Shown in pieces: positions 1 through 64,000 of a stretch of DNA of 64,000 bases. The position numbers and the translations under genes are program-made. Origin of the DNA: Ruegeria sp. HKCCSA071. Lineage in GTDB: Bacteria > Pseudomonadota > Alphaproteobacteria > Rhodobacterales > Rhodobacteraceae. A model generated the notes under the pieces. The model saw only the letters and a list, made by a program, of their open reading frames with translations. It made no database searches and was not told the origin of the DNA. Numbering within the stretch: the first letter of the stretch is position 1; the number at the start of each line of letters is the position of its first letter. The DNA lies in NCBI RefSeq assembly GCF_017872555.1, contig NZ_JAEDOX010000001.1, positions 1,426,001-1,490,000 on the forward strand, written 5' to 3'.

Positions 1-324
1 AGCCGTCTGAGAAACCACGTCTTTCACGTGGATGCCGAGGAACTGGTGACAGGTAACATCCATTCGGTTGACCTGCCTGCTGACTTCCCAAAGCTGGTCT
101 ATGTCAGTTTCGACGTTGATGGGCTGGATCCATCACTGATGCCCGCCACCGGAACACCGGTGCCCGGAGGGTTGGGCTATTATCAGGCACTGCGGCTGGT
201 CGAACACGCGCTCAAGGGGCGCAGATGCGTGGGCTTCGACGTGGTCGAACTGGCCCCGGTCGGTAATGCCGCCTGGGATTTCACCACAGCTCAGATTGTC
301 TATCGCCTGATGGCCGCCTGTTAA
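1..324 (+). CDS. Ureohydrolase (agmatinase/arginase family), C-terminal fragment
   Basis: The frame is open to the first base, so the N-terminus lies outside the window. The fragment carries the family signature SFDVDGLDPSLMPATGTP; its D-x-D pair supplies ligands of the binuclear manganese centre in this family. The later stretch GFDVVELAP is the usual C-terminal acidic motif. Family members hydrolyse a guanidino or ureido C-N bond (agmatine, arginine, guanidinobutyrate, formiminoglutamate), releasing urea or formamide in the cytosol. The fragment cannot tell which substrate is used. It ends 3 bp inside the convergent HD-domain gene's stop region, leaving no room for a separate terminator. 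Confidence 0.85.
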   Translation, partial: SRLRNHVFHVDAEELVTGNIHSVDLPADFPKLVYVSFDVDGLDPSLMPATGTPVPGGLGYYQALRLVEHALKGRRCVGFDVVELAPVGNAAWDFTTAQIVYRLMAAC

Positions 325-911
325 TCCTCGGCAGTTTCGTTCAGCTCCATATGGCCTTCGCCCTTGCTCAGGATGCGGCGCAGCATGGGTTCAAAAAACT
401 CCAGCGGTTTCGTCGGGTAGTCTGGGTCAAACGCCTTCTGATCGTATTCATGGCAGAAATAGCGGCAGTCTTCCCAATGGGGGCTATCGCGATACTTGTC
501 GCGCGCGTTGCGGTCGCCGCCAAGGTGGTGGTTGTAGTAGTAGCCCTGAAACACGCAATGGTGTTTGAGTATCCAATAGGTTTTCTCACTGACATAGGGC
601 TTCATCATCGCCGCTGACAGCTCTCCATGGTTGTAGGGTGACAGAATATCGCCGGTATCGTGGATCAGAGCGGCGACCACCAATTCTTCATCCGCGCCAT
701 CCTCATAAGCCCGGGTCGCGGCCTGAAGGCTATGCTGATACCGGTTGATGGGATAGGGTGTCCATTCCTCGTTCAGCGACCGAATAGCGTCGAGGATGCG
801 ATCCGGCAAGGCAGCATTGTACGCCTCTTCATAATCCATAACGGCGTCCCAGTCGGCCTTGGTGGCATTCTCAAAACTGGTCCAGGTCGGTTTGTGGCGT
901 TTGTCCAGCAT
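321..911 (-). CDS. HD-domain metalloprotein, possible diiron oxygenase-like
   Basis: A 196-aa protein with the HD-superfamily order of metal ligands: His in YQHSLQAA, the HD pair in ALIHDTGD, His in NHGELSAA, His in LKHHCVFQG and a late Asp in CHEYDQKAFD. Six such ligands fit a dinuclear metal site. HD proteins of this arrangement include phosphohydrolases and the mixed-valence diiron oxygenases PhnZ, TmpB and MIOX; the sequence alone does not decide. I chose the ATG at 911 because AAAGGA lies 6 nt upstream; a longer frame reaches 998 without a ribosome site. It is divergent from a LysR gene, which may control it. No phosphonate gene is nearby. Confidence 0.75.
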   Translation of the reverse strand: MLDKRHKPTWTSFENATKADWDAVMDYEEAYNAALPDRILDAIRSLNEEWTPYPINRYQHSLQAATRAYEDGADEELVVAALIHDTGDILSPYNHGELSAAMMKPYVSEKTYWILKHHCVFQGYYYNHHLGGDRNARDKYRDSPHWEDCRYFCHEYDQKAFDPDYPTKPLEFFEPMLRRILSKGEGHMELNETAED

Positions 912-976
912 TGTTGATCCTTTGGTGTGCTTCCTGAAGTCGACAGTACTACGGGTTCTTCCTTCAAAAAAATAAA

Positions 977-998
977 TTGATTTTATCAGAATGATCAA
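977..998. promoter_or_regulatory. Candidate LysR operator
   Basis: In the 101-bp divergent gap between the HD gene and the LysR gene, TTGAT (977-981) and ATCAA (994-998) form an inverted repeat in AT-rich DNA. This fits the dyad-with-T-N11-A style of LysR sites. It is close to the start of the regulator, as expected for autoregulation. Single short dyad; modest support. Confidence 0.35.
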
Positions 999-1012
999 AA
1001 AATACTCTCAAC

Positions 1013-1846
1013 ATGCGGACCAAAGCCTTGGAAACTTTTCTATGTGTGGCTGAAACAGGTGGTTTTCATGCCGCTGCCCGTAAACTGAATGTGACTCAAA
1101 CGGCCGTCAGCGCGCGCATTCATCTGATCGAAGAAGAAACCGGCAGACCACTATTCACCCGCGGAGCCGGTGGCACTTCGCTGACCGAGTTTGGCCAACA
1201 ATTCAAACCGTATGCAGAACAAATACTGTCTCTTTGGGCCTTCGCGTCGCGCGATTTACCATTGCAGACACAAAACCGCCCAGCACTTCGGTTGGGTGGT
1301 CAGCTTAGTATCTGGGACCCTCTGCTTGTGGATCTGGCTGTTCGGTTCGAACAGCGCTTTGACAAACTGCTGCTGACACTGAATTACGACCACGATCTGA
1401 ACATGGTTGAAGCTGTGGCGACCCATGTGCTGGACGTGGCGATTACGCATGAAACGCCATCGGACCGACGTGTCACCTATCACGAGCTGGAACCGGAGCT
1501 TCTAACCCTCGTCAGAACCCCACAAACAGCAACAGCAGAAAAAGATCTGGTCTTCGTCAACCTTGAACTTGGTGAGATCTACCAGGATCACGTCAGATCG
1601 GCTGTACGACGCGCCTCAGGGCAGACCTTGTTTCTTGGCAATTGCATGATGGCGCTACGGTATGTCCTGCAAAGAGGCGGATGTGGCTACTTCCCCGATT
1701 ACGTCATTTCCCAACATCTGGCTTCGGGGGCTCTCGAACCGGTCGAAGACAGTGTTAGCCTGCCGCTGCCGATGTATCTGGTCGCCCGCGGTGATCACAA
1801 GGAATTTGACGACATTCGGTGTTGTCTGGAAGAACTTCGAGCCTGA
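1013..1846 (+). CDS. LysR-family transcriptional regulator
   Basis: A 277-aa LysR protein. The N-terminal winged helix-turn-helix covers about residues 1-60 (FLCVAETGGFHAAARKL, then NVTQTAVSARI, then a GRPLFTR wing), followed by the substrate-binding domain from about 90. It is slightly shorter than the usual 290-310 aa. It starts 101 bp from the divergent HD-domain gene, the standard arrangement for a LysR regulator and its target, so that gene is the likely target. No clear Shine-Dalgarno precedes the ATG. The gene ends 2 bp from the convergent lptF end. The effector is not predictable. Confidence 0.85.
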   Translation: MRTKALETFLCVAETGGFHAAARKLNVTQTAVSARIHLIEEETGRPLFTRGAGGTSLTEFGQQFKPYAEQILSLWAFASRDLPLQTQNRPALRLGGQLSIWDPLLVDLAVRFEQRFDKLLLTLNYDHDLNMVEAVATHVLDVAITHETPSDRRVTYHELEPELLTLVRTPQTATAEKDLVFVNLELGEIYQDHVRSAVRRASGQTLFLGNCMMALRYVLQRGGCGYFPDYVISQHLASGALEPVEDSVSLPLPMYLVARGDHKEFDDIRCCLEELRA

Positions 1847-1848
1847 AA

Positions 1849-2988
1849 TCAAGCGGGTGTTGGGATGACCTCGGACCCGCGCGCACGTTTCCGTAAAAGC
1901 GGGCGACCTGCGACAAGCAGAAAGCAACACGAAATCAGCACACCCATTATGGCGGGAAGGTAAAGCAGCGCCCAAAGCCTCGGGTCATCAATCACAACCG
2001 GGGACACAAACCCGCGAACGCCTTCAAGCAGTACAAGTATGGTAAATGCACCCAAAATCTGAGGCCACAATCCAAACCGTGAAAAGCTGCCCAGCATCAG
2101 GGTCGAATACCCCGCCAGCGACACCGCAATGCAAATAACTATCCAGGAAAAACGCTGGTGCAATTCTTCGATCAACTTACCCTGGCTGAACCCTTCGGTT
2201 TTTGAGATCGCATCACGGTCGAAGATCAGATCAGAGGTCGGAATGGCTTCGAGGCTGCGATGCGCCATTGGGCTTGTGTTCGTCAGCTCAGAGATGTCGT
2301 ATGATGCGTCCTGAAACAGGGTCGAGGACAGAACCCTGCCCACCTTGTTCAGGCGCAGCGCTACCCCGTCGACCATCACCAGATGAATTCCTGCGTCGTT
2401 GTTGACCAGATAGGCGGTCACGCTGGAATAGCTGACTGCGTTTTCCGGGTCGCGGCGATCCGATACGAAAACCTCGTGCAACGTACCGTCCAGATCGATG
2501 CCCCCGATGTAAACCGTAACATCTTCGGCGGGGTGCAGAAACTCACCTTCATTCAACAACTGCGCTGTCACATCTCCTGCAACTTCGGCTTGTCGGGTCT
2601 CCAGTTGTTCGACCGATGCAGGGCGCAGGAACACGCTGATGGCGGCCATCATCAGACCAGTGATCAAACCGAACAAAACAACGGCCCGCGCCAGTCGCCA
2701 CGGGCTTGACCCGGTTGCCAGCATCACTGTCATCTCGCTTTCGCGACTCAATCTGTTGGTCGCATAGACAGCAGCCGCAAATACAGCCATCGGCATAACC
2801 GTACGAACAAGTGTTGGCAGGGTAAGCGCGGTGAATTCAAGAAACACCATAGCGGACTGGCCACCGCTGATGACTTTGTCAAACAGGCTGACGGAACGGG
2901 TGATCCAGAACACACCCACCAGGACAAGGGTGAAGAAGCCGAATAAAACCAGCAATTGCCGCAGGAAATATCCATCAAAACGCGACAT
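1849..2988 (-). CDS. lptF: LptF/LptG-family lipopolysaccharide export permease
   Basis: A 379-aa inner-membrane protein of the YjgP/YjgQ family. LptF pairs with LptG and the LptB ATPase to extract LPS from the inner membrane and push it to LptC/LptA. Hydrophobic segments lie near residues 10-30, 50-75 and 100-120, and a second group near 285-370; a periplasmic beta-jellyroll domain sits between. The opening MSRFDGYFLRQLLVLFGFF and the segment RESEMTVMLATGSSPW are typical of rhodobacterial LptF. GAGGAT precedes the ATG. LptF normally lies next to lptG; here the gene stands alone, so it may be a paralogue or a relocated copy. Confidence 0.85.
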   Translation of the reverse strand: MSRFDGYFLRQLLVLFGFFTLVLVGVFWITRSVSLFDKVISGGQSAMVFLEFTALTLPTLVRTVMPMAVFAAAVYATNRLSRESEMTVMLATGSSPWRLARAVVLFGLITGLMMAAISVFLRPASVEQLETRQAEVAGDVTAQLLNEGEFLHPAEDVTVYIGGIDLDGTLHEVFVSDRRDPENAVSYSSVTAYLVNNDAGIHLVMVDGVALRLNKVGRVLSSTLFQDASYDISELTNTSPMAHRSLEAIPTSDLIFDRDAISKTEGFSQGKLIEELHQRFSWIVICIAVSLAGYSTLMLGSFSRFGLWPQILGAFTILVLLEGVRGFVSPVVIDDPRLWALLYLPAIMGVLISCCFLLVAGRPLLRKRARGSEVIPTPA

Positions 2989-3425
2989 GTATCCTCATCC
3001 GGCTGATTGCGTCGTGGCCGGACAATAAGTCAATCGCCCACCCAAGGAAACCTCGATTACCGCCTCAGAACCGACATCGGCGACAACCTAGTTACCCGGA
3101 CATGGGAAGGGCGCGCTCAACCACAAGCGCGCCCCATCCACAAGAGAGAAAAACAAAAAAAGCGTCATGTACCGAACGTGAGCGCCAACTCATAACAGTA
3201 GTAAGTAAAGCGGGATTCTAGTGATTGGTCTGTAACTTAGTTCACTATGGACCGGTCACATGAACACTCTTGCGGACAAGCACCCCAGCAAAAAGTTAAC
3301 GACATGTTAACGTCTTGTTTCCAACCCATTCACTGTTCTACCCACATAATGATACCTGTTGGTTATCGTGAATGTCCGTGACAGGACGATTGCGAAAACC
3401 AGCATCAGTTGGCAAAAAAGGTCCG
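2989..3425. other. Intergenic region with paired GTTAAC sites
   Basis: This 437-bp stretch lies between the lptF start and a small rightward ORF. I see no convincing gene; the short frame at 3007-3195 has no ribosome site and biased composition. The only structure is two GTTAAC hexamers separated by 5 nt (3295-3311), which read as an inverted repeat and could bind a regulator of the downstream small gene. It probably also holds the lptF promoter. Confidence 0.4.
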
Positions 3426-3644
3426 ATGGCAATGCATAAACCTTCGACATCAGAAGCCGCTGCACTTAATGCGCAATTACTGAAAAAGAGCGACTCGGAT
3501 TACGATGTCGCTATGTGGGCCGCGTGTGCATTGATGGCGCTCCACTCAAACAAGCCGGCGGTGTTTCAAGAATATCAGCATATGTGGGCTAAAAAACTGG
3601 ATGCCGTAGGTCCGCACGAAAATACAGGTGCCAACAAAAGATAA
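3426..3644 (+). CDS. Small hypothetical protein
   Basis: A 72-aa ORF starting MAMHKPSTSEAAALNAQLLK. The start at 3426 is preceded by AAAAAAGG at suitable distance; an upstream in-frame ATG at 3372 would give 90 aa but has no ribosome site. The product is soluble, with a central helical stretch (DYDVAMWAACALMALHS) and no signal peptide. I do not recognise the family. It stands alone between the lptF promoter region and tRNA-Trp, so context adds nothing. Real but uncharacterised is the more likely reading. Confidence 0.45.
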   Translation: MAMHKPSTSEAAALNAQLLKKSDSDYDVAMWAACALMALHSNKPAVFQEYQHMWAKKLDAVGPHENTGANKR

Positions 3645-3808
3645 TAACAGGGCACGATGGCCTCGCACCATTGTAGCAGTGTTGCCGAAGCCGATTCTGC
3701 GACCAGTAATAACCCAAGCGCGAATTGGCTGAAGACAGGCAAAGCGAACTCAAAGGCTGAAACCCGTTCACCCTTGGATATCACAACTGAGTATTCGGAC
3801 GATTTTAA

Positions 3809-3884
3809 TGGCAGGGGCAGCAGGGTTCGAACCCGCGACCTACGGTTTTGGAGACCGTCGCTCTACCAACTGAGCTATACCCCT
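3809..3884 (-). tRNA. tRNA-Trp (CCA anticodon)
   Basis: Read on the minus strand, the 76 nt fold as a full cloverleaf. The acceptor is AGGGGTA paired with TGCCCCT, the D arm has TAGCTCAGTTGGTAGAGC, the anticodon loop is CTCCAAA with anticodon CCA at 3849-3851, and the T arm is GGGTTCGAACCC. The discriminator is G and the 3' CCA is encoded (3809-3811). In many alphaproteobacteria this tRNA precedes secE-nusG; here no secE follows. Confidence 0.97.
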
Positions 3885-4025
3885 GTAGTGAGCCCCAGAT
3901 ATGCCAGCCGCGCGGCGGACTCAAGAGGCTTTTTCAGATTCCCACCCACGAAATGCCCGGACAAACAAGTTGCGCAAAACGCATGGTGCGCTAAGACAAG
4001 GACCGGTTAGCAGAAGGAACTCGGC

Positions 4026-4730
4026 GTGAACCTCCGTAAGAAGATTGCAGACAGTGAAGCTGTGCTAAACTGGGTGGCGCGTCGGATTGCAAACTATATT
4101 CGGCTGGTACACCGCAACACACGATGGCAGCGCATCGGCTATGACGAACTGGACCAATTGGCCGAACAGGGTGAGCCGGTCATCGTTGTTCTCTGGCACC
4201 AACGGCTGGCGCAGTCGCCCTATTTCTTCCCGCTGGACAAGGGGCGCATCTGTTCGATTACATCTTCTGCGCGGGCTGGCAGCATGGTGGGTCGCGTGCA
4301 GAAGCTGTTCGGAATGGACACGATTGCCATGTCCAGTCATCAACGCCACGTGGCATTGTCGCGCGAAGTGCTTGGCAAAATGAAACAGGGAATATCCATT
4401 GGCATAGCGGCAGACGGCCCCCGTGGGCCAGAGCGGGTTTTGTCGACGGTTCCGCTGGTTTGGGCGCGCGCATCGGGTAAACGTGTGTTTGGTATTACCT
4501 TTTCGGCGAAACATGGGCGCGAAGCAGGAACATGGGATCATCTTTTGATGCCCCGCCCATGGGGTAACCAGGGGGTGTTTCTGTGCCGGGAATGGACGGA
4601 AACAGTTCCGCGCAAAGCCAGTGAAGACGAAATCGAAACGCTGCGCCAAAGCCTTGAGCAGCATATGAACGATATCACGGCCGAGGCAGACCGAATGGTC
4701 GGGCGCGAGCCTTGGTCGCCTGACGCTTAA
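4026..4730 (+). CDS. DUF374 lysophospholipid acyltransferase-like protein
   Basis: A 234-aa protein of the DUF374 (lysophospholipid acyltransferase-like) family. His58 in VVLWHQRL stands where acyltransferases have their catalytic H-x4-D box, and ADGPRGP at about residues 129-135 is the family's second hallmark. Family members are thought to modify lipid A or lysophospholipids at the membrane; the exact acceptor is unknown. The GTG start has AGAAGGA about 8 nt upstream. Its stop overlaps the stop of the convergent moaD-like gene (they share TTAA at 4727-4730), so neither has a private terminator between them. Confidence 0.85.
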   Translation: MNLRKKIADSEAVLNWVARRIANYIRLVHRNTRWQRIGYDELDQLAEQGEPVIVVLWHQRLAQSPYFFPLDKGRICSITSSARAGSMVGRVQKLFGMDTIAMSSHQRHVALSREVLGKMKQGISIGIAADGPRGPERVLSTVPLVWARASGKRVFGITFSAKHGREAGTWDHLLMPRPWGNQGVFLCREWTETVPRKASEDEIETLRQSLEQHMNDITAEADRMVGREPWSPDA

Positions 4731-4972
4731 CCGCCTCTCAACCTTTGCATCAGATAGACTTCACTGCCCTCGGGAATTGGTTCGGTCAGTCCGGTCGCGA
4801 TCACGCGCCCGTCGACAGCGATAGACACGCCAGCGTCGATGGGTGCCTGAAGCTGCGGATGCGCACGCACGAGCGCGCGCAGCAACTCTCCGGTGGTTTT
4901 GGCCTCGACCTCAACCACCTGCTGACCCCCGGTCAGTGACCGGAGGCCGGACCAGAGGTGAACCTCAACCAT
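4727..4972 (-). CDS. MoaD/ThiS-family sulfur-carrier protein
   Basis: An 81-aa beta-grasp protein ending in the diglycine tail (QRLRGG) that is adenylated and thiocarboxylated in MoaD and ThiS. MoaD donates sulfur for the molybdopterin dithiolene. The start overlaps the end of the molybdenum-hydroxylase large-subunit gene by 8 nt, so the two are co-translated. That placement suggests a dedicated supply of cofactor sulfur for this hydroxylase rather than a thiamine role. It is the last gene of the dehalogenase/hydroxylase operon. Confidence 0.8.
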   Translation of the reverse strand: MVEVHLWSGLRSLTGGQQVVEVEAKTTGELLRALVRAHPQLQAPIDAGVSIAVDGRVIATGLTEPIPEGSEVYLMQRLRGG

Positions 4973-7220
4973 TGTCCTTGAGAGCGGCCAGAATACGTGG
5001 CGGCGACATCGGCAACCGCTTCATCCGCACGCCAGCCGCGTTGGACACAGCGTTGGCAATGGCGGCCAGTGGCGGCACGATACCCGTCTCACCCACACCG
5101 CGGACGCCAAACGGGTGGCCCGGATTCGGAACCTCGACGATCACGGTGTCGATCATCGGCAAGTCGCTGGCCACCGGGATGCGGTAGTCGAGAAAGATCG
5201 AGTTCTGCAAGCGACCGTCTTCACCGTAGATATATTCCTCGTTCAGGGCCCAGCCGATACCCTGCGCGGCACCGCCCTGATACTGGCCTTCGACATAGGT
5301 CGGATGGATCGCCTTGCCCGCGTCCTGAATGACCGTGTAGCGGGTCACACTGGTCTTACCGGTTTCCGGGTCAACCTCGGCATCCACGATGTGGGTGCCA
5401 AAGGACACGCCAGCACCTTCGGGGGTTGCCTCGAAATGACCCGAGATCGGACCACCGGTGCGGCCCATATCGGCGGTGATATCGGCCAGCGGCATCGGAT
5501 CGAAATCGCCTGCATTCGGCCCTGAGGGCACTGCACAGCCATTTTCCCATTTCACCGCATCAACCGGGATGCCCCATTTGGCCGCGGCCCGTTCGCACAG
5601 TTTCTCGACCGCGTGTCTCGCAGCCTTGATTGTCGCCAGCCCTGACGCGTAGGTCACGCGAGAGCCATGGCTTACGTCATTGTAGCCCAGTGTAGCCGTA
5701 TCGGCGATGGTCACCCGGATGTTTTCATACGGGATGCCCAGAACCTCGGCCGCCATCAGGGCCATCGACGCGCGCGAGCCACCGATATCAGGCGTTCCGA
5801 CCATCACCTGAGCCGAACCATCCTCGGATAAGGCAAGCGAAACGCTGGTCTCGCCACCATGGTTAAACCAGAAGCCACAGGAAATACCGCGCCCCTGCCC
5901 CGGCTTCAGCGGAGCCGAATAATGAGGATGTGCCTTGGCTGCTTCCAGCGTTTCGACAAGACCGATGCGCTCGTAGGTCGGTCCATAGCTGGCTTTCGTG
6001 CCCTCATGCGCGGCGTTCTTCAGGCGCACCTCAACGGGGTCGAGACCCAGCTTGTTGCACAACTCGTCAATCACGGACTCGACTGCAAAGGCACCCATCG
6101 GTGCACCCGGCGCGCGGTACGCTGCCTGCTTTGGGCGGTTGGCCATCACGTCATAGCCGATCTGCTTGACGTTGGTCAGGTTGTAGGGTGCGAAGGCACA
6201 CATGGCTGTCATGTCGCCCGGCGCGCCGGGAAAGGCCCCGCCCTGCAAACGGAAAATACCCTGAGCCGCCGAGATCGTGCCGTCTTTCTTCATGCCGATC
6301 TTGACGTCCATCGAGGCAGACGAAGTCGGACCAGTAGCCCGGAACACCTCGGACCGGGTCATCACAAGCTTGACCGGGCGATTGGCCTTACGGCTGAGCG
6401 CTAGTGCGACGGGCTCGATGAAAACGGTTGTCTTACCGCCAAACCCTCCGCCGATCTCAGACGCAGTGACGCGCAACTGCGAGGTTTCAATTCCCAGAAG
6501 CGCAGCACAGGTTTTCTGCGCAATCCAATGCCCTTGTGTCGTGCACCACAACTCACCCTTGCCGTCATTACCCAATATGGCCAGACAGGCGTGAGGTTCA
6601 ATATAACCCTGATGCGTCGCTTCGGTGACGAAACTATCTTCGATGATCAGATCAGCTTCGGCAAATCCGGCCTCGAGATCACCGTGACCACTTTCATGAT
6701 AACGGACAACGTTCGGGTGCATTCCTTCCGGCACGGAATAATCCGCCGCCCCTTCGCGGATCACGGGCGCATCCGGTGCCATCGCCTTATCCACATCGGT
6801 GACGTGGGGCAGAACTTCGTACTCGACCTCGATCAACTTGAGCGCGTCACGCGCCGCCAATGCTGAAGTCGCAGCGACCGCTGCAACTGCGTGCCCGTCA
6901 TATAGCGCTTTCTCACCGGCCATAACGTTTTCCAGAACGTTATAGAATTCACCTTCCAGACCGGGCTTGAACGGCACGTCAGCAAAGTCGGCGCGCGTCA
7001 CAACAGCTTTGACATCCTTGTGCGCCTCGGCTTTCGACGCATCAATTTTCACGATCCGCGCATGCGCATGTGGTGAGCGCAGGATCGCGCCATGCAGCAT
7101 TCCCGGGGCGTAGGCATCCGCACCGAATTTGGCGCGGCCGGTCACCTTGTCCAGACCGTCGGGACGGTTGGGGCGGGTGCCGACAAAAGTGAAGTCTGAT
7201 TTACGATCGTCCAGAGCCAT
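4965..7220 (-). CDS. Xanthine-dehydrogenase-family molybdenum hydroxylase, Moco subunit
   Basis: A 751-aa large subunit of the CoxL/XdhB type. It binds molybdopterin cytosine dinucleotide or similar and hydroxylates an aromatic or heterocyclic carbon with water as oxygen source. Visible motifs are GGGFGGK near residue 258, AYRAPGAP near 368 and GVGETGIVPPLAAIANAV near 706, where the Glu is the general base. The AYRAPGAP loop differs from the AYRCSFR loop of true CO dehydrogenase, so this is not a CO dehydrogenase. The start shares one base with the stop of the 2Fe-2S subunit gene. The substrate is not predictable from sequence. Confidence 0.93.
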   Translation of the reverse strand: MALDDRKSDFTFVGTRPNRPDGLDKVTGRAKFGADAYAPGMLHGAILRSPHAHARIVKIDASKAEAHKDVKAVVTRADFADVPFKPGLEGEFYNVLENVMAGEKALYDGHAVAAVAATSALAARDALKLIEVEYEVLPHVTDVDKAMAPDAPVIREGAADYSVPEGMHPNVVRYHESGHGDLEAGFAEADLIIEDSFVTEATHQGYIEPHACLAILGNDGKGELWCTTQGHWIAQKTCAALLGIETSQLRVTASEIGGGFGGKTTVFIEPVALALSRKANRPVKLVMTRSEVFRATGPTSSASMDVKIGMKKDGTISAAQGIFRLQGGAFPGAPGDMTAMCAFAPYNLTNVKQIGYDVMANRPKQAAYRAPGAPMGAFAVESVIDELCNKLGLDPVEVRLKNAAHEGTKASYGPTYERIGLVETLEAAKAHPHYSAPLKPGQGRGISCGFWFNHGGETSVSLALSEDGSAQVMVGTPDIGGSRASMALMAAEVLGIPYENIRVTIADTATLGYNDVSHGSRVTYASGLATIKAARHAVEKLCERAAAKWGIPVDAVKWENGCAVPSGPNAGDFDPMPLADITADMGRTGGPISGHFEATPEGAGVSFGTHIVDAEVDPETGKTSVTRYTVIQDAGKAIHPTYVEGQYQGGAAQGIGWALNEEYIYGEDGRLQNSIFLDYRIPVASDLPMIDTVIVEVPNPGHPFGVRGVGETGIVPPLAAIANAVSNAAGVRMKRLPMSPPRILAALKDNG

Positions 7221-7699
7221 TACGACGCCTCCCGCATCTCAGCCGCCGTATCCATTACGGCGCGAATGATCTTGTCATATCCAGTACAACGGCAGAGGTT
7301 GCCTGCCAGCCAATACCGCGTCTCTTCCTCGGTCGGGTTCGGGTTTTTCTCCAGCAACGACTTGGCCGCCACCAGAATGCCCGGCGTGCAGATGCCGCAT
7401 TGCAGGGCAGCGTATTCGATCATCTTCTTTTGCAGCGGATGCAGAATATCACCGTCGGCAATGCCTTCGACCGTTTCGATCTGCTTACCTTCAGCCTCGA
7501 CACCCAGCATCAGGCATGAACAGACCAGACGGCCATCAACGGTGACCGAACACGCGCCGCAATCGCCGGTGCCACACCCTTCTTTCGCACCAGTCAGGTT
7601 CAGCTTGTCGCGCAGACAATCCAGCAGAGTTTCACGCGGATCACACAGGTATTCGACCGCATCGCCATTCACGGTGGTTGTTACGTGAAACTTTTTCAT
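7220..7699 (-). CDS. Molybdenum hydroxylase 2Fe-2S subunit
   Basis: A 159-aa CoxS-type subunit with two 2Fe-2S clusters. The plant-type ferredoxin cluster uses Cys42, Cys47, Cys50 and Cys62; the C-terminal four-helix cluster uses Cys101, Cys104, Cys136 and Cys138 (CGICTPG and CRCTGY). It relays electrons from the molybdenum site to the FAD subunit. It overlaps the FAD-subunit gene by 4 nt (ATGA) and the large-subunit gene by 1 nt, the standard M-S-L order of this family. Confidence 0.95.
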   Translation of the reverse strand: MKKFHVTTTVNGDAVEYLCDPRETLLDCLRDKLNLTGAKEGCGTGDCGACSVTVDGRLVCSCLMLGVEAEGKQIETVEGIADGDILHPLQKKMIEYAALQCGICTPGILVAAKSLLEKNPNPTEEETRYWLAGNLCRCTGYDKIIRAVMDTAAEMREAS

Positions 7700-8562
7700 G
7701 CGTCTTCTCCCTTCGCGCGGGCATAGGCAATTTTCGCGGCGCGCTTGGCCAGAACGCCCGCGACCTCGGTGCGGAACGCAATCGTGCCGCGCTTGTCGTC
7801 AATCGGGTTACAGGCGGCGGAGGCAGCGGCGGCCAGCGCCTCCATGGACGCATCATCCAGCGTGCTGCCGATAATGGCCTTGGCACAGTCTTCGACCAGC
7901 AGAACGGTTGGGGCCACGGCGCCCAGTGATACGCGGGCCTCAGTGATGGTGTCACCGTCAAGACGCAGGTTCACACCAACGCCAACCACCGCGATGTCCA
8001 TTTCGGTGCGGGGGATAAACCGCAGATAGGCATCGCCGCCGTTTTCACCACGCGCAGGGATATTGACCGCCGAGATCAGTTCGCCTTTGGCCAGTGAGGT
8101 TTTGCCGGGGCCGGTCGGAATATCCTCGACCGCGACTTCGCGAGTGCCGTCCCGGCCGGTCACGGTGACAGTTACACCAGCTGCGACCATGGCGGGCACG
8201 GAATCAGCCGCAGGTGAGCCGTTACACAGGTTACCAGTCGGTGTTGCACGCCCCTGCACCTGTGTTGATCCGATCAGGTCCATCGCCTCGACCACACCGG
8301 GCCAGTCACGACCCAACTCGGGATGCTCGCTCATTTCGGCACCGGTTGCGGCAATTCCCAACGTCCAGCTTCCATCAGCGTTGCGGGTGATGTCGCGTAC
8401 ACCGTTGATTTTCTTGATGTCGATCAGCGTATCAGGCGTCACCAACTCCGAGCGCAGCTGCACCAATACGTCGGTGCCGCCCGCCAGAAAGCGCGTGATG
8501 CCCGTCGCATTTGCGGCCAGAGCCGAAGCCTCGGCAAAGCTGGCGGGGCTGTGATAATCCAT
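7696..8562 (-). CDS. Molybdenum hydroxylase FAD-binding subunit
   Basis: A 288-aa CoxM-type subunit. FAD-binding loops are AGGTD at about residues 27-31 and TGNLCNGSPAADS at about 100-112. It accepts electrons from the 2Fe-2S subunit and passes them to an acceptor. I chose the ATG at 8562, which has GAGGTAG 5 nt upstream, over the upstream in-frame start at 8577. It lies 125 bp downstream of the reductive dehalogenase gene on the same strand with no obvious terminator between, so the two are likely co-transcribed. Confidence 0.92.
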   Translation of the reverse strand: MDYHSPASFAEASALAANATGITRFLAGGTDVLVQLRSELVTPDTLIDIKKINGVRDITRNADGSWTLGIAATGAEMSEHPELGRDWPGVVEAMDLIGSTQVQGRATPTGNLCNGSPAADSVPAMVAAGVTVTVTGRDGTREVAVEDIPTGPGKTSLAKGELISAVNIPARGENGGDAYLRFIPRTEMDIAVVGVGVNLRLDGDTITEARVSLGAVAPTVLLVEDCAKAIIGSTLDDASMEALAAAASAACNPIDDKRGTIAFRTEVAGVLAKRAAKIAYARAKGEDA

Positions 8563-8687
8563 AATGCTACCTCGCACCTGTTGGTCAGGGATATCTGGGT
8601 TCGGGGCGACGTTAATTCACCACCCACCTGACGTCCATGGGCCGAGCGACCAAATTTCACCGTCCAAAGGTCGCTTTCTGACCATGC

Positions 8688-11600
8688 TTACAGATCGAGC
8701 TCGATCACACCATCCGGCTCCGCAGCGCGGCTTTGGCACAGAATCATGGCCCCTTGGCGCTGCTTTTTGGACAGCACGAAATCCCGATGCTCGACCTCGC
8801 CCGAAAGGAAGCCACATTTGCACACACCACAGATACCATCGGCGCATTTCACATCTACGTGAAAACCCGCCTCGTTCAGAACCTGCGCGGCATCCTTGTC
8901 TGCGGGAACCGGCAGCGTCTTCCCTGAATGCGCGAGTTTCAGGGTAAATGGATGATTTTCGTATTCCGGGGTTTCCGGGACCGAGAAATATTCAAGATGT
9001 CGCGCCTCTTCGGGGAAACCCTGATGTTCTGCGGCCTGCATGACCCCATCCATGTACCGATCAGGCCCGCACGTATAGACGTGCCATCCCTGCTGATACC
9101 CCGACAGGATTGCATCCAGATCAGCACGCGTGCCTTCATCCGAGAAATGGTAGTGGACGCGGTTCGCCCAGGGCATCCCCGCCAGATCATCCAGATACCC
9201 CGCGCCGCCCCGCGTGCTGGCCGAGTAGTGCAACTCGAAATCCATGCCCAATGCGTGCAGGCGATGAGCAAAAGCAATCATCGGAGTGATACCGATACCA
9301 CCCCCCATCAAAAAGGTTTTGGACGCCTCTTCATCCAGTTCGAAATGGTTGATCGGTTTCGAGATGAAAACCTTGCGCCCTTCGTTGAAAATTCGGTGCA
9401 GCAAGGCCGAGCCACCCCGCCCTGCATCCTCGCGCAGAACACCGATCTGATAGGTTCCCCGCTCCGACGGGTCGCCGGACATGGAGTATTGGCGCAGGAA
9501 CTCTGGCGCGACAAGCACATCCAGATGCGCACCTGCGGACCATTCAGGAAGCGGTGCACCGTCAAGGGCGGCAAATTCATACTTGGTGACGTCGGCGGTC
9601 ATCTTGTCGACCTTGGTCACAGCGACCCGCATTACCGGCGCGTCACCTGCGACCTGATAGCGATGAATGATCGACATATCCCCCGCAGCTTTGCGCGCCT
9701 TGTATTCTTCGGCCGTCACCAAAGCCTCATAGGCGGCAATTCCTGCCTCGCGATCCATTGCAAACGGATAGGGCCAGGGATGCGGGGCCAGATAGGCGGG
9801 GTAGACCGCCAATGTCTGATCCTCGTATCTAAGGTCCAGTTCCTTTTGCAGATCGCGCCGGTTCAAAGGGTGTGTAGTTGGCCGATACGCCCCGTCGGGC
9901 TGCAACTCGATATCCCACCACCATTTCTTGGTGTCGTTCAAACCACCATTGCCAACCGCATCATCCAGCTTGGCCAACGCTGGCGCCGCCGAGGGGATGT
10001 TCATCGCGGCCCAGCGGAATGGGCGTTCCTTGAAGATACCCTCAAGGTTCCAGGGGCAGGTCTTCATGCACCGCCCGCACATCGCGCCACCCGGAGTGGT
10101 CACGCGATAGGTCGCGCATTTCTGACTGTCGGATTTCCAGATTTCATAGCCGTTGAACATCAGCTTTGGCCCAGCTGTGATCGCGCCCGAAGGGCATTCG
10201 CGGGCGCATTTGTTGCAAGATTCGCAAAAGCTTTGCAGACCGAAATCAATGGGCCTGTCATGCGTGATCGGCATATCGGTGGTCACCACGCCTGATTTCA
10301 GGCGCGGTCCCAGATAGGGGTTCAGGATAACTTCTCCGATCCGGCTGACCTCGCCCAACCCCGAGAGCAGCAACAGCGGCGGTTGCAGCACCTCGCCATC
10401 CATCACCGTATGCGCCTTGGCCTTGTAGCCCAGGTTGCGGATCTGCTGCGCAATCACCCCGCCCAGCAGCGAAAACCGCAGATAGGCCCGCATAGATTGT
10501 GCGACGCTGATCCAGTCATCACCGCTGGCACCCTCCATCGTCTCATAGCCCTGATCGATGATCATGCTGACGGCCTGATCATGGGGCGGTACGATTTCTT
10601 CGCCTGTCGCGTCATGGGAATACCAGGCCCATTCTGGGCACCGGCTGAGACCCACCGCATCGACCCCAAGAAAATAGGTCGCAGCCTTGATGTTTGCAGC
10701 GTTGCGTTGCGCGTCAGATGGCTTGGTCGCGTCAGCACTTTCACCGTCCTGCAACAGTACAAACGCACCCAAAGCACGGCGTTGGGCAAAGCTGGGCGCG
10801 GCCTTGCGCACGTAGTACCCGCCTTTCGCGGCGTCCTGCAATGGCTTCCCCATGTCGCCGAACTGGGCGCGGGCGAACATGTCGGCGCGCTTGGGAACGC
10901 GGGCAACGTTCTCTTCGTCGATATAGGTTGTCGGGGTTTCGACCCGTTTGAGCTTTTCGAAGGGATGGGCCCCGTCCACATAGCGTCGTTTGGCATATGG
11001 ATCACGGTTGAGGGCGTTCTTGGCAAAGCCCGTTCCCAACCACCATGCTGGCCCCTGCGTCTGAAACCAAGGCTGATCGGCCATAGGCTTCAGCGGTTTT
11101 TCATGGGCGATCGGCATGTCAGTCGTCACAGCGGCCAAACCAAAGCGCTTGCCCAGCCAGGGCACGACGACCGCTCCATCTTCGACCGAAGCCAACCCGG
11201 CGGCGACCGCCAGCTTGCCCAAATCAACGTCGGTCGACATCATGCTGTGCGCCCGCGCGTCAAAGCCCAAAAGGCGGATGTAATTGGCGATGACCACCGC
11301 GTTCTCGGTCGCCAGCAGACAGGCACGATGATCCTGCGCGCCGACAATCCAATCAGCGCCGGGTTCGAACGGGTCGGGATTGCGGTTGTGTTCGTAAAGA
11401 AAGACAATGCTGTGCCGATGGCTGTCGATCGGCTTGGGCGCGGCCTCCATACTGTCTTTCAGATCAGCCATGATGACGTCGATCCCGGATGCCAGCGTTT
11501 TGGTCTGACGTGTGCGCAACGCGTGGGCAAGCCGGTCGATATCGGGATTGCGGCGGGCGTCGGGCAACAGGGCGTCGGATGGCAGCGGTCCGCACCCCAG

Positions 11601-11900
11601 CATCGACGCATCGTTGAAATAGCCGAACGCTTTAATGTGGTTGGCCCGGTCCTGCGGATTCGATGGAACCTCGGATGCAACCGGGTTCACCATTCCGTCG
11701 CGGATGGCGTCCATCATCGCCTGAAACTCACGCATCGCATTGACGATGCTGTCAGGGTGTTCCGGTCGGTGGAAACTCAGCTCGGCCATAGGGGGCACAA
11801 GTGACAGATCCGGCATGTCTTCTTGTCGGGCCAAACGCTCCAGCGGGTAGCCGCCCATATGAACGGGCCGGTTTCTGTCCGAGAAAAAGCGGATTCCCAT
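8688..11900 (-). CDS. Self-sufficient reductive dehalogenase fused to PDR-type reductase
   Basis: A 1070-aa fusion. Residues 1 to about 690 match cytosolic catabolic reductive dehalogenases of the NpRdhA/BhbA kind: a cobalamin nitroreductase-like fold, then clusters with Cys559/562/565/569 and Cys595/608/611/615. Residues about 750-1070 form a phthalate-dioxygenase-reductase-like module with RQYSMSG (flavin), GGIGITPMI (NAD(P)H) and a C-terminal 2Fe-2S site (Cys1019, Cys1024, Cys1027, Cys1055). NAD(P)H electrons would thus reach the corrinoid in one chain. There is no Tat signal and no rdhB anchor gene, against a respiratory role. The ATG at 11900 has AGGAGA 6 nt upstream. The active site in the family uses Tyr, Lys and Arg; Tyr427 and Lys493/495 are candidates. 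The halogenated substrate is unknown. Confidence 0.92.
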   Translation of the reverse strand: MGIRFFSDRNRPVHMGGYPLERLARQEDMPDLSLVPPMAELSFHRPEHPDSIVNAMREFQAMMDAIRDGMVNPVASEVPSNPQDRANHIKAFGYFNDASMLGCGPLPSDALLPDARRNPDIDRLAHALRTRQTKTLASGIDVIMADLKDSMEAAPKPIDSHRHSIVFLYEHNRNPDPFEPGADWIVGAQDHRACLLATENAVVIANYIRLLGFDARAHSMMSTDVDLGKLAVAAGLASVEDGAVVVPWLGKRFGLAAVTTDMPIAHEKPLKPMADQPWFQTQGPAWWLGTGFAKNALNRDPYAKRRYVDGAHPFEKLKRVETPTTYIDEENVARVPKRADMFARAQFGDMGKPLQDAAKGGYYVRKAAPSFAQRRALGAFVLLQDGESADATKPSDAQRNAANIKAATYFLGVDAVGLSRCPEWAWYSHDATGEEIVPPHDQAVSMIIDQGYETMEGASGDDWISVAQSMRAYLRFSLLGGVIAQQIRNLGYKAKAHTVMDGEVLQPPLLLLSGLGEVSRIGEVILNPYLGPRLKSGVVTTDMPITHDRPIDFGLQSFCESCNKCARECPSGAITAGPKLMFNGYEIWKSDSQKCATYRVTTPGGAMCGRCMKTCPWNLEGIFKERPFRWAAMNIPSAAPALAKLDDAVGNGGLNDTKKWWWDIELQPDGAYRPTTHPLNRRDLQKELDLRYEDQTLAVYPAYLAPHPWPYPFAMDREAGIAAYEALVTAEEYKARKAAGDMSIIHRYQVAGDAPVMRVAVTKVDKMTADVTKYEFAALDGAPLPEWSAGAHLDVLVAPEFLRQYSMSGDPSERGTYQIGVLREDAGRGGSALLHRIFNEGRKVFISKPINHFELDEEASKTFLMGGGIGITPMIAFAHRLHALGMDFELHYSASTRGGAGYLDDLAGMPWANRVHYHFSDEGTRADLDAILSGYQQGWHVYTCGPDRYMDGVMQAAEHQGFPEEARHLEYFSVPETPEYENHPFTLKLAHSGKTLPVPADKDAAQVLNEAGFHVDVKCADGICGVCKCGFLSGEVEHRDFVLSKKQRQGAMILCQSRAAEPDGVIELDL

Positions 11901-11975
11901 CGCATATCTCCTGTTGATGTCCGTCCCGTACCCCGCCATGGACAGCAAATCCACTCATGGCTAATCATAAATAGT

Positions 11976-12878
11976 ATGAGCAAATTCGATTTCATTGACC
12001 TCGACGGCAAGGTTCTGCGCACTTTTTTGACGATACTCGAGGAAAGCTCGGTCTCGAAAGCTGCGGATCGGCTGGACGTCACGCAATCGGCCATAAGCCA
12101 CACGCTGGCCAAGCTCCGGCAGGTCCTGGGCGATCCGTTGTTTGTCCGGTCCGGTCAGGGCCTGACCCCGACCGAGCGCGCCTTGTCCCTGAAGGAGCCC
12201 GCGCAAAAGGTGCTGGACGGAATGCGGGCGCTGACCGACGGCCGACCGTTCGACCCGTTGTCGGAACAGATCCACATCCGCATCGCCACCAATGACATGC
12301 CACGAGAACTGATCTTTCCACAGCTGCTGCGTGACACCCGCGCCGAAGGCGTGCGCCTGCGGTTGGAGTTCATCCCATCGGGTGTGCCCGACCCCGAATT
12401 GTTGCGCAGCGACCGGTGCCAGTTGATGCTAACCCCGCTGCCGCCCGACGGACCGGATATTTTCCAGAAAAGACTGATCGAAAGCCCGCTGATGGTGTTC
12501 TACGACGCCACGCAACGCACGCCCCCGGACAGTTGGGAAGACTATTGCCACAGCGACCATGTCGAGGTGCGATTTGCCGATGGCCGAAACGCTCGCGCCG
12601 TCATGCGTGGCGTCGATCAAAGCCAGATCAGGCCAGCGGTGGTGACCCTGCCGCATTTCAACGCGATCCCGGCCTTTGTGCAGGGCGGCGACTTGATCTC
12701 GACAGATACGGCACTGATGAAACAGGGGCCGTTGGCCGTGCTTGATTGCGCACCGTTACCTTTCGCCTGCCCGCCTGTGTCCATCTATATGGTCTGGCAT
12801 CAAAGATCGACCAATGACCCCGCCCACCGCTGGTTACGCGGCCGGTTAGAAGCCATCGCAGCGTTCCTTCAGACCTGA
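11976..12878 (+). CDS. LysR regulator of the dehalogenase operon
   Basis: A 300-aa LysR protein starting MSKFDFIDLDGKVLRTFL, with the helix-turn-helix in EESSVSKAADRLDVTQSAIS and a GDPLFVRSGQGL wing; the effector domain follows. The frame can be extended upstream to 11823, but that part lies over the dehalogenase coding region and lacks homology-like features. It is divergent from the dehalogenase, with only 75 bp between the two starts, so it most likely activates that operon in response to the halogenated substrate or a breakdown product. Confidence 0.88.
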   Translation: MSKFDFIDLDGKVLRTFLTILEESSVSKAADRLDVTQSAISHTLAKLRQVLGDPLFVRSGQGLTPTERALSLKEPAQKVLDGMRALTDGRPFDPLSEQIHIRIATNDMPRELIFPQLLRDTRAEGVRLRLEFIPSGVPDPELLRSDRCQLMLTPLPPDGPDIFQKRLIESPLMVFYDATQRTPPDSWEDYCHSDHVEVRFADGRNARAVMRGVDQSQIRPAVVTLPHFNAIPAFVQGGDLISTDTALMKQGPLAVLDCAPLPFACPPVSIYMVWHQRSTNDPAHRWLRGRLEAIAAFLQT

Positions 12879-13009
12879 GATGGTTGTCAGCTACGCATGA
12901 CCAATGCCAGGTTCGGCTGCGGGGCGCGGTCACGAGTATTCAACAAAACTGATTGGTCAAACCGCAATTCATTCGCCATCCTGAAACCAAATCAAAACGG
13001 AGATCTCAG

Positions 13010-13711
13010 ATGGAGAAAGTAGCACTTATCACAGCAGGCGGCAGCGGCATGGGCGCGGATTCCGCTCGGCGGCTGGCCGCGGACGGTTTCAAGGTCGGGA
13101 TACTGTCATCCTCGGGCAAGGGCGAAGCGTTGGCGCATGAGTTGGGAGGCGTCGGTGTAACCGGCTCGAACCAGTCTACGGAGGATCTGCAAAAGCTTGT
13201 TGCTGCAGCCATGTCCCATTGGGGGCGCATCGACGTCCTGGTCAATTCCGCCGGCCACGGCCCCCGTGCTCCGATCCTTGAGTTGACGGACGAGGATTGG
13301 CACACCGGCATGGACGTCTACTTTATGAACGCGGTCCGCCCCACGCGGCTTGTGACACCGATCATGCAGGCGCAGGGCGGTGGATCGATCATCAATATCT
13401 CGACCTTCGCCGCGTTCGAACCTGACCCGGTCTTTCCGACCTCGGGCGTGTTTCGCGCCGGGCTGGCCGCCTTCACCAAACTGTTCTCGGACAAATACGC
13501 TGCCGAAAACATCCGCATGAACAACATCCTGCCCGGTTTCATTGACAGCCTGCCCGAAAAAGAAGAGTTCCGCGCGCGCATTCCCATGGGGCGTTATGGG
13601 CGCAGTTATGATGAGGTCGCTTCGGTCGTGGCCCTGCTGGCATCCGAAGGGGGCGGCTACATCACCGGGCAGAATATCCGGGTTGATGGTGGCATTACCC
13701 GATCGGTCTAA
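13010..13711 (+). CDS. SDR-family oxidoreductase with atypical active site
   Basis: A 233-aa short-chain dehydrogenase. The nucleotide-binding motif TAGGSGMGAD is near residues 8-17 and the NSAG motif near 81. Where classical members have Y-x3-K, this protein reads S-G-V-F-R before AGLAAFTK, so both catalytic Tyr and Lys are replaced. The C-terminal MGRYG and the GGYITGQNIRVDGG segment are typical. ATG 13010 has CGGAGA upstream; a longer frame starts at 12953. It follows the LysR gene by 131 bp. The missing residues make normal ketone reduction doubtful; the substrate is unknown. Confidence 0.85.
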   Translation: MEKVALITAGGSGMGADSARRLAADGFKVGILSSSGKGEALAHELGGVGVTGSNQSTEDLQKLVAAAMSHWGRIDVLVNSAGHGPRAPILELTDEDWHTGMDVYFMNAVRPTRLVTPIMQAQGGGSIINISTFAAFEPDPVFPTSGVFRAGLAAFTKLFSDKYAAENIRMNNILPGFIDSLPEKEEFRARIPMGRYGRSYDEVASVVALLASEGGGYITGQNIRVDGGITRSV

Positions 13712-13714
13712 ATT

Positions 13715-14986
13715 TCAGATCCGCGCTTTTATCAGATGCGTCAGTGCCGCGCCGGATTCAAAAAAGGCGCGGCGCACGCGCGTCCAGCTTTCGCGATGCT
13801 CATGCACCGCAGGAACGGGCAAAAGCGAAGGCTCACCTGCAAGAAGACTTTCGGCCATCATTCGACCGAACACCGTGCCGGGGCCAATACCACGGCCGGA
13901 ATACCCGTGCGCAGCCAGAGCGTTAGGGCCAATCTGCGTGATTTTCGGGATATGGTCCGAAGTCATGGCAATCCGACCGTGCCAACCCTGTTCAAACGGC
14001 TGATCGGCAAGCTGAGGATAAAGCTCAGCCAGTTTGCGTCGGACCCATCCGGTATGCGCGCTGCGGCCTGCATTCCCCAGATCACCCATGCCGCCAATGA
14101 TCATCCGCCCCGCCTGATCCAACCGGAAGGACGTCATGATCAGCCCTGTATCCCAGCACCCTTCTTCCTGCGGCAGGATGTTGGCGCGCAAATTATGCGA
14201 AAGCGGGGCCGTTGCGTATTGAAAGTAATAAACGGGAACATAGGCGGGCGCAGTATCTGGCAATCCTAGGTGATAGGCGTTGGTTGCCTGAATGACGGAC
14301 TTGGCCCTTACAGTCCCGCTCGGTGTGGTCAACACCCATTGCCCACCGTCGTGCCGAAGGGTCTGCACTGGACTTTGTTCATGTATCTGCGCCCCGGCCT
14401 GAGACGCGGCACGCGCCAATCCCATGACATAAGCCAAGGGTTGTATAGTTCCTGCGCGAGGGTCGAACAACGCCCCATGGAAAGCATCGCTACCGGTCCG
14501 GTCACGGGCCTGATCCGCCGACAGCAGCTCTACCGGCGCGCCAGACCCGCTTAGCTGCGCGTGGCGCGTTTGCAGATTCTTCAGCCCCGAGGCGGAATGC
14601 GCGCAATGCAGGGTTCCGTTGCGAATGGGCTCACATGCGATGCCGTGTTCTTCGATCAGGGAAAAAACGTCTGACGGTGCTTTACCCAACAAATCGATCA
14701 GCCGATCGCCAGCCTCTGCACCGATATGCGCGCGAATGTCATCCGGTGGCAGCCACAGCCCGGCATTGACCAAACCGACATTGCGCCCCGACCCGCCAAA
14801 CCCGATCTTCTGCGCTTCAAGCAAACAGACCGAAGCGCCGGTACGGGCTGCCGTCAAGGCAGCTGAACACCCGGTATATCCGCCACCTATGATGGCCAGA
14901 TCAACGGTTGTATCACTGCTCAGCGGCAGAGCCGTGACTGCTTCGGTACATGTAGTCCGCCACAGGGCTTGTTCGGGATCGTTCAC
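13715..14986 (-). CDS. DAO-type FAD-dependent amine/amino-acid oxidoreductase
   Basis: A 423-aa protein of the DadA/PuuB family. The N-terminal dinucleotide fold has LAIIGGGYTGCSAAL at about residues 30-44 and LLEAQKIGFGGSGRN after it; the C-terminus has AAHGYSGRGIGPGTVFG, which contacts the flavin. Members oxidise secondary or primary amines (for example gamma-glutamylputrescine, sarcosine or D-amino acids). The start is GTG with AGAGG 6 nt upstream. It converges on the SDR gene with 3 bp between the ends. Substrate not predictable; a polyamine link to the left-edge ureohydrolase would be speculation. Confidence 0.85.
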   Translation of the reverse strand: MNDPEQALWRTTCTEAVTALPLSSDTTVDLAIIGGGYTGCSAALTAARTGASVCLLEAQKIGFGGSGRNVGLVNAGLWLPPDDIRAHIGAEAGDRLIDLLGKAPSDVFSLIEEHGIACEPIRNGTLHCAHSASGLKNLQTRHAQLSGSGAPVELLSADQARDRTGSDAFHGALFDPRAGTIQPLAYVMGLARAASQAGAQIHEQSPVQTLRHDGGQWVLTTPSGTVRAKSVIQATNAYHLGLPDTAPAYVPVYYFQYATAPLSHNLRANILPQEEGCWDTGLIMTSFRLDQAGRMIIGGMGDLGNAGRSAHTGWVRRKLAELYPQLADQPFEQGWHGRIAMTSDHIPKITQIGPNALAAHGYSGRGIGPGTVFGRMMAESLLAGEPSLLPVPAVHEHRESWTRVRRAFFESGAALTHLIKARI

Positions 14987-15067
14987 GTCAGACCTCTGAG
15001 TCTTTTAGGCGGATCATCATGCCGCTGCACGTCCTTTGCAAGTGGCCAACTGCGGTCGGGTCAGCAA

Positions 15068-15100
15068 AGAAAAAACCCCGCAAGCACGGGCCTGCGAGGT
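15068..15100 (-). terminator. Rho-independent terminator after acyl-CoA dehydrogenase
   Basis: On the minus strand, CCTCGCA (15099-15093) pairs with TGCGGGG (15082-15076), a 7-bp stem with a 10-nt loop, followed directly by six T residues (15075-15070). It lies about 60 bp past the stop of the acyl-CoA dehydrogenase gene. Confidence 0.8.
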
Positions 15101-15162
15101 CCAAAAGAAGTGAATAGTCCGTCAGGGATGATGACATCAGGCAAGAGGCCGCCCGGATACCT

Positions 15163-16320
15163 TCAGACGTCGAGCGACCGTGCAATCAGCTCTTTCATAA
15201 CCTCGTTGGTGCCGCCGTAAATCATCTGCACGCGCGCGTCTGCGTAGAGGCGGGCAATCGGATACTCCATCATAAAACCGTAGCCGCCGAACAGCTGCAG
15301 GCATTCGTGCATGATTTCGTTCTGCACCTCCGAGCCCCAGTATTTGGCCATCGAGGCGGTTGCCGCGTCCAGTTCGCCTGCCTCCAGCTTACCGATACAG
15401 TCATTGACGAAACTGCGCAGAACCTCGGCCTTGGTCTTGCATTCTGCAAGCTTGAAACGCGTGTTCTGGAAATCCATTACCCGCTGACCGAACGCTTTGC
15501 GCTCCTGCACGTACTTTACCGTTTCGGCAATGGCAAAATCGATCGAACCCAACGCCATGATCGCGATATTCAGCCGTTCCCATGGCAGTTGCTTCATCAG
15601 CTGATAAAACCCCTGACCTTCCTCAGCCCCCAGCAGGTTCGTCATCGGAACTTTGACATCTTCGAAAAACAGTTCGGCCGTGTCGTTGCCCTTCATCCCC
15701 AGTTTCTTGAGGTTGCGCCCCCTACGAAACCCCTCGGCCCCCTCGGTTTCGACCACGATCAATGACACACCCCGCGCGCCCTCGGACTTGTCAGTCTTGG
15801 CGGCCACGATGATCAGATCAGCCGTCTGGCCATTCGTGATGAAAATTTTCGAGCCATTCAGCCGGTAGGAGTTTCCGTCTTTCTCGGCTGTTGTGCGCAC
15901 AGCCTGAACATCCGAGCCGGTGCTGGGTTCCGTCATGGCAAGTGCGCCGACCATTTCGCCCGAAGCCAGTTTGGGCAGCCATTTCCGTTTCTGATCTTCG
16001 CTGCCATAGGCGGTAAGATAATGGGTCACGATCGACTGAATACCATAGCCCCAGCCAGCGTCGCCCCGTGCGCCCTGTTCGTACGCAGTGATGGCGTCAA
16101 AGCCCATACCGCCGCCGACACCGCCATATTCTTCGGGGATTGCACCTGCCATCAGGCCGGTTTCACCCGCTTTGCGCCAGAAGTCGCGATCAACGGCCCC
16201 GTTTTCAACCCAGGTTTCGATATTCGGTGACAGTTCGTCATCCATGAACCGGCCAGCCATATCTGCAAACATGCGGTGTTCGTCGGTGACCCATGCTGCG
16301 GTCGAAGTGAAAAGTGACAT
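15163..16320 (-). CDS. Acyl-CoA dehydrogenase, LCAD-like
   Basis: A 385-aa flavoprotein catalysing alpha,beta-desaturation of an acyl-CoA, with electrons passed to ETF. FAD-binding segments AMTEPSTGSDV and IFITNGQ lie near residues 125-160, and the C-terminal half carries RKAFGQ, LFGGYGFM and IYGGTNEVMKELIAR. Gly replaces the catalytic Glu of the MCAD position (IYxGT); long-chain and isovaleryl enzymes instead use a Glu in an earlier helix, and LPWERLNIA supplies one. The whole C-terminal half resembles mammalian LCAD. ATG 16320 has GGAGAG upstream. A single gene followed by its own terminator. Confidence 0.93.
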   Translation of the reverse strand: MSLFTSTAAWVTDEHRMFADMAGRFMDDELSPNIETWVENGAVDRDFWRKAGETGLMAGAIPEEYGGVGGGMGFDAITAYEQGARGDAGWGYGIQSIVTHYLTAYGSEDQKRKWLPKLASGEMVGALAMTEPSTGSDVQAVRTTAEKDGNSYRLNGSKIFITNGQTADLIIVAAKTDKSEGARGVSLIVVETEGAEGFRRGRNLKKLGMKGNDTAELFFEDVKVPMTNLLGAEEGQGFYQLMKQLPWERLNIAIMALGSIDFAIAETVKYVQERKAFGQRVMDFQNTRFKLAECKTKAEVLRSFVNDCIGKLEAGELDAATASMAKYWGSEVQNEIMHECLQLFGGYGFMMEYPIARLYADARVQMIYGGTNEVMKELIARSLDV

Positions 16321-16462
16321 CAAAGGCTCTCCAAACTGTCTTTCGCAAAAGCCTAGCGGTCCGCCCGATTCCCGCCAATCCATGTGACGCGGCGTTCCGA
16401 CTTCGAACAACGCAACGTTTCTATGCTAGGTAACTTAAAGAACCTGCTTGTTTTTAAGGAAA

Positions 16463-17026
16463 TTAAGTCAGCGCCAATGCCAGCAATTGCTGTGCCGCAT
16501 CCCTGGCGTCTTCCGCAGGATCACAATTCTTGAGCAAAACCGCAGACACGATTGCCCCTTCCTGCAACAACACGATCTGGCTGGCGAGTTTCTGAGGATC
16601 ACGCGCACCAGCCTGTTCGGCGACGGACGTGAAATGCTCCAGCAACAGCTGTTTATGTTCGGCTGCCTGCACATGGATCGGATGATCTGTTTCCTGATAT
16701 TCTGCCCCGGCCTTGATGAACATGCAGCCCCGGAATCCATCTTCCTCGAACCATTCCTTCAAGGCATCAAAACTAGCGATGAGTTGCCCGGCCGGTGTTT
16801 CTGCCATCTCTTCGATGCGCCGATAGAACCACTCGCGAAAATTCTCATCCCGCAGACGCAGAGCGGCTACAATCAGGTCTTCTTTAGTGCGGAAATGTTT
16901 GTACATCGACGTTTTCGAAACGCCCGTTTCCGCCACCAGCTTATCCATGCCGGTCGCGTGAAACCCGTCGCGGTAAAAAACCTTCAGGGCTTTGCTGACA
17001 AGTTCATCCCGTTTGTTTGGACGCAT
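16463..17026 (-). CDS. TetR-family regulator
   Basis: A 187-aa TetR/AcrR repressor. The N-terminal helix-turn-helix reads ALKVFYRDGFHATGMDKLVAE then TGVSKTSMYKHF at about residues 11-45. The C-terminal domain is a YcdC-like ligand domain with a Cys (GCMFIKAGAE). ATG 17026 has GGAG 8 nt upstream; the longer frame to 17110 runs through the regulatory region. It is divergent from the SnoaL-like/FMN-protein pair, and operator-like palindromes and repeats fill the 303-bp gap, so it probably represses both directions. Confidence 0.85.
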   Translation of the reverse strand: MRPNKRDELVSKALKVFYRDGFHATGMDKLVAETGVSKTSMYKHFRTKEDLIVAALRLRDENFREWFYRRIEEMAETPAGQLIASFDALKEWFEEDGFRGCMFIKAGAEYQETDHPIHVQAAEHKQLLLEHFTSVAEQAGARDPQKLASQIVLLQEGAIVSAVLLKNCDPAEDARDAAQQLLALALT

Positions 17027-17041
17027 GATTCGGCTCCATGG

Positions 17042-17057
17042 TGTACCGTTCTGTACA
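17042..17057. promoter_or_regulatory. Palindrome in front of tetR, probable operator
   Basis: TGTAC-N6-GTACA forms a perfect 5-bp-arm inverted repeat ending 16 bp before the TetR start codon. Its GTAC arms match the ends of the two direct repeats at 17167-17218. This position suits autorepression of the TetR gene. Confidence 0.5.
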
Positions 17058-17166
17058 TATTGCCCCGAAACATGAAGTACAACCGGCCTCACACAAAGCA
17101 TTGTTTTCATTAGAACTCACGACTCGCCCTGAACCGCGCGAAAAATTTTCTGCTTTCCCCCTTGCA

Positions 17167-17218
17167 AAAGTTAACAGATCGGTACACCTTATTGCAAAGT
17201 TAACCGATCAGTACACCA
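17167..17218. promoter_or_regulatory. Two 22-bp direct repeats, likely TetR operators
   Basis: Two nearly identical 22-bp units, 17167-17188 and 17197-17218, start exactly 30 bp apart (about three helical turns). Each begins AAAGTTAAC and ends GTACACC around a GATC centre; they differ at two positions. The centre is itself a rough dyad (ACCGATCAGT). They lie between the divergent TetR and SnoaL-like genes. Same-face spacing suggests two repressor dimers bound side by side. The rest of the 17027-17329 gap shows no gene. Confidence 0.6.
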
Positions 17219-17329
17219 GAGGATTTGACCGATGAAACGTCGCGCCAGCATTTTCCCCCCTCAGTACGTTCCATTTCTTCTGACACTGGCCATTCTTGCC
17301 GCTTCTCTGACCTGAAAGCCCCCTGCACC

Positions 17330-17794
17330 ATGTCTCGACCCCCTCTTCCCCCGTTCACGTTGGAAACTGCCACGCAAAAAGTGCGCATGGCAGAGAATGC
17401 CTGGAACAGCCGCGATCCCGACCGCGTCACCCCCGCATACACAGATGACAGTCAGTGGCGAAACCGGGCGGAATTTCTGTCAGGGCATGACGAAATTCAC
17501 GCCTTCCTAAGCCGTAAGTGGCACAAGGAACTGGACTATCGGCTGATCAAGGAACTCTGGGCCTTTACCGGTAATCGCATCGCAGTGCGTTACGCTTACG
17601 AGTGGCACGACGATAGCGGTCAGTGGTTCCGGTCATATGGCAACGAGAATTGGGAATTTGCCGAAGACGGACGCATGTCGCATCGGCATGCCTCGCTGAA
17701 TGATCACCCCATAGCCGAAAGCGACCGCTTGTTTCATTGGCCATTGGGTGAACGCCCCGATGACCATCCCGAGTTGTCTGATCTGGGTCTTTGA
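17330..17794 (+). CDS. DUF1348 / SnoaL-like small protein
   Basis: A 154-aa cystatin-fold (NTF2-like) protein of the DUF1348 kind, recognised from [38 protein letters not shown] and RFAYEWHDD-like [11 protein letters not shown], then [12 protein letters not shown]. Function in this family is not established; the fold binds small hydrophobic ligands. I chose the ATG at 17330; an upstream ATG at 17232 gives a leader without homology. It is followed after 11 bp by the FMN-barrel gene and probably shares its transcript, under the TetR protein opposite. Confidence 0.8.
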
Positions 17795-17805
17795 AAGGAC
17801 ATACT

Positions 17806-18426
17806 GTGCCGCGTGCGTTTTCAGAACTGACCTTCACCCCAACCGTCCGCGCCCATCAGGAGCGGATGGGATCGGCAAAAACCTATGCCAAATTCATTGA
17901 AGGTGGCCCGCAACAGGGCCATCTGATCGGCGAACCCGAAAAACAGTTCATTCAGGCGCGCGACGGGTTTTATCAATCCTCGGTGTCTGAAACAGGCTGG
18001 CCTTATGTGCAGTATCGCGGCGGGCCGGTCGGGTTTCTTAAGGTGCTGGGGCCGCAAACCATCGGATATGCCGATTTTTCGGGCAACAAACAGTATATCT
18101 CGCGTGGGAATCTGGATGGCAACGATCGGGTCGCGATGATCCTGATGGATTATGCAAACCAACACCGTTTGAAGATCCTGGGGCGTGTCGAGTTCACGGA
18201 AGGTCAAGCAGCGGCAGCCAGCTTGTATCCAGAAGGTTCCGAGGCCCCTGCAGAACGGGCTGCAATCATACGTGTTGAGGCGCTTGACTGGAACTGCCCG
18301 CGCCACATCACACCGCGTTTCACCGAAGCCGAACTGCGCCCGCATCTGAACAGTCTGGGCCAGCAAATGGCGCAGTTGCAGGCCGAAAATGAAAGGCTGA
18401 AACAAGAGCTGTCAAAGCTCTCGTGA
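17806..18426 (+). CDS. Pyridoxamine-phosphate-oxidase-like FMN-binding protein
   Basis: A 206-aa split-barrel flavoprotein of the PNPOx-like superfamily. The core runs about residues 40-150 with SSVSETGWPYVQYRGG, DFSGNKQYISRGNL and a VAMILMDYANQHRLKILG strand set. The last 40 residues form a coiled-coil-like tail (LGQQMAQLQAENERLKQEL). Members reduce or bind small molecules with FMN or F420; a true PNPOx role is unlikely. GTG 17806 has AAAGGA 7 nt upstream. Second gene of the TetR-controlled pair. Confidence 0.82.
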   Translation: MPRAFSELTFTPTVRAHQERMGSAKTYAKFIEGGPQQGHLIGEPEKQFIQARDGFYQSSVSETGWPYVQYRGGPVGFLKVLGPQTIGYADFSGNKQYISRGNLDGNDRVAMILMDYANQHRLKILGRVEFTEGQAAAASLYPEGSEAPAERAAIIRVEALDWNCPRHITPRFTEAELRPHLNSLGQQMAQLQAENERLKQELSKLS

Positions 18427-18474
18427 CGCGTAAGACACCACAGATTTTATTGAGTATAAACAGGGAATAAGCCA

Positions 18475-18633
18475 ATGGTTCGTTCGGTCTTTCAGCTTTC
18501 TGCGGCGTGCCTTGCCGGAGCGGCCCTGATCCTTATGATCATGATGTTCGGTTTTTTTGTCTCACCCAGCGCCGTCCGAACGTCACCACCTTCTGTGTTC
18601 AGCACCATCCTGTTCAACCATTTGCAGCAATAG
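18475..18633 (+). CDS. Small single-pass membrane protein candidate
   Basis: A 52-aa ORF: MVRSVFQLSAACLAGAAL, then ILMIMMFGFFV, then a polar proline/serine tail ending LFNHLQQ. The hydrophobic core at about residues 8-30 would span the membrane. GGGA lies about 9 nt before the ATG. It sits 48 bp after the FMN-protein stop and ends 13 bp before the convergent TetR gene, so it could be the third gene of the preceding operon. I know no family; it may be a spurious frame. Confidence 0.4.
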   Translation: MVRSVFQLSAACLAGAALILMIMMFGFFVSPSAVRTSPPSVFSTILFNHLQQ

Positions 18634-18646
18634 CAATGCCGCGCGT

Positions 18647-19318
18647 TCAACCGCGACTGGCCTGAACCATCGCTTCGATACCGGCTGCACAAAAATCGAT
18701 CAGGCGTTCCACCTCTGACACTCCGCCGCCTTGCGACAAGGCCCCGACCCGCCAGCCACTGTTGAGATGCGCCAGCATTGCCGAAACTGAATAGACCTGG
18801 CCGCTGGCCAGCAGCGCAGGGTCAACATCCGGATAAAGCGCAGCGATTTCGTCGATAAAAAGCCGGGCGGTCGGGTCGAAACACTCAGCCGCGATATCGC
18901 GCCAGCGGGGATCGACCGAGACATGCGCCACGAGGCGCCCATACGCCATCCATCCCGAACCGCCTGTTTCTGCCAGTTCCACATAAGGCCGGATAAAACT
19001 GTCCAGAATGCTGCGCAATGTCAGCGGGCCCGCATTTCTTGCCTTGGCCAGCGCATCGGTTCTGATTTGTGCCAGCTTGCCCGCACGACGTTCGATCGCT
19101 CGAAAAAACAGCTCCTCCTTGCTGCCGCCGTGGTGATGAACAAGGCCAACCTGAACGCCTGCAAGCGCAGCGATATCGCGGATTGACGCGCCTTCGAATC
19201 CGCGTTCGGCAAAGACGGATTCGGCCGCATTCATGATCCGCGCTTTGGTTTCCAAAGACCGCTTGGACGGTGCCCTTTGTCTTGGTTTTTCTACGTTTTT
19301 CAGCGTCATGAAATTCAT
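18647..19318 (-). CDS. TetR-family regulator of the FMO operon
   Basis: A 223-aa TetR protein with a basic leader (KPRQRAPSKRSLETKARI), helix-turn-helix at about residues 28-70 (ERGFEGASIRDIAALAGVQ, LVHHHGGSKEELF) and a TetR_C ligand domain. AAGG precedes the start at 19318; an ATG three codons later is possible. It is divergent from the flavin monooxygenase operon with 56 bp between the starts, and a palindrome lies in that gap, so it most likely represses that operon. Confidence 0.85.
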   Translation of the reverse strand: MNFMTLKNVEKPRQRAPSKRSLETKARIMNAAESVFAERGFEGASIRDIAALAGVQVGLVHHHGGSKEELFFRAIERRAGKLAQIRTDALAKARNAGPLTLRSILDSFIRPYVELAETGGSGWMAYGRLVAHVSVDPRWRDIAAECFDPTARLFIDEIAALYPDVDPALLASGQVYSVSAMLAHLNSGWRVGALSQGGGVSEVERLIDFCAAGIEAMVQASRG

Positions 19319-19330
19319 CTTGCCTTATTT

Positions 19331-19344
19331 TGGACGATCGTTCA
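19331..19344. promoter_or_regulatory. Palindromic TetR operator candidate
   Basis: TGGACGATCGTTCA is a 14-bp dyad around CGATCG with one mismatched pair. It lies in the 56-bp gap between the divergent TetR gene and the FMO gene, overlapping where both promoters must be. Confidence 0.5.
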
Positions 19345-19374
19345 ATTTAAACCTCACGAACTTTGGGAGGGTTC

Positions 19375-20691
19375 ATGACAGAAACGCGCGACGCATTCGC
19401 CCTGATCGGGGCGGGGCCAATGGGTTTGGCCGCGGCCAAGGTGCTGAAAGAACAAGGGATCGCATTTCAGGGGTTTGAATTGCATTCGGATGTGGGCGGT
19501 CTGTGGGACATCGATGCCCCAAGATCAACCATGTACGAGTCGGCGCACCTGATCTCGTCCAAGCGCATGACCGAATTTGCGGATTTCCCCATGGATGACG
19601 CGGTTGCCGAGTACCCCTCGCACCGGGCGATGCGTGACTATTTCCGCGCATTTGCAGATCGTTTTGAGTTGCGTGATAATTTCAAGTTCAACGCGGAAGT
19701 CACTCAGATCACTCCGCTGGGCAATCCGGGTGACGGTTGGCGCGTGAGCTGGCGGGATGAGGATGGCGACCATCAGGCCGAGTATGCCGGCGTACTCATT
19801 GCGAACGGCACCCTGTCGGAACCGAATGTACCCAGCTTTCCGGGTACGTTTGACGGCGAGTTGATCCATGCCTCGCAATATCGGTACCCAAGCCAATTCG
19901 ACGGCAAGCGTGCGCTGGTCGTGGGCGCAGGCAATTCCGGCTGTGACATCGCAGTCGACGCCATCCATCACGCGAAACGCTGCGATCTGTCGATGCGGCG
20001 CGGGTATTATTTTGTCCCGAAATATGTCTTTGGCAAACCCGCTGACACAATGGGCGGAAAGATCCGTCTGCCGATGTGGCTGAAGCGTAAGGTCGACAGC
20101 CTGATCCTTGGCTGGTTTGTCGGTGATCCGCAGAAATACGGCTTTCCCAAACCGGATTACAAGCTGTACGAAAGTCACCCCGTGGTGAATTCACTGGTTC
20201 TGTATCACGCAGGTCATGGCGATCTGAGCATTCGCCCGGATATCGACCGGCTGGAAGGCCACACCGTTCATTTCAAGGATGGCTCCTGCGACGACTATGA
20301 CATGATCCTCGCCGCGACCGGATACAAACTGCACTACCCGTTTATCGACAAGGACCTGCTGAACTGGCGCGGCGATGCCCCGCATCTGTATCTGAACACG
20401 ATACATCCCGAACGGGACGATCTGTTCGTGCTGGGCATGGTCGAGGCCACGGGCCTGGGCTGGCAAGGCAGGCACGAGCAGGCCGAGATGGTGGCGCGCT
20501 ACATCAAGGGGCTTCGACACGGCTGCCCCGTGGCAGCCGATCTGCACGAAGAAAAGCAAAAAGACTATACGCGCGCCACCGGAGGTATGAACTATATCGA
20601 CCTGCCCCGCATGGCCTATTACGTGGACAAGAATACCTACAGAAAGGCTGTCACCGGCTGGATCGACCGGCTGCGGAAGGCCGCCGCATGA
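19375..20691 (+). CDS. Flavin-containing monooxygenase (FMO/BVMO-like)
   Basis: A 438-aa class B flavin monooxygenase. The FAD motif is LIGAGPMGLAAAK near residues 8-20, the NADPH motif VVGAGNSGCDIA near 180, and between them the FMO identifying motif F-x-G-x3-H-x3-Y (FDGELIHASQYR) near 160. Such enzymes oxygenate N, S or ketone (Baeyer-Villiger) groups with NADPH and O2. ATG 19375 has GGGAGG upstream. It leads an operon of four genes overlapping by ATGA; the transporter next to it suggests an imported organic anion as substrate. Confidence 0.9.
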   Translation: MTETRDAFALIGAGPMGLAAAKVLKEQGIAFQGFELHSDVGGLWDIDAPRSTMYESAHLISSKRMTEFADFPMDDAVAEYPSHRAMRDYFRAFADRFELRDNFKFNAEVTQITPLGNPGDGWRVSWRDEDGDHQAEYAGVLIANGTLSEPNVPSFPGTFDGELIHASQYRYPSQFDGKRALVVGAGNSGCDIAVDAIHHAKRCDLSMRRGYYFVPKYVFGKPADTMGGKIRLPMWLKRKVDSLILGWFVGDPQKYGFPKPDYKLYESHPVVNSLVLYHAGHGDLSIRPDIDRLEGHTVHFKDGSCDDYDMILAATGYKLHYPFIDKDLLNWRGDAPHLYLNTIHPERDDLFVLGMVEATGLGWQGRHEQAEMVARYIKGLRHGCPVAADLHEEKQKDYTRATGGMNYIDLPRMAYYVDKNTYRKAVTGWIDRLRKAAA

Positions 20692-21590
20692 TTGGTATTG
20701 ACCAGATCACACTGAATTTCAGTCCGGCGTCTCTGACGCTGTTGAATGCTATTCTGGCAATCGTGATGTTCTCGATTGCCATCGACCTGACGCCTCGGGA
20801 TTTTGACCGGTTAAGGCGCGCACCCAAACCTGTGATTGTCGGATTGTTTTCACAACTCGTCGTCCTGCCAGCACTGACCTTTGTGATGGTGTGGATTGCA
20901 GCACCGCAACCATCAATTGCGCTTGGCCTGATCCTTGTGGCGGCTTGCCCAGGGGGCAATATCTCGAACTTCATTACCCACCGCGCGGGCGGAAATGCAG
21001 CGCTTTCGGTGTCGATGACTGCCTTCGCCACCATCTGTGCGATCTTTATGACACCTTTCAATATTGCGCTTTGGGGCGGGCTTTACCAACCAACCCGCGC
21101 AATCCTGCAACAGACCCAGATCGACCCAATGCAGATCGCGATCCTGGTCGGTCTGATGCTGATCCTGCCGCTGGTTCTGGGGATTACGCTGAATCAACGC
21201 CTCCCCGCCTTGACGGCACGTTTACGCGCACCGCTGCAACTTCTGTCGATGGGTATCTTTGCTGGGTTTATCGTACTTGCTCTGGCTGCCAACTGGGGGT
21301 TTTTCCTTGGGTTTGCCGGGGCTGTTGCCGGGCTTGTGATCCTTCACAACGCCCTGGCGCTGGGGGGCGGTTGGGTTGTGGCCACTCTGACCCGGCTGTC
21401 CCCCTTTGATCGCCGCGCCATCACCATTGAGACAGGAATTCAGAACTCCGGACTTGGGCTCGTCCTGATCTTTGCATTCTTCAACGGTCTGGGCGGCATG
21501 GCCGTGGTCGCTGCATTCTGGGGAGTATGGCACGCTATCTCGGGCCTGGCTTTGGCGTCGGTCATGGCGCGAACCGAGGCTGCGCGATGA
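20688..21590 (+). CDS. Bile acid:sodium symporter family transporter
   Basis: A 300-aa polytopic membrane protein of the BASS family, about 9-10 hydrophobic helices. Typical segments are MFSIAIDLTPRDFDRL, ACPGGNISNFITHRAGGNAALSVSMTA and the C-terminal ETGIQNSGLGLVLIF. BASS members import organic anions such as bile acids, pantoate or 2-keto acids with sodium. The ATG overlaps the FMO stop by 4 nt, implying coupled translation and a shared pathway. Confidence 0.9.
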   Translation: MIGIDQITLNFSPASLTLLNAILAIVMFSIAIDLTPRDFDRLRRAPKPVIVGLFSQLVVLPALTFVMVWIAAPQPSIALGLILVAACPGGNISNFITHRAGGNAALSVSMTAFATICAIFMTPFNIALWGGLYQPTRAILQQTQIDPMQIAILVGLMLILPLVLGITLNQRLPALTARLRAPLQLLSMGIFAGFIVLALAANWGFFLGFAGAVAGLVILHNALALGGGWVVATLTRLSPFDRRAITIETGIQNSGLGLVLIFAFFNGLGGMAVVAAFWGVWHAISGLALASVMARTEAAR

Positions 21591-22519
21591 CCCGCATCCT
21601 GATAACCGGCGCTGCCGGGATGGTCGGGCAAGCGCTGTTACCCGAACTTGTGGGGCACAAGGTCTTTGCAACCGATTTGAAACGCCCGGATAACCTGCCG
21701 GAAGACGTCTCATTTTTGACCATGGATGTTACAACCGACGCTCCTGCACGTGTGATTGGCAATGTGAAACCGGATGTGATCGTGCATCTGGCTTCTGTCG
21801 TGACGCCGCCACCGAAGATGGGGCGCGCGACAGCCTATGCTGTCGATGTCGAAGGCACGCGCAATGTGGTGAATGCCGCTATCGCAAACGGGGTGCGCAG
21901 ATTGGTCGTTACGTCTTCCGGTGCCGCTTATGGATATCATGCAGACAGTCCTGTGCCGTTGCGCGAAGACGACCCATTGCGCGGCAACCCCGAGTTTCCC
22001 TATTCAGATCACAAGCGTCAGGTCGAAGAGATTTTGGCCGAAGCCCGCAGTGCCGCCCCGGATCTTGAGCAGGTTGTTCTGCGCGTTGGAACGGTTCTGG
22101 GGGCTGGAACCGAAAACCAGATCACCGCCCTGTTTCGCAAACCCCGTTTGCTGGCGGTGTCCGGCAGCGAAAGCCCGTTTGTCTTTATCTGGACCCAGGA
22201 TCTGGCACGCATCCTTCAGCGCGCAGCAACCGACGGGCCAGCCGGGATATACAACGTCGCCGGTGACGGAACGATGGGCGTGACCGACTTGGCCTACGCT
22301 ATGGGAAAACCGGTTCTGCGTCTGCCCGCATGGGTGCTGAAAGCGGCCCTAGCCCTGGCGCGCCCACTGGGTTTATCTCGCTATGGGCCGGAACAGGTAC
22401 GGTTCCTTCAATATCGGCCAGTTCTGGATAATTCCGCCCTGAAATCTGAATTCGGCTATGTGCCCGAAAAATCCAGCGCCGAGGTTTTTGCGCTCTGGCA
22501 ACGGCAGGCCGGGTTATGA
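21587..22519 (+). CDS. NAD-dependent epimerase/dehydratase family protein
   Basis: A 310-aa extended SDR. The Rossmann motif ITGAAGMVGQAL is at residues 6-17, the active-site Ser in VVTSSGAAYG near 110. The usual Y-x3-K appears as Y-S-D-H-K (PYSDHKRQVEE). It could epimerise or dehydrate a sugar nucleotide, or act on a ring hydroxyl as 3-beta-HSD-like members do. ATG 21587 overlaps the transporter stop by 4 nt. Its position among FMO, BASS and SDR genes points to catabolism of a cyclic or lipid-like molecule. Confidence 0.85.
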   Translation: MTRILITGAAGMVGQALLPELVGHKVFATDLKRPDNLPEDVSFLTMDVTTDAPARVIGNVKPDVIVHLASVVTPPPKMGRATAYAVDVEGTRNVVNAAIANGVRRLVVTSSGAAYGYHADSPVPLREDDPLRGNPEFPYSDHKRQVEEILAEARSAAPDLEQVVLRVGTVLGAGTENQITALFRKPRLLAVSGSESPFVFIWTQDLARILQRAATDGPAGIYNVAGDGTMGVTDLAYAMGKPVLRLPAWVLKAALALARPLGLSRYGPEQVRFLQYRPVLDNSALKSEFGYVPEKSSAEVFALWQRQAGL

Positions 22520-23280
22520 AGACCGCGGTCATCTCTGGCGGTGCGGGCGGTTTGGGACAAGCTTTGAGCCGTGCACTGCAAGCCCATGGGTGGCGGGTGG
22601 TGCTGTTGGACCTTGATGTGTCCGGTCTGCAAACAGAACCGAACCAACTGCCAATTGCTTGTGATCTGACTGACCCCGAACAGCTTGCCAACGCAGCTCA
22701 AAGGGCGATCACGTCAAGCGACAGTATTGATCTGGTCATCTACAACGCCGGGGTTACTCAAATTCGGGGGTTTGATCAGGCTGACGCGGCCAGTCACCGT
22801 GCATTGTTCGAAGTCAACTATTTCGCAGCCGTTGAAATGGCCCGCGTATTCTTGCAGCCTCTCCGCGCGTCAAAGGGAACGCATCTGGCTATCTCGTCGG
22901 TGGCTGGTTTCGCTCCGCTCTGCCATCGCACGGCTTATGCTGCCTCGAAACACGCGCTTGAGGGTTTTTTCAAATCGCTTCGATCCGAAGAAAAGCCACA
23001 TGGCGTTCAGGTTCAGATTGCAGCACCGTCTTTTGTGGCCACCAACCCCGGCAACGCAATGGAGCAACCCGATGGAACCGCGCGCCCCGGATCGGCCAAG
23101 GACGGAATGGACGAAATGAGCCCCGAGAGTGCCGCCATGGCGATCCTGCGCGGACTGGACAAATCGCAGCCCATGATCCCGGTCGGTCGCGTTGCATACA
23201 TATCGTGGTGGCTCAACCGACTGTCACCACGCCTGTATCAGCGCTTAATGGAGCGTAACATGCGCGGGCCCGGGTCGTAG
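22516..23280 (+). CDS. SDR-family oxidoreductase
   Basis: A 254-aa classical short-chain dehydrogenase: SGGAGGLGQAL at residues 7-17, YNAGVTQ near 76, Ser in AISSVAGF and the catalytic Y-A-A-S-K in TAYAASKHALEGFF near 143. The C-terminal part (WLNRLSPRLYQRLM) resembles membrane-associated DHRS-like members. Overlaps the epimerase stop by 4 nt and closes the FMO operon. Probably oxidises or reduces a hydroxyl/keto group in the same pathway. Confidence 0.9.
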   Translation: MKTAVISGGAGGLGQALSRALQAHGWRVVLLDLDVSGLQTEPNQLPIACDLTDPEQLANAAQRAITSSDSIDLVIYNAGVTQIRGFDQADAASHRALFEVNYFAAVEMARVFLQPLRASKGTHLAISSVAGFAPLCHRTAYAASKHALEGFFKSLRSEEKPHGVQVQIAAPSFVATNPGNAMEQPDGTARPGSAKDGMDEMSPESAAMAILRGLDKSQPMIPVGRVAYISWWLNRLSPRLYQRLMERNMRGPGS

Positions 23281-23298
23281 AATTTCGCCGCGACCCCC

Positions 23299-23330
23299 TT
23301 GACCTTCCCGTCACTGGAACCCCCATCTGG
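23299..23330 (+). promoter_or_regulatory. CueR/HmrR-type copper promoter
   Basis: A -35 box TTGACC (23299-23304) overlaps the operator ACCTTCC-N7-GGAAC, the dyad of MerR-type copper sensors (consensus ACCTTCC-N7-GGAAGGT). A poor -10 (around 23324-23330) follows at the over-long 19-20-bp spacing that these activators correct by twisting DNA. It lies just before copA; the regulator gene is at the end of the same operon. Confidence 0.75.
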
Positions 23331-23350
23331 AGGGCAGAAAACCACTTGGG

Positions 23351-25828
23351 ATGAGTCGCATGGCGCAAGAAGCACTGACAGAACTGAAAATCACCGGCAT
23401 GGGATGCGCATCCTGTGTGGGCCGTGTCGAGGCTGCACTGCGTGATGTGTCTGGTGTTGATGCGGCCTCGGTCAATTTCGCGACCAAAACAGCGCAGGTG
23501 GCATTTGACGGGCCGGTCTCGGCACTGACAGCGGCGCTGGATGCAGCTGGCTATCCGGCTGAAACAAGTCATGCAGATCTGAGCATCGAGGGCATGAACT
23601 GCGCATCCTGCGTTGGCAAGATCGAGCGCGCGTTGGCATCCACCGCTGGCGTGATCGAAGCACAGGTCAATCTGGCAACTCGGACGGCCACGGTAACTTA
23701 TGCTATAGCGGCAACTACACCCGAGGCGCTGGCTCAGGTTGTTACCGAAATTGGATACCCCGCGCGTATCCAAGGCGTTGCGGAACCAGAAAGCCGGGAA
23801 GACGATGAAATTCAGCGGCTGGTCCGTTCCACAATACTGGCAGCGGCACTAGCCCTGCCCGTATTCATTCTTGAGATGGGCGGGCACATGATCCCCGTCT
23901 TCCACCATTGGATACAGGCGACCATTGGAACGCAGACGAGCCATCTGATTCAGTTTGCCCTGACCTCGGCTTTGCTGATCGGACCGGGCCGTGTGTTTTA
24001 CCGCAAAGGTATCCCGTCGCTGTTGCAGGGCACGCCGGACATGAACGCGTTGGTAGCGCTTGGGACCGGCGCGGCTTATTTGTACTCGGTCACGGCCACA
24101 TTCGCGCCCGGCCGGCTGCCGCAAGGTACAGCCAATGTCTATTTCGAAGCGGCCGCGGTGATCGTGGTTCTGATCCTTCTCGGCCGGCTGATGGAGGCGC
24201 GTGCCAAAGGCAAAACAGGGGCTGCGATCCGAAAACTGGTGGGTCTACAACCAAAAACCGCGCGGGTCGAACTGGACGGACAGATACAGGACCGGCCAAT
24301 CGCCGAAATCGTTGTCGGAGATATCCTGCACATCCGCCCCGGCGAGCGTGTGCCGGTAGATGCCGAAGTGCTTGAAGGCACCTCTTACGTCGATGAAAGC
24401 ATGATCACGGGCGAACCAGTGCCTGTTGGCAAGTCGGCAGGCGCACCTGTTGTCGGTGGTACTGTCAATGGCACCGGCGCATTACGGGTAAGCGCCACCC
24501 GCGTCGGCGGCGACACGGCTCTGGCACAGATCATTCGTATGGTGCAGCAGGCGCAGGGCGCGAAGCTGCCGATCCAGGGCCTGGTGGATCGGATCACCTA
24601 TCGCTTTGTTCCTGCGGTCATCGCTGTTGCGGTGATCACTGTCGCGCTCTGGCTGATCTTCGGCCCCAGCCCTGCCCTTCCCCTGGCGCTTGTCGCGGGT
24701 GTTTCAGTTCTGATCATCGCCTGCCCCTGCGCCATGGGGCTGGCGACCCCAACCTCGATCATGGTGGGTACCGGACGTGCGGCAGAACTGGGGGTGTTGT
24801 TCCGCAAGGGTGATGCGTTGCAACAGCTTCAGCAGGCGCGCGTCATCGCGTTGGACAAGACCGGAACCCTGACGCTGGGACGCCCCGAACTGGACAGCGT
24901 GACAACGGCGAAGGGGTTTGACCGGGAGGAGGTTCTGCGACTGGCCGCAGCCCTTGAGGCGCGGTCGGAACACCCGATCGCATCCGCCATCACCCGCGCG
25001 GGGCCCGCGACACTGCCAGAGGCATCGGATGTCCGTTCGCTTACCGGGCTTGGCCTGCAAGGGTTGGTCGAAGGCCGCGACGTGTTGATCGGGTCGCACC
25101 GACTGATGCAGCAGCGTGGGATCACCCTTGGAGCCCTGGCGGATGAGGCCGAAGCCCGTGCCGCCCAAGGGGCAACCCCTCTGTTCGTCGCTCTGGATGG
25201 GCAGACGGCGGCCACGTTGTCCGTTTCCGACCCGATCAAGCCCGGCACAGTGGAGGGGCTGGAACGGTTGCACCAGATGGGTTTGACCGTGGCCATGATC
25301 ACCGGTGACAACGCGCGCACGGCGCAGGCTCTGGCCGACCGGCTGGGGATTGATCATGTCACTGCCGAGGTACTTCCCGATGGCAAGGTAGACGCAATCA
25401 CGGCCTTGCGGGACCGGTTCGGAGTGCTGGCCTTTGTCGGTGACGGGATCAACGACGCCCCCGCTCTGGCGGCGGCTGATATCGGCATCGCCATCGGAAC
25501 CGGCACGGATGTAGCCATCGAAACAGCCGACGTTGTCCTCATGTCTGGTGATCTGCGTGGCGTCGCAAATGCGACCGAGATCAGTCGCCGAACAATGAAG
25601 AATATTCGCCAGAATTTGGGCTGGGCCTTTGGATACAATGTCCTTCTGATACCGGTGGCTGCCGGTGCGCTGTACCCGTTTGGCGGCTATCTGCTGTCCC
25701 CTGCACTGGCAGCTGGCGCAATGGCACTGTCGAGCGTTTTTGTGGTCTCAAACGCGCTGCGCCTGCGCCGTATTCGCGCCAGCGTGCCGGAAACATCAGG
25801 CAAGGCCACCAAAGAGGTGCACGCATGA
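23351..25828 (+). CDS. copA: Copper-exporting P1B-type ATPase
   Basis: An 825-aa heavy-metal ATPase. Two N-terminal metal-binding domains carry GMGCASC (Cys19, Cys22) and GMNCASC (about residues 82-88). The membrane CPC motif is ACPCAMG near residue 458, followed by the phosphorylation site DKTGTLT (Asp502), SEHPIASAI and GDGINDAPALAAADIGIAIG. Late helices NLGWAFGYN and SSVFVVSNALRLRR complete the P1B-1 signature for Cu(I), which is exported from the cytosol. ATG 23351 is used; an in-frame ATG nine bases later is possible. It overlaps cueR by 4 nt. Confidence 0.95.
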   Translation: MSRMAQEALTELKITGMGCASCVGRVEAALRDVSGVDAASVNFATKTAQVAFDGPVSALTAALDAAGYPAETSHADLSIEGMNCASCVGKIERALASTAGVIEAQVNLATRTATVTYAIAATTPEALAQVVTEIGYPARIQGVAEPESREDDEIQRLVRSTILAAALALPVFILEMGGHMIPVFHHWIQATIGTQTSHLIQFALTSALLIGPGRVFYRKGIPSLLQGTPDMNALVALGTGAAYLYSVTATFAPGRLPQGTANVYFEAAAVIVVLILLGRLMEARAKGKTGAAIRKLVGLQPKTARVELDGQIQDRPIAEIVVGDILHIRPGERVPVDAEVLEGTSYVDESMITGEPVPVGKSAGAPVVGGTVNGTGALRVSATRVGGDTALAQIIRMVQQAQGAKLPIQGLVDRITYRFVPAVIAVAVITVALWLIFGPSPALPLALVAGVSVLIIACPCAMGLATPTSIMVGTGRAAELGVLFRKGDALQQLQQARVIALDKTGTLTLGRPELDSVTTAKGFDREEVLRLAAALEARSEHPIASAITRAGPATLPEASDVRSLTGLGLQGLVEGRDVLIGSHRLMQQRGITLGALADEAEARAAQGATPLFVALDGQTAATLSVSDPIKPGTVEGLERLHQMGLTVAMITGDNARTAQALADRLGIDHVTAEVLPDGKVDAITALRDRFGVLAFVGDGINDAPALAAADIGIAIGTGTDVAIETADVVLMSGDLRGVANATEISRRTMKNIRQNLGWAFGYNVLLIPVAAGALYPFGGYLLSPALAAGAMALSSVFVVSNALRLRRIRASVPETSGKATKEVHA

Positions 25829-26214
25829 ACATCGGAGATGTTTCCGCCCGCACCGGCCTGCCCGCCAAGACGATCCGGTATTATGAGGACATCAACCTGA
25901 TCAAACCGATGCGCGACGACAATGGCTATCGCCGGTTTCGCGACCAGGACGTACATAAGCTGAATTTTCTGGGCCGCGCCCGGGCGCTTGGGTTCACCAT
26001 CGAGGATTGCCGGACCCTGCTGGCGCTCTACGAAGATGAAACCCGTGCCAGTGCCGACGTGAAACAAGTTGCACGCGACCATCTTGTTCAGATCGAAACC
26101 AAGATTGCAGACCTGAACGCCATGCGCGATACGCTAAGCCACCTGATCGACGCCTGCGCCGGGGACGACCGGCCCGATTGCCCAATCCTGCGGGATCTGG
26201 GTGGGAAAGGCTGA
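25825..26214 (+). CDS. cueR: Cu(I)-responsive MerR-family regulator
   Basis: A 129-aa MerR protein (CueR/HmrR). The winged helix is at residues 1-40 (SARTGLPAKTIRYYEDINLI), the dimer helix follows, and the C-terminal metal loop has Cys111 and Cys119 in C-x7-C spacing (CAGDDRPDC). Ser76 stands at the position that marks monovalent-metal sensors. On Cu(I) binding it would activate the copA promoter at 23299-23330. Its ATG overlaps the copA stop, so the regulator is made with its target. Confidence 0.92.
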   Translation: MNIGDVSARTGLPAKTIRYYEDINLIKPMRDDNGYRRFRDQDVHKLNFLGRARALGFTIEDCRTLLALYEDETRASADVKQVARDHLVQIETKIADLNAMRDTLSHLIDACAGDDRPDCPILRDLGGKG

Positions 26215-26315
26215 CTTGGGGTTGCCCTTTGGGCGCAGCTTTGCTTTGTCTTCGCCAGAGATTTTGGTCAGGCCTGTTTCGCGGAAGCCGACCGAACAGC
26301 GGAGAGGATCACAAA

Positions 26316-27188
26316 ATGGCAAAAGTCGCGTTCCTTGGCCTTGGTGTCATGGGCTATCCCATGGCCGGACATCTGCAAGCCGCAGGCCATGACGTCACCG
26401 TTTACAACCGTACGACCACCAAGGCCGAGGCCTGGGTCGCGCAGCATGGCGGCGCAATGGCGACCACTCCGAAAGGCGCTGTCAAGGGTGCTGAGTTTGT
26501 CATGGCCTGCGTCGGCAATGACGACGACCTTCGCGCGGTTTGCACTGGAGAAGATGGCGCGTTTCAGGGAATGTCCAACGGGGCCATTTTTGTCGACCAT
26601 ACGACGGTTTCAGCAAAGGTCACGCGCGAGCTTTACGCTGCTGGCCTATCTCAGGGTATCGCTTTTGTGGACGCCCCGGTTTCGGGCGGTCAGGCCGGCG
26701 CTGAAAACGGCGTTCTCTCAATTATGTGTGGCGGCGACCAGACAGCTTATGATGCGGCTGAGCCGGTTATGAACGTCTATTCCAAAATCTGCCGTCGCCT
26801 CGGAGCCAGCGGCGCGGGCCAGATGACCAAGATGTGCAACCAGATCGCGATTGCCGGTCTGGTTCAGGGTCTCAGTGAAGCATTGCACTTTGCCGAAAAA
26901 GCGGGCTTGGACGGAAAGGCTGTTGTTGAGGTGATCAGCCAGGGTGCGGCAGGCAGCTGGCAGATGGCAAACCGGTATGAAACCATGCTGAATGATCAAT
27001 TCGAACATGGCTTTGCTGTCGACTGGATGCGCAAGGATCTGGGGATTTGTCTGGATACCGCCAATGAGACCGGTGCGTCTCTGCCGGTGACCGCTCTGGT
27101 CGATCAGTTCTACAAGGACGTGCAGAAACTGGGCGGCGGGCGATGGGACACGTCATCGCTGTTCAAACGTTTGCGTGCCTTGGATTGA
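26316..27188 (+). CDS. 3-hydroxyisobutyrate dehydrogenase family oxidoreductase
   Basis: A 290-aa beta-hydroxyacid dehydrogenase. The Rossmann motif FLGLGVMGYPMAGHL is at residues 5-19, the substrate motif VDAPVSGGQAGAENG near 118-132, and the catalytic Lys in GAGQMTKMCNQ near 171. Members oxidise 3-hydroxyisobutyrate or reduce tartronate semialdehyde or related short acids with NAD(P). ATG 26316 has GGAGAGGAT upstream; the frame extends to 26178 without a ribosome site. The exact substrate is open. It precedes a terminator-like hairpin. Confidence 0.9.
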   Translation: MAKVAFLGLGVMGYPMAGHLQAAGHDVTVYNRTTTKAEAWVAQHGGAMATTPKGAVKGAEFVMACVGNDDDLRAVCTGEDGAFQGMSNGAIFVDHTTVSAKVTRELYAAGLSQGIAFVDAPVSGGQAGAENGVLSIMCGGDQTAYDAAEPVMNVYSKICRRLGASGAGQMTKMCNQIAIAGLVQGLSEALHFAEKAGLDGKAVVEVISQGAAGSWQMANRYETMLNDQFEHGFAVDWMRKDLGICLDTANETGASLPVTALVDQFYKDVQKLGGGRWDTSSLFKRLRALD

Positions 27189-27194
27189 GGGGTC

Positions 27195-27270
27195 AGGGGG
27201 CTGTCTGCCCCCTCTTGTCCCTTTGGGCCAATTCACCCCCGAGGATATTTTCGGCCAGATGAAGAGGATC
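27195..27270 (+). repeat. Terminator hairpin plus probable Rhodobacterales dispersed intergenic element
   Basis: AGGGGGC (27195-27201) pairs with GCCCCCT (27207-27213) around TGTCT, a strong hairpin behind the dehydrogenase with only a weak T run. It is followed by CCCCCGAGGATATTTTCGGC and CAGATGAAGAGG. From memory, intergenic GC-rich hairpins followed by a C-rich, GGATATTT-like and AAGAAG-like tail recur widely in Roseobacter genomes; only one copy is visible in this window. Confidence 0.45.
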
Positions 27271-27295
27271 CCGGATGAGCGGGACGGAGAAAGAC

Positions 27296-30200
27296 ATGAG
27301 CGACTTGGTGAACTTCTGGTCGGACGCGCTGCGCCAAAACTGGGGGCTGGACGCACGGTTGACCCGGCTGGATGGCGAATATGATCTGAACTTTCTGGCG
27401 CAGGCCACAAATGGCCAAGACTATGTGCTGAAAGTCATGCGCGCGGGGTGCGAAGCGGGTCTGGTAGATTTTCAGATCGAAGCGCTTGCGCATATCGCCT
27501 CGGAAGCACCGGGGTTGCCGTTTCCCAAGGTATTCCCGTCGTTGAACGGCGCGACGCTGCCGGAAATTTCCGATTCCGATGGGAAGTTACGGCTGGTGTG
27601 GTTGCTGGAACGCCTGCCTGGACGCTGTTATGCAAAAGCGAACCCGAAATCCGAAGAACTGATCCTGAAATTGGGTCGTGTTCTGGGCGCAACGGATCGC
27701 GCGCTGGAGGGGTTTCAACATGAAGCTTTGCACCGCCCCGATTTCAAATGGGACCTGACGCAAGCGGGTTGGATCAGTGACAAGCTGGGTGCCATCAGCG
27801 ATCCCACACGTCAGGCGTTGCTTCGGGATATCTGCAACGGGTTCGTGGCGATCGCGGATAGGCTGGGGCGCCTGCCGAAACAGGCCATTCACAACGACGC
27901 CAATGACTATAACATCCTGGTTGAAGGCGAATTGGGTGAGCGGAGGCAGGTTTCCGGCCTAATTGATCTGGGTGACATGTGTGCAGCACCGCGCGTCTGC
28001 GATCTTGCAATCGCCGGAGCCTATGTTGTGCTAGATCATGCCAGACCCGAGCGGGCATTAACTGCTCTCGTGCGGGGGTACCATGCCGCAAACCGGCTGC
28101 AAGCCGAGGAGATCGACCTGATCTGGCCTCTGCTGCGGATGCGACTGGCAGTATCTGTCCTCAACTCAACCCTGATGGCGGTCGAAAACCCGGACGACCC
28201 ATATGTGACAATCTCGCAGGCACCGGCATGGCGGTTTCTTGAGAATGCATCCGTCAATGGCGGACTGATGTCTGCGCGTCTTCGGGCAGCGTGCGGGCTG
28301 CCGGTCGTGGACGGCGCAGAACGCATCCATGCGTATCTGCAAGAACATCGCGGACGGTTTTCCCAGATGTTCGATCAGGACCTAAGCGATACTCCAATGG
28401 GTTCATTGTCAGTCGAGAATTGCGTGTGGCCTCAGAACCCTTTCCACATGCCATTGGCCGAGGCCGCACGTGTTGGCGAAGAATACGGTGAGGGGCTGTG
28501 GCTGGGCTATTACAACGAACCTCGCCTGATCTATGCCGAACCGGGGTTTCGCAAAGGGCCTTGGAAAGCCTCAGATCGGCGAACAGTGCATCTGGCGGTG
28601 GATGTGTTTGCACCCGCCGGGACGGTGCTGCACGCGCCAATGAGCGGGCGGGTCGAGGTGATCGAGAACCGAGATCGACACCTCGATTACGGCGGGGTGA
28701 TTATCCTGCACCATGAAACACCCGAGGGCGATCCGTTCTATACACTCTACGGTCATCTGGACCCGGAATGCTGTGACCGGTTGAAACCCGGTGATCCGGT
28801 GGCACAGGGGGCGGCGTTCGCCCGGTTGGGCGACGCCAGCCAGAATGGCGGATGGGCCCCGCATGTGCATTTCCAGCTGGCGCTGACAACCAATGGCATG
28901 GAGGCGGATTGGCCCGGTGTCGGCGACCCGGATGAGATGGAACTATGGCACGCGGTCTGCCCGAACCCGGCGGCCTTAGTGAACCTGCCGGATGACAAGG
29001 TGCTTTACCAACCCACCGACAAGCAGGCGATCCTGCAAGGCCGCCGCGATCACTTTGGCGGCAACCTGTCACTGACTTATGATGACCCTGTCATGCTGGT
29101 ACGCGGGTGGAAACATCACCTGATTGACGAATGGGGCCGCCCCTATCTGGACGCCTATAACAACGTCCCGCACGTAGGTCATGCGCATCCGCGTATTCAG
29201 GCCGTGGCAGCGGACCAGTTGAAGCGGATGAACTCGAATACACGGTACCTGCATCCGGCACAGACAGCTTTTGCCGACAAGATCCTGTCTAAACTGCCCG
29301 ATCACTTCGAGGTCTGTTTCTTCGTCAATTCCGGAACTGAAGCCAACGAACTGGCCCTGCGGCTTGCCCGCGCCCATACCGGGGCCAAAGGGATCGTGAC
29401 GCCAGACCATGGCTATCACGGCAATACGAATGCGGCTGTGGCGATCTCGGCCTACAAGTTCAACAAACCGGGCGGCATCGGGAAAGCCGACTGGGTTGAA
29501 CTGGTTGAGGTTGCTGATGACTATCGCGGGTCATTCAAGCGTGACGATGCGGATCGGGCGCAGAAATTTGCTGATCTTGTGGACCCGGCCATTGCGGCTT
29601 TGCAGGACCGGGGTCAGGGTCTGGCCGGGTTCATCGCCGAAACTTTCCCGTCTGTCGGTGGACAGATTATTCCGCCCAAGGGCTACCTGCCTGCGGTTTA
29701 TGAAAAAATCCGCGCCGCCGGGGGTGTCTGCATTGCAGATGAGGTACAGACCGGTCTGGGTCGCTTGGGTGAATATTACTTTGGCTTTGAGCATCAAGGC
29801 GCGCTTCCCGATATCGTGGTGATGGGTAAACCCATTGGTAACGGGCACCCTCTGGGCGTTTTGGTAACGACGCGGGCGATTGCCGACAGCTTTAACAACG
29901 GGATCGAGTTCTTCTCGACCTTTGGCGGATCGACTCTGTCTTGCCGGATCGGCAAGGAAGTATTGGACATCGTCGATGACGAAGGCCTGCAGGACAATGC
30001 CCGCCTGATGGGTGACCGCCTGATGGCGGGACTGCGCCAGATCGAAGCCGACTTTGGTTGCGTTGGCGACGCGCGGGGTATGGGACTGTTTCTGGGTGTT
30101 GAGCTAATCAATCCTGACGGAAGCGAAGGCAGCGAAATTTGCAGCTATGTCAAAAACCGGATGCGCGATCACCGTATTCTGATCGGCAGCGAGGGACCAA

Positions 30201-30361
30201 AGGACAACATTCTGAAAATTCGCCCCCCGCTGACGATTGAGGCCGAGGATGTGGACATGATCCTGTGGGCCCTAAGGGACGTGCTGTCCGAGATCAGTGA
30301 CTTCACCCCTGCCCCGGTTTGCGATCACGACCATCACCACGCGGGATGCGGGTGCTGCTGA
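27296..30361 (+). CDS. Kinase / M23 peptidase-like / class III aminotransferase fusion
   Basis: A 1021-aa three-domain protein. Residues about 1-320 form an APH/hydroxylysine-kinase-like domain (HNDANDYNIL, His199-Asp201; LIDLGDM). Residues about 410-560 are an M23/LytM-like domain with His432, Asp436, LYGHLD and His523/His525, so the zinc ligands are kept. Residues about 580-1005 are a PLP class III aminotransferase with NSGTEANELALRLAR, ADEVQTGLG and PLP-Lys845. Relatives of the last domain include ethanolamine-phosphate and phosphohydroxylysine phospholyases, so kinase plus phospholyase would be coherent. The chain ends with a His/Cys-rich tail (CDHDHHHAGCGCC). ATG 27296 follows GGAGAAAG. 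Cellular substrate unknown. Confidence 0.88.
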   Translation: MSDLVNFWSDALRQNWGLDARLTRLDGEYDLNFLAQATNGQDYVLKVMRAGCEAGLVDFQIEALAHIASEAPGLPFPKVFPSLNGATLPEISDSDGKLRLVWLLERLPGRCYAKANPKSEELILKLGRVLGATDRALEGFQHEALHRPDFKWDLTQAGWISDKLGAISDPTRQALLRDICNGFVAIADRLGRLPKQAIHNDANDYNILVEGELGERRQVSGLIDLGDMCAAPRVCDLAIAGAYVVLDHARPERALTALVRGYHAANRLQAEEIDLIWPLLRMRLAVSVLNSTLMAVENPDDPYVTISQAPAWRFLENASVNGGLMSARLRAACGLPVVDGAERIHAYLQEHRGRFSQMFDQDLSDTPMGSLSVENCVWPQNPFHMPLAEAARVGEEYGEGLWLGYYNEPRLIYAEPGFRKGPWKASDRRTVHLAVDVFAPAGTVLHAPMSGRVEVIENRDRHLDYGGVIILHHETPEGDPFYTLYGHLDPECCDRLKPGDPVAQGAAFARLGDASQNGGWAPHVHFQLALTTNGMEADWPGVGDPDEMELWHAVCPNPAALVNLPDDKVLYQPTDKQAILQGRRDHFGGNLSLTYDDPVMLVRGWKHHLIDEWGRPYLDAYNNVPHVGHAHPRIQAVAADQLKRMNSNTRYLHPAQTAFADKILSKLPDHFEVCFFVNSGTEANELALRLARAHTGAKGIVTPDHGYHGNTNAAVAISAYKFNKPGGIGKADWVELVEVADDYRGSFKRDDADRAQKFADLVDPAIAALQDRGQGLAGFIAETFPSVGGQIIPPKGYLPAVYEKIRAAGGVCIADEVQTGLGRLGEYYFGFEHQGALPDIVVMGKPIGNGHPLGVLVTTRAIADSFNNGIEFFSTFGGSTLSCRIGKEVLDIVDDEGLQDNARLMGDRLMAGLRQIEADFGCVGDARGMGLFLGVELINPDGSEGSEICSYVKNRMRDHRILIGSEGPKDNILKIRPPLTIEAEDVDMILWALRDVLSEISDFTPAPVCDHDHHHAGCGCC

Positions 30362-30366
30362 AGGAT

Positions 30367-30391
30367 AAACCCCGGTGCATTGCCGGGGTTT
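30367..30391. terminator. Bidirectional terminator
   Basis: AAACCCCGG (30367-30375) pairs with CCGGGGTTT (30383-30391), a perfect 9-bp stem with a 7-nt loop, between convergent genes. The A/T ends supply a short T run in both directions. Confidence 0.75.
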
Positions 30392-30410
30392 GACCGACCC
30401 GCAAGTACAG

Positions 30411-30887
30411 TCAATGCAAAACGGCAGCGAGGGTATCGTGGCCTGTTGTTGGAATCCCATTTCCCGTTGTCATACGCCGGAGCGTCAGGCCCAGTTCCTC
30501 CGACAAGGATACCAGAGCAGGCGCAAAATCCGGGCGCACGATCAGTGACGCCATCATCATCGCGTCTTCGCGTGCCCCTTCGGATGCGGCGGCAACCATT
30601 TGGGCAAAACAATTCTCATCCGCGCCCAGACATGCACAACCCATACCGTGCCTGATTAACGGGCGTCGACAATGCGTTGCGCAAAGAGAACACAGACGAT
30701 CCAGCGTCAGCATGGCGGCACGCCCATAGTCTGATCCCAGCGCTATGCAAAAATCGCTCGCAACTTCAGCGCGACCACTTTCGCCCTGGCTCCACATCCG
30801 CAGATACATCACCGCACCCGCTTCGACTGGATCAAGGTCCGCCAGACAGCCGACCGCGGCACCGCCGCGCATTGAATGCGCGCTCAT
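30411..30887 (-). CDS. Cysteine-rich hypothetical protein linked to hemP
   Basis: A 158-aa soluble protein I do not recognise by name. It has eight Cys (14, 47, 66, 69, 73, 84, 86, 93); the six in C-x2-C-x3-C-x10-C-x-C-x6-C lie within residues 66-93 (CSLCATHCRR, GMGCACLGADENC). This looks like a metal or Fe-S site. The rest is helical with no signal peptide. The start overlaps the end of hemP, so the two are one transcript and probably translated together. A role in iron or haem handling is an inference from that pairing only. Confidence 0.75.
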   Translation of the reverse strand: MSAHSMRGGAAVGCLADLDPVEAGAVMYLRMWSQGESGRAEVASDFCIALGSDYGRAAMLTLDRLCSLCATHCRRPLIRHGMGCACLGADENCFAQMVAAASEGAREDAMMMASLIVRPDFAPALVSLSEELGLTLRRMTTGNGIPTTGHDTLAAVLH

Positions 30888-31051
30888 TTCGTCAGGATCA
30901 GTTTACCTGCACGGGTGATGCGCAGGGTATACAATTGGTCGCCCAACTCGATATGGGCCAGGTGGCCACCCTTGGTCAAATCCTCGGCCTTGTGCGCAGG
31001 CAGCATCGAGACAGCATAACCTTGGGTTGGGGTCGGGTTCTGTACGTTCAT
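30884..31051 (-). CDS. hemP: Hemin uptake protein HemP
   Basis: A 55-aa protein with the HemP signature at its C-terminus: GGHLAHIELGDQLYTLRITRAGKLILTK (residues 28-55), where the G-x2-Y-x-LR-x-TR-x-GKLILTK pattern is diagnostic. HemP is a small protein of iron-regulated haem uptake loci. ATG 31051 has GGAGA 7 nt upstream; the longer frame to 31342 overlaps the divergent gph gene. It leads a two-gene unit with the cysteine-rich protein. The AT-rich gap to gph (31052-31268) should hold its iron-responsive promoter, though I cannot assign a specific Irr or RirA box. Confidence 0.88.
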   Translation of the reverse strand: MNVQNPTPTQGYAVSMLPAHKAEDLTKGGHLAHIELGDQLYTLRITRAGKLILTK

Positions 31052-31268
31052 CGGGGCGTCTCCAGAGCGAGTGGGTATGGTGCCATACCTGTTGCGTTTC
31101 GTTTTATCTGGCTGACCCGAGAGGGCTGGCTTCCTGTTTCTGACATTAAATCTGATTATTTTAGTAAGGAATGTCAAGCGCTGTTTCAAATCAGGCGTCA
31201 TTGAGCCGATTGCGCCCCTGAAAACGACGAGATAAGACTTGAGACAGGTATTGAAAGGCAAGCAAAAC

Positions 31269-31928
31269 GTGACCGCAGCAGTTGTTTTTGATCTGGATGG
31301 AACGTTGGTCGACAGCGTCGGGGACCTGGCAGCAGCGGCCAATAAAACGCTGAATGGCGTCGGTCACGATCCTGTACCCGTTGATGTGATCAGAGGGTTT
31401 GTTGGCAATGGCCTTCCCAAACTGGTCGAGCGTTTGATGCGACACTGTGATTTGCCCATGGACCGCCACACGGAACTGACGCAACAGACACTGAAACACT
31501 ACAATGCGGCGGTCAGTGCAACGACAATGCCTTATCCCGGGGTTCTGGAGGCCCTGGAAACACTGAAACAGATGGGGTGCGTTCTTGGTATCTGCACCAA
31601 CAAACCCGAAGCACCCGCACGTCACGTGCTGGAGGCGCTCAACCTATCCCGGTTCTTCGACGTTGTTTTCGGCGGTGATACATTGCCAATTCGCAAACCG
31701 GATCCGGGCCACCTGCTGGAAAGCTTCAAAGCACTTGGGACCTCGGACACACGCTTGTATGTCGGCGACAGCGAGGTCGACGCAGAAACAGCTGTAAACG
31801 CCAAGATACCGTTTCTGCTGTTCACGGAAGGGTACCGCAAAACCCCGGTGGCCAATATACCGCACACCGTTGCTTACAGTGCGTCTGAAACACTGCCGAC
31901 ACTCGTGGCCAAATTGATCCAAAACTAA
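31269..31928 (+). CDS. gph: HAD-family phosphoglycolate phosphatase
   Basis: A 219-aa HAD hydrolase: motif I VFDLDGTLVDS near residues 6-16, motif II in GICTNKP near 110, Lys in RKPDPG near 148 and motif III YVGDSEVDAETA near 165. The family removes phosphate from 2-phosphoglycolate formed by DNA repair or oxygenation. I use GTG 31269 with AAAGG about 10 nt upstream; TTG starts at 31239 and 31251 are possible. Divergent from hemP. Assignment to Gph rather than another HAD phosphatase is good but not certain. Confidence 0.85.
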   Translation: MTAAVVFDLDGTLVDSVGDLAAAANKTLNGVGHDPVPVDVIRGFVGNGLPKLVERLMRHCDLPMDRHTELTQQTLKHYNAAVSATTMPYPGVLEALETLKQMGCVLGICTNKPEAPARHVLEALNLSRFFDVVFGGDTLPIRKPDPGHLLESFKALGTSDTRLYVGDSEVDAETAVNAKIPFLLFTEGYRKTPVANIPHTVAYSASETLPTLVAKLIQN

Positions 31929-32255
31929 GTACGTTCACACGATGTCAGTTTTCAAACGAGTGATTTGGGCCTTCGCGACCCCCTAAAAGTTAAGAGGGGC
32001 CGGCCGAGGGGGTGTGACCAGCCCCTCATCGGGGAAAGTATATACCGTGTTTGTGTGTGGTAAGTACGGTAGGTCATGTTTACCCCTGATCGGCAGTTTG
32101 CGAAATTGGGGGATTCCCGTAGTTCGGCGAAAATAACTTAAAAACTGGGAAAAACAGCAAATCAGGCCACCCAATTTACCTGTGATAATTTGCCTATAAG
32201 ATAGCCTGACGGTTCGAACATTCGGTTCGCTGGTTGAATGGGTATAGGGTAACCC
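31929..32255. other. Intergenic region before sulP with GC-rich inverted repeats
   Basis: This 327-bp stretch has no credible gene. GAGGGGC (31994-32000) and GCCCCTC (32021-32027) can pair, with CGGCCG in the loop, and CCCCCT upstream competes for the same arm; this may end gph transcription although no T run follows. The remainder is AT-richer and likely holds the sulP promoter. Confidence 0.4.
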
Positions 32256-33959
32256 ATGGAAAAACAGGACAGAAATCAGAGAGCGGCGCGTCTGCAAATC
32301 CTGCAGGGCATTCTGCCTGTTGACCGCGCGCGCCTTCCTGCAGAAATGCTGGCTGGTCTGAGTTTTGCCTGCCTCGCGATCCCTGAAGTCATGGGTTACA
32401 CCAAAATCGCCGGCACCCCGGTCATGTCCGGGCTGTATACGATCCTGATTCCCATGGCTTTGTTTGCGCTGTTCGGATCGTCCCGACACCTTGTTGTCGG
32501 CGCCGATTCGGCAACAGCGGCAATCACCGCCTCGGGGCTGGCGGGCTTGGCGGTGTCTGGAACTTCCGAGTATCTGGCACTGGCGTCCTTACTGGCGCTT
32601 ATGGCTGGCATGCTTTTGATTGCTGCGCGTGTCATCGGGCTGGGGTTTCTTGCCGATTTTCTGTCCAGAACGGTTTTGGTCGGCTTTCTGACCGGCGTGG
32701 GCATTCAGGTTGCAACGGGTCAAATCCCTGGATTGTTGGGGATCGAATCCGCTGGGCACGGAACACTTGCCAGGTTAAAGGACCTCTATCTCAACATATC
32801 CAACGTCAACTGGCCGACCGTGATCGTCTCATCAGCCGTGTTGGGCACCGTCTTAGGTTGCGCAAGGTTGTCACACAAGATTCCTGGGCCATTGGTCGCC
32901 ATAGTCGGGGTAGTCCTGTGCAGTTGGGCCTTTTCATTCGACACTTCCGGAATTTCAGTATTGGGAGAGATTTCCGGCGGCTTGCCCTCGTTCTCGATCC
33001 CGGACGTGCAGTGGAACTGGGTCCTGTTCAAACAACTGCTACCCACGGCCCTGTCCATCTTCGTAGTTATTCTGGCACAAAGCGCCGCCACATCACGGGC
33101 ATACGCCTCAAAATATAACGAGACGTTCAATGAGAATACCGATCTGATCGGACTGGGTCTTGCGAATTTCGGAGCGGCCTTCACGGGGACATTCGTGGTC
33201 AATGGCAGCCCAACAAAGACCGAGATGGTCGCCAGCGCCGGAGGGCGCAGCCAGGTGGCCCAACTAACAACAGTGGCAATAGTCCTGTTGGTTATCCTGT
33301 TCCTGACCAAGCCTTTAGCCTTTCTGCCCACAGCAGCATTGTCGGCCATCGTTTTCCTGATCGGTCTCAAGCTGATCGACCTGCATGGAATGACAACAAT
33401 TTACAGGCAGGCCCGGTCTGAATTCTGGGTTGCCACGGCAACCGCCACCGTGGTCGTTCTGGTTGGGGTCGAGCAAGGCGTCGTTTTTGCCATGGTCTTG
33501 TCTTTGGTCGACCACACGCGCCGGGGATACCACCCAAAGAATTCGGTCGTATTGCGCACCGAGTCCGGTGGCTGGCGTTCAAAGGGGTTGGAAGCACCAA
33601 ACCAGTTCGAGCCCGGTCTGGTAATCTATCGGTTTTCCCACGGTATGTACTACGCGAACATGCAAATATTTACAGAAGAAGTCACAACAATCGTTCAGAA
33701 CGCAGACGGAAAACTGACATGGTTCTGCATCGACGCCTCGGCAATTGATGTTGTCGATTTCACAGCCGGGTTCACTTTGCGCAATATAATCAGCTTCCTA
33801 CGAACCAAGGAGATACGGCTGGTTTTCACGCTGGTCGAGCCAGATGTGAAAGCCGAGCTGGATCGCTACGGTGTCACCGAACTGGTTGGCGAAACTGCGT
33901 TCTATGAAAACGGCAAGGCTCTGCTGGATGCATATCACACGCGCCCAAATCCCATGTGA
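32256..33959 (+). CDS. SulP-family anion transporter with STAS domain
   Basis: A 567-aa SLC26/SulP protein. Residues about 20-430 hold the transmembrane core, with LSFACLAIPEVMGYTKIAGTPVMSGLY and the sulfate-transporter segment NGSPTKTEMVASAGGRSQVA. The C-terminal STAS domain covers about 455-560 (WFCIDASAIDVVDFTAGFTL). Members carry sulfate, bicarbonate or dicarboxylates; the anion is not predictable here. It starts without a clear Shine-Dalgarno. It ends 5 bp before the convergent dld stop. No sulfur-assimilation or carbonic anhydrase gene is adjacent. Confidence 0.9.
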   Translation: MEKQDRNQRAARLQILQGILPVDRARLPAEMLAGLSFACLAIPEVMGYTKIAGTPVMSGLYTILIPMALFALFGSSRHLVVGADSATAAITASGLAGLAVSGTSEYLALASLLALMAGMLLIAARVIGLGFLADFLSRTVLVGFLTGVGIQVATGQIPGLLGIESAGHGTLARLKDLYLNISNVNWPTVIVSSAVLGTVLGCARLSHKIPGPLVAIVGVVLCSWAFSFDTSGISVLGEISGGLPSFSIPDVQWNWVLFKQLLPTALSIFVVILAQSAATSRAYASKYNETFNENTDLIGLGLANFGAAFTGTFVVNGSPTKTEMVASAGGRSQVAQLTTVAIVLLVILFLTKPLAFLPTAALSAIVFLIGLKLIDLHGMTTIYRQARSEFWVATATATVVVLVGVEQGVVFAMVLSLVDHTRRGYHPKNSVVLRTESGGWRSKGLEAPNQFEPGLVIYRFSHGMYYANMQIFTEEVTTIVQNADGKLTWFCIDASAIDVVDFTAGFTLRNIISFLRTKEIRLVFTLVEPDVKAELDRYGVTELVGETAFYENGKALLDAYHTRPNPM

Positions 33960-33964
33960 CATAG

Positions 33965-35644
33965 TCACCGGTAGTTTCGCGCCTTGGACATCTTCCCGAT
34001 CCCCGGATTGAAAGAGTTGGTTGGATCACAGCATTTGTAATGCGCTGCCAAATCGGGTTTGGCTTTGTACAGGTGGCCCACATTGTGTTCGGCAGGATAT
34101 TCCGCACCGCGCTGGTCAAAAAGGGTCAGCATTGCCGCCTTCAGCGCCTTCGGGTCAGCCCCTTTTTTGACGATATAGTCCTGATGCATGACATGGCACA
34201 TGAAGTGCCCGTAATAGAGTTTATGAACCAGTTGGTCTTCGATCTCGGGTGGCAACCGTTCAAGCCAGTCCTGATCATTGCGGCGCAGCGCCACGTCGAG
34301 CGCGATAATATCTTCTACATCGCTTGCATGGATCGCCATGTAGCGCACGGCTGCGCCTGCCGCCGCGAAACGGTGAAGCCCCGCGATCTTGGTCTCGCGT
34401 CTGTCGCATTCAAAGAAATCCGCATCTCGGTCTTTGCAAAAGTCGGGCAACCATTCAGCGGCCTCGGCGATACCCTCTTCCTTCATCTTCAGGGTCAAAT
34501 GGTGTTCATACCTGTCGCGGAATGCGACCATCCTTCTGGGAAGAACGCGCGGCCAGAATGCCACGGCCATCTGCATGAAACGATCGGTGAAATTTTGCAG
34601 GAACGGAATACGACGCAATCGCGCATCAACCGCGCCCTTGATTGCAAAGAACATCGGCAGGCGATCAGTGCCAAATTTGTCGATCATTACGACGGTGTCC
34701 TTGCCGTAGCGCGCCGTGATGTCAAACACCTCGCGCTGCATGTATTCGGCCGAGACAGGAAGCGATTTGAACTCGGACAGGACATACCGACGCAAGACGG
34801 TCAGATCATCAGGGCTGTTTGTCCCGATGTAGAACACCCTTTCATCTTTGTTCTTCGGGAAAGTATCAAGCCGAACGGCGAAAACGGCCAGCTTCCCCGC
34901 CGAGCCCGCAGATTCGAAAAGCCTTGCTTTGTCCGCGTTGAACCGCGCGGGTGTTTCCGCATCCACATCCCGCACAATCTGCGCGTAATCGCTGGACGAA
35001 GCGCGTTTGTTTGTGGCACCCGGATCGCGTTCGAATTTACCTGCATCGAGGTTGGCAAGTATCTCTTCAGGCGTTTCGCCCAGATCGATGCCGAGGTGGT
35101 TGACCAGTTCCAAATCGCCATGTTCGGTGATCTGAGCATAGACGGATAGTTCCGTGTAAACTGGTCCGCGCTCGACCAAAGACCCGCCGGAATTGTTGCA
35201 CACCCCACCCACGATCGACGCGCCGATACAGGATGACCCGATCACCGAATGCGGTTCTCGCCCCAGCGGGGCCAGCAGTTTCTCAAGCGCGAACAGCGTG
35301 GCCCCCGGAAAGCTGATGATTTGTTCTCCGCCATTAAGCGGCACCAACGCGTCCATCCGGCGCGTATTAATCAGAACCACGTCACGGTCATAAGTGCCGG
35401 ACGGCGTAGACCCTTCGGTCAATCCGGTATTTGCGGCCTGCATAATGACGATCTTGTCGGCCGCCACGCAGGCTTGCAGGACCTTCCATTGCTCCAGTAG
35501 TGTCCCAGGCTGAATGACGCACAGCGCCTCACCCTCGCCCGAGCGGAAACCACGCCGAAACCGCTCGGTTGCACGTTCGCCGGTCAGGACATGTCGCGAC
35601 CCGACGATGGCACGGAAGTGTTTGATCAGATCCTCATTGGTCAT
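33965..35644 (-). CDS. dld: D-lactate dehydrogenase, quinone-dependent
   Basis: A 559-aa FAD enzyme close in length to E. coli Dld (571 aa). The PCMH-type FAD domain includes ANTGLTEGSTPSG and GGVCNNSGGSLVERGPVYTE; the membrane-binding Dld domain follows and the end has AEHNVGHLYKAKP and NSFNPGIGKMSK. It oxidises D-lactate to pyruvate at the inner membrane, reducing quinone. It follows lldD by 18 bp on the same strand, after the TRAP genes, making it the last gene of a lactate operon. Confidence 0.92.
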   Translation of the reverse strand: MTNEDLIKHFRAIVGSRHVLTGERATERFRRGFRSGEGEALCVIQPGTLLEQWKVLQACVAADKIVIMQAANTGLTEGSTPSGTYDRDVVLINTRRMDALVPLNGGEQIISFPGATLFALEKLLAPLGREPHSVIGSSCIGASIVGGVCNNSGGSLVERGPVYTELSVYAQITEHGDLELVNHLGIDLGETPEEILANLDAGKFERDPGATNKRASSSDYAQIVRDVDAETPARFNADKARLFESAGSAGKLAVFAVRLDTFPKNKDERVFYIGTNSPDDLTVLRRYVLSEFKSLPVSAEYMQREVFDITARYGKDTVVMIDKFGTDRLPMFFAIKGAVDARLRRIPFLQNFTDRFMQMAVAFWPRVLPRRMVAFRDRYEHHLTLKMKEEGIAEAAEWLPDFCKDRDADFFECDRRETKIAGLHRFAAAGAAVRYMAIHASDVEDIIALDVALRRNDQDWLERLPPEIEDQLVHKLYYGHFMCHVMHQDYIVKKGADPKALKAAMLTLFDQRGAEYPAEHNVGHLYKAKPDLAAHYKCCDPTNSFNPGIGKMSKARNYR

Positions 35645-35662
35645 GTTGCGGCTTTAAGGAAG

Positions 35663-36814
35663 TTACGTGTTGCGAAAGCGAATATTCTTGCGGCTGAGCT
35701 GGTCAACACTGGTTGCGCCCATCAGCTTCATGTCGCGCTCGATCTCGGCGCGCATCAGCCCAAGGGCCCGTTCGACCCCAGCCTGCCCCGCGGCAGCCAG
35801 AGGATACAAGTAGTGCCGACCAATACCCACTGCCTTGGCCCCGATCGACAGCGCCTTGAGCACATGGGTGCCACGCTGAATGCCGCTGTCCATCATCACG
35901 TCCAGCTTGTCGCCAACGGCATCGACAATCTCGGCAAGTTGATCGAACGGCGTGCGCGATCCGTCCAGTTGGCGGCCACCGTGATTCGACAGGATGATGC
36001 CGGTGCAACCGACCTCAGCCGCGCGTTTGGCATCTTCGACGGTCATGATCCCCTTCAGACAGAACTGACCATCCCAGTCGCGCACCATCTGCGCCACGTC
36101 ATCCCAGTTCATCGACGGATCGAGCATATCAGTGAAATACCCGCCGATCGAACTGGGCCCACCGCCCATATCCACATGTTCCTCCAGCTGAGGCAGCCGG
36201 AACTTTTCATGGGTGACATAGTTGATTCCCCACATCGGCTTGATCGCAAACTGTATCATGCCGCCCAGCGTCAACCGGAAAGGGATCGAGAACCCCGTGC
36301 GCAGATCACGCTCGCGGTTGCCGCCGGTGATGCTGTCGACGGTCAGCATCATGACCTCGACACCCGCCTCTTTGGCGCGCTGCATCATGGCGGCGTTCAA
36401 CCCGCGATCCTTGTGAAAGTAGAATTGATAGACCTGCGGGTTATTGTGTTTCCGGCGCAGCTCCTCCAGCGACACGGTCCCCAGAGAGGATACGCCGAAC
36501 ATGGTGCCGTATTTCTCTGCCGCTGCCGCGACGGCGCGCTCACCCTGATGGTGGAACAGGCGCTGCAGCGCGGTGGGCGAGCAATAGACCGGCATGTCCA
36601 ACTTTTGCCCCATGACGGTGACGGACATGTCCACGTTCTTCACCCCACGCAGCACCGATGGCAACAAGTCACAGCGGTCAAACGCGCTGGTATTTTGCCG
36701 GTACGTCACCTCATCATCCGCGCCACCGTCAATGTAGTTGAAGATCGGCCCCGGCAGCCGCTGCTTAGCCAGCCGCCGGAAATCATGGAAGTTGTGACAT
36801 TGGCTCAGACGCAT
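35663..36814 (-). CDS. lldD: L-lactate dehydrogenase (FMN alpha-hydroxyacid oxidase family)
   Basis: A 383-aa TIM-barrel flavoprotein. Visible are NYIDGGADDE near residue 28, the FMN/substrate region and the catalytic base His in LSNHGGRQLDG near 273, then DSGIQRGTHVLKALSIGAKAVGIGR for FMN phosphate. The family oxidises L-lactate, glycolate or mandelate; the D-lactate dehydrogenase and TRAP neighbours favour lactate. ATG 36814 follows AAGGGG; two extra codons upstream begin with TTG. It lies 12 bp downstream of the dctQM gene. Confidence 0.88.
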   Translation of the reverse strand: MRLSQCHNFHDFRRLAKQRLPGPIFNYIDGGADDEVTYRQNTSAFDRCDLLPSVLRGVKNVDMSVTVMGQKLDMPVYCSPTALQRLFHHQGERAVAAAAEKYGTMFGVSSLGTVSLEELRRKHNNPQVYQFYFHKDRGLNAAMMQRAKEAGVEVMMLTVDSITGGNRERDLRTGFSIPFRLTLGGMIQFAIKPMWGINYVTHEKFRLPQLEEHVDMGGGPSSIGGYFTDMLDPSMNWDDVAQMVRDWDGQFCLKGIMTVEDAKRAAEVGCTGIILSNHGGRQLDGSRTPFDQLAEIVDAVGDKLDVMMDSGIQRGTHVLKALSIGAKAVGIGRHYLYPLAAAGQAGVERALGLMRAEIERDMKLMGATSVDQLSRKNIRFRNT

Positions 36815-36826
36815 GACCAAAACCCC

Positions 36827-38890
36827 TTAATAAGCGACTGACGGCAGCCAGGTGGCCAGTGTCGGCCAGAGGAAAACCAGCGCGAGTCCGGTCAATTGCA
36901 GCAGGACAAAGGGAATGATGCCCTTGTAGATATGCGTCAGTTTAATCTCGGGTGGGCAAACACCTTTAAGATAGAACAAGGCAAAGCCAACGGGCGGCGT
37001 CAGGAAGCTGGTTTGCAGCGTCACAGCAACAAGGATCACGAACCACACCAGCGCCGGTTCGTCCAGCACTCCAAAGCCGGGAATGTCGACGCCCAGACCG
37101 TTCACGATGGGACGCATCAGCGGCAGTACAATCAGTGTGATCTCGATCCAGTCCAGTACGAAGCCCAGCAGGAAGACGATGAACAGGATGAACAGGATGG
37201 TGCCGTTCGCACCAAATCCGGTGGACTGCACCACATGTTCGATCAACTCGTCGCCACCCAGCTCGCGCAGGACATAGGAAAACACAGTCGCGCCGAGGAA
37301 GATCGCAAAGATATACGCAGTGGTGTTGAAGGTCGAAACAAGCACGTTCCAAAGCTTGGCGAAGGTCAGCTTGCGATAACCAAGCGCCAGCAGCGTCGCA
37401 CCCAGCGCGCCAATGCCGGACGCTTCGGTCGGCGTGGTCAGACCGGCGAAGATCGAACCCAAAACGGCAAGGATCAGCATCAGCGTCGGAATGACGGCGA
37501 TCATAACGTCTTTGACTGCGGCCCAGTCGGGGGCTTTTGCGCCTTCGGGCACGGGGGCTGCGTCGCGTTTCACCAGTGCAAGGACGAAGATATAGGCCAG
37601 GTAAAGCATGCCGATGATCACACCGGGAAAGACAGCCGCCATGAACAAATCGCCCACAGAAAGAGCCATCTGGTCGGCCATGATCACCAGCATGATCGAC
37701 GGCGGGATCAGGATGCCCAGCGTCCCTGACGCCGACACGACACCCGCCGCCAACGTCGGCTGGTATTTCTGCTGCATCATCGACGGCAGCGACAGCACGC
37801 CCAGCAGAACAACCGAGGCACCAATGATGCCGGTCGAGGCCGCCAGAATGATCCCGATCAGGGTCACGGTGATGGCCAGACCTCCGCGCACCGTCCCGAA
37901 CAGGCGCTGCATCGAGGACATCAAACGCTCGGCCACACCGGATTCGTCCAGCATCAGCCCCATGAAGATGAACATCGGCAGGGCAACCAGAACCGCGTTG
38001 GACATGGTCGCGTAGACCCGGTTCACCACCGCGCCCAAGGTCAGGTAATCAAGCCCGGTAAATGTACTCTCCAACCCTGTCCAAAGCATCAGATCGTTGT
38101 CGAACAGATAGGCCAGACCGCAATAAGCTACGCCGACACCGGCCAGAACCCAGGCCACCGGGTAACCGGTGAACAAAAGCGCGATGAAGGTAAGGAACAT
38201 CGCGATGACCAGCTTTTCCTCGGTCGTCTCGACCAGGAAGGTCAGGCCAACGCAGACGGCGGCGAATACTGCCAGCACCAGAAGAATACGGCGCAGCGGA
38301 GCGCCTTCACGTTCCGAGGCCGGCCCGTGGATCAGCGCGTGCCCGTCGTGGATCAACCGTGCCAACGCGGCCAGCGCCAACAGTACAAAGCTGATCGGAA
38401 TGATAGCCTTGAAGGCCCAACGCGCAGGCAGGCCAGTTGGGCTGTCTGAACGTTCGCTGACGCGGAAGCTTTCGTAGAAATAGTCATACCCCTGATCGAC
38501 CATCAGATAGATGAACGGGGTCAGCAGGGTCAGGATGCCGATGACTTCAATTATCCGCTGCGCGCGGCGCGAAAGCTGCATATGCAGGACGTCCACACGC
38601 ACATGGCTGTCGGTGATCAAGGCATACGAGATGCCGATCATCGTGACGATTCCATAGAAATGCCACTGGATCTCATCCAGCTTGGGATAGTTCTGGCTGA
38701 ACAGGTAACGCAGCGAGACCTGTGCAAAGATCGCGCCCATCAGCAGGACATTGGCCCACATGACCACATGACCCACCGCCTTGACCCCGGCGTCGATCGC
38801 AACGGCGACTTTCTGGCGGTCGGGTTCGGGGTGTTCCAGGATGCCTTCATAGGCTTCGACCGGATCGTTGAGGTTGTTTTGGGTGGTCAT
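36827..38890 (-). CDS. TRAP transporter fused small and large membrane subunits (DctQM)
   Basis: A 687-aa fusion. The DctQ part (residues about 1-200) has four helices with ISYALITDSHVRVDVL; the DctM part (about 215-687) has about twelve helices with YPVAWVLAGVG, STGIIGASVVLLGVLSLP and LIPPSIMLVIMADQM. TRAP permeases import carboxylates using sodium and a periplasmic binding protein. ATG 38890 has AGGA 6 nt upstream; another ATG two codons earlier overlaps that site. Next to dld and lldD, lactate or a related 2-hydroxy/keto acid is the probable cargo. Confidence 0.92.
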   Translation of the reverse strand: MTTQNNLNDPVEAYEGILEHPEPDRQKVAVAIDAGVKAVGHVVMWANVLLMGAIFAQVSLRYLFSQNYPKLDEIQWHFYGIVTMIGISYALITDSHVRVDVLHMQLSRRAQRIIEVIGILTLLTPFIYLMVDQGYDYFYESFRVSERSDSPTGLPARWAFKAIIPISFVLLALAALARLIHDGHALIHGPASEREGAPLRRILLVLAVFAAVCVGLTFLVETTEEKLVIAMFLTFIALLFTGYPVAWVLAGVGVAYCGLAYLFDNDLMLWTGLESTFTGLDYLTLGAVVNRVYATMSNAVLVALPMFIFMGLMLDESGVAERLMSSMQRLFGTVRGGLAITVTLIGIILAASTGIIGASVVLLGVLSLPSMMQQKYQPTLAAGVVSASGTLGILIPPSIMLVIMADQMALSVGDLFMAAVFPGVIIGMLYLAYIFVLALVKRDAAPVPEGAKAPDWAAVKDVMIAVIPTLMLILAVLGSIFAGLTTPTEASGIGALGATLLALGYRKLTFAKLWNVLVSTFNTTAYIFAIFLGATVFSYVLRELGGDELIEHVVQSTGFGANGTILFILFIVFLLGFVLDWIEITLIVLPLMRPIVNGLGVDIPGFGVLDEPALVWFVILVAVTLQTSFLTPPVGFALFYLKGVCPPEIKLTHIYKGIIPFVLLQLTGLALVFLWPTLATWLPSVAY

Positions 38891-38963
38891 GGTCATTCCT
38901 CGCTCAGCAACCCGCAATACGGGCAGTGAAGGGTTAGAAAGTCCGAAGATCGAAAAGCAGGGG

Positions 38964-38990
38964 CCGGAGCGGCGGATCGGGCCGCCCCGG
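38964..38990 (-). promoter_or_regulatory. Intercistronic hairpin between dctP and dctQM
   Basis: CCGGAGCGGC (38964-38973) pairs with GCCGCCCCGG (38981-38990) apart from one mismatch. It lies in the 120-bp gap behind the binding-protein gene, with no T run. Such hairpins often stabilise the upstream message or attenuate, giving more binding protein than permease. Confidence 0.5.
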
Positions 38991-39010
38991 TAAAGTCAGT
39001 GAGGGAGGGA

Positions 39011-40060
39011 TTACTGACGTGGGAGGAAGGCGTTTGTCTTCCAGAGGTTATAGCCGTCACGGAACTCGTTCATATCGGCCAAAACCTGTGCAAAAAAGGC
39101 ATCATTGGCGGCCTCTTCTGCGGCAACCTCTTCCCAGGTCGCGCGGAAGGTATCCAGCATCTCAGGCGACCACTGCTTGATGGAAACACCGTTGTTCTCA
39201 ATGTTGTCGATCAGGGCCGCGTGCTGGATGGCTTCGCCTTCGGCAAAGCTGTCCGCCATCGAAGCCTTGCAGGCGTTTTCGATGATCGCTTTGTGCTGGT
39301 CACTGGTCTCTGCCCAGACGTCCTTGTTGATCAGCAGTTCAAACACGGTCGCCTGCTGATGCCAGCCGGGGAAGTAATTGAACTTGACCAGCTTGTGGAA
39401 GCCCAGACGCGCGTCGATGGCAGGCATCGAAAACTCGGTCGCGTCAATCGCGCCTTTTTCCAAAGCGGGGAAGATCTCACCTCCTGGCAGCAGCGAGGTC
39501 GCCACACCCAGTTTCTGCATGACCTTGCCGCCCAGACCAAAGAAACGCATCTTCAACCCGTTCAGGTCTTCGGGCGAATTGATCTCGGTCGCGAACCAGC
39601 CCGAAGTTTCCGGCGCAATGATGGCGCAAGGCAGAACTTTTACGTTGTAGCCAGCCTGATCGTACATCTCCTGATACAGGGTCATGCCGTTGCCATAATA
39701 AAGCCATGCCATGTATTCGCCCGCCTCGGGGCCAAAAGGAACGGCCGAAAACAGCGGTGCGGCGGGGATTTTACCTGCCCAGTATCCAGCCGTGGTGTAG
39801 CCCGAGTTGATCTTTCCGGTGGATACGGCATCCAGAATTTCGAAGGGCGGCACCAGTTTTCCCGGCTCGTACACCTTCATCTTCAGCGTGCCGCCCGACA
39901 TCAACTCCAGTTGATCAGCCACGCGAGGGATCGGCGAACCCAGGCCCGGCAGTTCGGTCGAAAAGGCAATCGGTGTTTTCAACAGCAGCTTGTCCGCCGC
40001 GACCGCGGGTGCCGCCAGCAGGCTGGCGGCCACGGCCAGGCTTGTCAGGGTCTTCTTCAT
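39011..40060 (-). CDS. TRAP transporter periplasmic binding protein (DctP family, TakP-like)
   Basis: A 349-aa exported protein. The signal peptide is MKKTLTSLAVAASLLAAPAV with cleavage near AVAA-DK. The binding-protein body has the family stretch IDATEFSMPAIDARLGFHK and the arginine-containing GLKMRFFGLGGKVMQ that salt-bridges the carboxylate. The sequence resembles the TakP/lactate-binding type of TRAP protein. GGAGGAGAATTC gives a very strong ribosome site. First gene of the lactate operon, divergent from the FadR-type regulator. Confidence 0.93.
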   Translation of the reverse strand: MKKTLTSLAVAASLLAAPAVAADKLLLKTPIAFSTELPGLGSPIPRVADQLELMSGGTLKMKVYEPGKLVPPFEILDAVSTGKINSGYTTAGYWAGKIPAAPLFSAVPFGPEAGEYMAWLYYGNGMTLYQEMYDQAGYNVKVLPCAIIAPETSGWFATEINSPEDLNGLKMRFFGLGGKVMQKLGVATSLLPGGEIFPALEKGAIDATEFSMPAIDARLGFHKLVKFNYFPGWHQQATVFELLINKDVWAETSDQHKAIIENACKASMADSFAEGEAIQHAALIDNIENNGVSIKQWSPEMLDTFRATWEEVAAEEAANDAFFAQVLADMNEFRDGYNLWKTNAFLPRQ

Positions 40061-40128
40061 GAATTCTCCTCCAGGGTTGGTCGGGTTTTCTCCGATCAGT
40101 GGCGCAGGCTCTTCCAGCGCCGCTCCGG

Positions 40129-40147
40129 TGGTAAACTAACTTTACCA
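40129..40147. promoter_or_regulatory. Palindromic operator upstream of dctP
   Basis: TGGTAAACTAACTTTACCA is a 19-bp dyad with perfect 7-bp arms and a 5-bp spacer. It contains the TGGT...ACCA core of FadR-subfamily GntR operators (PdhR, LldR). It is 69 bp before the dctP start. Confidence 0.7.
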
Positions 40148-40335
40148 GATTAAACCAGTCAATAACTTTATTTACCATTGGTGTCAGCCGAAACTGGAAG
40201 CTCGCCTTCGACAAGCCCTGCAAAATCCCGATACGACTGCCTACAAAACCAACAGATTATCCAAAAATCATTCAGAAACAGACACGTAATTCAAGTTCGG
40301 GAAGAACAGCCGCGCGCTTGAAATCTGAACGGATA

Positions 40336-40365
40336 TGGTTATCTTTATTTACCAGTTATTCTGGT
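40336..40365. promoter_or_regulatory. Second operator cluster before the GntR gene
   Basis: Two overlapping dyads: TGGT (40336) to ACCA (40354), and ACCAG-N5-CTGGT (40351-40365). They repeat the core of the 40129 site and lie 30 bp before the regulator start, fitting autoregulation. The rest of the 334-bp divergent gap (40061-40394) shows no gene. Confidence 0.6.
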
Positions 40366-40394
40366 TATTTCAGCGTCACACGGGGCAGCATCTC

Positions 40395-41168
40395 ATGAAC
40401 ACCACTGCGATTTTTGAACCGGTTGGACACGAATCGCTGGCTGATGCGGTGGTTTCACAGGTCGAGGACCTGATCGCTTCGGGCATCCTGAAACAGGGTC
40501 GGAAACTGCCCTCCGAGCGTGATCTGGCCGAGATGTTGCGCGTGTCGCGCCCGAAGCTGCGCGAGGCCCTTCAGGTGCTGGAAGAACGCGGTCTGGTCAC
40601 AACGCAACACGGTGAGGGGACATTCGTCGCGGCCCTGACCGGACAAGCCATGATGCCCGCGCTTCTTGCTTTGTACGAACGCCATGAACCGGCTTTTTTC
40701 GACTATCTGGAGTATCGCCGCGAGCAGGAAGGGTTTGCGGCCCGCCTTGCCGCACGTCGCGCAACCAAGGCAGACAAGGAAAGGATTTCAGAAATCCTTG
40801 ATGAAAACGAGCGCGCTTGGAAGGCGAATGATGCCAAGGCTTCGCAAGAAGCAGACTTTGCGTTGCATTCAGCGATTGTGGATGCCAGTCAGAATGCAAC
40901 GTTGATTCATATCATGGCGTCGATTTACGAACTCACCCGCAAAGGCGTTTTCTACAATCGCGACTTCCTGCGAACAATTGATGGGACCGGCGAGAAGTTG
41001 TTGCAACAGCATCTCGAACTGGGACGCGCGGTAATCGAAGGCGACGAAACACGCGCCGAAAAAGCAGCGACGGGTCACATCGATTTTGTCGAAGAATCGT
41101 TCAGATTGGGGATCGAACAAAGACGGCGCGAAGCCATGGCCGAAAAGCGTCGAATAATGTCGCGGTAA
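40395..41168 (+). CDS. GntR/FadR-subfamily regulator of lactate genes
   Basis: A 257-aa protein. The GntR winged helix is at about residues 15-80 (KLPSERDLAEMLRVSRPKLREAL and GLVTTQHGEGTFV). The C-terminal FCD domain has metal-site residues in ADFALHSAIV, QQHLELGRAV and TGHIDFVEE. FCD regulators bind small organic acids; PdhR and LldR are relatives. It is divergent from the TRAP/lactate operon with two operator-like dyads between, so lactate or pyruvate is a likely effector. ATG 40395 is preferred to 40335. Confidence 0.88.
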   Translation: MNTTAIFEPVGHESLADAVVSQVEDLIASGILKQGRKLPSERDLAEMLRVSRPKLREALQVLEERGLVTTQHGEGTFVAALTGQAMMPALLALYERHEPAFFDYLEYRREQEGFAARLAARRATKADKERISEILDENERAWKANDAKASQEADFALHSAIVDASQNATLIHIMASIYELTRKGVFYNRDFLRTIDGTGEKLLQQHLELGRAVIEGDETRAEKAATGHIDFVEESFRLGIEQRRREAMAEKRRIMSR

Positions 41169-41264
41169 GCACGGTGTCGTCCTGTTAGTTCAACGGAGGC
41201 CTGACACGACCGGTTTGTCAGCAACCGGACTCAGGTCACCACGCGGCCTACCGAAAACCTGATG

Positions 41265-41831
41265 TCAGATATCTTGACCGGGCGGTTCCAAAAGACCGCC
41301 AGGTTCCAACAAGGCCCTTTCTGACAGCCATGGGTTAAGTTCTAGCGCTTCGGCAAGGGCAGCGCGCGCGTCGTCAAGGCGCTTCAGACCCAACAATGAC
41401 AAGGCACGCCCGCTCAGCGCACCGATATGGTTCGGCGACAACTCGATCGTGACATTCAGATCCTGCAAGGCAGCAGCGAAGTCTTGTCTGAGATAGTTCA
41501 CAAACGCGCGCTGATTGTAGCCTTCGGCGTAGTTCGGGCAGTAATCGACTAGTTGGTCAAGCTCGTCCAACGCGCCCAGTAAATCCCAGGCCTCTCGCCG
41601 CGCCATTCCCCGGTCCAGCAAGCCTTGCGCACGCGCATCTGGTGCGTCGGTCCAAAGCTCCCACATCTGGTTGGAAATGGCGCGCGCATCACTTTGCGAT
41701 TCTGCCTTCTGAACCTGATTGATTAGCGCATCCACACTTTCCGAATGATCCGGGGCGGCCGGGCAGGACTGAGCGTGCGCCGTGCAGGACAAGGCAACAA
41801 CAGCGAGAGCAGCGAGGAAAGCGTGTGTCAT
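41265..41831 (-). CDS. Exported TPR-repeat protein
   Basis: A 188-aa protein with a signal peptide (MTHAFLAALAVVALSCTAHA-QS). From about residue 60 it has two to three tetratricopeptide-like units, clearest at AEGYNQRAFVNYLRQDFAAAL, LDLNVTIELSPNHIGALSGR-like repeats and ALEALELNPWL. Likely a periplasmic protein-interaction module. It stands alone between the GntR gene and putR; no partner is evident. Confidence 0.8.
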   Translation of the reverse strand: MTHAFLAALAVVALSCTAHAQSCPAAPDHSESVDALINQVQKAESQSDARAISNQMWELWTDAPDARAQGLLDRGMARREAWDLLGALDELDQLVDYCPNYAEGYNQRAFVNYLRQDFAAALQDLNVTIELSPNHIGALSGRALSLLGLKRLDDARAALAEALELNPWLSERALLEPGGLLEPPGQDI

Positions 41832-41861
41832 GCACCAAGGATGGCTCGTATTCCTGATCCG

Positions 41862-42344
41862 TCAAGCCTGATGCTCGAACCCACCCAAACTGCCGGTTTC
41901 CTTAACCGCCTCCATCGCCACAAAGGTCGAAGTGCTGGCGACATGCGGCAAGGATGAAATCTTTTCAGCCAGAACACGGCGATACCCCGACATCGTGGCC
42001 GTGCGGACCTTCAACAAATAGTCGAAGTTCGAGGCGATCATATGGGCTTGCTCGACCTCGGCAGTTTTTCGGACTGCCGCGTTGAACTCGGCCAGTGCCT
42101 TTTCGCGGGTATCGGCCAGGCGCACCTCGACAAAGGCAACGTGGTCCAGCCCCAGTCTGATCGGATCCAGCATCGCCCGGTATCCTTTGATCACCCCGCT
42201 TGCTTCAAGCCGTTTCAGGCGCGCCTGTGTCGGTGATTTAGATAAACCGATTTCGCGCGCAAGATCGGCGACCGAAATGCGCCCATCCTCGGCCAGAATT
42301 CTCAGAATCGACCGGTCAAACCGGTCCAGGTCAGGAAAGTTCAT
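41862..42344 (-). CDS. putR: Lrp/AsnC-family activator of putA
   Basis: A 160-aa Lrp-type protein: helix-turn-helix at residues about 8-55 (ILRILAEDGRISVADLAREIGLS, SPTQARLKRLEASGVI) and a RAM ligand domain after it. Divergent from putA with a long palindrome between, as for the proline-responsive PutR of Rhodobacter and Agrobacterium. Proline would be the co-effector switching on putA. ATG 42344 chosen; the frame extends 14 codons upstream without a ribosome site. Confidence 0.88.
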   Translation of the reverse strand: MNFPDLDRFDRSILRILAEDGRISVADLAREIGLSKSPTQARLKRLEASGVIKGYRAMLDPIRLGLDHVAFVEVRLADTREKALAEFNAAVRKTAEVEQAHMIASNFDYLLKVRTATMSGYRRVLAEKISSLPHVASTSTFVAMEAVKETGSLGGFEHQA

Positions 42345-42392
42345 TTGCGCTGCTCTCTGGCAAAATTTCAGGTGTTCCGCCTTCAATTACCA

Positions 42393-42419
42393 AAAACTCA
42401 GGCGATTGTCCTGAGTTTT
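42393..42419. promoter_or_regulatory. Perfect 10-bp-arm palindrome, likely PutR operator
   Basis: AAAACTCAGG (42393-42402) and CCTGAGTTTT (42410-42419) form a perfect inverted repeat with a 7-bp spacer in the 108-bp putR/putA gap, 34 bp before the putA start. Its location and symmetry fit an Lrp-family binding site. Confidence 0.65.
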
Positions 42420-42452
42420 CGCAGGTATATTGCCACAAAGACCGGAGGACCC

Positions 42453-45400
42453 ATGTCTCATACCCTGCGTACATTAATCGACACCTCAACCTATGCTGAC
42501 CAGTCGGCGATCCTTGAAACCCTGATCTCTCAGGCCAGCCTGAGCGTTACGGACCGCAGCGCCATCAGCGCAGCTGCCGCGCAGCTTGTGCGCGATATCC
42601 GCTCCGGCACGTCTCCGGGGTTGATGGAGGTGTTTCTTGCCGAATACGGCCTATCCACCGACGAAGGCGTCGCCCTGATGTGCCTGGCCGAAGCGCTGTT
42701 GCGCGTGCCGGATGCAGACACGATTGACGCGTTGATTGAAGACAAGATCGCCCCTTCGGATTGGGGTAAGCATCTTGGACACTCGTCTTCATCCTTGGTG
42801 AACGCCTCGACATGGGCACTGATGCTGACGGGCAAGGTTCTGGACGAAGGCAAGACCTCGCCCGTTGGTGCCCTGCGCGGGGCCATCAAGCGATTGGGTG
42901 AACCCGTGATCCGTACCGCTGTGTCGCGGGCGATGAAGGAAATGGGGCGGCAATTCGTGTTGGGTGAATCCATTCACGCCGCGATGGAACGCGCGCGCGG
43001 GATGGAAAGCAAGGGGTATACCTACTCCTACGACATGCTGGGAGAAGCAGCCCGGACCGAGGGGGACGCCGCGCGATATCACCTGTCCTACTCACGCGCC
43101 ATTTCGGCCATTGCTGAGGCCTGTACCCATGATGATATCCGCTCCAACCCCGGCATTTCGGTCAAGTTGTCCGCCCTGCACCCCCGCTATGAACTGGCAC
43201 AAGAAAAGCGGGTTATGGATGAACTGGTTCCGCGCCTGCGTGCGCTGGCCCTTTTGGCCAAGGCCGCCGGCATGGGGTTGAACGTCGACGCCGAAGAGGC
43301 GGATCGCCTGTCTTTGTCATTGCAGGTGATTGACGCGGTGATGTCCGATCCGGCTCTGACTGGCTGGGATGGGTTCGGCATCGTGGTTCAGGCTTATGGG
43401 CCACGCGCTTCGCTGGTTCTGGACACGCTCTATGACATGGCTGAACGCCACGATCGCAAGCTGATGGTGCGTCTGGTCAAAGGCGCCTATTGGGATACCG
43501 AGATCAAACGCGCGCAGGTCGAAGGCGTGGATGGCTTTCCCGTCTTCACGCACAAGGCGGTCACCGATGTGTCCTATATCGCCAATGCGCGCAAGTTGCT
43601 GGGCATGACAGACCGGATCTACCCACAATTCGCCACCCACAACGCCCATACAGTCAGCGCCATATTGCACATGGCCGAAGGTCAGCCTTTTGAATTCCAG
43701 CGCCTGCATGGTATGGGTGAGACATTGCATCAGCTTGTGATGAACAGGCAGAAAACGCGTTGTCGCATCTACGCACCGGTTGGTGCGCATCGTGACCTGC
43801 TGGCCTACCTTGTGCGGCGTCTGCTGGAAAACGGGGCAAACTCATCATTCGTCAACCAGATTGTCGACGAAAACGTCCCGCCGGAAGTGGTTGCCTCGGA
43901 TCCGTTTGTTACGGTGCTGACACCGCCGCCCCCACTGCCCACCGGGCCCGAACTGTTCAAGCCGGAACGCCCCAATTCCAAAGGTTTCGATCTACACCAC
44001 ACCCCGACGCTGGATAAGATTGATGCAGCGCGGGATCAGTTCCGTGCGTATCACTGGTATGCACAGCCGTTGCTGGCTGACGCTGCCAAACCACAGGCGG
44101 ATGAGCAGGTAATCAACCCGGCGAATCCTGCCGACAAGCCGGGCGCGGTCGCCTCGGCAAGTGAAGCAGATGTGGAACTGGCGCTGGCTTCGGCAAAGCC
44201 GTGGCAGGCCCCGGCAGTCGAACGTGCCCGCATCCTGAACTCTGCCGCCGATCTTTATGAAACGCATTACGGCGAGTTATTCGCCCTGCTGGCGCGCGAG
44301 GCTGGCAAGTCGCTGCCTGACGCCGTGGCGGAACTGCGTGAGGCGGTGGATTTCCTGCGTTACTACGCCGCCAACATACCTGATGCCGAGCCCGCCGGAG
44401 TATTCACCTGCATCAGCCCGTGGAACTTCCCGCTGGCGATCTTCTCAGGGCAAATATCGGCAGCTTTGGCAACCGGGAACGCCGTTTTGGCCAAGCCTGC
44501 GCCGCAGACACCCCTGATCGCGCACCGCGCCATTCAATTGCTGCATGAGGCTGGTGTGCCGCGCCACGCGCTGCAATTGCTGCCGGGTGGTCCGACCGTG
44601 GGCGCGGCGCTGACATCGGATGCGCGCGTCTCGGGCGTGGCCTTCACCGGCTCGACAACGACCGCTCTCAGAATCCGGTCGGCAATGGCTGGGTCCATGC
44701 GCCCCGGCACGCCGCTGATTGCGGAAACTGGTGGCCTGAACGCCATGATCGTTGACAGCACCGCACTTCCCGAACAGGCCGTGCAATCGATCATTGAAAG
44801 CGCTTTTCAGTCCGCAGGCCAGCGGTGTTCCGCACTGCGATGCCTGTACCTTCAAGAGGATATCGCAAATGACGTCCTGACCATGCTCAAAGGGGCAATG
44901 GATGCCCTGCGCATCGGTGATCCGTGGCTGATCTCTACCGATTGCGGCCCGGTGATCGACGCGCAGGCCCGGCAGGTAATCGCTGATCACGTCGCCACGG
45001 CACGGGCCGAAGGGCGTGTTCTGAAAGAGCTGCCGCTACCGCCCGAAGGTATCTTTGTTGCCCCCACGTTGATCGAAATCTCGGGCATTGCCGCGCTGGA
45101 GCGCGAAATATTTGGCCCCGTATTGCACGTGGCAAGGTTCAAAGCGCAGGAGATCGACAAGGTCATCGCGGATATCAACGCAACCGGATACGGGCTGACC
45201 TTTGGCCTGCAAACCCGGATCGACGACCGGGTGCAGCATGTGACTGAAGCTATCCATGCCGGAAACATCTATGTAAACCGCAATCAGATTGGTGCCATCG
45301 TTGGCTCCCAACCTTTTGGCGGTGAAGGGCTGTCAGGCACCGGCCCGAAGGCGGGCGGCCCGAATTACATGGCCAGGTTCTGTGCACCTGATCGGCAAAC

Positions 45401-45851
45401 CACGACAGAAACCTGGGAGCATTTGGCAGACCTACCTGCCCCTCAAGGCCAGCCTGCCCCAATCCAAACCCGTTCTCTGCCCGGCCCAACCGGAGAATCG
45501 AACCGGCTGAGCGAATATCCCCGCCCACCACTTCTGTGCGTGGGGCCGGGGGAAACGGCGGCGCGCGCGCAGGCTGAAGCCGTAAAGGCACTGGGTGGCA
45601 CGGCCATTCAGGCAACCGGAATGCTTGACCTTCACCGGTTGGAGAACCTGACCGGTATCTCTGGTGTTCTTTGGTGGGGCGATGCTGAAACCGCGCAGCA
45701 GATCGAACTGCATCTGGCCCGTCGGGACGGCCCCATTCTTCCCCTGATTCCGGGCAGACCCGACCGCGCGCGTGTGCTGGGTGAGCGCCATGTGTGTGTC
45801 GATACGACCGCAGCTGGCGGAAACGCTGCGTTGTTGGGAGGTGCGGCATAA
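42453..45851 (+). CDS. putA: Bifunctional proline dehydrogenase / P5C dehydrogenase
   Basis: A 1132-aa PutA that oxidises proline to glutamate in two steps. The PRODH barrel (about residues 150-480) has SVKLSALHPRYE, RLVKGAYWDTEIKRAQ and FATHNAHTV. The aldehyde dehydrogenase domain (about 560-990) has PWNFPLAIFSGQ, ETGGLNAMIVDSTALPEQ and catalytic Cys792 in SAGQRCSALR. About 150 further residues follow, as in the R. capsulatus-type PutA of similar length. There is no N-terminal ribbon-helix-helix domain, so it does not repress itself; PutR takes that role. CGGAGGA precedes the ATG. Confidence 0.97.
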   Translation: MSHTLRTLIDTSTYADQSAILETLISQASLSVTDRSAISAAAAQLVRDIRSGTSPGLMEVFLAEYGLSTDEGVALMCLAEALLRVPDADTIDALIEDKIAPSDWGKHLGHSSSSLVNASTWALMLTGKVLDEGKTSPVGALRGAIKRLGEPVIRTAVSRAMKEMGRQFVLGESIHAAMERARGMESKGYTYSYDMLGEAARTEGDAARYHLSYSRAISAIAEACTHDDIRSNPGISVKLSALHPRYELAQEKRVMDELVPRLRALALLAKAAGMGLNVDAEEADRLSLSLQVIDAVMSDPALTGWDGFGIVVQAYGPRASLVLDTLYDMAERHDRKLMVRLVKGAYWDTEIKRAQVEGVDGFPVFTHKAVTDVSYIANARKLLGMTDRIYPQFATHNAHTVSAILHMAEGQPFEFQRLHGMGETLHQLVMNRQKTRCRIYAPVGAHRDLLAYLVRRLLENGANSSFVNQIVDENVPPEVVASDPFVTVLTPPPPLPTGPELFKPERPNSKGFDLHHTPTLDKIDAARDQFRAYHWYAQPLLADAAKPQADEQVINPANPADKPGAVASASEADVELALASAKPWQAPAVERARILNSAADLYETHYGELFALLAREAGKSLPDAVAELREAVDFLRYYAANIPDAEPAGVFTCISPWNFPLAIFSGQISAALATGNAVLAKPAPQTPLIAHRAIQLLHEAGVPRHALQLLPGGPTVGAALTSDARVSGVAFTGSTTTALRIRSAMAGSMRPGTPLIAETGGLNAMIVDSTALPEQAVQSIIESAFQSAGQRCSALRCLYLQEDIANDVLTMLKGAMDALRIGDPWLISTDCGPVIDAQARQVIADHVATARAEGRVLKELPLPPEGIFVAPTLIEISGIAALEREIFGPVLHVARFKAQEIDKVIADINATGYGLTFGLQTRIDDRVQHVTEAIHAGNIYVNRNQIGAIVGSQPFGGEGLSGTGPKAGGPNYMARFCAPDRQTTTETWEHLADLPAPQGQPAPIQTRSLPGPTGESNRLSEYPRPPLLCVGPGETAARAQAEAVKALGGTAIQATGMLDLHRLENLTGISGVLWWGDAETAQQIELHLARRDGPILPLIPGRPDRARVLGERHVCVDTTAAGGNAALLGGAA

Positions 45852-45859
45852 GCTTGCCT

Positions 45860-45889
45860 TGACGCTGGGCGCGTAAAAGCCCAGCGTCA
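45860..45889 (+). promoter_or_regulatory. 11-bp hairpin between putA stop and rhomboid start
   Basis: TGACGCTGGGC (45860-45870) and GCCCAGCGTCA (45879-45889) are perfectly complementary with an 8-nt loop. It could end putA transcription, but no T run follows; instead the rhomboid ATG comes 4 nt later. No Shine-Dalgarno lies between stem and ATG. Confidence 0.6.
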
Positions 45890-45893
45890 CCTC

Positions 45894-46637
45894 ATGTTTC
45901 CGATACGTGACCATAACCCCTCGGGGCGCACGCCTTATGTTGTCTACGTCTTATTGGCGGCCAACATCCTGATCTTCCTCAGCTATGTGGGGATCATGAA
46001 TGATGCGCCACTTATCAACCGGCTGTTCTTCGACTACGCCATCATCCCGGCGCGGGTCAGCGATGGGGTTGGTCTGGAAACCTTTGTGACATCCATGTTC
46101 CTGCATGGAGGCTGGATGCATCTGGCCGGGAACATGCTGTTCTTATGGATATTCGGCGACAATCTGGAAGACGAAATGGGCCATCTGCCCTTTTTGCTGT
46201 TCTACCTGGTCGCAGGTATCGGCGCAGGTCTGATCCATGTGGTTACAGGGCCGGACTCTCAGGTGCCTACCGTCGGCGCCTCGGGCGCGATTGCGGGTGT
46301 CATGGGGGGATACCTACTGCTGTTTCCCAAGGCGCGTGTGGATATTCTGCTGATCCTGGTTGTCTATTTCAGGGTCTTTACCATCCCCGCCTTCATCATG
46401 CTGGGCGTATGGCTGGCGATTCAGTTCTTTGGCAGCGTCACCAGCAACCCGGACGAAGGCGGTATCGCCTACTGGGCCCATACCGGCGGGTTTGCCGTGG
46501 GGTTGATCCTATGCGTACCATTGTGGCTGCGGCGCGGTGGAGTGCAATTCTGGAACCGCACGCACGGGCACCCGCCCCACCCAGAGACAAAGTACAAGCT
46601 GTCGCAGTCTCGTATACCGCGCGTTCCGCGTCGATAA
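45894..46637 (+). CDS. Rhomboid-family intramembrane serine protease
   Basis: A 247-aa protein with six hydrophobic segments. The rhomboid marks are HGGWMHLAGNMLFLW near residue 70, the catalytic GASGAIAG (Ser130) and His196 in YWAHTGGF, forming the Ser-His dyad inside the membrane. Substrates are membrane proteins; the target is unknown. The start follows a stable hairpin by 4 nt with no ribosome site, so translation may be controlled or depend on putA readthrough. Confidence 0.9.
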   Translation: MFPIRDHNPSGRTPYVVYVLLAANILIFLSYVGIMNDAPLINRLFFDYAIIPARVSDGVGLETFVTSMFLHGGWMHLAGNMLFLWIFGDNLEDEMGHLPFLLFYLVAGIGAGLIHVVTGPDSQVPTVGASGAIAGVMGGYLLLFPKARVDILLILVVYFRVFTIPAFIMLGVWLAIQFFGSVTSNPDEGGIAYWAHTGGFAVGLILCVPLWLRRGGVQFWNRTHGHPPHPETKYKLSQSRIPRVPRR

Positions 46638-46655
46638 AGCTGGGCTAAGGGGCGA

Positions 46656-47441
46656 TCAGCCCCGGATGACTTTGGCGAATTGATCAAAGATCGGTTCATT
46701 CGAACAGATCACTTCACCATCTTCCAGCGCGTTGCCTTCAGGGTTCAGGGCCTGCACGAAGCCGCCCGCCTCTTTCACGATGATGATACCGGCGGCGATA
46801 TCCCAGGCGTTCAGGCGGCGTTCCCAGAAACCTTCGTACCTGCCCGCAGCCACATATGCCATATCAAGCGCCGCAGCACCCCAACGGCGCACACCGGCGC
46901 AAGCGGGCATCAGACGCGCCAGATCCTGCAGGGTTACAGGCAGGTCAGAACGACCCCCAAAGGGCAGACCGGTTGCAAAGATCGATTCAATCATGCGGTG
47001 ACGCCCCGACACACGAATTCGGGTGTCGTTCATCCATGCACCCTCGCCTTTTTCAGCAAAGAACATCTCGTCCTTGGCAGCATCATAGATCACGCCGGCA
47101 ACGATCTTGCCCTTATGTTCCAGTGCAATCGAAATTGCCCAATGCGGCAGGCCATGCAGAAAATTGGTGGTACCGTCCAGCGGATCTACGATCCAGCGGC
47201 GGGTCGGGTCTTCTCCGTCGATGGAACCGCCCTCTTCGGCCAGCCAGCCATAGGTCGGGCGTGCGCCCAGCAATTCGTCCTTCAGGATGGCCTCGGCCGC
47301 GATATCGGCCTTGGAAACAAAATCGCCCGCACCCTTCATCGACACCTGCAGATTCTCGACTTCACGAAAGTCCTTGACCAAAGAACGCCCCGCCTTACGC
47401 GCGGCCTTGATCATGATGTTGAGATTTGCACTGCCAACCAT
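46656..47441 (-). CDS. Inositol monophosphatase family protein
   Basis: A 261-aa magnesium- and lithium-sensitive phosphatase fold. Metal ligands are in WLAEEGG (near residue 68), WIVDPLDGTTNFLHG (near 85) and the late NAWDIAAGIIIVKEAGG (near 208). It may dephosphorylate inositol-1-phosphate, act as SuhB, or process another sugar phosphate. It is transcribed after, and 97 bp from, metR on the same strand; a GGGGC-N5-GCCCC hairpin overlaps its stop. Confidence 0.9.
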   Translation of the reverse strand: MVGSANLNIMIKAARKAGRSLVKDFREVENLQVSMKGAGDFVSKADIAAEAILKDELLGARPTYGWLAEEGGSIDGEDPTRRWIVDPLDGTTNFLHGLPHWAISIALEHKGKIVAGVIYDAAKDEMFFAEKGEGAWMNDTRIRVSGRHRMIESIFATGLPFGGRSDLPVTLQDLARLMPACAGVRRWGAAALDMAYVAAGRYEGFWERRLNAWDIAAGIIIVKEAGGFVQALNPEGNALEDGEVICSNEPIFDQFAKVIRG

Positions 47442-47538
47442 TGTAATAGGGCTCCTGTCCGGTCAAGCCGCGCGTATACTGCCGCAAGGCTTCCTTGCCA
47501 AGAGGAATGATCGCATAACAGACCCGCAGAAAACGCCT

Positions 47539-48444
47539 CTACCGGGATTGCAGCTTGCGCGCCTCTTCGCGGGCCAGTTTCACCAGTTCCTGAACATAGG
47601 GCTTGTCCAGATCTTCTGATCGGACCGCTGCATAAAGGCGACGCGTGATCCCCTCTTTGGTCAGGGGCCGGGTCACATAGTCCGAGTTGTATTTGACCTC
47701 GCGCACGACCCAATCCGGCAAAACTGAGATGCCCCGGTTTGATGCCACCAGAAGCAGGATGACAGCTGTCAATTCCACCTGCCTGATCGAGGCGGGTTCG
47801 ACGCGTGCAGGGATCAACAATTGACTGAACACATCCAGACGTGTGCGCTCCACCGGGTAGGTTATCAGGGTCTGACCTCGGAAATCCTCAGCCTCGATAT
47901 AGGCTTTTTCCGCCAGTGGATGGGCTGATGCAGCGACAAAGACGGGATTGTAGTCAAACAGCTCCACAAACTCGACACCCGGCAGATCTTCAGGATCGGA
48001 TGAGACAACCAGATCAACCTCTTCCTTCTGCAAGGCAGGCAGGGCATCAAAGGCCAGACCGGGTCGGATATCGACATCCACGTCGCCCCAGGATTTCCTG
48101 AAGGATTCAAGAACCGGAAACAGCCATTCGAAACACGCGTGGCATTCGATGGCGATATGCATTCGCCCGGTGCGCCCATCCCGCAGCGACGAAAACTCAT
48201 TTTGTGCCGCCTCGACCTGCGGCAGGATCTGCTCGGCCAACCGCAGCAGGCGCAAACCGGCGGCTGACAGCTTCATCGGCTTTGAACGTCGCAGAAACAG
48301 CTCGACCCCGGCCTGATCCTCCAACCCTTTGATCTGATGACTCAATGCGGATTGAGTGATGTTCAACTGGTCGGCAGCGCGTGCCAACCCACCGCATTCA
48401 TGGATCGCCTTGATGGTACGCAGGTGCCGGAATTCAATGTGCAT
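47539..48444 (-). CDS. metR: LysR-family methionine regulator
   Basis: A 301-aa LysR protein starting MHIEFRHLRTIKAIHECGGLARAADQLNITQSALSH (residues 1-36) with the MetR-type effector region AIECHACFEWLFPVLESFR at about 99-117. MetR activates methionine synthesis genes with homocysteine as co-effector. It is divergent from metF with 94 bp between, the classical metR arrangement. A TGAA-N5-TGAG half-conserved MetR-like site is near 48464. Confidence 0.88.
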   Translation of the reverse strand: MHIEFRHLRTIKAIHECGGLARAADQLNITQSALSHQIKGLEDQAGVELFLRRSKPMKLSAAGLRLLRLAEQILPQVEAAQNEFSSLRDGRTGRMHIAIECHACFEWLFPVLESFRKSWGDVDVDIRPGLAFDALPALQKEEVDLVVSSDPEDLPGVEFVELFDYNPVFVAASAHPLAEKAYIEAEDFRGQTLITYPVERTRLDVFSQLLIPARVEPASIRQVELTAVILLLVASNRGISVLPDWVVREVKYNSDYVTRPLTKEGITRRLYAAVRSEDLDKPYVQELVKLAREEARKLQSR

Positions 48445-48538
48445 CTCAAGTATCGTTCATGTTGTTGTTGAATAATATGAGTTTGTCTCACAATGTCCGT
48501 CATGGCACAAGATAGTCAGTTGATCCAGTGAGGCAGCC

Positions 48539-49405
48539 ATGTCCAAACCCGAAATTTCATTCGAGTTCTTTCCGCCCAAAACTCTGGAGGCTTCATTCCG
48601 CCTTTGGGATACGGTCCAGACATTGGCGCCACTGGAGCCCCGTTTTGTATCCGTCACCTACGGTGCAGGCGGTACGACCCGGGAACTGACGCGCGACGCG
48701 GTCGCAACCCTGCATAAATCCTCTGGCCTGAACGTCGCTGCGCATCTAACCTGTGTTGACGCTTCGCGGCAGGAAACGCTGGAAATCGCCGACACATTCG
48801 CACGTGCGGGCGTGCAGGACATCGTGGCCCTGCGGGGCGACCCGCCGAAAGGGCATGATCGGTTCGTACCGCACCCCGAAGGCTTTAACAGTTCGATTGA
48901 GTTGATTGAGGCACTGGCTGAAACCGAAATGTTCAGCATCCGTGTCGGTGCCTATCCTGACAAGCACCCTGAAGCCGCGGACATGTCAGCAGACGTGGAT
49001 TGGCTGAAGGCCAAACTTGACGCGGGCGCTGACGAAGCGCTGACGCAATTCTTTTTCGAGGCCGAAACCTTCTTCCGTTTCCGCGATGCCTGCGCCAAGG
49101 CGGGTATCGACAAACCGATCGTTCCGGGCATTCTGCCTATTGAAAACTGGGCAGGTGCGCGCAAGTTCGCCAGAAGTTGCGGCACGCATATTCCCGATTG
49201 GGTCGAACACGCCTTTGAAAAGGCCGTGCGCGACGGGCGTGAGGATCTGCTGGCAACTGCGATCTGCACCGAAATGTGCTCGGACCTGATCGAAGGTGGT
49301 GTGGACAAGCTGCATTTCTATACCCTGAACCGTCCCGAACTGACGCGCGATGTGTGCTTTGCCCTTGGAATTACGCCGCAAGTCGATCTTCAAAACGTCG
49401 CCTGA
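48539..49405 (+). CDS. metF: 5,10-methylenetetrahydrofolate reductase
   Basis: A 288-aa TIM-barrel flavoprotein. EFFPPKT near residue 9 carries the conserved Glu, VTYGAGGTTRE near 40, AHLTCV near 67, and ALRGDPPKG near 98. It reduces methylene-THF to methyl-THF for methionine synthase. Divergent from metR, which should activate it; a Rho-independent terminator follows. Confidence 0.96.
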   Translation: MSKPEISFEFFPPKTLEASFRLWDTVQTLAPLEPRFVSVTYGAGGTTRELTRDAVATLHKSSGLNVAAHLTCVDASRQETLEIADTFARAGVQDIVALRGDPPKGHDRFVPHPEGFNSSIELIEALAETEMFSIRVGAYPDKHPEAADMSADVDWLKAKLDAGADEALTQFFFEAETFFRFRDACAKAGIDKPIVPGILPIENWAGARKFARSCGTHIPDWVEHAFEKAVRDGREDLLATAICTEMCSDLIEGGVDKLHFYTLNRPELTRDVCFALGITPQVDLQNVA

Positions 49406-49427
49406 CAACTGAAAAATACAATGATTC

Positions 49428-49464
49428 GCTCGGGTTACGAACATGCCCGGGCGTTTTCCTTTTC
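49428..49464 (+). terminator. Rho-independent terminator after metF
   Basis: GCTCGGG (49428-49434) pairs with CCCGGGC (49446-49452) with one G-T pair; a GTTTTCCTTTTCTT tail follows. It lies 22 bp past the metF stop. Confidence 0.75.
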
Positions 49465-49619
49465 TTGTGCGTGACCTGTTTCACAGTTACATCCGTGAAT
49501 TCACGCCTTTGCGGAACAATGGAATCTTCGCATCGCGATTGTTGTCAGCTTCCCTCTCAATCAACCGTGAAATTTGACAAAACCATGCCCTCGGCAACAC
49601 TAGGGGTGTGTAGTTTTTA

Positions 49620-50300
49620 ATGAGTGTTTTGAGTATGGAACCTGTCGATAAGGTCAGGGCACGCATGGATGCCCTGGCAGATCTGGGCCTGAACCCGTCT
49701 GCCAATTCCAGTGAAATACGAGAGGCGTGGCGTCACATCGCCTTTCACACGCATCCTGATCACAAGGAAGGCGACAGTTCCGGGTTTTCACGCGCCAAGG
49801 CAGCCTATGATTTTCTGCGCAAAGAAGGGCTGGCGACAAAGGGCGGTGCCACAGCTGGCCCGCCACAACCACGTCGGGCACGGTTGAAGAAACGAATCAT
49901 CGAGCTTCCGCAAGAGGATGTTGCCGCATGCGAGGCGATGCTGAATCCCGGGCAGGCGCTGTCGCATATGAACGCTCAGACTGGTATTCAACCCAAATGC
50001 GGCAGCGGTGTTGCTGACCATGTCCCCGACGCGGTCGGATGCTATGGGCGGCACCTGACTTACTTTGTCACGACACCGGTCAATCAGGGCGCAAATCGTG
50101 TGGCTTTGCCAACGACCGTTCTGACCAGTGCGCGGCACACCACAGCGGAAATCCTGAGCTTTCAATCCAGCGACACGGGCGCCGGGGAAGTTGTCATTCC
50201 CGATACGATCCGCGAACGCAAGTTTCCAGGTGCCAAGAGCGTCAGGATCCGGTTTGACGCGGATCAGGCGATACGGGATCAATTCTGGCTTGCAGGCTGA
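49620..50300 (+). CDS. J-domain-containing protein
   Basis: A 226-aa protein with an N-terminal J domain at about residues 20-70: helix II EIREAWRHIAF, the loop HPD (His45-Asp47) and helix III FSRAKAAYDFL. HPD is needed to stimulate DnaK. There is no G/F region or zinc finger, so it is a type III J protein whose C-terminus (about 90-226) gives it a special target; I cannot name that domain. The start at 49620 is weakly supported; an in-frame ATG at 49635 is an alternative. Confidence 0.78.
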   Translation: MSVLSMEPVDKVRARMDALADLGLNPSANSSEIREAWRHIAFHTHPDHKEGDSSGFSRAKAAYDFLRKEGLATKGGATAGPPQPRRARLKKRIIELPQEDVAACEAMLNPGQALSHMNAQTGIQPKCGSGVADHVPDAVGCYGRHLTYFVTTPVNQGANRVALPTTVLTSARHTTAEILSFQSSDTGAGEVVIPDTIRERKFPGAKSVRIRFDADQAIRDQFWLAG

Positions 50301-50303
50301 ACG

Positions 50304-50333
50304 AAAAAGCTCGGCTGGTTAAGCCGGGCTTTG
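50304..50333. terminator. Bidirectional terminator
   Basis: AGCTCGGCT (50308-50316) pairs with AGCCGGGCT (50322-50330) with one G-T pair. A five-A run on the left serves the leftward YHS gene; a short CTTTG serves the rightward gene. Confidence 0.75.
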
Positions 50334-50349
50334 TGCATTTGCGGCCAGG

Positions 50350-50868
50350 TCAGTTTTTCACCGGACCTTCCGAGGTAAATTTCGGGATCACGCTGGTCGA
50401 GGCGTCAGACGGCTCGATACCCGGCCAGTTGCCTTCAGCAAGGTTGATGTTGCCCGGAATGTCTTCTTCGAAGAACCCGACGACCACATCCGTGATATTG
50501 AGGTACAGCTTATCGTCAACGATCCGCCACAAGTTCGGGTTTGCCGGAACCTTGCCACCGCGCGACACGCCATAGGCGCAGTGCCCATCATATTGTGGGG
50601 CATAATAGGCCGGGTTTTCCAGAAACTTGTCGCGGTTTTCCTCGGACGAGAATGCCCATGTTGCACCATTGTATTCGGCAGTGATGCTGGCATTGCCACG
50701 CACGCCTTCTTGCTGTGGTTGACCTACGGGGACCTGATCCAGGCTGCGATAGGCGACAACATCATACCCCGAGACGGCAAACCCCGTGCCGTCAATATAT
50801 TGCGGCCCGGCAAATGCCGGAACGGCCAGGGCCATGGCCGCAGCAAAGGTCAAAGCAAAGCGTTTCAT
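50350..50868 (-). CDS. Exported YHS-domain protein
   Basis: A 172-aa protein with a signal peptide (MKRFALTFAAAMALAVPAFA-GP). The YHS-type segment FAVSGYDVVAYRS, then WAFSSEENRDKFLENPAYYAPQYDGHCAYGVSRG, covers about residues 30-115 with a conserved Cys. YHS domains are associated with metal binding, but this exported type has no settled function. ATG 50868 has AAAGGAT upstream; the longer frame to 51159 overlaps the yghU start. Confidence 0.85.
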   Translation of the reverse strand: MKRFALTFAAAMALAVPAFAGPQYIDGTGFAVSGYDVVAYRSLDQVPVGQPQQEGVRGNASITAEYNGATWAFSSEENRDKFLENPAYYAPQYDGHCAYGVSRGGKVPANPNLWRIVDDKLYLNITDVVVGFFEEDIPGNINLAEGNWPGIEPSDASTSVIPKFTSEGPVKN

Positions 50869-51116
50869 GTAGTTTATCCTTTTCGTACCAGCGGTATTGG
50901 TGACGCCGTGATGGCAGGTCTGGCAAAACAATATGCGATTCCCATTCTGTTCGTAGCCCTCCTCGCGCCGCTGTGACCCCTCTCGAGCAAACGTGAGAGT
51001 TTGGTCGCGGAATATTACAAATTTAGCCGGAAAAGCTGGGTTGGACTCGGCGGATTGCAACACTACCTGTAAGACTGCACCGAACGCGGCCCGGACAAAG
51101 GCATGAAAGGCAAGAA

Positions 51117-51995
51117 ATGAGCGACCAATCTTCGTATACCCCACCTGCAGTCTGGACATGGGACAGTGAAAGTGGCGGACAGTTCGCCAACATTAACCGA
51201 CCTATTGCCGGCGCAACCCATGAAAAGGACTTGCCGGTTGGGCGCCACCCTTTGCAGTTGTATTCCCTTGCCACGCCCAACGGTGTCAAAGTCACCGTAA
51301 TGCTGGAAGAGTTGCTGGCATTGGGTCACGAAGGCGCTGAATACAACGCCTGGCTGATCAACATCGGCGATGGCGACCAGTTCGGTTCAGGGTTTGTCGA
51401 AGCCAACCCAAACTCGAAAATCCCAGCCCTTTGGGATCACTCTGGCTACAAGCCGGTTCGGGTGTTTGAAAGTGCCTCGATCCTGTTTCATCTGGCTGAG
51501 AAGTTCGGAGAGTTTCTGCCTGCGTCCGGGCCGGAACGGACCGAAGTCATGAACTGGCTATTCTGGCAAATGGGCAGCGCCCCTTATCTTGGTGGCGGGT
51601 TTGGCCATTTCTACGCTTACGCGCCTGAAAAGTGGGAATACCCGATCAACCGCTTTGCGATGGAGGCAAAACGCCAGTTGGACGTTCTGGACAGGGAACT
51701 GGCGAACAAGACCTATATCGCGGGCGAGGAATATACGATTGCCGACATGGCGATCTGGCCGTGGTACGGTCAACTGGTTCTGGGTCGACTGTACAGCGCG
51801 GCAGAGTTCCTTGACGCGAAATCCTACAAGAACGTGGTGCGCTGGGCCAAGGCGATAGACGCGCGGCCTGCGGTTCAGCGTGGCCGTATGGTCAACCGCG
51901 CCTTTGGCGAGCCGCACACGCAGCTTCACGAGCGTCACGACGCCAGCGATTTCGAAACACGTACGCAGGACAAGCTGGAAGCTGCTGCGGAATAG
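51117..51995 (+). CDS. yghU: YghU-type glutathione S-transferase
   Basis: A 292-aa Nu-class GST. The long N-terminal arm is followed by the thioredoxin-like domain (LQLYSLATPNGVKVTVMLEEL, ANPNSKIPALWDHSG, FESASILFHLAEKFG) and an all-helical domain (IAGEEYTIADMAIWPWYG). YghU enzymes bind two glutathiones and reduce organic hydroperoxides or disulfides. AAGGCAAGAA precedes the ATG. A single gene with its own terminator. Confidence 0.92.
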   Translation: MSDQSSYTPPAVWTWDSESGGQFANINRPIAGATHEKDLPVGRHPLQLYSLATPNGVKVTVMLEELLALGHEGAEYNAWLINIGDGDQFGSGFVEANPNSKIPALWDHSGYKPVRVFESASILFHLAEKFGEFLPASGPERTEVMNWLFWQMGSAPYLGGGFGHFYAYAPEKWEYPINRFAMEAKRQLDVLDRELANKTYIAGEEYTIADMAIWPWYGQLVLGRLYSAAEFLDAKSYKNVVRWAKAIDARPAVQRGRMVNRAFGEPHTQLHERHDASDFETRTQDKLEAAAE

Positions 51996-52014
51996 CAGCG
52001 TCCCATCCTAGTGC

Positions 52015-52046
52015 CACGCGGCGCAACATGCGCCGCGTGTTTGCGT
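52015..52046 (+). terminator. Rho-independent terminator after yghU
   Basis: CACGCGGCGC (52015-52024) and GCGCCGCGTG (52030-52039) form a perfect 10-bp stem with an AACAT loop, then TTTGCGTTTT. It also precedes the end of the convergent SseB-like gene. Confidence 0.85.
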
Positions 52047-52054
52047 TTTGGTCG

Positions 52055-52843
52055 TTATTTCAGAATTGGCGGTTTCGCGGGATTGCTGCCCGGAACCTCG
52101 CGCACCGGATCCGCAACCTGCGGTTCGGGCAGATCAAAGCGAAGCCCGGTCTTCGCCAACAGCGCGGCAGCGACGTCATCTGTGGCAAAGAACCCGACAT
52201 CCATCGCCCCCGCCTCGATCCCGGAAAACGTCAGCGCCTCCGAAGCTGCTTTGGCCAGGGCGGGCTCGGCCCCTTCGATTGCACCGACAAACCCCAGCAA
52301 ATGACCCTGAGCACCCGCCTCGGATTTCGTGGCGACCAGATAGGCTGCACTGGCAAGCCCGCCAGCAGTTGCCAGCTTTGCATCAAGGGCGGTCAACAGG
52401 CTGTCCGGCAAACCGGCGGGAGGCATGAACTCGGCCAGCTTTTCCTCGACCTCTTCCGGGCCATGCTGCAACGTTTCGGCCAGCCAGCCCAAGGCCTCGG
52501 CAGGCACCAGCATGGATGATGGAGCAGTTTCCAGGTTCAGGCCCAGCCCGATACCCTGACCCGCCAGCATCCCCGACAACACGCGCCCCGACAGCGCAAC
52601 ATAAGGCACGGGCCGCCCGGCAAACCGCGCCAATCGTTCCTCGCGGTCGAAAGCCAACACAAAGCGCCCATCGGCCACATCGAACACTTCGGGCGAGATG
52701 TTTTCGCCCACCGCTTCCTCGGTCAGCATCAAAAACAGCTCGCTATCTGCAAGCCGTTCAAAAAACCGCAGACGGGTGGCATCGTTCTGCGGATCTGCCA
52801 GCATCGTGGCATGCGCCGTGTCCAACGCTGTGGTTTCAGTCAT
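52055..52843 (-). CDS. SseB-family-like protein
   Basis: A 262-aa soluble protein resembling the SseB N-terminal domain (LRFFERLADSELFLML, VFDVADGRFVLAFDREERLARFAG), with a helical C-terminal half. E. coli SseB-like proteins have no firm biochemical role. It ends in a proline-rich tail. The start overlaps the end of the uracil-DNA glycosylase gene by 8 nt, so the two are co-transcribed. Confidence 0.72.
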   Translation of the reverse strand: MTETTALDTAHATMLADPQNDATRLRFFERLADSELFLMLTEEAVGENISPEVFDVADGRFVLAFDREERLARFAGRPVPYVALSGRVLSGMLAGQGIGLGLNLETAPSSMLVPAEALGWLAETLQHGPEEVEEKLAEFMPPAGLPDSLLTALDAKLATAGGLASAAYLVATKSEAGAQGHLLGFVGAIEGAEPALAKAASEALTFSGIEAGAMDVGFFATDDVAAALLAKTGLRFDLPEPQVADPVREVPGSNPAKPPILK

Positions 52844-53423
52844 TCAGCACCTCTTGAACCCGCGCGCGCAGAACCGGCAGCAGTTCTGCCTCGAACCACG
52901 GGTTTTTCTTTACCCATGCCGTATTCCGCCAGGACGGATGAGGCAAGGCAAAGACCCGCGGCGCATGGTCCTGCCAGTTCCGAACGGTATCTGTCACCGA
53001 CCCGCGCGCGCCCAGATGATATTTATGCGCATGACCGCCGACCAACACCGTCAACGGCACCTGCCCCAGTTCCTGCATCACCCTGTCATGCCAGGTATTG
53101 CCGCATATCACGGGCGGAGGAAGGTCCGCACCGCGGGCATCATAACCAGGGAAACAGAATGCCATGGGCACAATCGACACAAGGTCACGATCATAAAAAA
53201 CAGGTTCATCGACCCCAAGCCAGTGGCGCAGCCTGTCGCCTGACGGGTCTGTAAAGGGCCGTCCTGACTCGTGCACGCGCGCACCCGGTGCCTGCCCCGC
53301 GACCAGGATGGGTGTTCCGCGCCGAAACCAGACCACCGGGCGGGGTTCATGGGCAGTTTTGGTTTGCGCAAAGGACGCGGCGCACAGGCGACACGCGCGG
53401 ATTTCGCCATCTAAATCTTTCAT
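52836..53423 (-). CDS. Uracil-DNA glycosylase superfamily protein (Fe-S type)
   Basis: A 195-aa protein. The motif ILVAGQAPGARVHESGRPFTDPSGDRLR is typical of the UDG-like superfamily and the late HPSWRN is motif II. Cys11 and Cys14 (CRLC) with two later Cys (AFCFPG and VICGNTW) fit the 4Fe-4S pattern of family 4/5 enzymes. It should remove uracil or other deaminated bases in repair. ATG 53423 is used although the GGGAGG is 12 nt away; a TTG at 53456 would extend it. Confidence 0.8.
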   Translation of the reverse strand: MKDLDGEIRACRLCAASFAQTKTAHEPRPVVWFRRGTPILVAGQAPGARVHESGRPFTDPSGDRLRHWLGVDEPVFYDRDLVSIVPMAFCFPGYDARGADLPPPVICGNTWHDRVMQELGQVPLTVLVGGHAHKYHLGARGSVTDTVRNWQDHAPRVFALPHPSWRNTAWVKKNPWFEAELLPVLRARVQEVLND

Positions 53424-53671
53424 CTGGTTGCGAAACCTCCCAAAGCTGTTTTGCAAAGATCAGGCCTGAAACCACATAATATAGGTGCAGCAGATTACCA
53501 GAAGTGCAGCGGAATTGCCGACAACCGATCAGTTGTTTGCGGGTTCGGCAGCAACGCATTGAACATTTGTTTCATAATTCGACATAATGTAGCCAACATG
53601 GATCGGTAAAAACCATCCTTTCTAACCGCCAAAAACGCGGCAACACAACGGAAACGAGCAGCAGGCTGCGA

Positions 53672-54331
53672 ATGCTGGAATTCGACAATGTCAGCAAGTC
53701 CTTCTGGACCGGGACGCGCCGTAAGGTGATCCTGGACAGGGTCTCGTTCCGTGTCGAACTGGGCACGTCGCTGGGCGTTCTGGCCCCGAATGGTACTGGC
53801 AAAACCACACTGATCAACATGATGGCCGGGCTGGAAAAGCCCGACGAGGGTGTAATCCGCCGCGAATGCCGGGTCTCGTTTCCAATGGGATTCACCGGGG
53901 GTGTGACCGGCAAGTTGTCAGCGCTTGAGAACGCGCGATACATCGCCAAGATTTACGGCATGGACCCGGACTATGTTGAGGCGTATTGCAAATGGCTCTG
54001 CGGCTTGGGTGAATATTTCGAACAGCCGCTGTCCACCTATTCGTCGGGGATGCGGTCGCGATTCACGTTTTCTTTGATGCTTGCGCTGGATTTCGACATG
54101 TATCTTGTCGATGAAGGGATGCCAGCATCTACAGATGTTGAATTCAACGAAAAGGCAGGGGCGATCCTGAAGGAAAGGTTGCGCACTACGACATTGGTGA
54201 TCGTGTCGCACAGCCCGACTGTATTGGAAAAATTCGCGCAGCAGGCCGCCGTTCTGCTGGACGGGCAATTGTACATGTTTGACTCCTTGGAAGAGGCAAA
54301 GCAGCTATATGACTACGAAACCCAAGGTTAG
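53672..54331 (+). CDS. kpsT: Capsular polysaccharide export ATPase
   Basis: A 219-aa ABC ATPase, the same length as E. coli KpsT. Walker A reads APNGTGKTT (first Gly replaced by Ala), the signature is YSSGMRSR and Walker B is MYLVDEGMPASTD. VSFPMGFTGGVTG matches the KpsT family. With a KpsM permease it would power export of a capsule or other lipid-linked polysaccharide. No kpsM gene is in the window. It overlaps kpsE by 23 nt. Confidence 0.88.
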   Translation: MLEFDNVSKSFWTGTRRKVILDRVSFRVELGTSLGVLAPNGTGKTTLINMMAGLEKPDEGVIRRECRVSFPMGFTGGVTGKLSALENARYIAKIYGMDPDYVEAYCKWLCGLGEYFEQPLSTYSSGMRSRFTFSLMLALDFDMYLVDEGMPASTDVEFNEKAGAILKERLRTTTLVIVSHSPTVLEKFAQQAAVLLDGQLYMFDSLEEAKQLYDYETQG

Positions 54332-55892
54332 AAAGTACAACTGGCGCAGCAATCGCCCTGTGGACGATTCGGCCGAGGCGCGTGCGGATGCAATCTCGCG
54401 CATACGAGGCGCGACGCAAGGCCAGGCACCGGCGGCCGAGGCCCAGCCAGGCACGCAAATTGACGACATCAAGCGCGAAGGTCTGACAGGTCGCCAGTTG
54501 CGCATTGCGCGAAAACTGGCGCAGAAACACGGACTGGCAGCAACATCGGACTATGATGCGGTGCGCTTGCTGCGCAAGAAAGGCATTGATCCGTTTCAGC
54601 GCACGAACCTTCTTGATCTTGCCGCGGCAAAGCCCTCGGCACAGGGCGACAGCTCGAAGGTCAAAGACAAGATCAGCATTCAGTTGCCGCAATCCATAGG
54701 CGCAAGCACGCCAAACCTTCCGGGACCCGAGCTCAGCCCCGCTGAGCGGCGCAACCTTGAAATCGGTCAGATTCAGAAGGACATCGCGCGTCGACGCAGG
54801 CGTAAGCTGTTTGGCCTTTTCGCGCGTCTGGCCGCCTTTGTGTTCCTACCGACCTTTGTTGTGGGGTTCTATTTCTATCGCATCGCCACCCCGATGTATG
54901 CCAGCGATTCCGAGTTTCTGATCCTGCAAGCCGATGGCGGGCCGGGTTCCATCGGCGGGCTGCTTGCCGGGACGCAATTCGCCACCACACAGGATTCAAT
55001 CTCGGTTCAGTCTTTCCTGGAATCGAAAGAGGCTTTGTTGCTGCTGGATCGGGACGCAGGGTTTTCTGATGTCTTCAAGCAGGAATCGATTGATCCGATT
55101 CAAAGGCTATCACCCGACGCCACGCTGGAAGACGCATACAAGCTGTTCAAACGCATGATCACCATCGGGTATGACCCAACCGAAGGGGTCATTCGGATGG
55201 AAGTTGTTGCACCAGATGCACAGACATCGACCGAGTTCTCGGAGCGTTTGATCTCTTACGCCGAAGCCCGGGTGAATGCCCTGTCCGGCAAGAAGCGCGA
55301 AGACCAGATGCGCGACGCATTGGAAAGCTTTGAAGCGGCGCAGGAGGCGCGGCGGCAGGCGCAGGAGGAATTGATCGAACTTCAGCTTCAAGGGGCAGTG
55401 CTGGACCCCGAGAATGTCATTGCCAGCCTGCGCGCACGCATCAACGAGATCGAGATATTGGTGCAGGACAAAGAGCTTGAACTTGCCGCCCTGCAAGACA
55501 ACCTGCGCCCGAACAAAGCCAAGGTCGACGGCGTCAAGGCTGACATTGCCCGGCTTGAAAAGGTGCTGGAACAACTGAATGCCGAGATGCAGGATGCTTC
55601 CGATGGCGAAAATTCGCTGGCGCGGTTGAGTGTGCGCATCCAGATCGCTCAGGCGGATCTGGCGGCGCGGGACATGATGCTGCAAACGGCAATGCAGCAA
55701 ATGGAATCGACCCGATCCGAAGCCAACCGACAGGTGCGTTACCTGACCGTCTCGGTGAACCCGATACCCAGTCAGGAACCCAGCTATCCGCGCAAGTTCG
55801 AAAATACGATTTTGGCATTCCTGTTGTTTGCTGGTATCTACCTCATGATCTCGCTTACCGCGTCGGTCCTTCGTGAACAGGTATCCTCATAA
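54309..55892 (+). CDS. kpsE: Capsule export inner-membrane periplasmic adaptor
   Basis: A 527-aa protein of the KpsE/BexC (PCP-3) type. A long basic cytoplasmic N-terminus (about residues 1-170) precedes a helix (KLFGLFARLAAFVFLPTFVVG split over 174-195), a periplasmic part with long coiled coils (residues about 340-480) and a C-terminal helix near 505-522. It bridges the KpsMT transporter to the outer-membrane KpsD channel. The N-terminal extension is longer than in E. coli KpsE (about 380 aa). ATG lies inside the kpsT end. Confidence 0.85.
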   Translation: MTTKPKVRKYNWRSNRPVDDSAEARADAISRIRGATQGQAPAAEAQPGTQIDDIKREGLTGRQLRIARKLAQKHGLAATSDYDAVRLLRKKGIDPFQRTNLLDLAAAKPSAQGDSSKVKDKISIQLPQSIGASTPNLPGPELSPAERRNLEIGQIQKDIARRRRRKLFGLFARLAAFVFLPTFVVGFYFYRIATPMYASDSEFLILQADGGPGSIGGLLAGTQFATTQDSISVQSFLESKEALLLLDRDAGFSDVFKQESIDPIQRLSPDATLEDAYKLFKRMITIGYDPTEGVIRMEVVAPDAQTSTEFSERLISYAEARVNALSGKKREDQMRDALESFEAAQEARRQAQEELIELQLQGAVLDPENVIASLRARINEIEILVQDKELELAALQDNLRPNKAKVDGVKADIARLEKVLEQLNAEMQDASDGENSLARLSVRIQIAQADLAARDMMLQTAMQQMESTRSEANRQVRYLTVSVNPIPSQEPSYPRKFENTILAFLLFAGIYLMISLTASVLREQVSS

Positions 55893-55897
55893 GACTC

Positions 55898-56731
55898 ATG
55901 AAACATGTAAAAATCTCCGACCTGACAGTCGGCAACGACCTTCCGCTGACTATCATTGCGGGCCCCTGCCAGCTTGAAACGGCAGACCACGCACAAATGA
56001 TTGCGGGCAAGATGAAAGAGGCCTGCGATGCAGCCGGTGCGCAATATGTCTTCAAGGCGTCTTATGACAAGGCAAACCGGACCTCACTGTCCGGCAAGCG
56101 CGGCATGGGCATTGATGCCGGGTTGCAGGTTCTGGATAGCATCCGCAAGACAATGGGCATTCCGGTCCTGACCGATGTTCATACCGAAGCGCAGTGCGCC
56201 ATAGCTGCCGAGGCGGTAGACGTCCTGCAAATCCCGGCGTTCTTGTGCCGCCAGACGGATATGCTGCTGGCTGCGGGCAATACCGGCGCAGTGGTCAATG
56301 TGAAAAAGGGTCAGTTTCTTGCGCCGTGGGAGATGCCCAATATCGTGTCCAAGATCGAAAGCACGGGGAATCATAATATCCTGCTGACCGAACGTGGCAC
56401 TTCGTTCGGCTATAACACACTGGTGGCTGATATGCGGTCCCTGCCGCAAATGGCCCAGACCGGGTATCCAGTAGTGATGGATGCGACCCATTCCGTGCAG
56501 CAACCGGGCGGAAAAGGTGGCTCCTCGGGCGGGCAACGCGAATTTGCTCCGGTCATGGCGCGCGCCGCCGTGTCGCTGGGTATTGGCGCGGTGTTCATTG
56601 AAACACACCAGGATCCGGACAATGCCCCTTCGGACGGGCCCAACATGATTCCGTTGTATCAGATGCCCCAACTCATTGACACTTTGATGCGCTTTGATGC
56701 GCTGGCCAAAGCTGATCCTATTCAGATTTAA
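55898..56731 (+). CDS. kdsA: 3-deoxy-8-phosphooctulonate synthase
   Basis: A 277-aa TIM-barrel enzyme condensing PEP and arabinose-5-phosphate to Kdo-8-phosphate. Visible motifs are IAGPCQLE (residues 20-27), FKASYDKANRTS, DVHTEAQC, FLCRQTDML, NVKKGQFLAP and DATHSVQQPGG. It starts 5 bp after kpsE and is part of that operon, so its product may feed Kdo for the capsule anchor as well as lipid A. Confidence 0.95.
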   Translation: MKHVKISDLTVGNDLPLTIIAGPCQLETADHAQMIAGKMKEACDAAGAQYVFKASYDKANRTSLSGKRGMGIDAGLQVLDSIRKTMGIPVLTDVHTEAQCAIAAEAVDVLQIPAFLCRQTDMLLAAGNTGAVVNVKKGQFLAPWEMPNIVSKIESTGNHNILLTERGTSFGYNTLVADMRSLPQMAQTGYPVVMDATHSVQQPGGKGGSSGGQREFAPVMARAAVSLGIGAVFIETHQDPDNAPSDGPNMIPLYQMPQLIDTLMRFDALAKADPIQI

Positions 56732-56746
56732 CGACTGAGACTTGTT

Positions 56747-58243
56747 ATGACCAAACCAATTCCCGAGGTAACACCAAACACCTGGAGCTTTCTGCGTGAC
56801 GCGATGATCAAACCCACCGGGTTTCGCGAATATGACGCCCGCTGGAAATATCCGGAAGAGATCAACCTGCCGGGCATGACGGCGCTGGGCCTTGGACTGG
56901 GTACTCAAATGCGCAGGCGCGGGATCGAGCCCGTGATCGCCGTAGGAAACGATTATCGTGACTATTCACTGGCGATCAAAAACGCCCTGATCCTGGGACT
57001 GATGCAGGCCGGTATCCGCGTGAATGACATTGGCCCTGCGCTTAGCCCGATGGCCTATTTCGCACAGTTTCATCTGGATGTACCGGCCGTGGCGATGGTT
57101 ACGGCCAGCCACAATCCAAACGGCTGGACCGGTGTAAAAATGGGCTTTGACCGTCCTTTGACACACGGCCCCGACGAGATGTCTGAATTGCGCGACATCG
57201 TTCTGAACGGCGAAGGTCAGACGCATGAGGGTGGATCTTGGGAATTCGTCGAGGGCGTGAAAGAAGCGTACATCGACGACCTCGTCGGCGATTTCAAAGT
57301 GTCCCGCCCGCTAAAGGTTGTCTGCGCAACCGGAAACGGCACCGCTTCGGCCTTTGCCCCCGAAATTTTCGAACGGATGGGGGTTGAGGTCGTCCCCAGC
57401 CATAACCGGCTGGATTACACCTTCCCAAACTACAACCCGAACCCCGAAGCGATGGAAATGCTGCATGACATGGCGGCAACGGTAAAATCCAGCGGTGCCG
57501 ATCTGGCACTTGGGTTTGATGGTGACGGTGATCGCTGCGGCGTCGTCGATGATGAAGGCGAAGAGATCTTTGCCGACAAGGTGGGTGTGATCATGGCCCG
57601 CGATCTGGCCAAGCTGCACCCCGGATCGACCTTTGTCGCTGATGTGAAATCCACCGGCCTGTTTGCCAGCGATCCCGAGTTGCAGGCCCTTGGCGTCAAA
57701 GCAGATTACTGGAAAACTGGCCACAGCCACATGAAACGGCGCGTCAAGGAAATCGGTGCGCTGGCTGGGTTCGAAAAGTCAGGTCACTACTTTTTAGCCG
57801 AACCGGTGGGGCGCGGTTATGACTGCGGAATGCGCGTCGCGGTCGAGATCTGCAAACTGATGGACCGCAACCCGGATCAAAGCATGTCCGACCTGCGCAA
57901 GGCGCTGCCCAAGACCTGGTCGACGCCCACGATGTCACCTTATGCAGCAGATACCGAAAAATACGATATCCTGCAGCGTCTGGTCGACAAGCTGGTTGCC
58001 AAAAGCGAGGCTAATGAGACTTTCGCTGGTCGTGCGATCAAGGAGGTCGTTACGGTGAACGGCGCACGTGTCATTCTGGACAATGGCAGCTGGGGGCTGG
58101 TGCGGGCTTCATCCAACACACCCAATCTGGTGGTCGTGTGTGAAAGCAGCGAAAGCGAAGCTGAGATGCGTGCGATCTTTGCCGATATTGATGCGGTGAT
58201 CCGAACCGAACCCGGTGTTGGAGATTACGATCAAACCATCTGA
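56747..58243 (+). CDS. Phosphomannomutase/phosphoglucomutase
   Basis: A 498-aa alpha-D-phosphohexomutase. The phosphoserine loop TASHNPNGWTG near residue 119, the magnesium loop GFDGDGDRCG near 258, the sugar loop (FEKSGHYFLAEP) near 344 and phosphate-binding VRASSNTPNL near 450 are all present. It interconverts hexose-1- and -6-phosphates for sugar nucleotides. It lies 15 bp after kdsA and closes the polysaccharide operon. Confidence 0.93.
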   Translation: MTKPIPEVTPNTWSFLRDAMIKPTGFREYDARWKYPEEINLPGMTALGLGLGTQMRRRGIEPVIAVGNDYRDYSLAIKNALILGLMQAGIRVNDIGPALSPMAYFAQFHLDVPAVAMVTASHNPNGWTGVKMGFDRPLTHGPDEMSELRDIVLNGEGQTHEGGSWEFVEGVKEAYIDDLVGDFKVSRPLKVVCATGNGTASAFAPEIFERMGVEVVPSHNRLDYTFPNYNPNPEAMEMLHDMAATVKSSGADLALGFDGDGDRCGVVDDEGEEIFADKVGVIMARDLAKLHPGSTFVADVKSTGLFASDPELQALGVKADYWKTGHSHMKRRVKEIGALAGFEKSGHYFLAEPVGRGYDCGMRVAVEICKLMDRNPDQSMSDLRKALPKTWSTPTMSPYAADTEKYDILQRLVDKLVAKSEANETFAGRAIKEVVTVNGARVILDNGSWGLVRASSNTPNLVVVCESSESEAEMRAIFADIDAVIRTEPGVGDYDQTI

Positions 58244-58250
58244 AGAAAAC

Positions 58251-58280
58251 TGCTTGGGGTATATCTGATTGCCCCAAGCA
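58251..58280. terminator. Hairpin between convergent genes
   Basis: TGCTTGGGG (58251-58259) and CCCCAAGCA (58272-58280) form a perfect 9-bp stem with a 12-nt loop between the phosphohexomutase and AsmA stops. T runs are poor, but the position fits a bidirectional terminator. Confidence 0.65.
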
Positions 58281-58290
58281 CAACACTTGC

Positions 58291-60246
58291 TCAGTTTCCG
58301 CCAAACAGTTTGAGCAGCCCTTTCTTCGCCTCTTCTTCCAGCTTGTTCTTAAGCGCATCTTCGATCTGATCGCTGTCCGTGATGGTGGTATCCAGCTCGT
58401 TTCCAACCTTCTCGAAAACTTTCTGTTTCGCGTCGTTTTCCAGCTCTTTGACCTTCACATCTGCCGCTGCTTCGATGACCTTAGTCAGGTCCGGCTTGAT
58501 TGATGGGTTGCTCCACGGGCCAACGATGCGCACAGGCACCGAGATGCCCTGCCCCGAATTGGCACGCAAAGCTACGGGCGTGAACAGATAATCGATATTG
58601 CGCGCACCCAGACCCACGACCCCCTGACCATCGGCGCGGAAATTCTTAAGCGACATAAGCAGATCGTTATTCGTCAATACACCCTGATCGATGGTGAAGT
58701 TGGCCGACAGGCTGTTGAACACCGTTGTTCCGCCAGATCCGGTCCCCTGCCCCATAAGTCGATCCAGATCGAAACCGGATATTACCCCCGTCCCGACATC
58801 CAGATTTCCCTTACCGCTGAGAGACCGCATGATCTGATCCTCAGACCGACCGACACCCAGAAACTCAATGGTTCCTGCCGCGGTTCCCGACAGGCGTTCG
58901 ACACCGGCCAGTGTCGACAACGCCTGTTTCAGATCAATCTCACTTGCCGTCACCTTGCCGCCCACGGACAGGCCATTGCGATTGTTGGCAACCACCTGTC
59001 CGTTCAACTGACCCGAAAACAACGTCGCCGGATGCATCGCAAGAACCGCCCGCGCGCGATCCAGTGTCAGTGTCAGGTCACTTTTCCCAAACGTCATGCC
59101 GGGAACGGCGATTGAGTTGGCCGTCAGGCGAATATTGCCATTTGCCAAAGCCAGAGCGGATGCGTCGATTGGGTCTTTTGACCAGCCTTCTTGCACTGGT
59201 GAGGCAGGTTGAGACGCGCCACCCGGCCCGGAGCTGGTTTCGGCTATCTTCGACAGGTCCAGATCGCCCGCATCCAGGCGTGCGACGATCTGAGGAGGAT
59301 CAGAAATGGTGATATCCGCCTCTCCGACAAACCGGTTGCCATCCAACTGCGCTGTCATGTTCCGCAGGGAAATCCGACCGTCCCGCGTATAGGTCATTCG
59401 CGCAGAGATATCGGCAACGTTACCCAATCCCGACGGCACAACCACACCAGCCTGACCGAAGGCCGCCAGCATCTTTTCCGTATCTCGGGTGATGATCTTT
59501 GTGGTCCCGTCCATTTCTCCGGCCAGATTGACTTGGCCGTCAAATCCGATCTTGCCGCCCGGCGCAGCCAGAGCCAGTTCAAGCGCGGTTACGGATCCCG
59601 CGGCAAAAGCTGGCAAGTCCGGGATCTTCAGATCGACCTGAACGGCACCTCCGGGTACAGGCATTGATGCCTCCATTACCATCGGTGCAGTGACCTGCGG
59701 CCAACTGGCCGACAAGGTGACGTCCGGAAAATCCATCTGCGTGGCGCCATCTTCCACATAAGTCAACCGCGCGTTCGTAAGCTGCAACTCTTCCAAAGTT
59801 ACGACCGACGATGCGCCGCCCGGAACCGTCCCCGCAGACGGTGTGGCAGTGGCGGTGGTCACAGGCGCGCTCAGCTCCCAGTTTCCGCGCCCTTGCGAAC
59901 GCTCCAGCCGCAGCACCGGGTTTTCCGCGAAAACGCGTTTGATCCGCAGATCCCCATTCAAAAGCGCAGCAGCATCCACGCCCACGGCAAGGCTATCAGC
60001 GCTCAGCATCGGCTCTGGCCCAGCCCAGCTGGCGTTCCCAAAACGCACCGGCCCGGTTTCCATCCCAAGCACCGGCCAGAACGACAGGCGCACATCGCCG
60101 CTCAATGTCAGTTCGCGCCCGGTCTGGGCTTTGACCTGCTCGGCCAAAATCGCGCCAAGCTTGTCTCCGGGCATCAGCAATAGCGCGCCGATCACCAGCC
60201 CAAACACCGCCACAACAATAAACAGGATGCGTATCAGCCATTTCAT
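58291..60246 (-). CDS. AsmA-family protein
   Basis: A 651-aa protein with one N-terminal helix (WLIRILFIVVAVFGLVIGALL, split over residues 3-23) and a long beta-rich periplasmic region. GRELTLSGDVRLSFWPVLG near residue 43 is the AsmA N-terminal motif, and AsmA_2-type repeats reach LTNNDLLMSLKNFRADGQG near 540. AsmA-like proteins form lipid-carrying grooves between membranes. A lysine/glutamate helical end closes the chain. ATG 60246 has GGAGAG upstream. Confidence 0.9.
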   Translation of the reverse strand: MKWLIRILFIVVAVFGLVIGALLLMPGDKLGAILAEQVKAQTGRELTLSGDVRLSFWPVLGMETGPVRFGNASWAGPEPMLSADSLAVGVDAAALLNGDLRIKRVFAENPVLRLERSQGRGNWELSAPVTTATATPSAGTVPGGASSVVTLEELQLTNARLTYVEDGATQMDFPDVTLSASWPQVTAPMVMEASMPVPGGAVQVDLKIPDLPAFAAGSVTALELALAAPGGKIGFDGQVNLAGEMDGTTKIITRDTEKMLAAFGQAGVVVPSGLGNVADISARMTYTRDGRISLRNMTAQLDGNRFVGEADITISDPPQIVARLDAGDLDLSKIAETSSGPGGASQPASPVQEGWSKDPIDASALALANGNIRLTANSIAVPGMTFGKSDLTLTLDRARAVLAMHPATLFSGQLNGQVVANNRNGLSVGGKVTASEIDLKQALSTLAGVERLSGTAAGTIEFLGVGRSEDQIMRSLSGKGNLDVGTGVISGFDLDRLMGQGTGSGGTTVFNSLSANFTIDQGVLTNNDLLMSLKNFRADGQGVVGLGARNIDYLFTPVALRANSGQGISVPVRIVGPWSNPSIKPDLTKVIEAAADVKVKELENDAKQKVFEKVGNELDTTITDSDQIEDALKNKLEEEAKKGLLKLFGGN

Positions 60247-60341
60247 GGTCTGCTCTCCGCCTTTTGGCTTGTCTTTGCCGCGATCATTAAAATCACACGT
60301 CACATTTGCAAGGGGAAGCTTTCCCCACTATACGCCGCGCC

Positions 60342-61730
60342 ATGACAACGAACCCGCCAAACCTCCGCCCTGACCTGGCTCCGGCTGCCCGGATCACCGA
60401 GACACCCCGTTCGAACCAGCCGACGATCGGCATGGTTTCGCTGGGCTGTCCAAAAGCTTTGGTCGACAGCGAACGCATTCTGACCCGGCTTCGTGCTGAA
60501 GGATACGGCATTTCTCCGGATTATGCCGGGGCCGATGCCGTTATTGTGAACACTTGCGGGTTCCTCGACAGCGCCAAGGCAGAATCGCTGGATGCGATCG
60601 GAGAGGCGCTGGTTGAAAACGGCAAGGTTATCGTCACCGGCTGCCTGGGGGCCGAACCGGATTACATCCGTGAACACCACCCCCGCATCATGGCGGTCAC
60701 CGGTCCGCATCAGTACGAGCAGGTTCTGGATGCGGTTCACGCCGCCGTTCCCCCTGACCCTGACCCGTTCGTCGATCTGCTGCCCGCCAGCAGTGTGCGA
60801 CTGACCCCCCGCCACTACAGCTATCTGAAGATTTCCGAGGGCTGTAACCACAAATGCAAGTTCTGCATCATCCCCGATATGCGAGGAAAACTGGCCAGCC
60901 GTCCGGCCCATGCGGTTCTGCGCGAGGCGGAAAAGCTGGTCGATAGCGGCGTGCACGAACTGTTGGTAATCTCACAGGACACGTCTGCCTATGGGCTGGA
61001 CCGGAAATACGATGTGAACCCGTGGAAAGACCGCCATGTGCGCAGCCACATCACCGATCTGGCCCGTGAACTGGGTCAGTTGGATGCTTGGGTGCGGCTG
61101 CACTATGTCTATCCCTATCCTCATGTGCGCGAGTTGATCCCCCTGATGGCGGATGCCGGGTCCAACATACTGCCGTATCTGGATATCCCTTTCCAGCACG
61201 CCCACCCGGATGTTCTGAAACGGATGGCCCGCCCCGCCGCAGCGGCCAAAACTCTGGACGAGATTCAGGCCTGGCGCGCAATCTGCCCCGATATCACCCT
61301 GCGCTCGACCTTTATCGTTGGCTATCCGGGTGAATCCGAGGCCGAATTCCAAACCCTGCTGGACTGGATGGACGAGGCGCAACTGGATCGTGTCGGCTGT
61401 TTCCAATACGAAAACGTGGACGGTGCGCGCTCAAACGACCTGCCCGATCACGTCCCGGCCGAAATCAAGCAAGAGCGGTGGGATCGCTTCATGGAAAAGG
61501 CCCAGGCCATTTCAGAAGCCAAGTTGCAGGCGAAGGTCGGACAAACGCTTCAAGTAATCGTCGACGAAGTGGATGACGAAGCCGCCACCTGCCGCACCAA
61601 GTCGGACGCACCCGAGATCGACGGCAACCTGTTCATTGACGAAGGTTTCGAAGGCCTCAAACCCGGTGATATCGTCACGGTCGAAGTGGACGAGGCGGGG
61701 GAATACGATCTGTGGGGGAAACCCGCTTAA
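60342..61730 (+). CDS. rimO: Ribosomal protein S12 methylthiotransferase
   Basis: A 462-aa radical-SAM MTTase that methylthiolates Asp88 of S12. The N-terminal UPF0004 domain has Cys in [18 protein letters not shown] and TGCLGAE; the radical-SAM site is CNHKCKFC near residue 178; a TRAM domain is at the end ([12 protein letters not shown] to LWGKPA). The ASPCFxxxN-like order and the S-L-G-C-P-K motif distinguish RimO from MiaB. ATG 60342 has no clear ribosome site; a TTG 12 codons upstream is possible. Confidence 0.95.
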
Positions 61731-61790
61731 CTCCAATAGCCTGCCCTACAAAGCTCTCGGGTGAATAGCTACGTGGTAATGCGCAGGTAG

Positions 61791-61860
61791 AAAAAAACCG
61801 CCGTGAATGGCGGCGGTATTTCCTGAAAAAGTGCAGGCGGTCCGAAACCAGACCGCCTGC
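61791..61860 (-). terminator. Tandem terminators after the lipoprotein gene
   Basis: Reading leftward, GCAGGCGGTC/GACCGCCTGC (61833-61842 with 61851-61860), a perfect 10-bp stem, is followed by five T. A second stem ACCGCCG/CGGCGGT (61797-61803 with 61811-61817) is followed by seven T. Both serve the small lipoprotein gene; the hairpins also stop rimO transcripts. Confidence 0.85.
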
Positions 61861-61867
61861 GAAAAGC

Positions 61868-62056
61868 TTACTGAGAAACCGGGTTGCAGACGGTTTGACC
61901 TGCTTCGGTTGTTGCCAGTTCATAGCCTGCCGAGCAGCTGGCCGAACCATACTTGTCATAGTCAGGCTGTACGTAAACAGGTGTTGGTTCTTCCTGCTGC
62001 GCACAAGCAGTCAGGACCAGGGCAAATGCGCCAACGGCTGCAAGTTTCAGTTTCAT
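61868..62056 (-). CDS. Small putative lipoprotein
   Basis: A 62-aa protein with a lipoprotein signal (MKLKLAAVGAFALVLTAC, lipobox LTAC with Cys18). The mature part is acidic and has two Cys (SASCSAGYE, QTVCNPVSQ) that could form a disulfide. Two consecutive strong terminators suggest a highly expressed short transcript. ATG 62056 has AGGA 9 nt upstream. No known family recognised. Confidence 0.75.
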   Translation of the reverse strand: MKLKLAAVGAFALVLTACAQQEEPTPVYVQPDYDKYGSASCSAGYELATTEAGQTVCNPVSQ

Positions 62057-62283
62057 GTCCGTCAATCCTCTATTACTTTTCTGATATTGCCCAGCTTTTC
62101 GGGGCCGCCACCAGAATACGGGTTGAACGGCAATCTGGCAACAGCATCAATCACATCATTGTGAGACAGAGCGATTACATGCCAGTTCGAAGCTCAAACG
62201 ATGATCCTAGCGGCATTATTGCTACCTTTTTGTCTGCATCGTCTTAAACTGTGTAACGTTTCAGCCAAAGACGGAGAAGCCAC

Positions 62284-62538
62284 ATGCCTGACACGCCAGT
62301 TATAGCCCAGAGAACTCCTTTTCCAATCGAGGTTGTCGAAGGCAAAACCTATTTCTGGTGCGCATGTGGAAAGTCGAACCGGCAACCCTTTTGCGATGGA
62401 TCACATAAGGGCAGCGGGCTCGAACCTGTGAAATACACAGCTGAAACCAACAAGAAGGTCTTCTTTTGCGGCTGCAAACATAGTGCGAACCCGCCGTTGT
62501 GTGATGGAACCCACAAAGACCTTAAATCAGACCTTTAA
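62284..62538 (+). CDS. CDGSH-type iron-sulfur protein
   Basis: An 84-aa protein with two CDGSH-like 2Fe-2S motifs: C-A-C followed by PFCDGSHKG (residues 26-42) and C-G-C followed by PLCDGTHKD (about 62-78). Each uses three Cys and one His. Double-motif bacterial mitoNEET-type proteins take part in Fe-S or redox handling. CGGAGAAG precedes the ATG. Its 3' end overlaps the convergent DUF6455-like gene by 12 nt. Confidence 0.92.
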   Translation: MPDTPVIAQRTPFPIEVVEGKTYFWCACGKSNRQPFCDGSHKGSGLEPVKYTAETNKKVFFCGCKHSANPPLCDGTHKDLKSDL

Positions 62539-62787
62539 TCTGTTCAGCGTCTCTGAATTTGCGCAAAAATCCGGGGCCACATCCGCCGGGCTCTGTCGCT
62601 GAGCCAGCCAGTTGGCGCATTGCGTGTCACAGCCTGAGGCCCGGCAGCGCGTGACCAATTCGGCGTATCCTTCGGGCGACAGCCGCCCTTCGGCCATGGC
62701 TTCGCTCAGTGAAATTCCCATGCTTCGGGAAACAGAACGCGTCAACCAAAAGTGCTTTTCGACCTCGCCCAAGATGTCCCGAGGCAT
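62527..62787 (-). CDS. DUF6455-like small protein, copy 3
   Basis: An 86-aa protein (MPRDILGEVEKHFWLTRSVS): a helical N-terminal half, then a Cys set (TRCRASGCDTQCANWL, DFCANSETLNRL). The spacing C-x4-C-x3-C then a later C recurs in the two genes upstream. ATG 62787 has GGAGGA upstream and touches the stop of copy 2. Function unknown; the Cys set suggests metal or Fe-S binding. Confidence 0.75.
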   Translation of the reverse strand: MPRDILGEVEKHFWLTRSVSRSMGISLSEAMAEGRLSPEGYAELVTRCRASGCDTQCANWLAQRQSPADVAPDFCANSETLNRLKV

Positions 62788-63056
62788 CACGCGTCCTCCG
62801 CTTGCAACGACTTGAGAGCCGTGAATCGCTCGCGATTCGGGCACGTGCATGGGGCTTGATCAATCTGTTCGCGTTGCTCCAACCATTCCGGGCAGTTTCT
62901 GGCCCACGCACAGCCACGGCATTGCTGCACGATCTCGGCCCAATCCTCATGTTTCAGGTGACCATCCCGATAGGCTGCGGCCAGGTCGGTTCCTGTGACC
63001 TCGCCCATCCGCAGTACGAGGCGAAGATGGGCCATGATTTCACCGAGTCGTGGCAT
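62787..63056 (-). CDS. DUF6455-like small protein, copy 2
   Basis: An 89-aa protein (MPRLGEIMAHLRLVLRMGEV) with helices then CRGCAWARNCPEWLEQ and a CTCPNRERF element. It aligns by eye with copies 1 and 3: initial helix pair, central C-x2-C-x5-C, and a Cys-Asn-x-Glu near the end. It abuts copy 3 (shared base) and lies 14 bp after copy 1, so the three form one unit. Confidence 0.75.
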   Translation of the reverse strand: MPRLGEIMAHLRLVLRMGEVTGTDLAAAYRDGHLKHEDWAEIVQQCRGCAWARNCPEWLEQREQIDQAPCTCPNRERFTALKSLQAEDA

Positions 63057-63070
63057 GGCGAACCTGACAG

Positions 63071-63322
63071 TTAAGGCATTAGTTTGTGTAACAATTCCTG
63101 GTTACGGCAATATTCCGGTGTCCGCCCGGCGGTCGCCATTTTCTTGAGCAGGTCCTGACAATGATCCGGGTTCGGACAGTCAGTACATCGCAGAACTGCC
63201 TCGGAAATCTGGTCGACAGATACTTTGCCACCAATGGCTGCTTCCTCAAGATCGATGTCCAGCATTCTGGCCATATCGTCCACCAATCCGGCATGAAGCC
63301 GCAAGGACTCTCGGGTGGGCAT
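63071..63322 (-). CDS. DUF6455-like small protein, copy 1
   Basis: An 83-aa protein (MPTRESLRLHAGLVDDMARM) with the Cys set RCTDCPNPDHCQDLL and YCRNQELLHKL. Same plan as the two following genes, pointing to local duplication and divergence. First gene of the trio; GGATAC lies before its ATG. No homologue of known function recognised. Confidence 0.75.
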   Translation of the reverse strand: MPTRESLRLHAGLVDDMARMLDIDLEEAAIGGKVSVDQISEAVLRCTDCPNPDHCQDLLKKMATAGRTPEYCRNQELLHKLMP

Positions 63323-63390
63323 ACTGTATCCTTTCCCTTTCGCGCTTTGCGAAATCGTAGCGCATCCGGGGCCTCAGACTTTGACACAGG

Positions 63391-63759
63391 TCAAGATTGG
63401 ATGCCGATGTGATCCAGATAGGCCCGAGTTGCATCCTGAACACGGCGAAAGCGGTCCCCGCCCAGCTTTTTGCCTCCGTACCAGCGGGTGACGATGATCA
63501 CGTGATTGTCCAGCCCTGCACGTTCGATCATCCGCAGGATTACCATACCAGCGCCGCTCTCCCCATCATCAGCCTTCAGCGCGCCGGTCGGCAAAGAGGC
63601 GGCCCAGGTGTTATGTGTGGCCTTGGCATAGGATTTATCGGACTTCAGTTGGTCCAAAACCGCGTCAACGTCCGCGCGTGACGCCACAGGCGCGCCAGAT
63701 ACCGCATATTTCGACCCGCGATCCGTCAAAATCACGCCAAGGCGCACAAGATCGGTCAT
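63391..63759 (-). CDS. Single-domain YigZ/IMPACT-like protein
   Basis: A 122-aa protein with the UPF0029 (IMPACT N-terminal) signature: ATHNTWA near residue 48, DDGESGAGMVILRMIE near 64 and VIIVTRWYGGKKLGGDRF near 87. E. coli YigZ is about 200 aa with a second domain, which is missing here. Role unclear in bacteria. The start overlaps the stop of the M48 peptidase gene by 4 nt, so they form an operon. Confidence 0.82.
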   Translation of the reverse strand: MTDLVRLGVILTDRGSKYAVSGAPVASRADVDAVLDQLKSDKSYAKATHNTWAASLPTGALKADDGESGAGMVILRMIERAGLDNHVIIVTRWYGGKKLGGDRFRRVQDATRAYLDHIGIQS

Positions 63760-64000
63760 TGCGTCAGTCCCAGTTGCATCGCGGTTTCAAGCACGATGTG
63801 AACGCGCTGCGCGTTTGGCGGGTGGGTGCCCAGAAACCTGTCGCCGGGATCCGGAATCCGATCAAAGAACTTTGCCCCGATCAGCGGGTTGTAGCCCGCA
63901 TTATGCGTAATGATCGTGCCCATCTCGTCAGCTTCAAGCTCAAAAGCCTTTACATAAGCCTGAACACCAACTTGCGCACCCACTTTCTGAGCCTCTTCTA
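63756..64000 (-). CDS. M48-family metallopeptidase, C-terminal fragment
   Basis: The reading frame is open to the right window edge, so only the last 81 residues are seen. ELEADEMGTIITHNAGYNP is the M48 segment bearing the third zinc ligand (Glu in E-x-E-AD), and GTHPPNAQRV is the usual C-terminal TH-P motif. M48 enzymes (Oma1/BepA/LoiP types) degrade damaged membrane or periplasmic proteins. The HExxH motif lies outside the window. Confidence 0.85.
   Translation of the reverse strand, partial: EEAQKVGAQVGVQAYVKAFELEADEMGTIITHNAGYNPLIGAKFFDRIPDPGDRFLGTHPPNAQRVHIVLETAMQLGLTQ

Follow-up and report, generated by a model that had tools for sequence, protein, structure and literature searches.

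Full-length reductive dehalogenases (RdhA) with a C-terminal PDR domain are a class already described, and the available text of PMC10463259 counts among its members JtRdhA from Jhaorihella thermophila and an enzyme from Ruegeria pomeroyi DSS-3. According to the same excerpt, bromo- and iodophenols are dehalogenated with NADPH by a full-length enzyme of this class, which works in air too and is merely inhibited by chlorinated phenols, and JtRdhA lets E. coli W grow on 3-bromo-4-hydroxyphenylacetic acid. BhbA from Comamonas sp. 7D-2, encoded on plasmid pBHB, is 50.7% identical over the whole length to the RdhA studied here; its neighbours are genes for protocatechuate 4,5-dioxygenase, a tricarboxylate transporter and a porin, with no molybdenum hydroxylase listed beside it. 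NpRdhA (4ras, 6zxu) has, in the accessible part of PMC10463259, no fused reductase, unlike our RdhA, and the part of PMC7565698 at hand links the phenolic hydroxyl with its residues S422, K488 and R552, and proton transfer with Y426 and K488. The available portion of PMC13101508 concerns a different Roseobacter enzyme, with motifs near residues 283–345. On the side of the molybdenum hydroxylase, the closest described system is the megaplasmid cassette of R. pomeroyi DSS-3 (SPO_RS21915-21930), which has the same four genes as our locus, a CoxL that is 90% identical and the same promoter-like element; unlike our locus, it has no RdhA in the 22 kb covered, and an alpha/beta hydrolase and a tryptophan 2,3-dioxygenase (TDO) lie beside it.

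We analysed 64,000 nucleotides of Ruegeria sp. HKCCSA071 (hereafter the window), taken from a genome of 4.1 Mb. The original prediction for this DNA was that a self-sufficient RdhA and a molybdenum hydroxylase form one operon and act in one aerobic pathway on the same ring. All predicted genes were recovered at their positions (Table 1), and domain matches bear out their assignment to an RdhA fusion, a three-subunit molybdenum hydroxylase and a MoaD-like protein. The order on the minus strand is rdhA, coxM, coxS, coxL, moaD, with a LysR gene on the plus strand; LysR and rdhA are separated by 75 bp, as predicted, and rdhA and coxM by 125 bp (8563–8687). The prediction had not named the minus strand for rdhA, cox and moaD, and it had missed a conserved promoter-like element within the latter gap. 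In the available part of PMC10463259, no molybdenum hydroxylase was found as a neighbour of JtRdhA or R. pomeroyi RdhA, in contrast to the window. Searches by title, abstract start or joint phrases, with subscription literature mostly outside their reach, returned no report of an rdhA–cox neighbourhood; some Chloroflexi genome papers contain the searched words. Our preferred reading, to which we assign a probability of about 0.68, is that the locus consists of two separately controlled units placed head-to-tail, which are genus-conserved neighbours and not one new pathway.

Table 1. Features of the rdhA–cox locus, in window coordinates.
Feature	Position	Strand	Evidence
rdhA, 1070 aa, predicted self-sufficient catabolic reductive dehalogenase	8688..11900	-	NpRdhA 4ras, TIGR02486 and 2pia matches
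Putative LysR-rdhA control region with conserved CATGARTRG	11901..11975		Alignment of 38 loci (36 distinct)
LysR-type regulator, 300 aa, divergent from rdhA	11976..12878	+	Near rdhA (within 12 kb) in 32/33 Ruegeria-type named loci
Promoter-like element CATGGACG-N17-TAACGTC, upstream of coxM	8608..8639	-	32/32 linked gaps
coxM-like FAD subunit	7696..8577, likely start ATG 8562	-	FAD_binding_5 3.6e-37, CO_deh_flav_C 6.2e-24
coxS-like 2x[2Fe-2S] subunit	7220..7699	-	Fer2_2 3.8e-29, Fer2 8.3e-07
coxL-like molybdopterin subunit	4965..7220	-	MoCoBD_1/2; 1rm6 6.6e-92
MoaD/ThiS-like sulfur carrier, 81 aa, C-terminal Gly-Gly	4727..4972	-	ThiS 8.3e-07

Judged by its sequence, RdhA is a member of the known BhbA/JtRdhA-type self-sufficient catabolic class. 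It scores 191.5 bits against TIGR02486 (cut-off 160.35), while the Pfam Dehalogenase model PF13486 is absent among its matches at E ≤ 0.1. The core aligns with NpRdhA 4ras (6.2e-158) over residues 159–737 plus a stretch at 4–109, and with 6zxu over residues 2–109 and 159–736, a pattern that identifies the N-terminal part as a putative vestigial duplicated domain. The tail (757–1067) matches phthalate dioxygenase reductase 2pia (6.1e-58) and carries the motifs RQYS at 803, GGGIGITP at 866 and CADGICG at 1019. Two [4Fe-4S] motifs are formed by CESCNKCARECP at 559–570 and by C595, C608, C611 and C615. Their eight cysteines are invariant in all 204 aligned RdhA rows (194 distinct, ten genomes being present twice), and the same holds for S469, Y473, K535 and R599, the equivalents of the ortho-halophenol pocket residues S422, Y426, K488 and R552 of NpRdhA. 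The rdhA start ATG aligns in all 38 loci that have the divergent LysR gene, and by reading of the sequence no RR (Tat) motif was found after it; nor was an rdhB-like gene found among the scanned neighbours. The predicted lack of a Tat signal and of an RdhB anchor is upheld by this reading, and the locus does not have the make-up of a respiratory RdhA. By analogy with its homologues JtRdhA and NpRdhA, the enzyme in the window probably catalyses debromination and deiodination.

Enzymes of this type are frequent in the family, where an RdhA homologue is found at E=0 in 149 of 394 genomes. At E ≤ 1e-60 the number of genomes rises to 166; the 17 weaker matches were left out of the count because most of them are as strong as a hit to just the reductase tail would be (14 lie between 8e-61 and 3e-73, comparable to genome G417, in which only residues 757–1068 align). 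The linkage argument uses full-length RdhA matches only, from 120 of the 148 strong-homologue genomes other than our own and from the best 80 of 319 named relatives, among which the nearest to the window's RdhA is from a Ruegeria sp. (91%). Common neighbours of RdhA in 121 loci (the 120 and the window; 115 in the RdhA cluster) revealed no catabolic operon: the largest non-RdhA cluster, MarR-like by reading, comprises at least 15 of the 121 loci, all such counts being lower bounds from an ORF caller that also picked antisense frames. Genome G429, of the same genus, has three full-length RdhA homologues (contigs C115, C88 and C78; 86, 71 and 69% identity), and its 86% copy lies 24 kb from CoxL. 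Long open frames surround the RdhA match in G208 (1677 aa) and G340 (2585 aa), possibly high-GC frames or fusions.

The molybdenum hydroxylase genes, by comparison of gene orders, are a free-standing coxMSL-moaD cassette that is independent of RdhA. FAD, 2x[2Fe-2S] and molybdenum cofactor subunits are all present by Pfam, as in the xanthine oxidase family, and none of the NCBIfam models listed (xanthine DH, CODH, HCR and others) reaches its cut-off with CoxM, CoxS or CoxL. The best solved relative of CoxL is the alpha subunit of 4-hydroxybenzoyl-CoA reductase; CoxL carries GGGFGG at 257, and Glu 711 within GVGE, which we take to be the candidate catalytic glutamate. In the best 30 CoxL loci, the window's included, CoxS and MoaD always lie beside CoxL and CoxM does so in 29, the remaining locus (L176) ending before CoxM. 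The cassette occurs on the R. pomeroyi DSS-3 megaplasmid, where its neighbours are the alpha/beta hydrolase and TDO, and in Marivivens and Mesorhizobium plasmid records, and its S, L and MoaD genes appear in the S. meliloti pSymA record; no dehalogenase is annotated in any of these four stretches. In R. pomeroyi (L267, 2003–12500) the cassette lies downstream of hydrolase and TDO and near a divergent gene of the bifunctional salicylyl-CoA 5-hydroxylase type, and a molybdenum-dependent step in tryptophan/anthranilate catabolism is possible for this cassette. Between TDO and coxM of R. pomeroyi we also observed a hypothetical 642-aa ORF (L267, 6336–8264) made up nearly entirely of EGNEGDE-type acidic repeats.

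The linkage of rdhA and cox in relatives, on which the original prediction depended, holds within the genus (50 of 54 genomes) and largely fails outside it. All 54 genomes carry CoxL and 53 a full-length RdhA, and in the 50 adjacent pairs the CoxL–RdhA distance is near-constant (1462–1504 bases). The exceptions are G429, with its 24 kb, G430 and G437, where a more distant RdhA lies on a separate contig, and G439, which has retained cox and in which RdhA was not found. Among the family loci, the cassette follows within 8 kb downstream in 3 of 120, namely in G043 (again of the same genus), G228 and G389, and 30 of the 80 named loci have it directly beside RdhA, although a cassette could escape notice in loci that stop within 6 kb after RdhA, as 9 of the 120 and 7 of the 80 do. 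Of these 30, 27 are titled Ruegeria, the others being KLH11, Silicibacter lacuscaerulensis and one MAG; in L211 the cassette lies 8 kb from RdhA. XDH-like genes in L042, L045, L091 and L145 are remote (22–45% identity), lie on the other side of RdhA and were excluded as cassettes. Across 33 Ruegeria-type loci, cox is retained in 30 and the next downstream gene, LPAAT, in 19; upstream, a DAO-type oxidase (31), an acyl-CoA dehydrogenase (ACAD; 30) and a 2-oxoacid dehydrogenase E1 (30) are kept about as well as cox, and 32 of the 33 named loci of this type have a LysR gene no more than 12 kb from rdhA. In a raw hand tally that ignores kinship, 28 of 38 family genomes with a CoxL of at least 80% identity have RdhA, against 149 of 394 overall, a comparison that speaks against our reading. 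The linkage is a real and long-standing feature of one genus, but it is not general.

The control regions speak for a division between the two genes. We compared the linked rdhA–coxM gaps of the window, of G043 and of 30 named loci, 32 in total and 30 distinct in sequence; each contains the promoter-like element, 30 of them exactly and L210 and L212 as near variants. Its spacer always measures 17 bases and varies in sequence, as in a promoter, and in the window it lies at -62 from coxM. Furthermore, 11 of 30 cassette copies that are not directly adjacent to RdhA have the element (score 11–16 of 16) at -60 to -68 from coxM, perfectly so in R. pomeroyi and L211; of 32 upstream regions taken, those of L176 and L178 were left out for too little sequence. 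Among these 11, RdhA lies within about 20 kb in G228, G389, G038 and L211 and was not seen within that distance in the other seven. Single-base shuffles gave p 0.003–0.056 for the 11 matches. The other 19 regions score below 11 at that position, and as four of them reach 11–12 elsewhere, the argument depends on where the element lies, the score on its own being weak. By contrast, the sequence CATGARTRG of the LysR–rdhA gap is present in 37 of 38 loci (all but L210) and absent from all 32 rdhA–coxM gaps. A CGAC..GTCG dyad in the latter (28 of 32 linked gaps) was rejected as proof, being weak with 3 of 30 non-adjacent copies against 1.1 expected. We infer an active promoter at the element, and control of rdhA by the LysR protein. 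A generic sigma-70 scan flagged neither a promoter, at the element or elsewhere, nor a terminator-like site in the rdhA–coxM gap, so that some read-through from rdhA into coxM may occur.

Gene orders in relatives suggest how the two units may have come together. TDO and CoxL are paired at least in R. pomeroyi, G031, G038, G073, G110 and L211. The cassettes of G031, G073 and G110, like that of R. pomeroyi, come after TDO, and in these three genomes RdhA is on another contig or 130 kb off. In G038 RdhA and cassette share a contig at a distance of 18 kb, with the tryptophan/anthranilate genes of L211, among others, in between. The order in L211 is RdhA, then convergent CoA ligase, ACAD, enoyl-CoA hydratase and MarR genes, then the hydrolase, TDO and coxMSL. 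G228 has the alpha/beta hydrolase and one further gene between rdhA and coxM, G389 has the hydrolase alone, and in Ruegeria no gene intervenes. We dropped the name kynurenine formamidase for this hydrolase, as NCBIfam calls it HaHSL (hormone-sensitive lipase); the role is context only. In a tree of 93 chosen RdhA rows, built with a quick method, all 32 adjacent rows fall into one 38-row clade (SH-aLRT 95), the rest of which comprises the three rows with cox nearby, G228, L211 and G038, and three unlinked rows. G389, where cox is also near, falls outside this clade at an unresolved fork, which counts against our reading. These orders are most simply explained if the genes in between were lost step by step; adjacency would then have a single origin, with gene losses running in the direction of Ruegeria.

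How far does this evidence allow the operon and pathway originally proposed, in which RdhA would remove the halogen and the molybdenum enzyme would hydroxylate the same ring? The two genes lie on the same strand, the gap between them holds no terminator-like site by the generic scan, and their adjacency at near-constant distance in 50 of 54 genomes is a degree of retention that counts against two separate units. A promoter-like element conserved in that gap and shared with some non-adjacent cassettes argues, as far as sequence can tell, against a single operon, as do the absence of the conserved LysR–rdhA sequence from the rdhA–coxM gaps and the fact that outside the genus cassette and RdhA are mostly apart. 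Moreover, the usual targets of molybdenum hydroxylases of this family are electron-poor N-heterocycles or aldehydes, and phenols are unusual substrates for them. Nothing in the analysis shows the molybdenum enzyme acting on a halophenol. Neither the single operon nor the single pathway is supported, and we regard the whole proposal as quite unlikely. A different form of cooperation can be conceived, in which the Ruegeria enzymes would be a working pair for tryptophan-derived halogenated hydroxy-N-heteroaromatics, among them halogenated kynurenates or 4-hydroxyquinolines. The hydroxyl and the halogen ortho to it would be recognised by the RdhA pocket, hydroxylation of the electron-poor ring would fall to the molybdenum enzyme, and with two independent promoters each could be used separately. 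This would fit both chemistries and the position of the cassette beside the tryptophan island in relatives, yet we give it very little credence, and any joint dehalogenation–hydroxylation pathway is unlikely.

The genes upstream raise another possibility, namely that rdhA and cox are both part of a larger island that acts on halogenated aromatic amino acids, where an aminotransferase, E1 and the DAO-type oxidase would process the side chain, RdhA would dehalogenate a phenol resembling bromo- or iodotyrosine, and cox would serve the neighbouring tryptophan/kynurenine branch. Indeed, 36 loci (34 distinct; e.g. L031, 16187–18442) carry a fused alpha/beta E1 2-oxoacid dehydrogenase gene upstream of RdhA on the same strand, with midpoints 4.6–7.9 kb apart, and both E1 and the DAO-type oxidase are also near RdhA in genomes where cox is not adjacent. 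Together with the high retention of these two genes in Ruegeria-type loci, the cassettes found after TDO and the growth on 3-bromo-4-hydroxyphenylacetic acid that JtRdhA supports in E. coli W (available part of PMC10463259), this context hints at halogenated aromatic amino acids, though the enzymes are generic. E1, the DAO-type oxidase and the aminotransferase (for the latter, among the best 25 models) stay below NCBIfam cut-offs, an aminotransferase is near RdhA in just 9 of the 33 Ruegeria-type loci, and most RdhA loci have no common neighbour. In addition, the window yielded no E1, and the best copy of this genome (76%) is on another contig (G000:C8:15366-17540). We consider such an island unlikely. 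The window does encode, at 13715–14986 on the minus strand, a DAO-type oxidase like L-pipecolate oxidase AmaA (430 bits, cut-off 600).

Altogether, the reading as two separately controlled units accounts best for these data: rdhA and cox are probably mere neighbours, because a separate conserved control region precedes each of them and cox cassettes also occur without a dehalogenase. The first unit would be a LysR-controlled, cytosolic and oxygen-tolerant catabolic reductive dehalogenase, in which electrons would pass from NAD(P)H to FMN and the [2Fe-2S] cluster of its own tail, then to the two [4Fe-4S] clusters and to cobalamin, which, by analogy with JtRdhA and NpRdhA, may remove bromine or iodine ortho to the phenolic hydroxyl. 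The second unit, coxMSL-moaD, would act as a stand-alone molybdenum hydroxylase cassette under its own conserved promoter-like region, and the two would share no pathway. The adjacency may have a single origin in the Ruegeria lineage, where rdhA would have ended up upstream of an island for tryptophan/anthranilate catabolism with cox at its end; the genes between rdhA and cox would then have been lost, and vertical inheritance would have kept the pair together.

In summary, the claim of a new dehalogenation–hydroxylation pathway is unsupported, and the genus-wide rdhA–cox pairing offers a cheap test of whether neighbouring genes share a pathway or merely a place. The family includes many marine bacteria, and as this type of RdhA is common among its genomes, the enzyme bears on the natural cycling of bromine and iodine.
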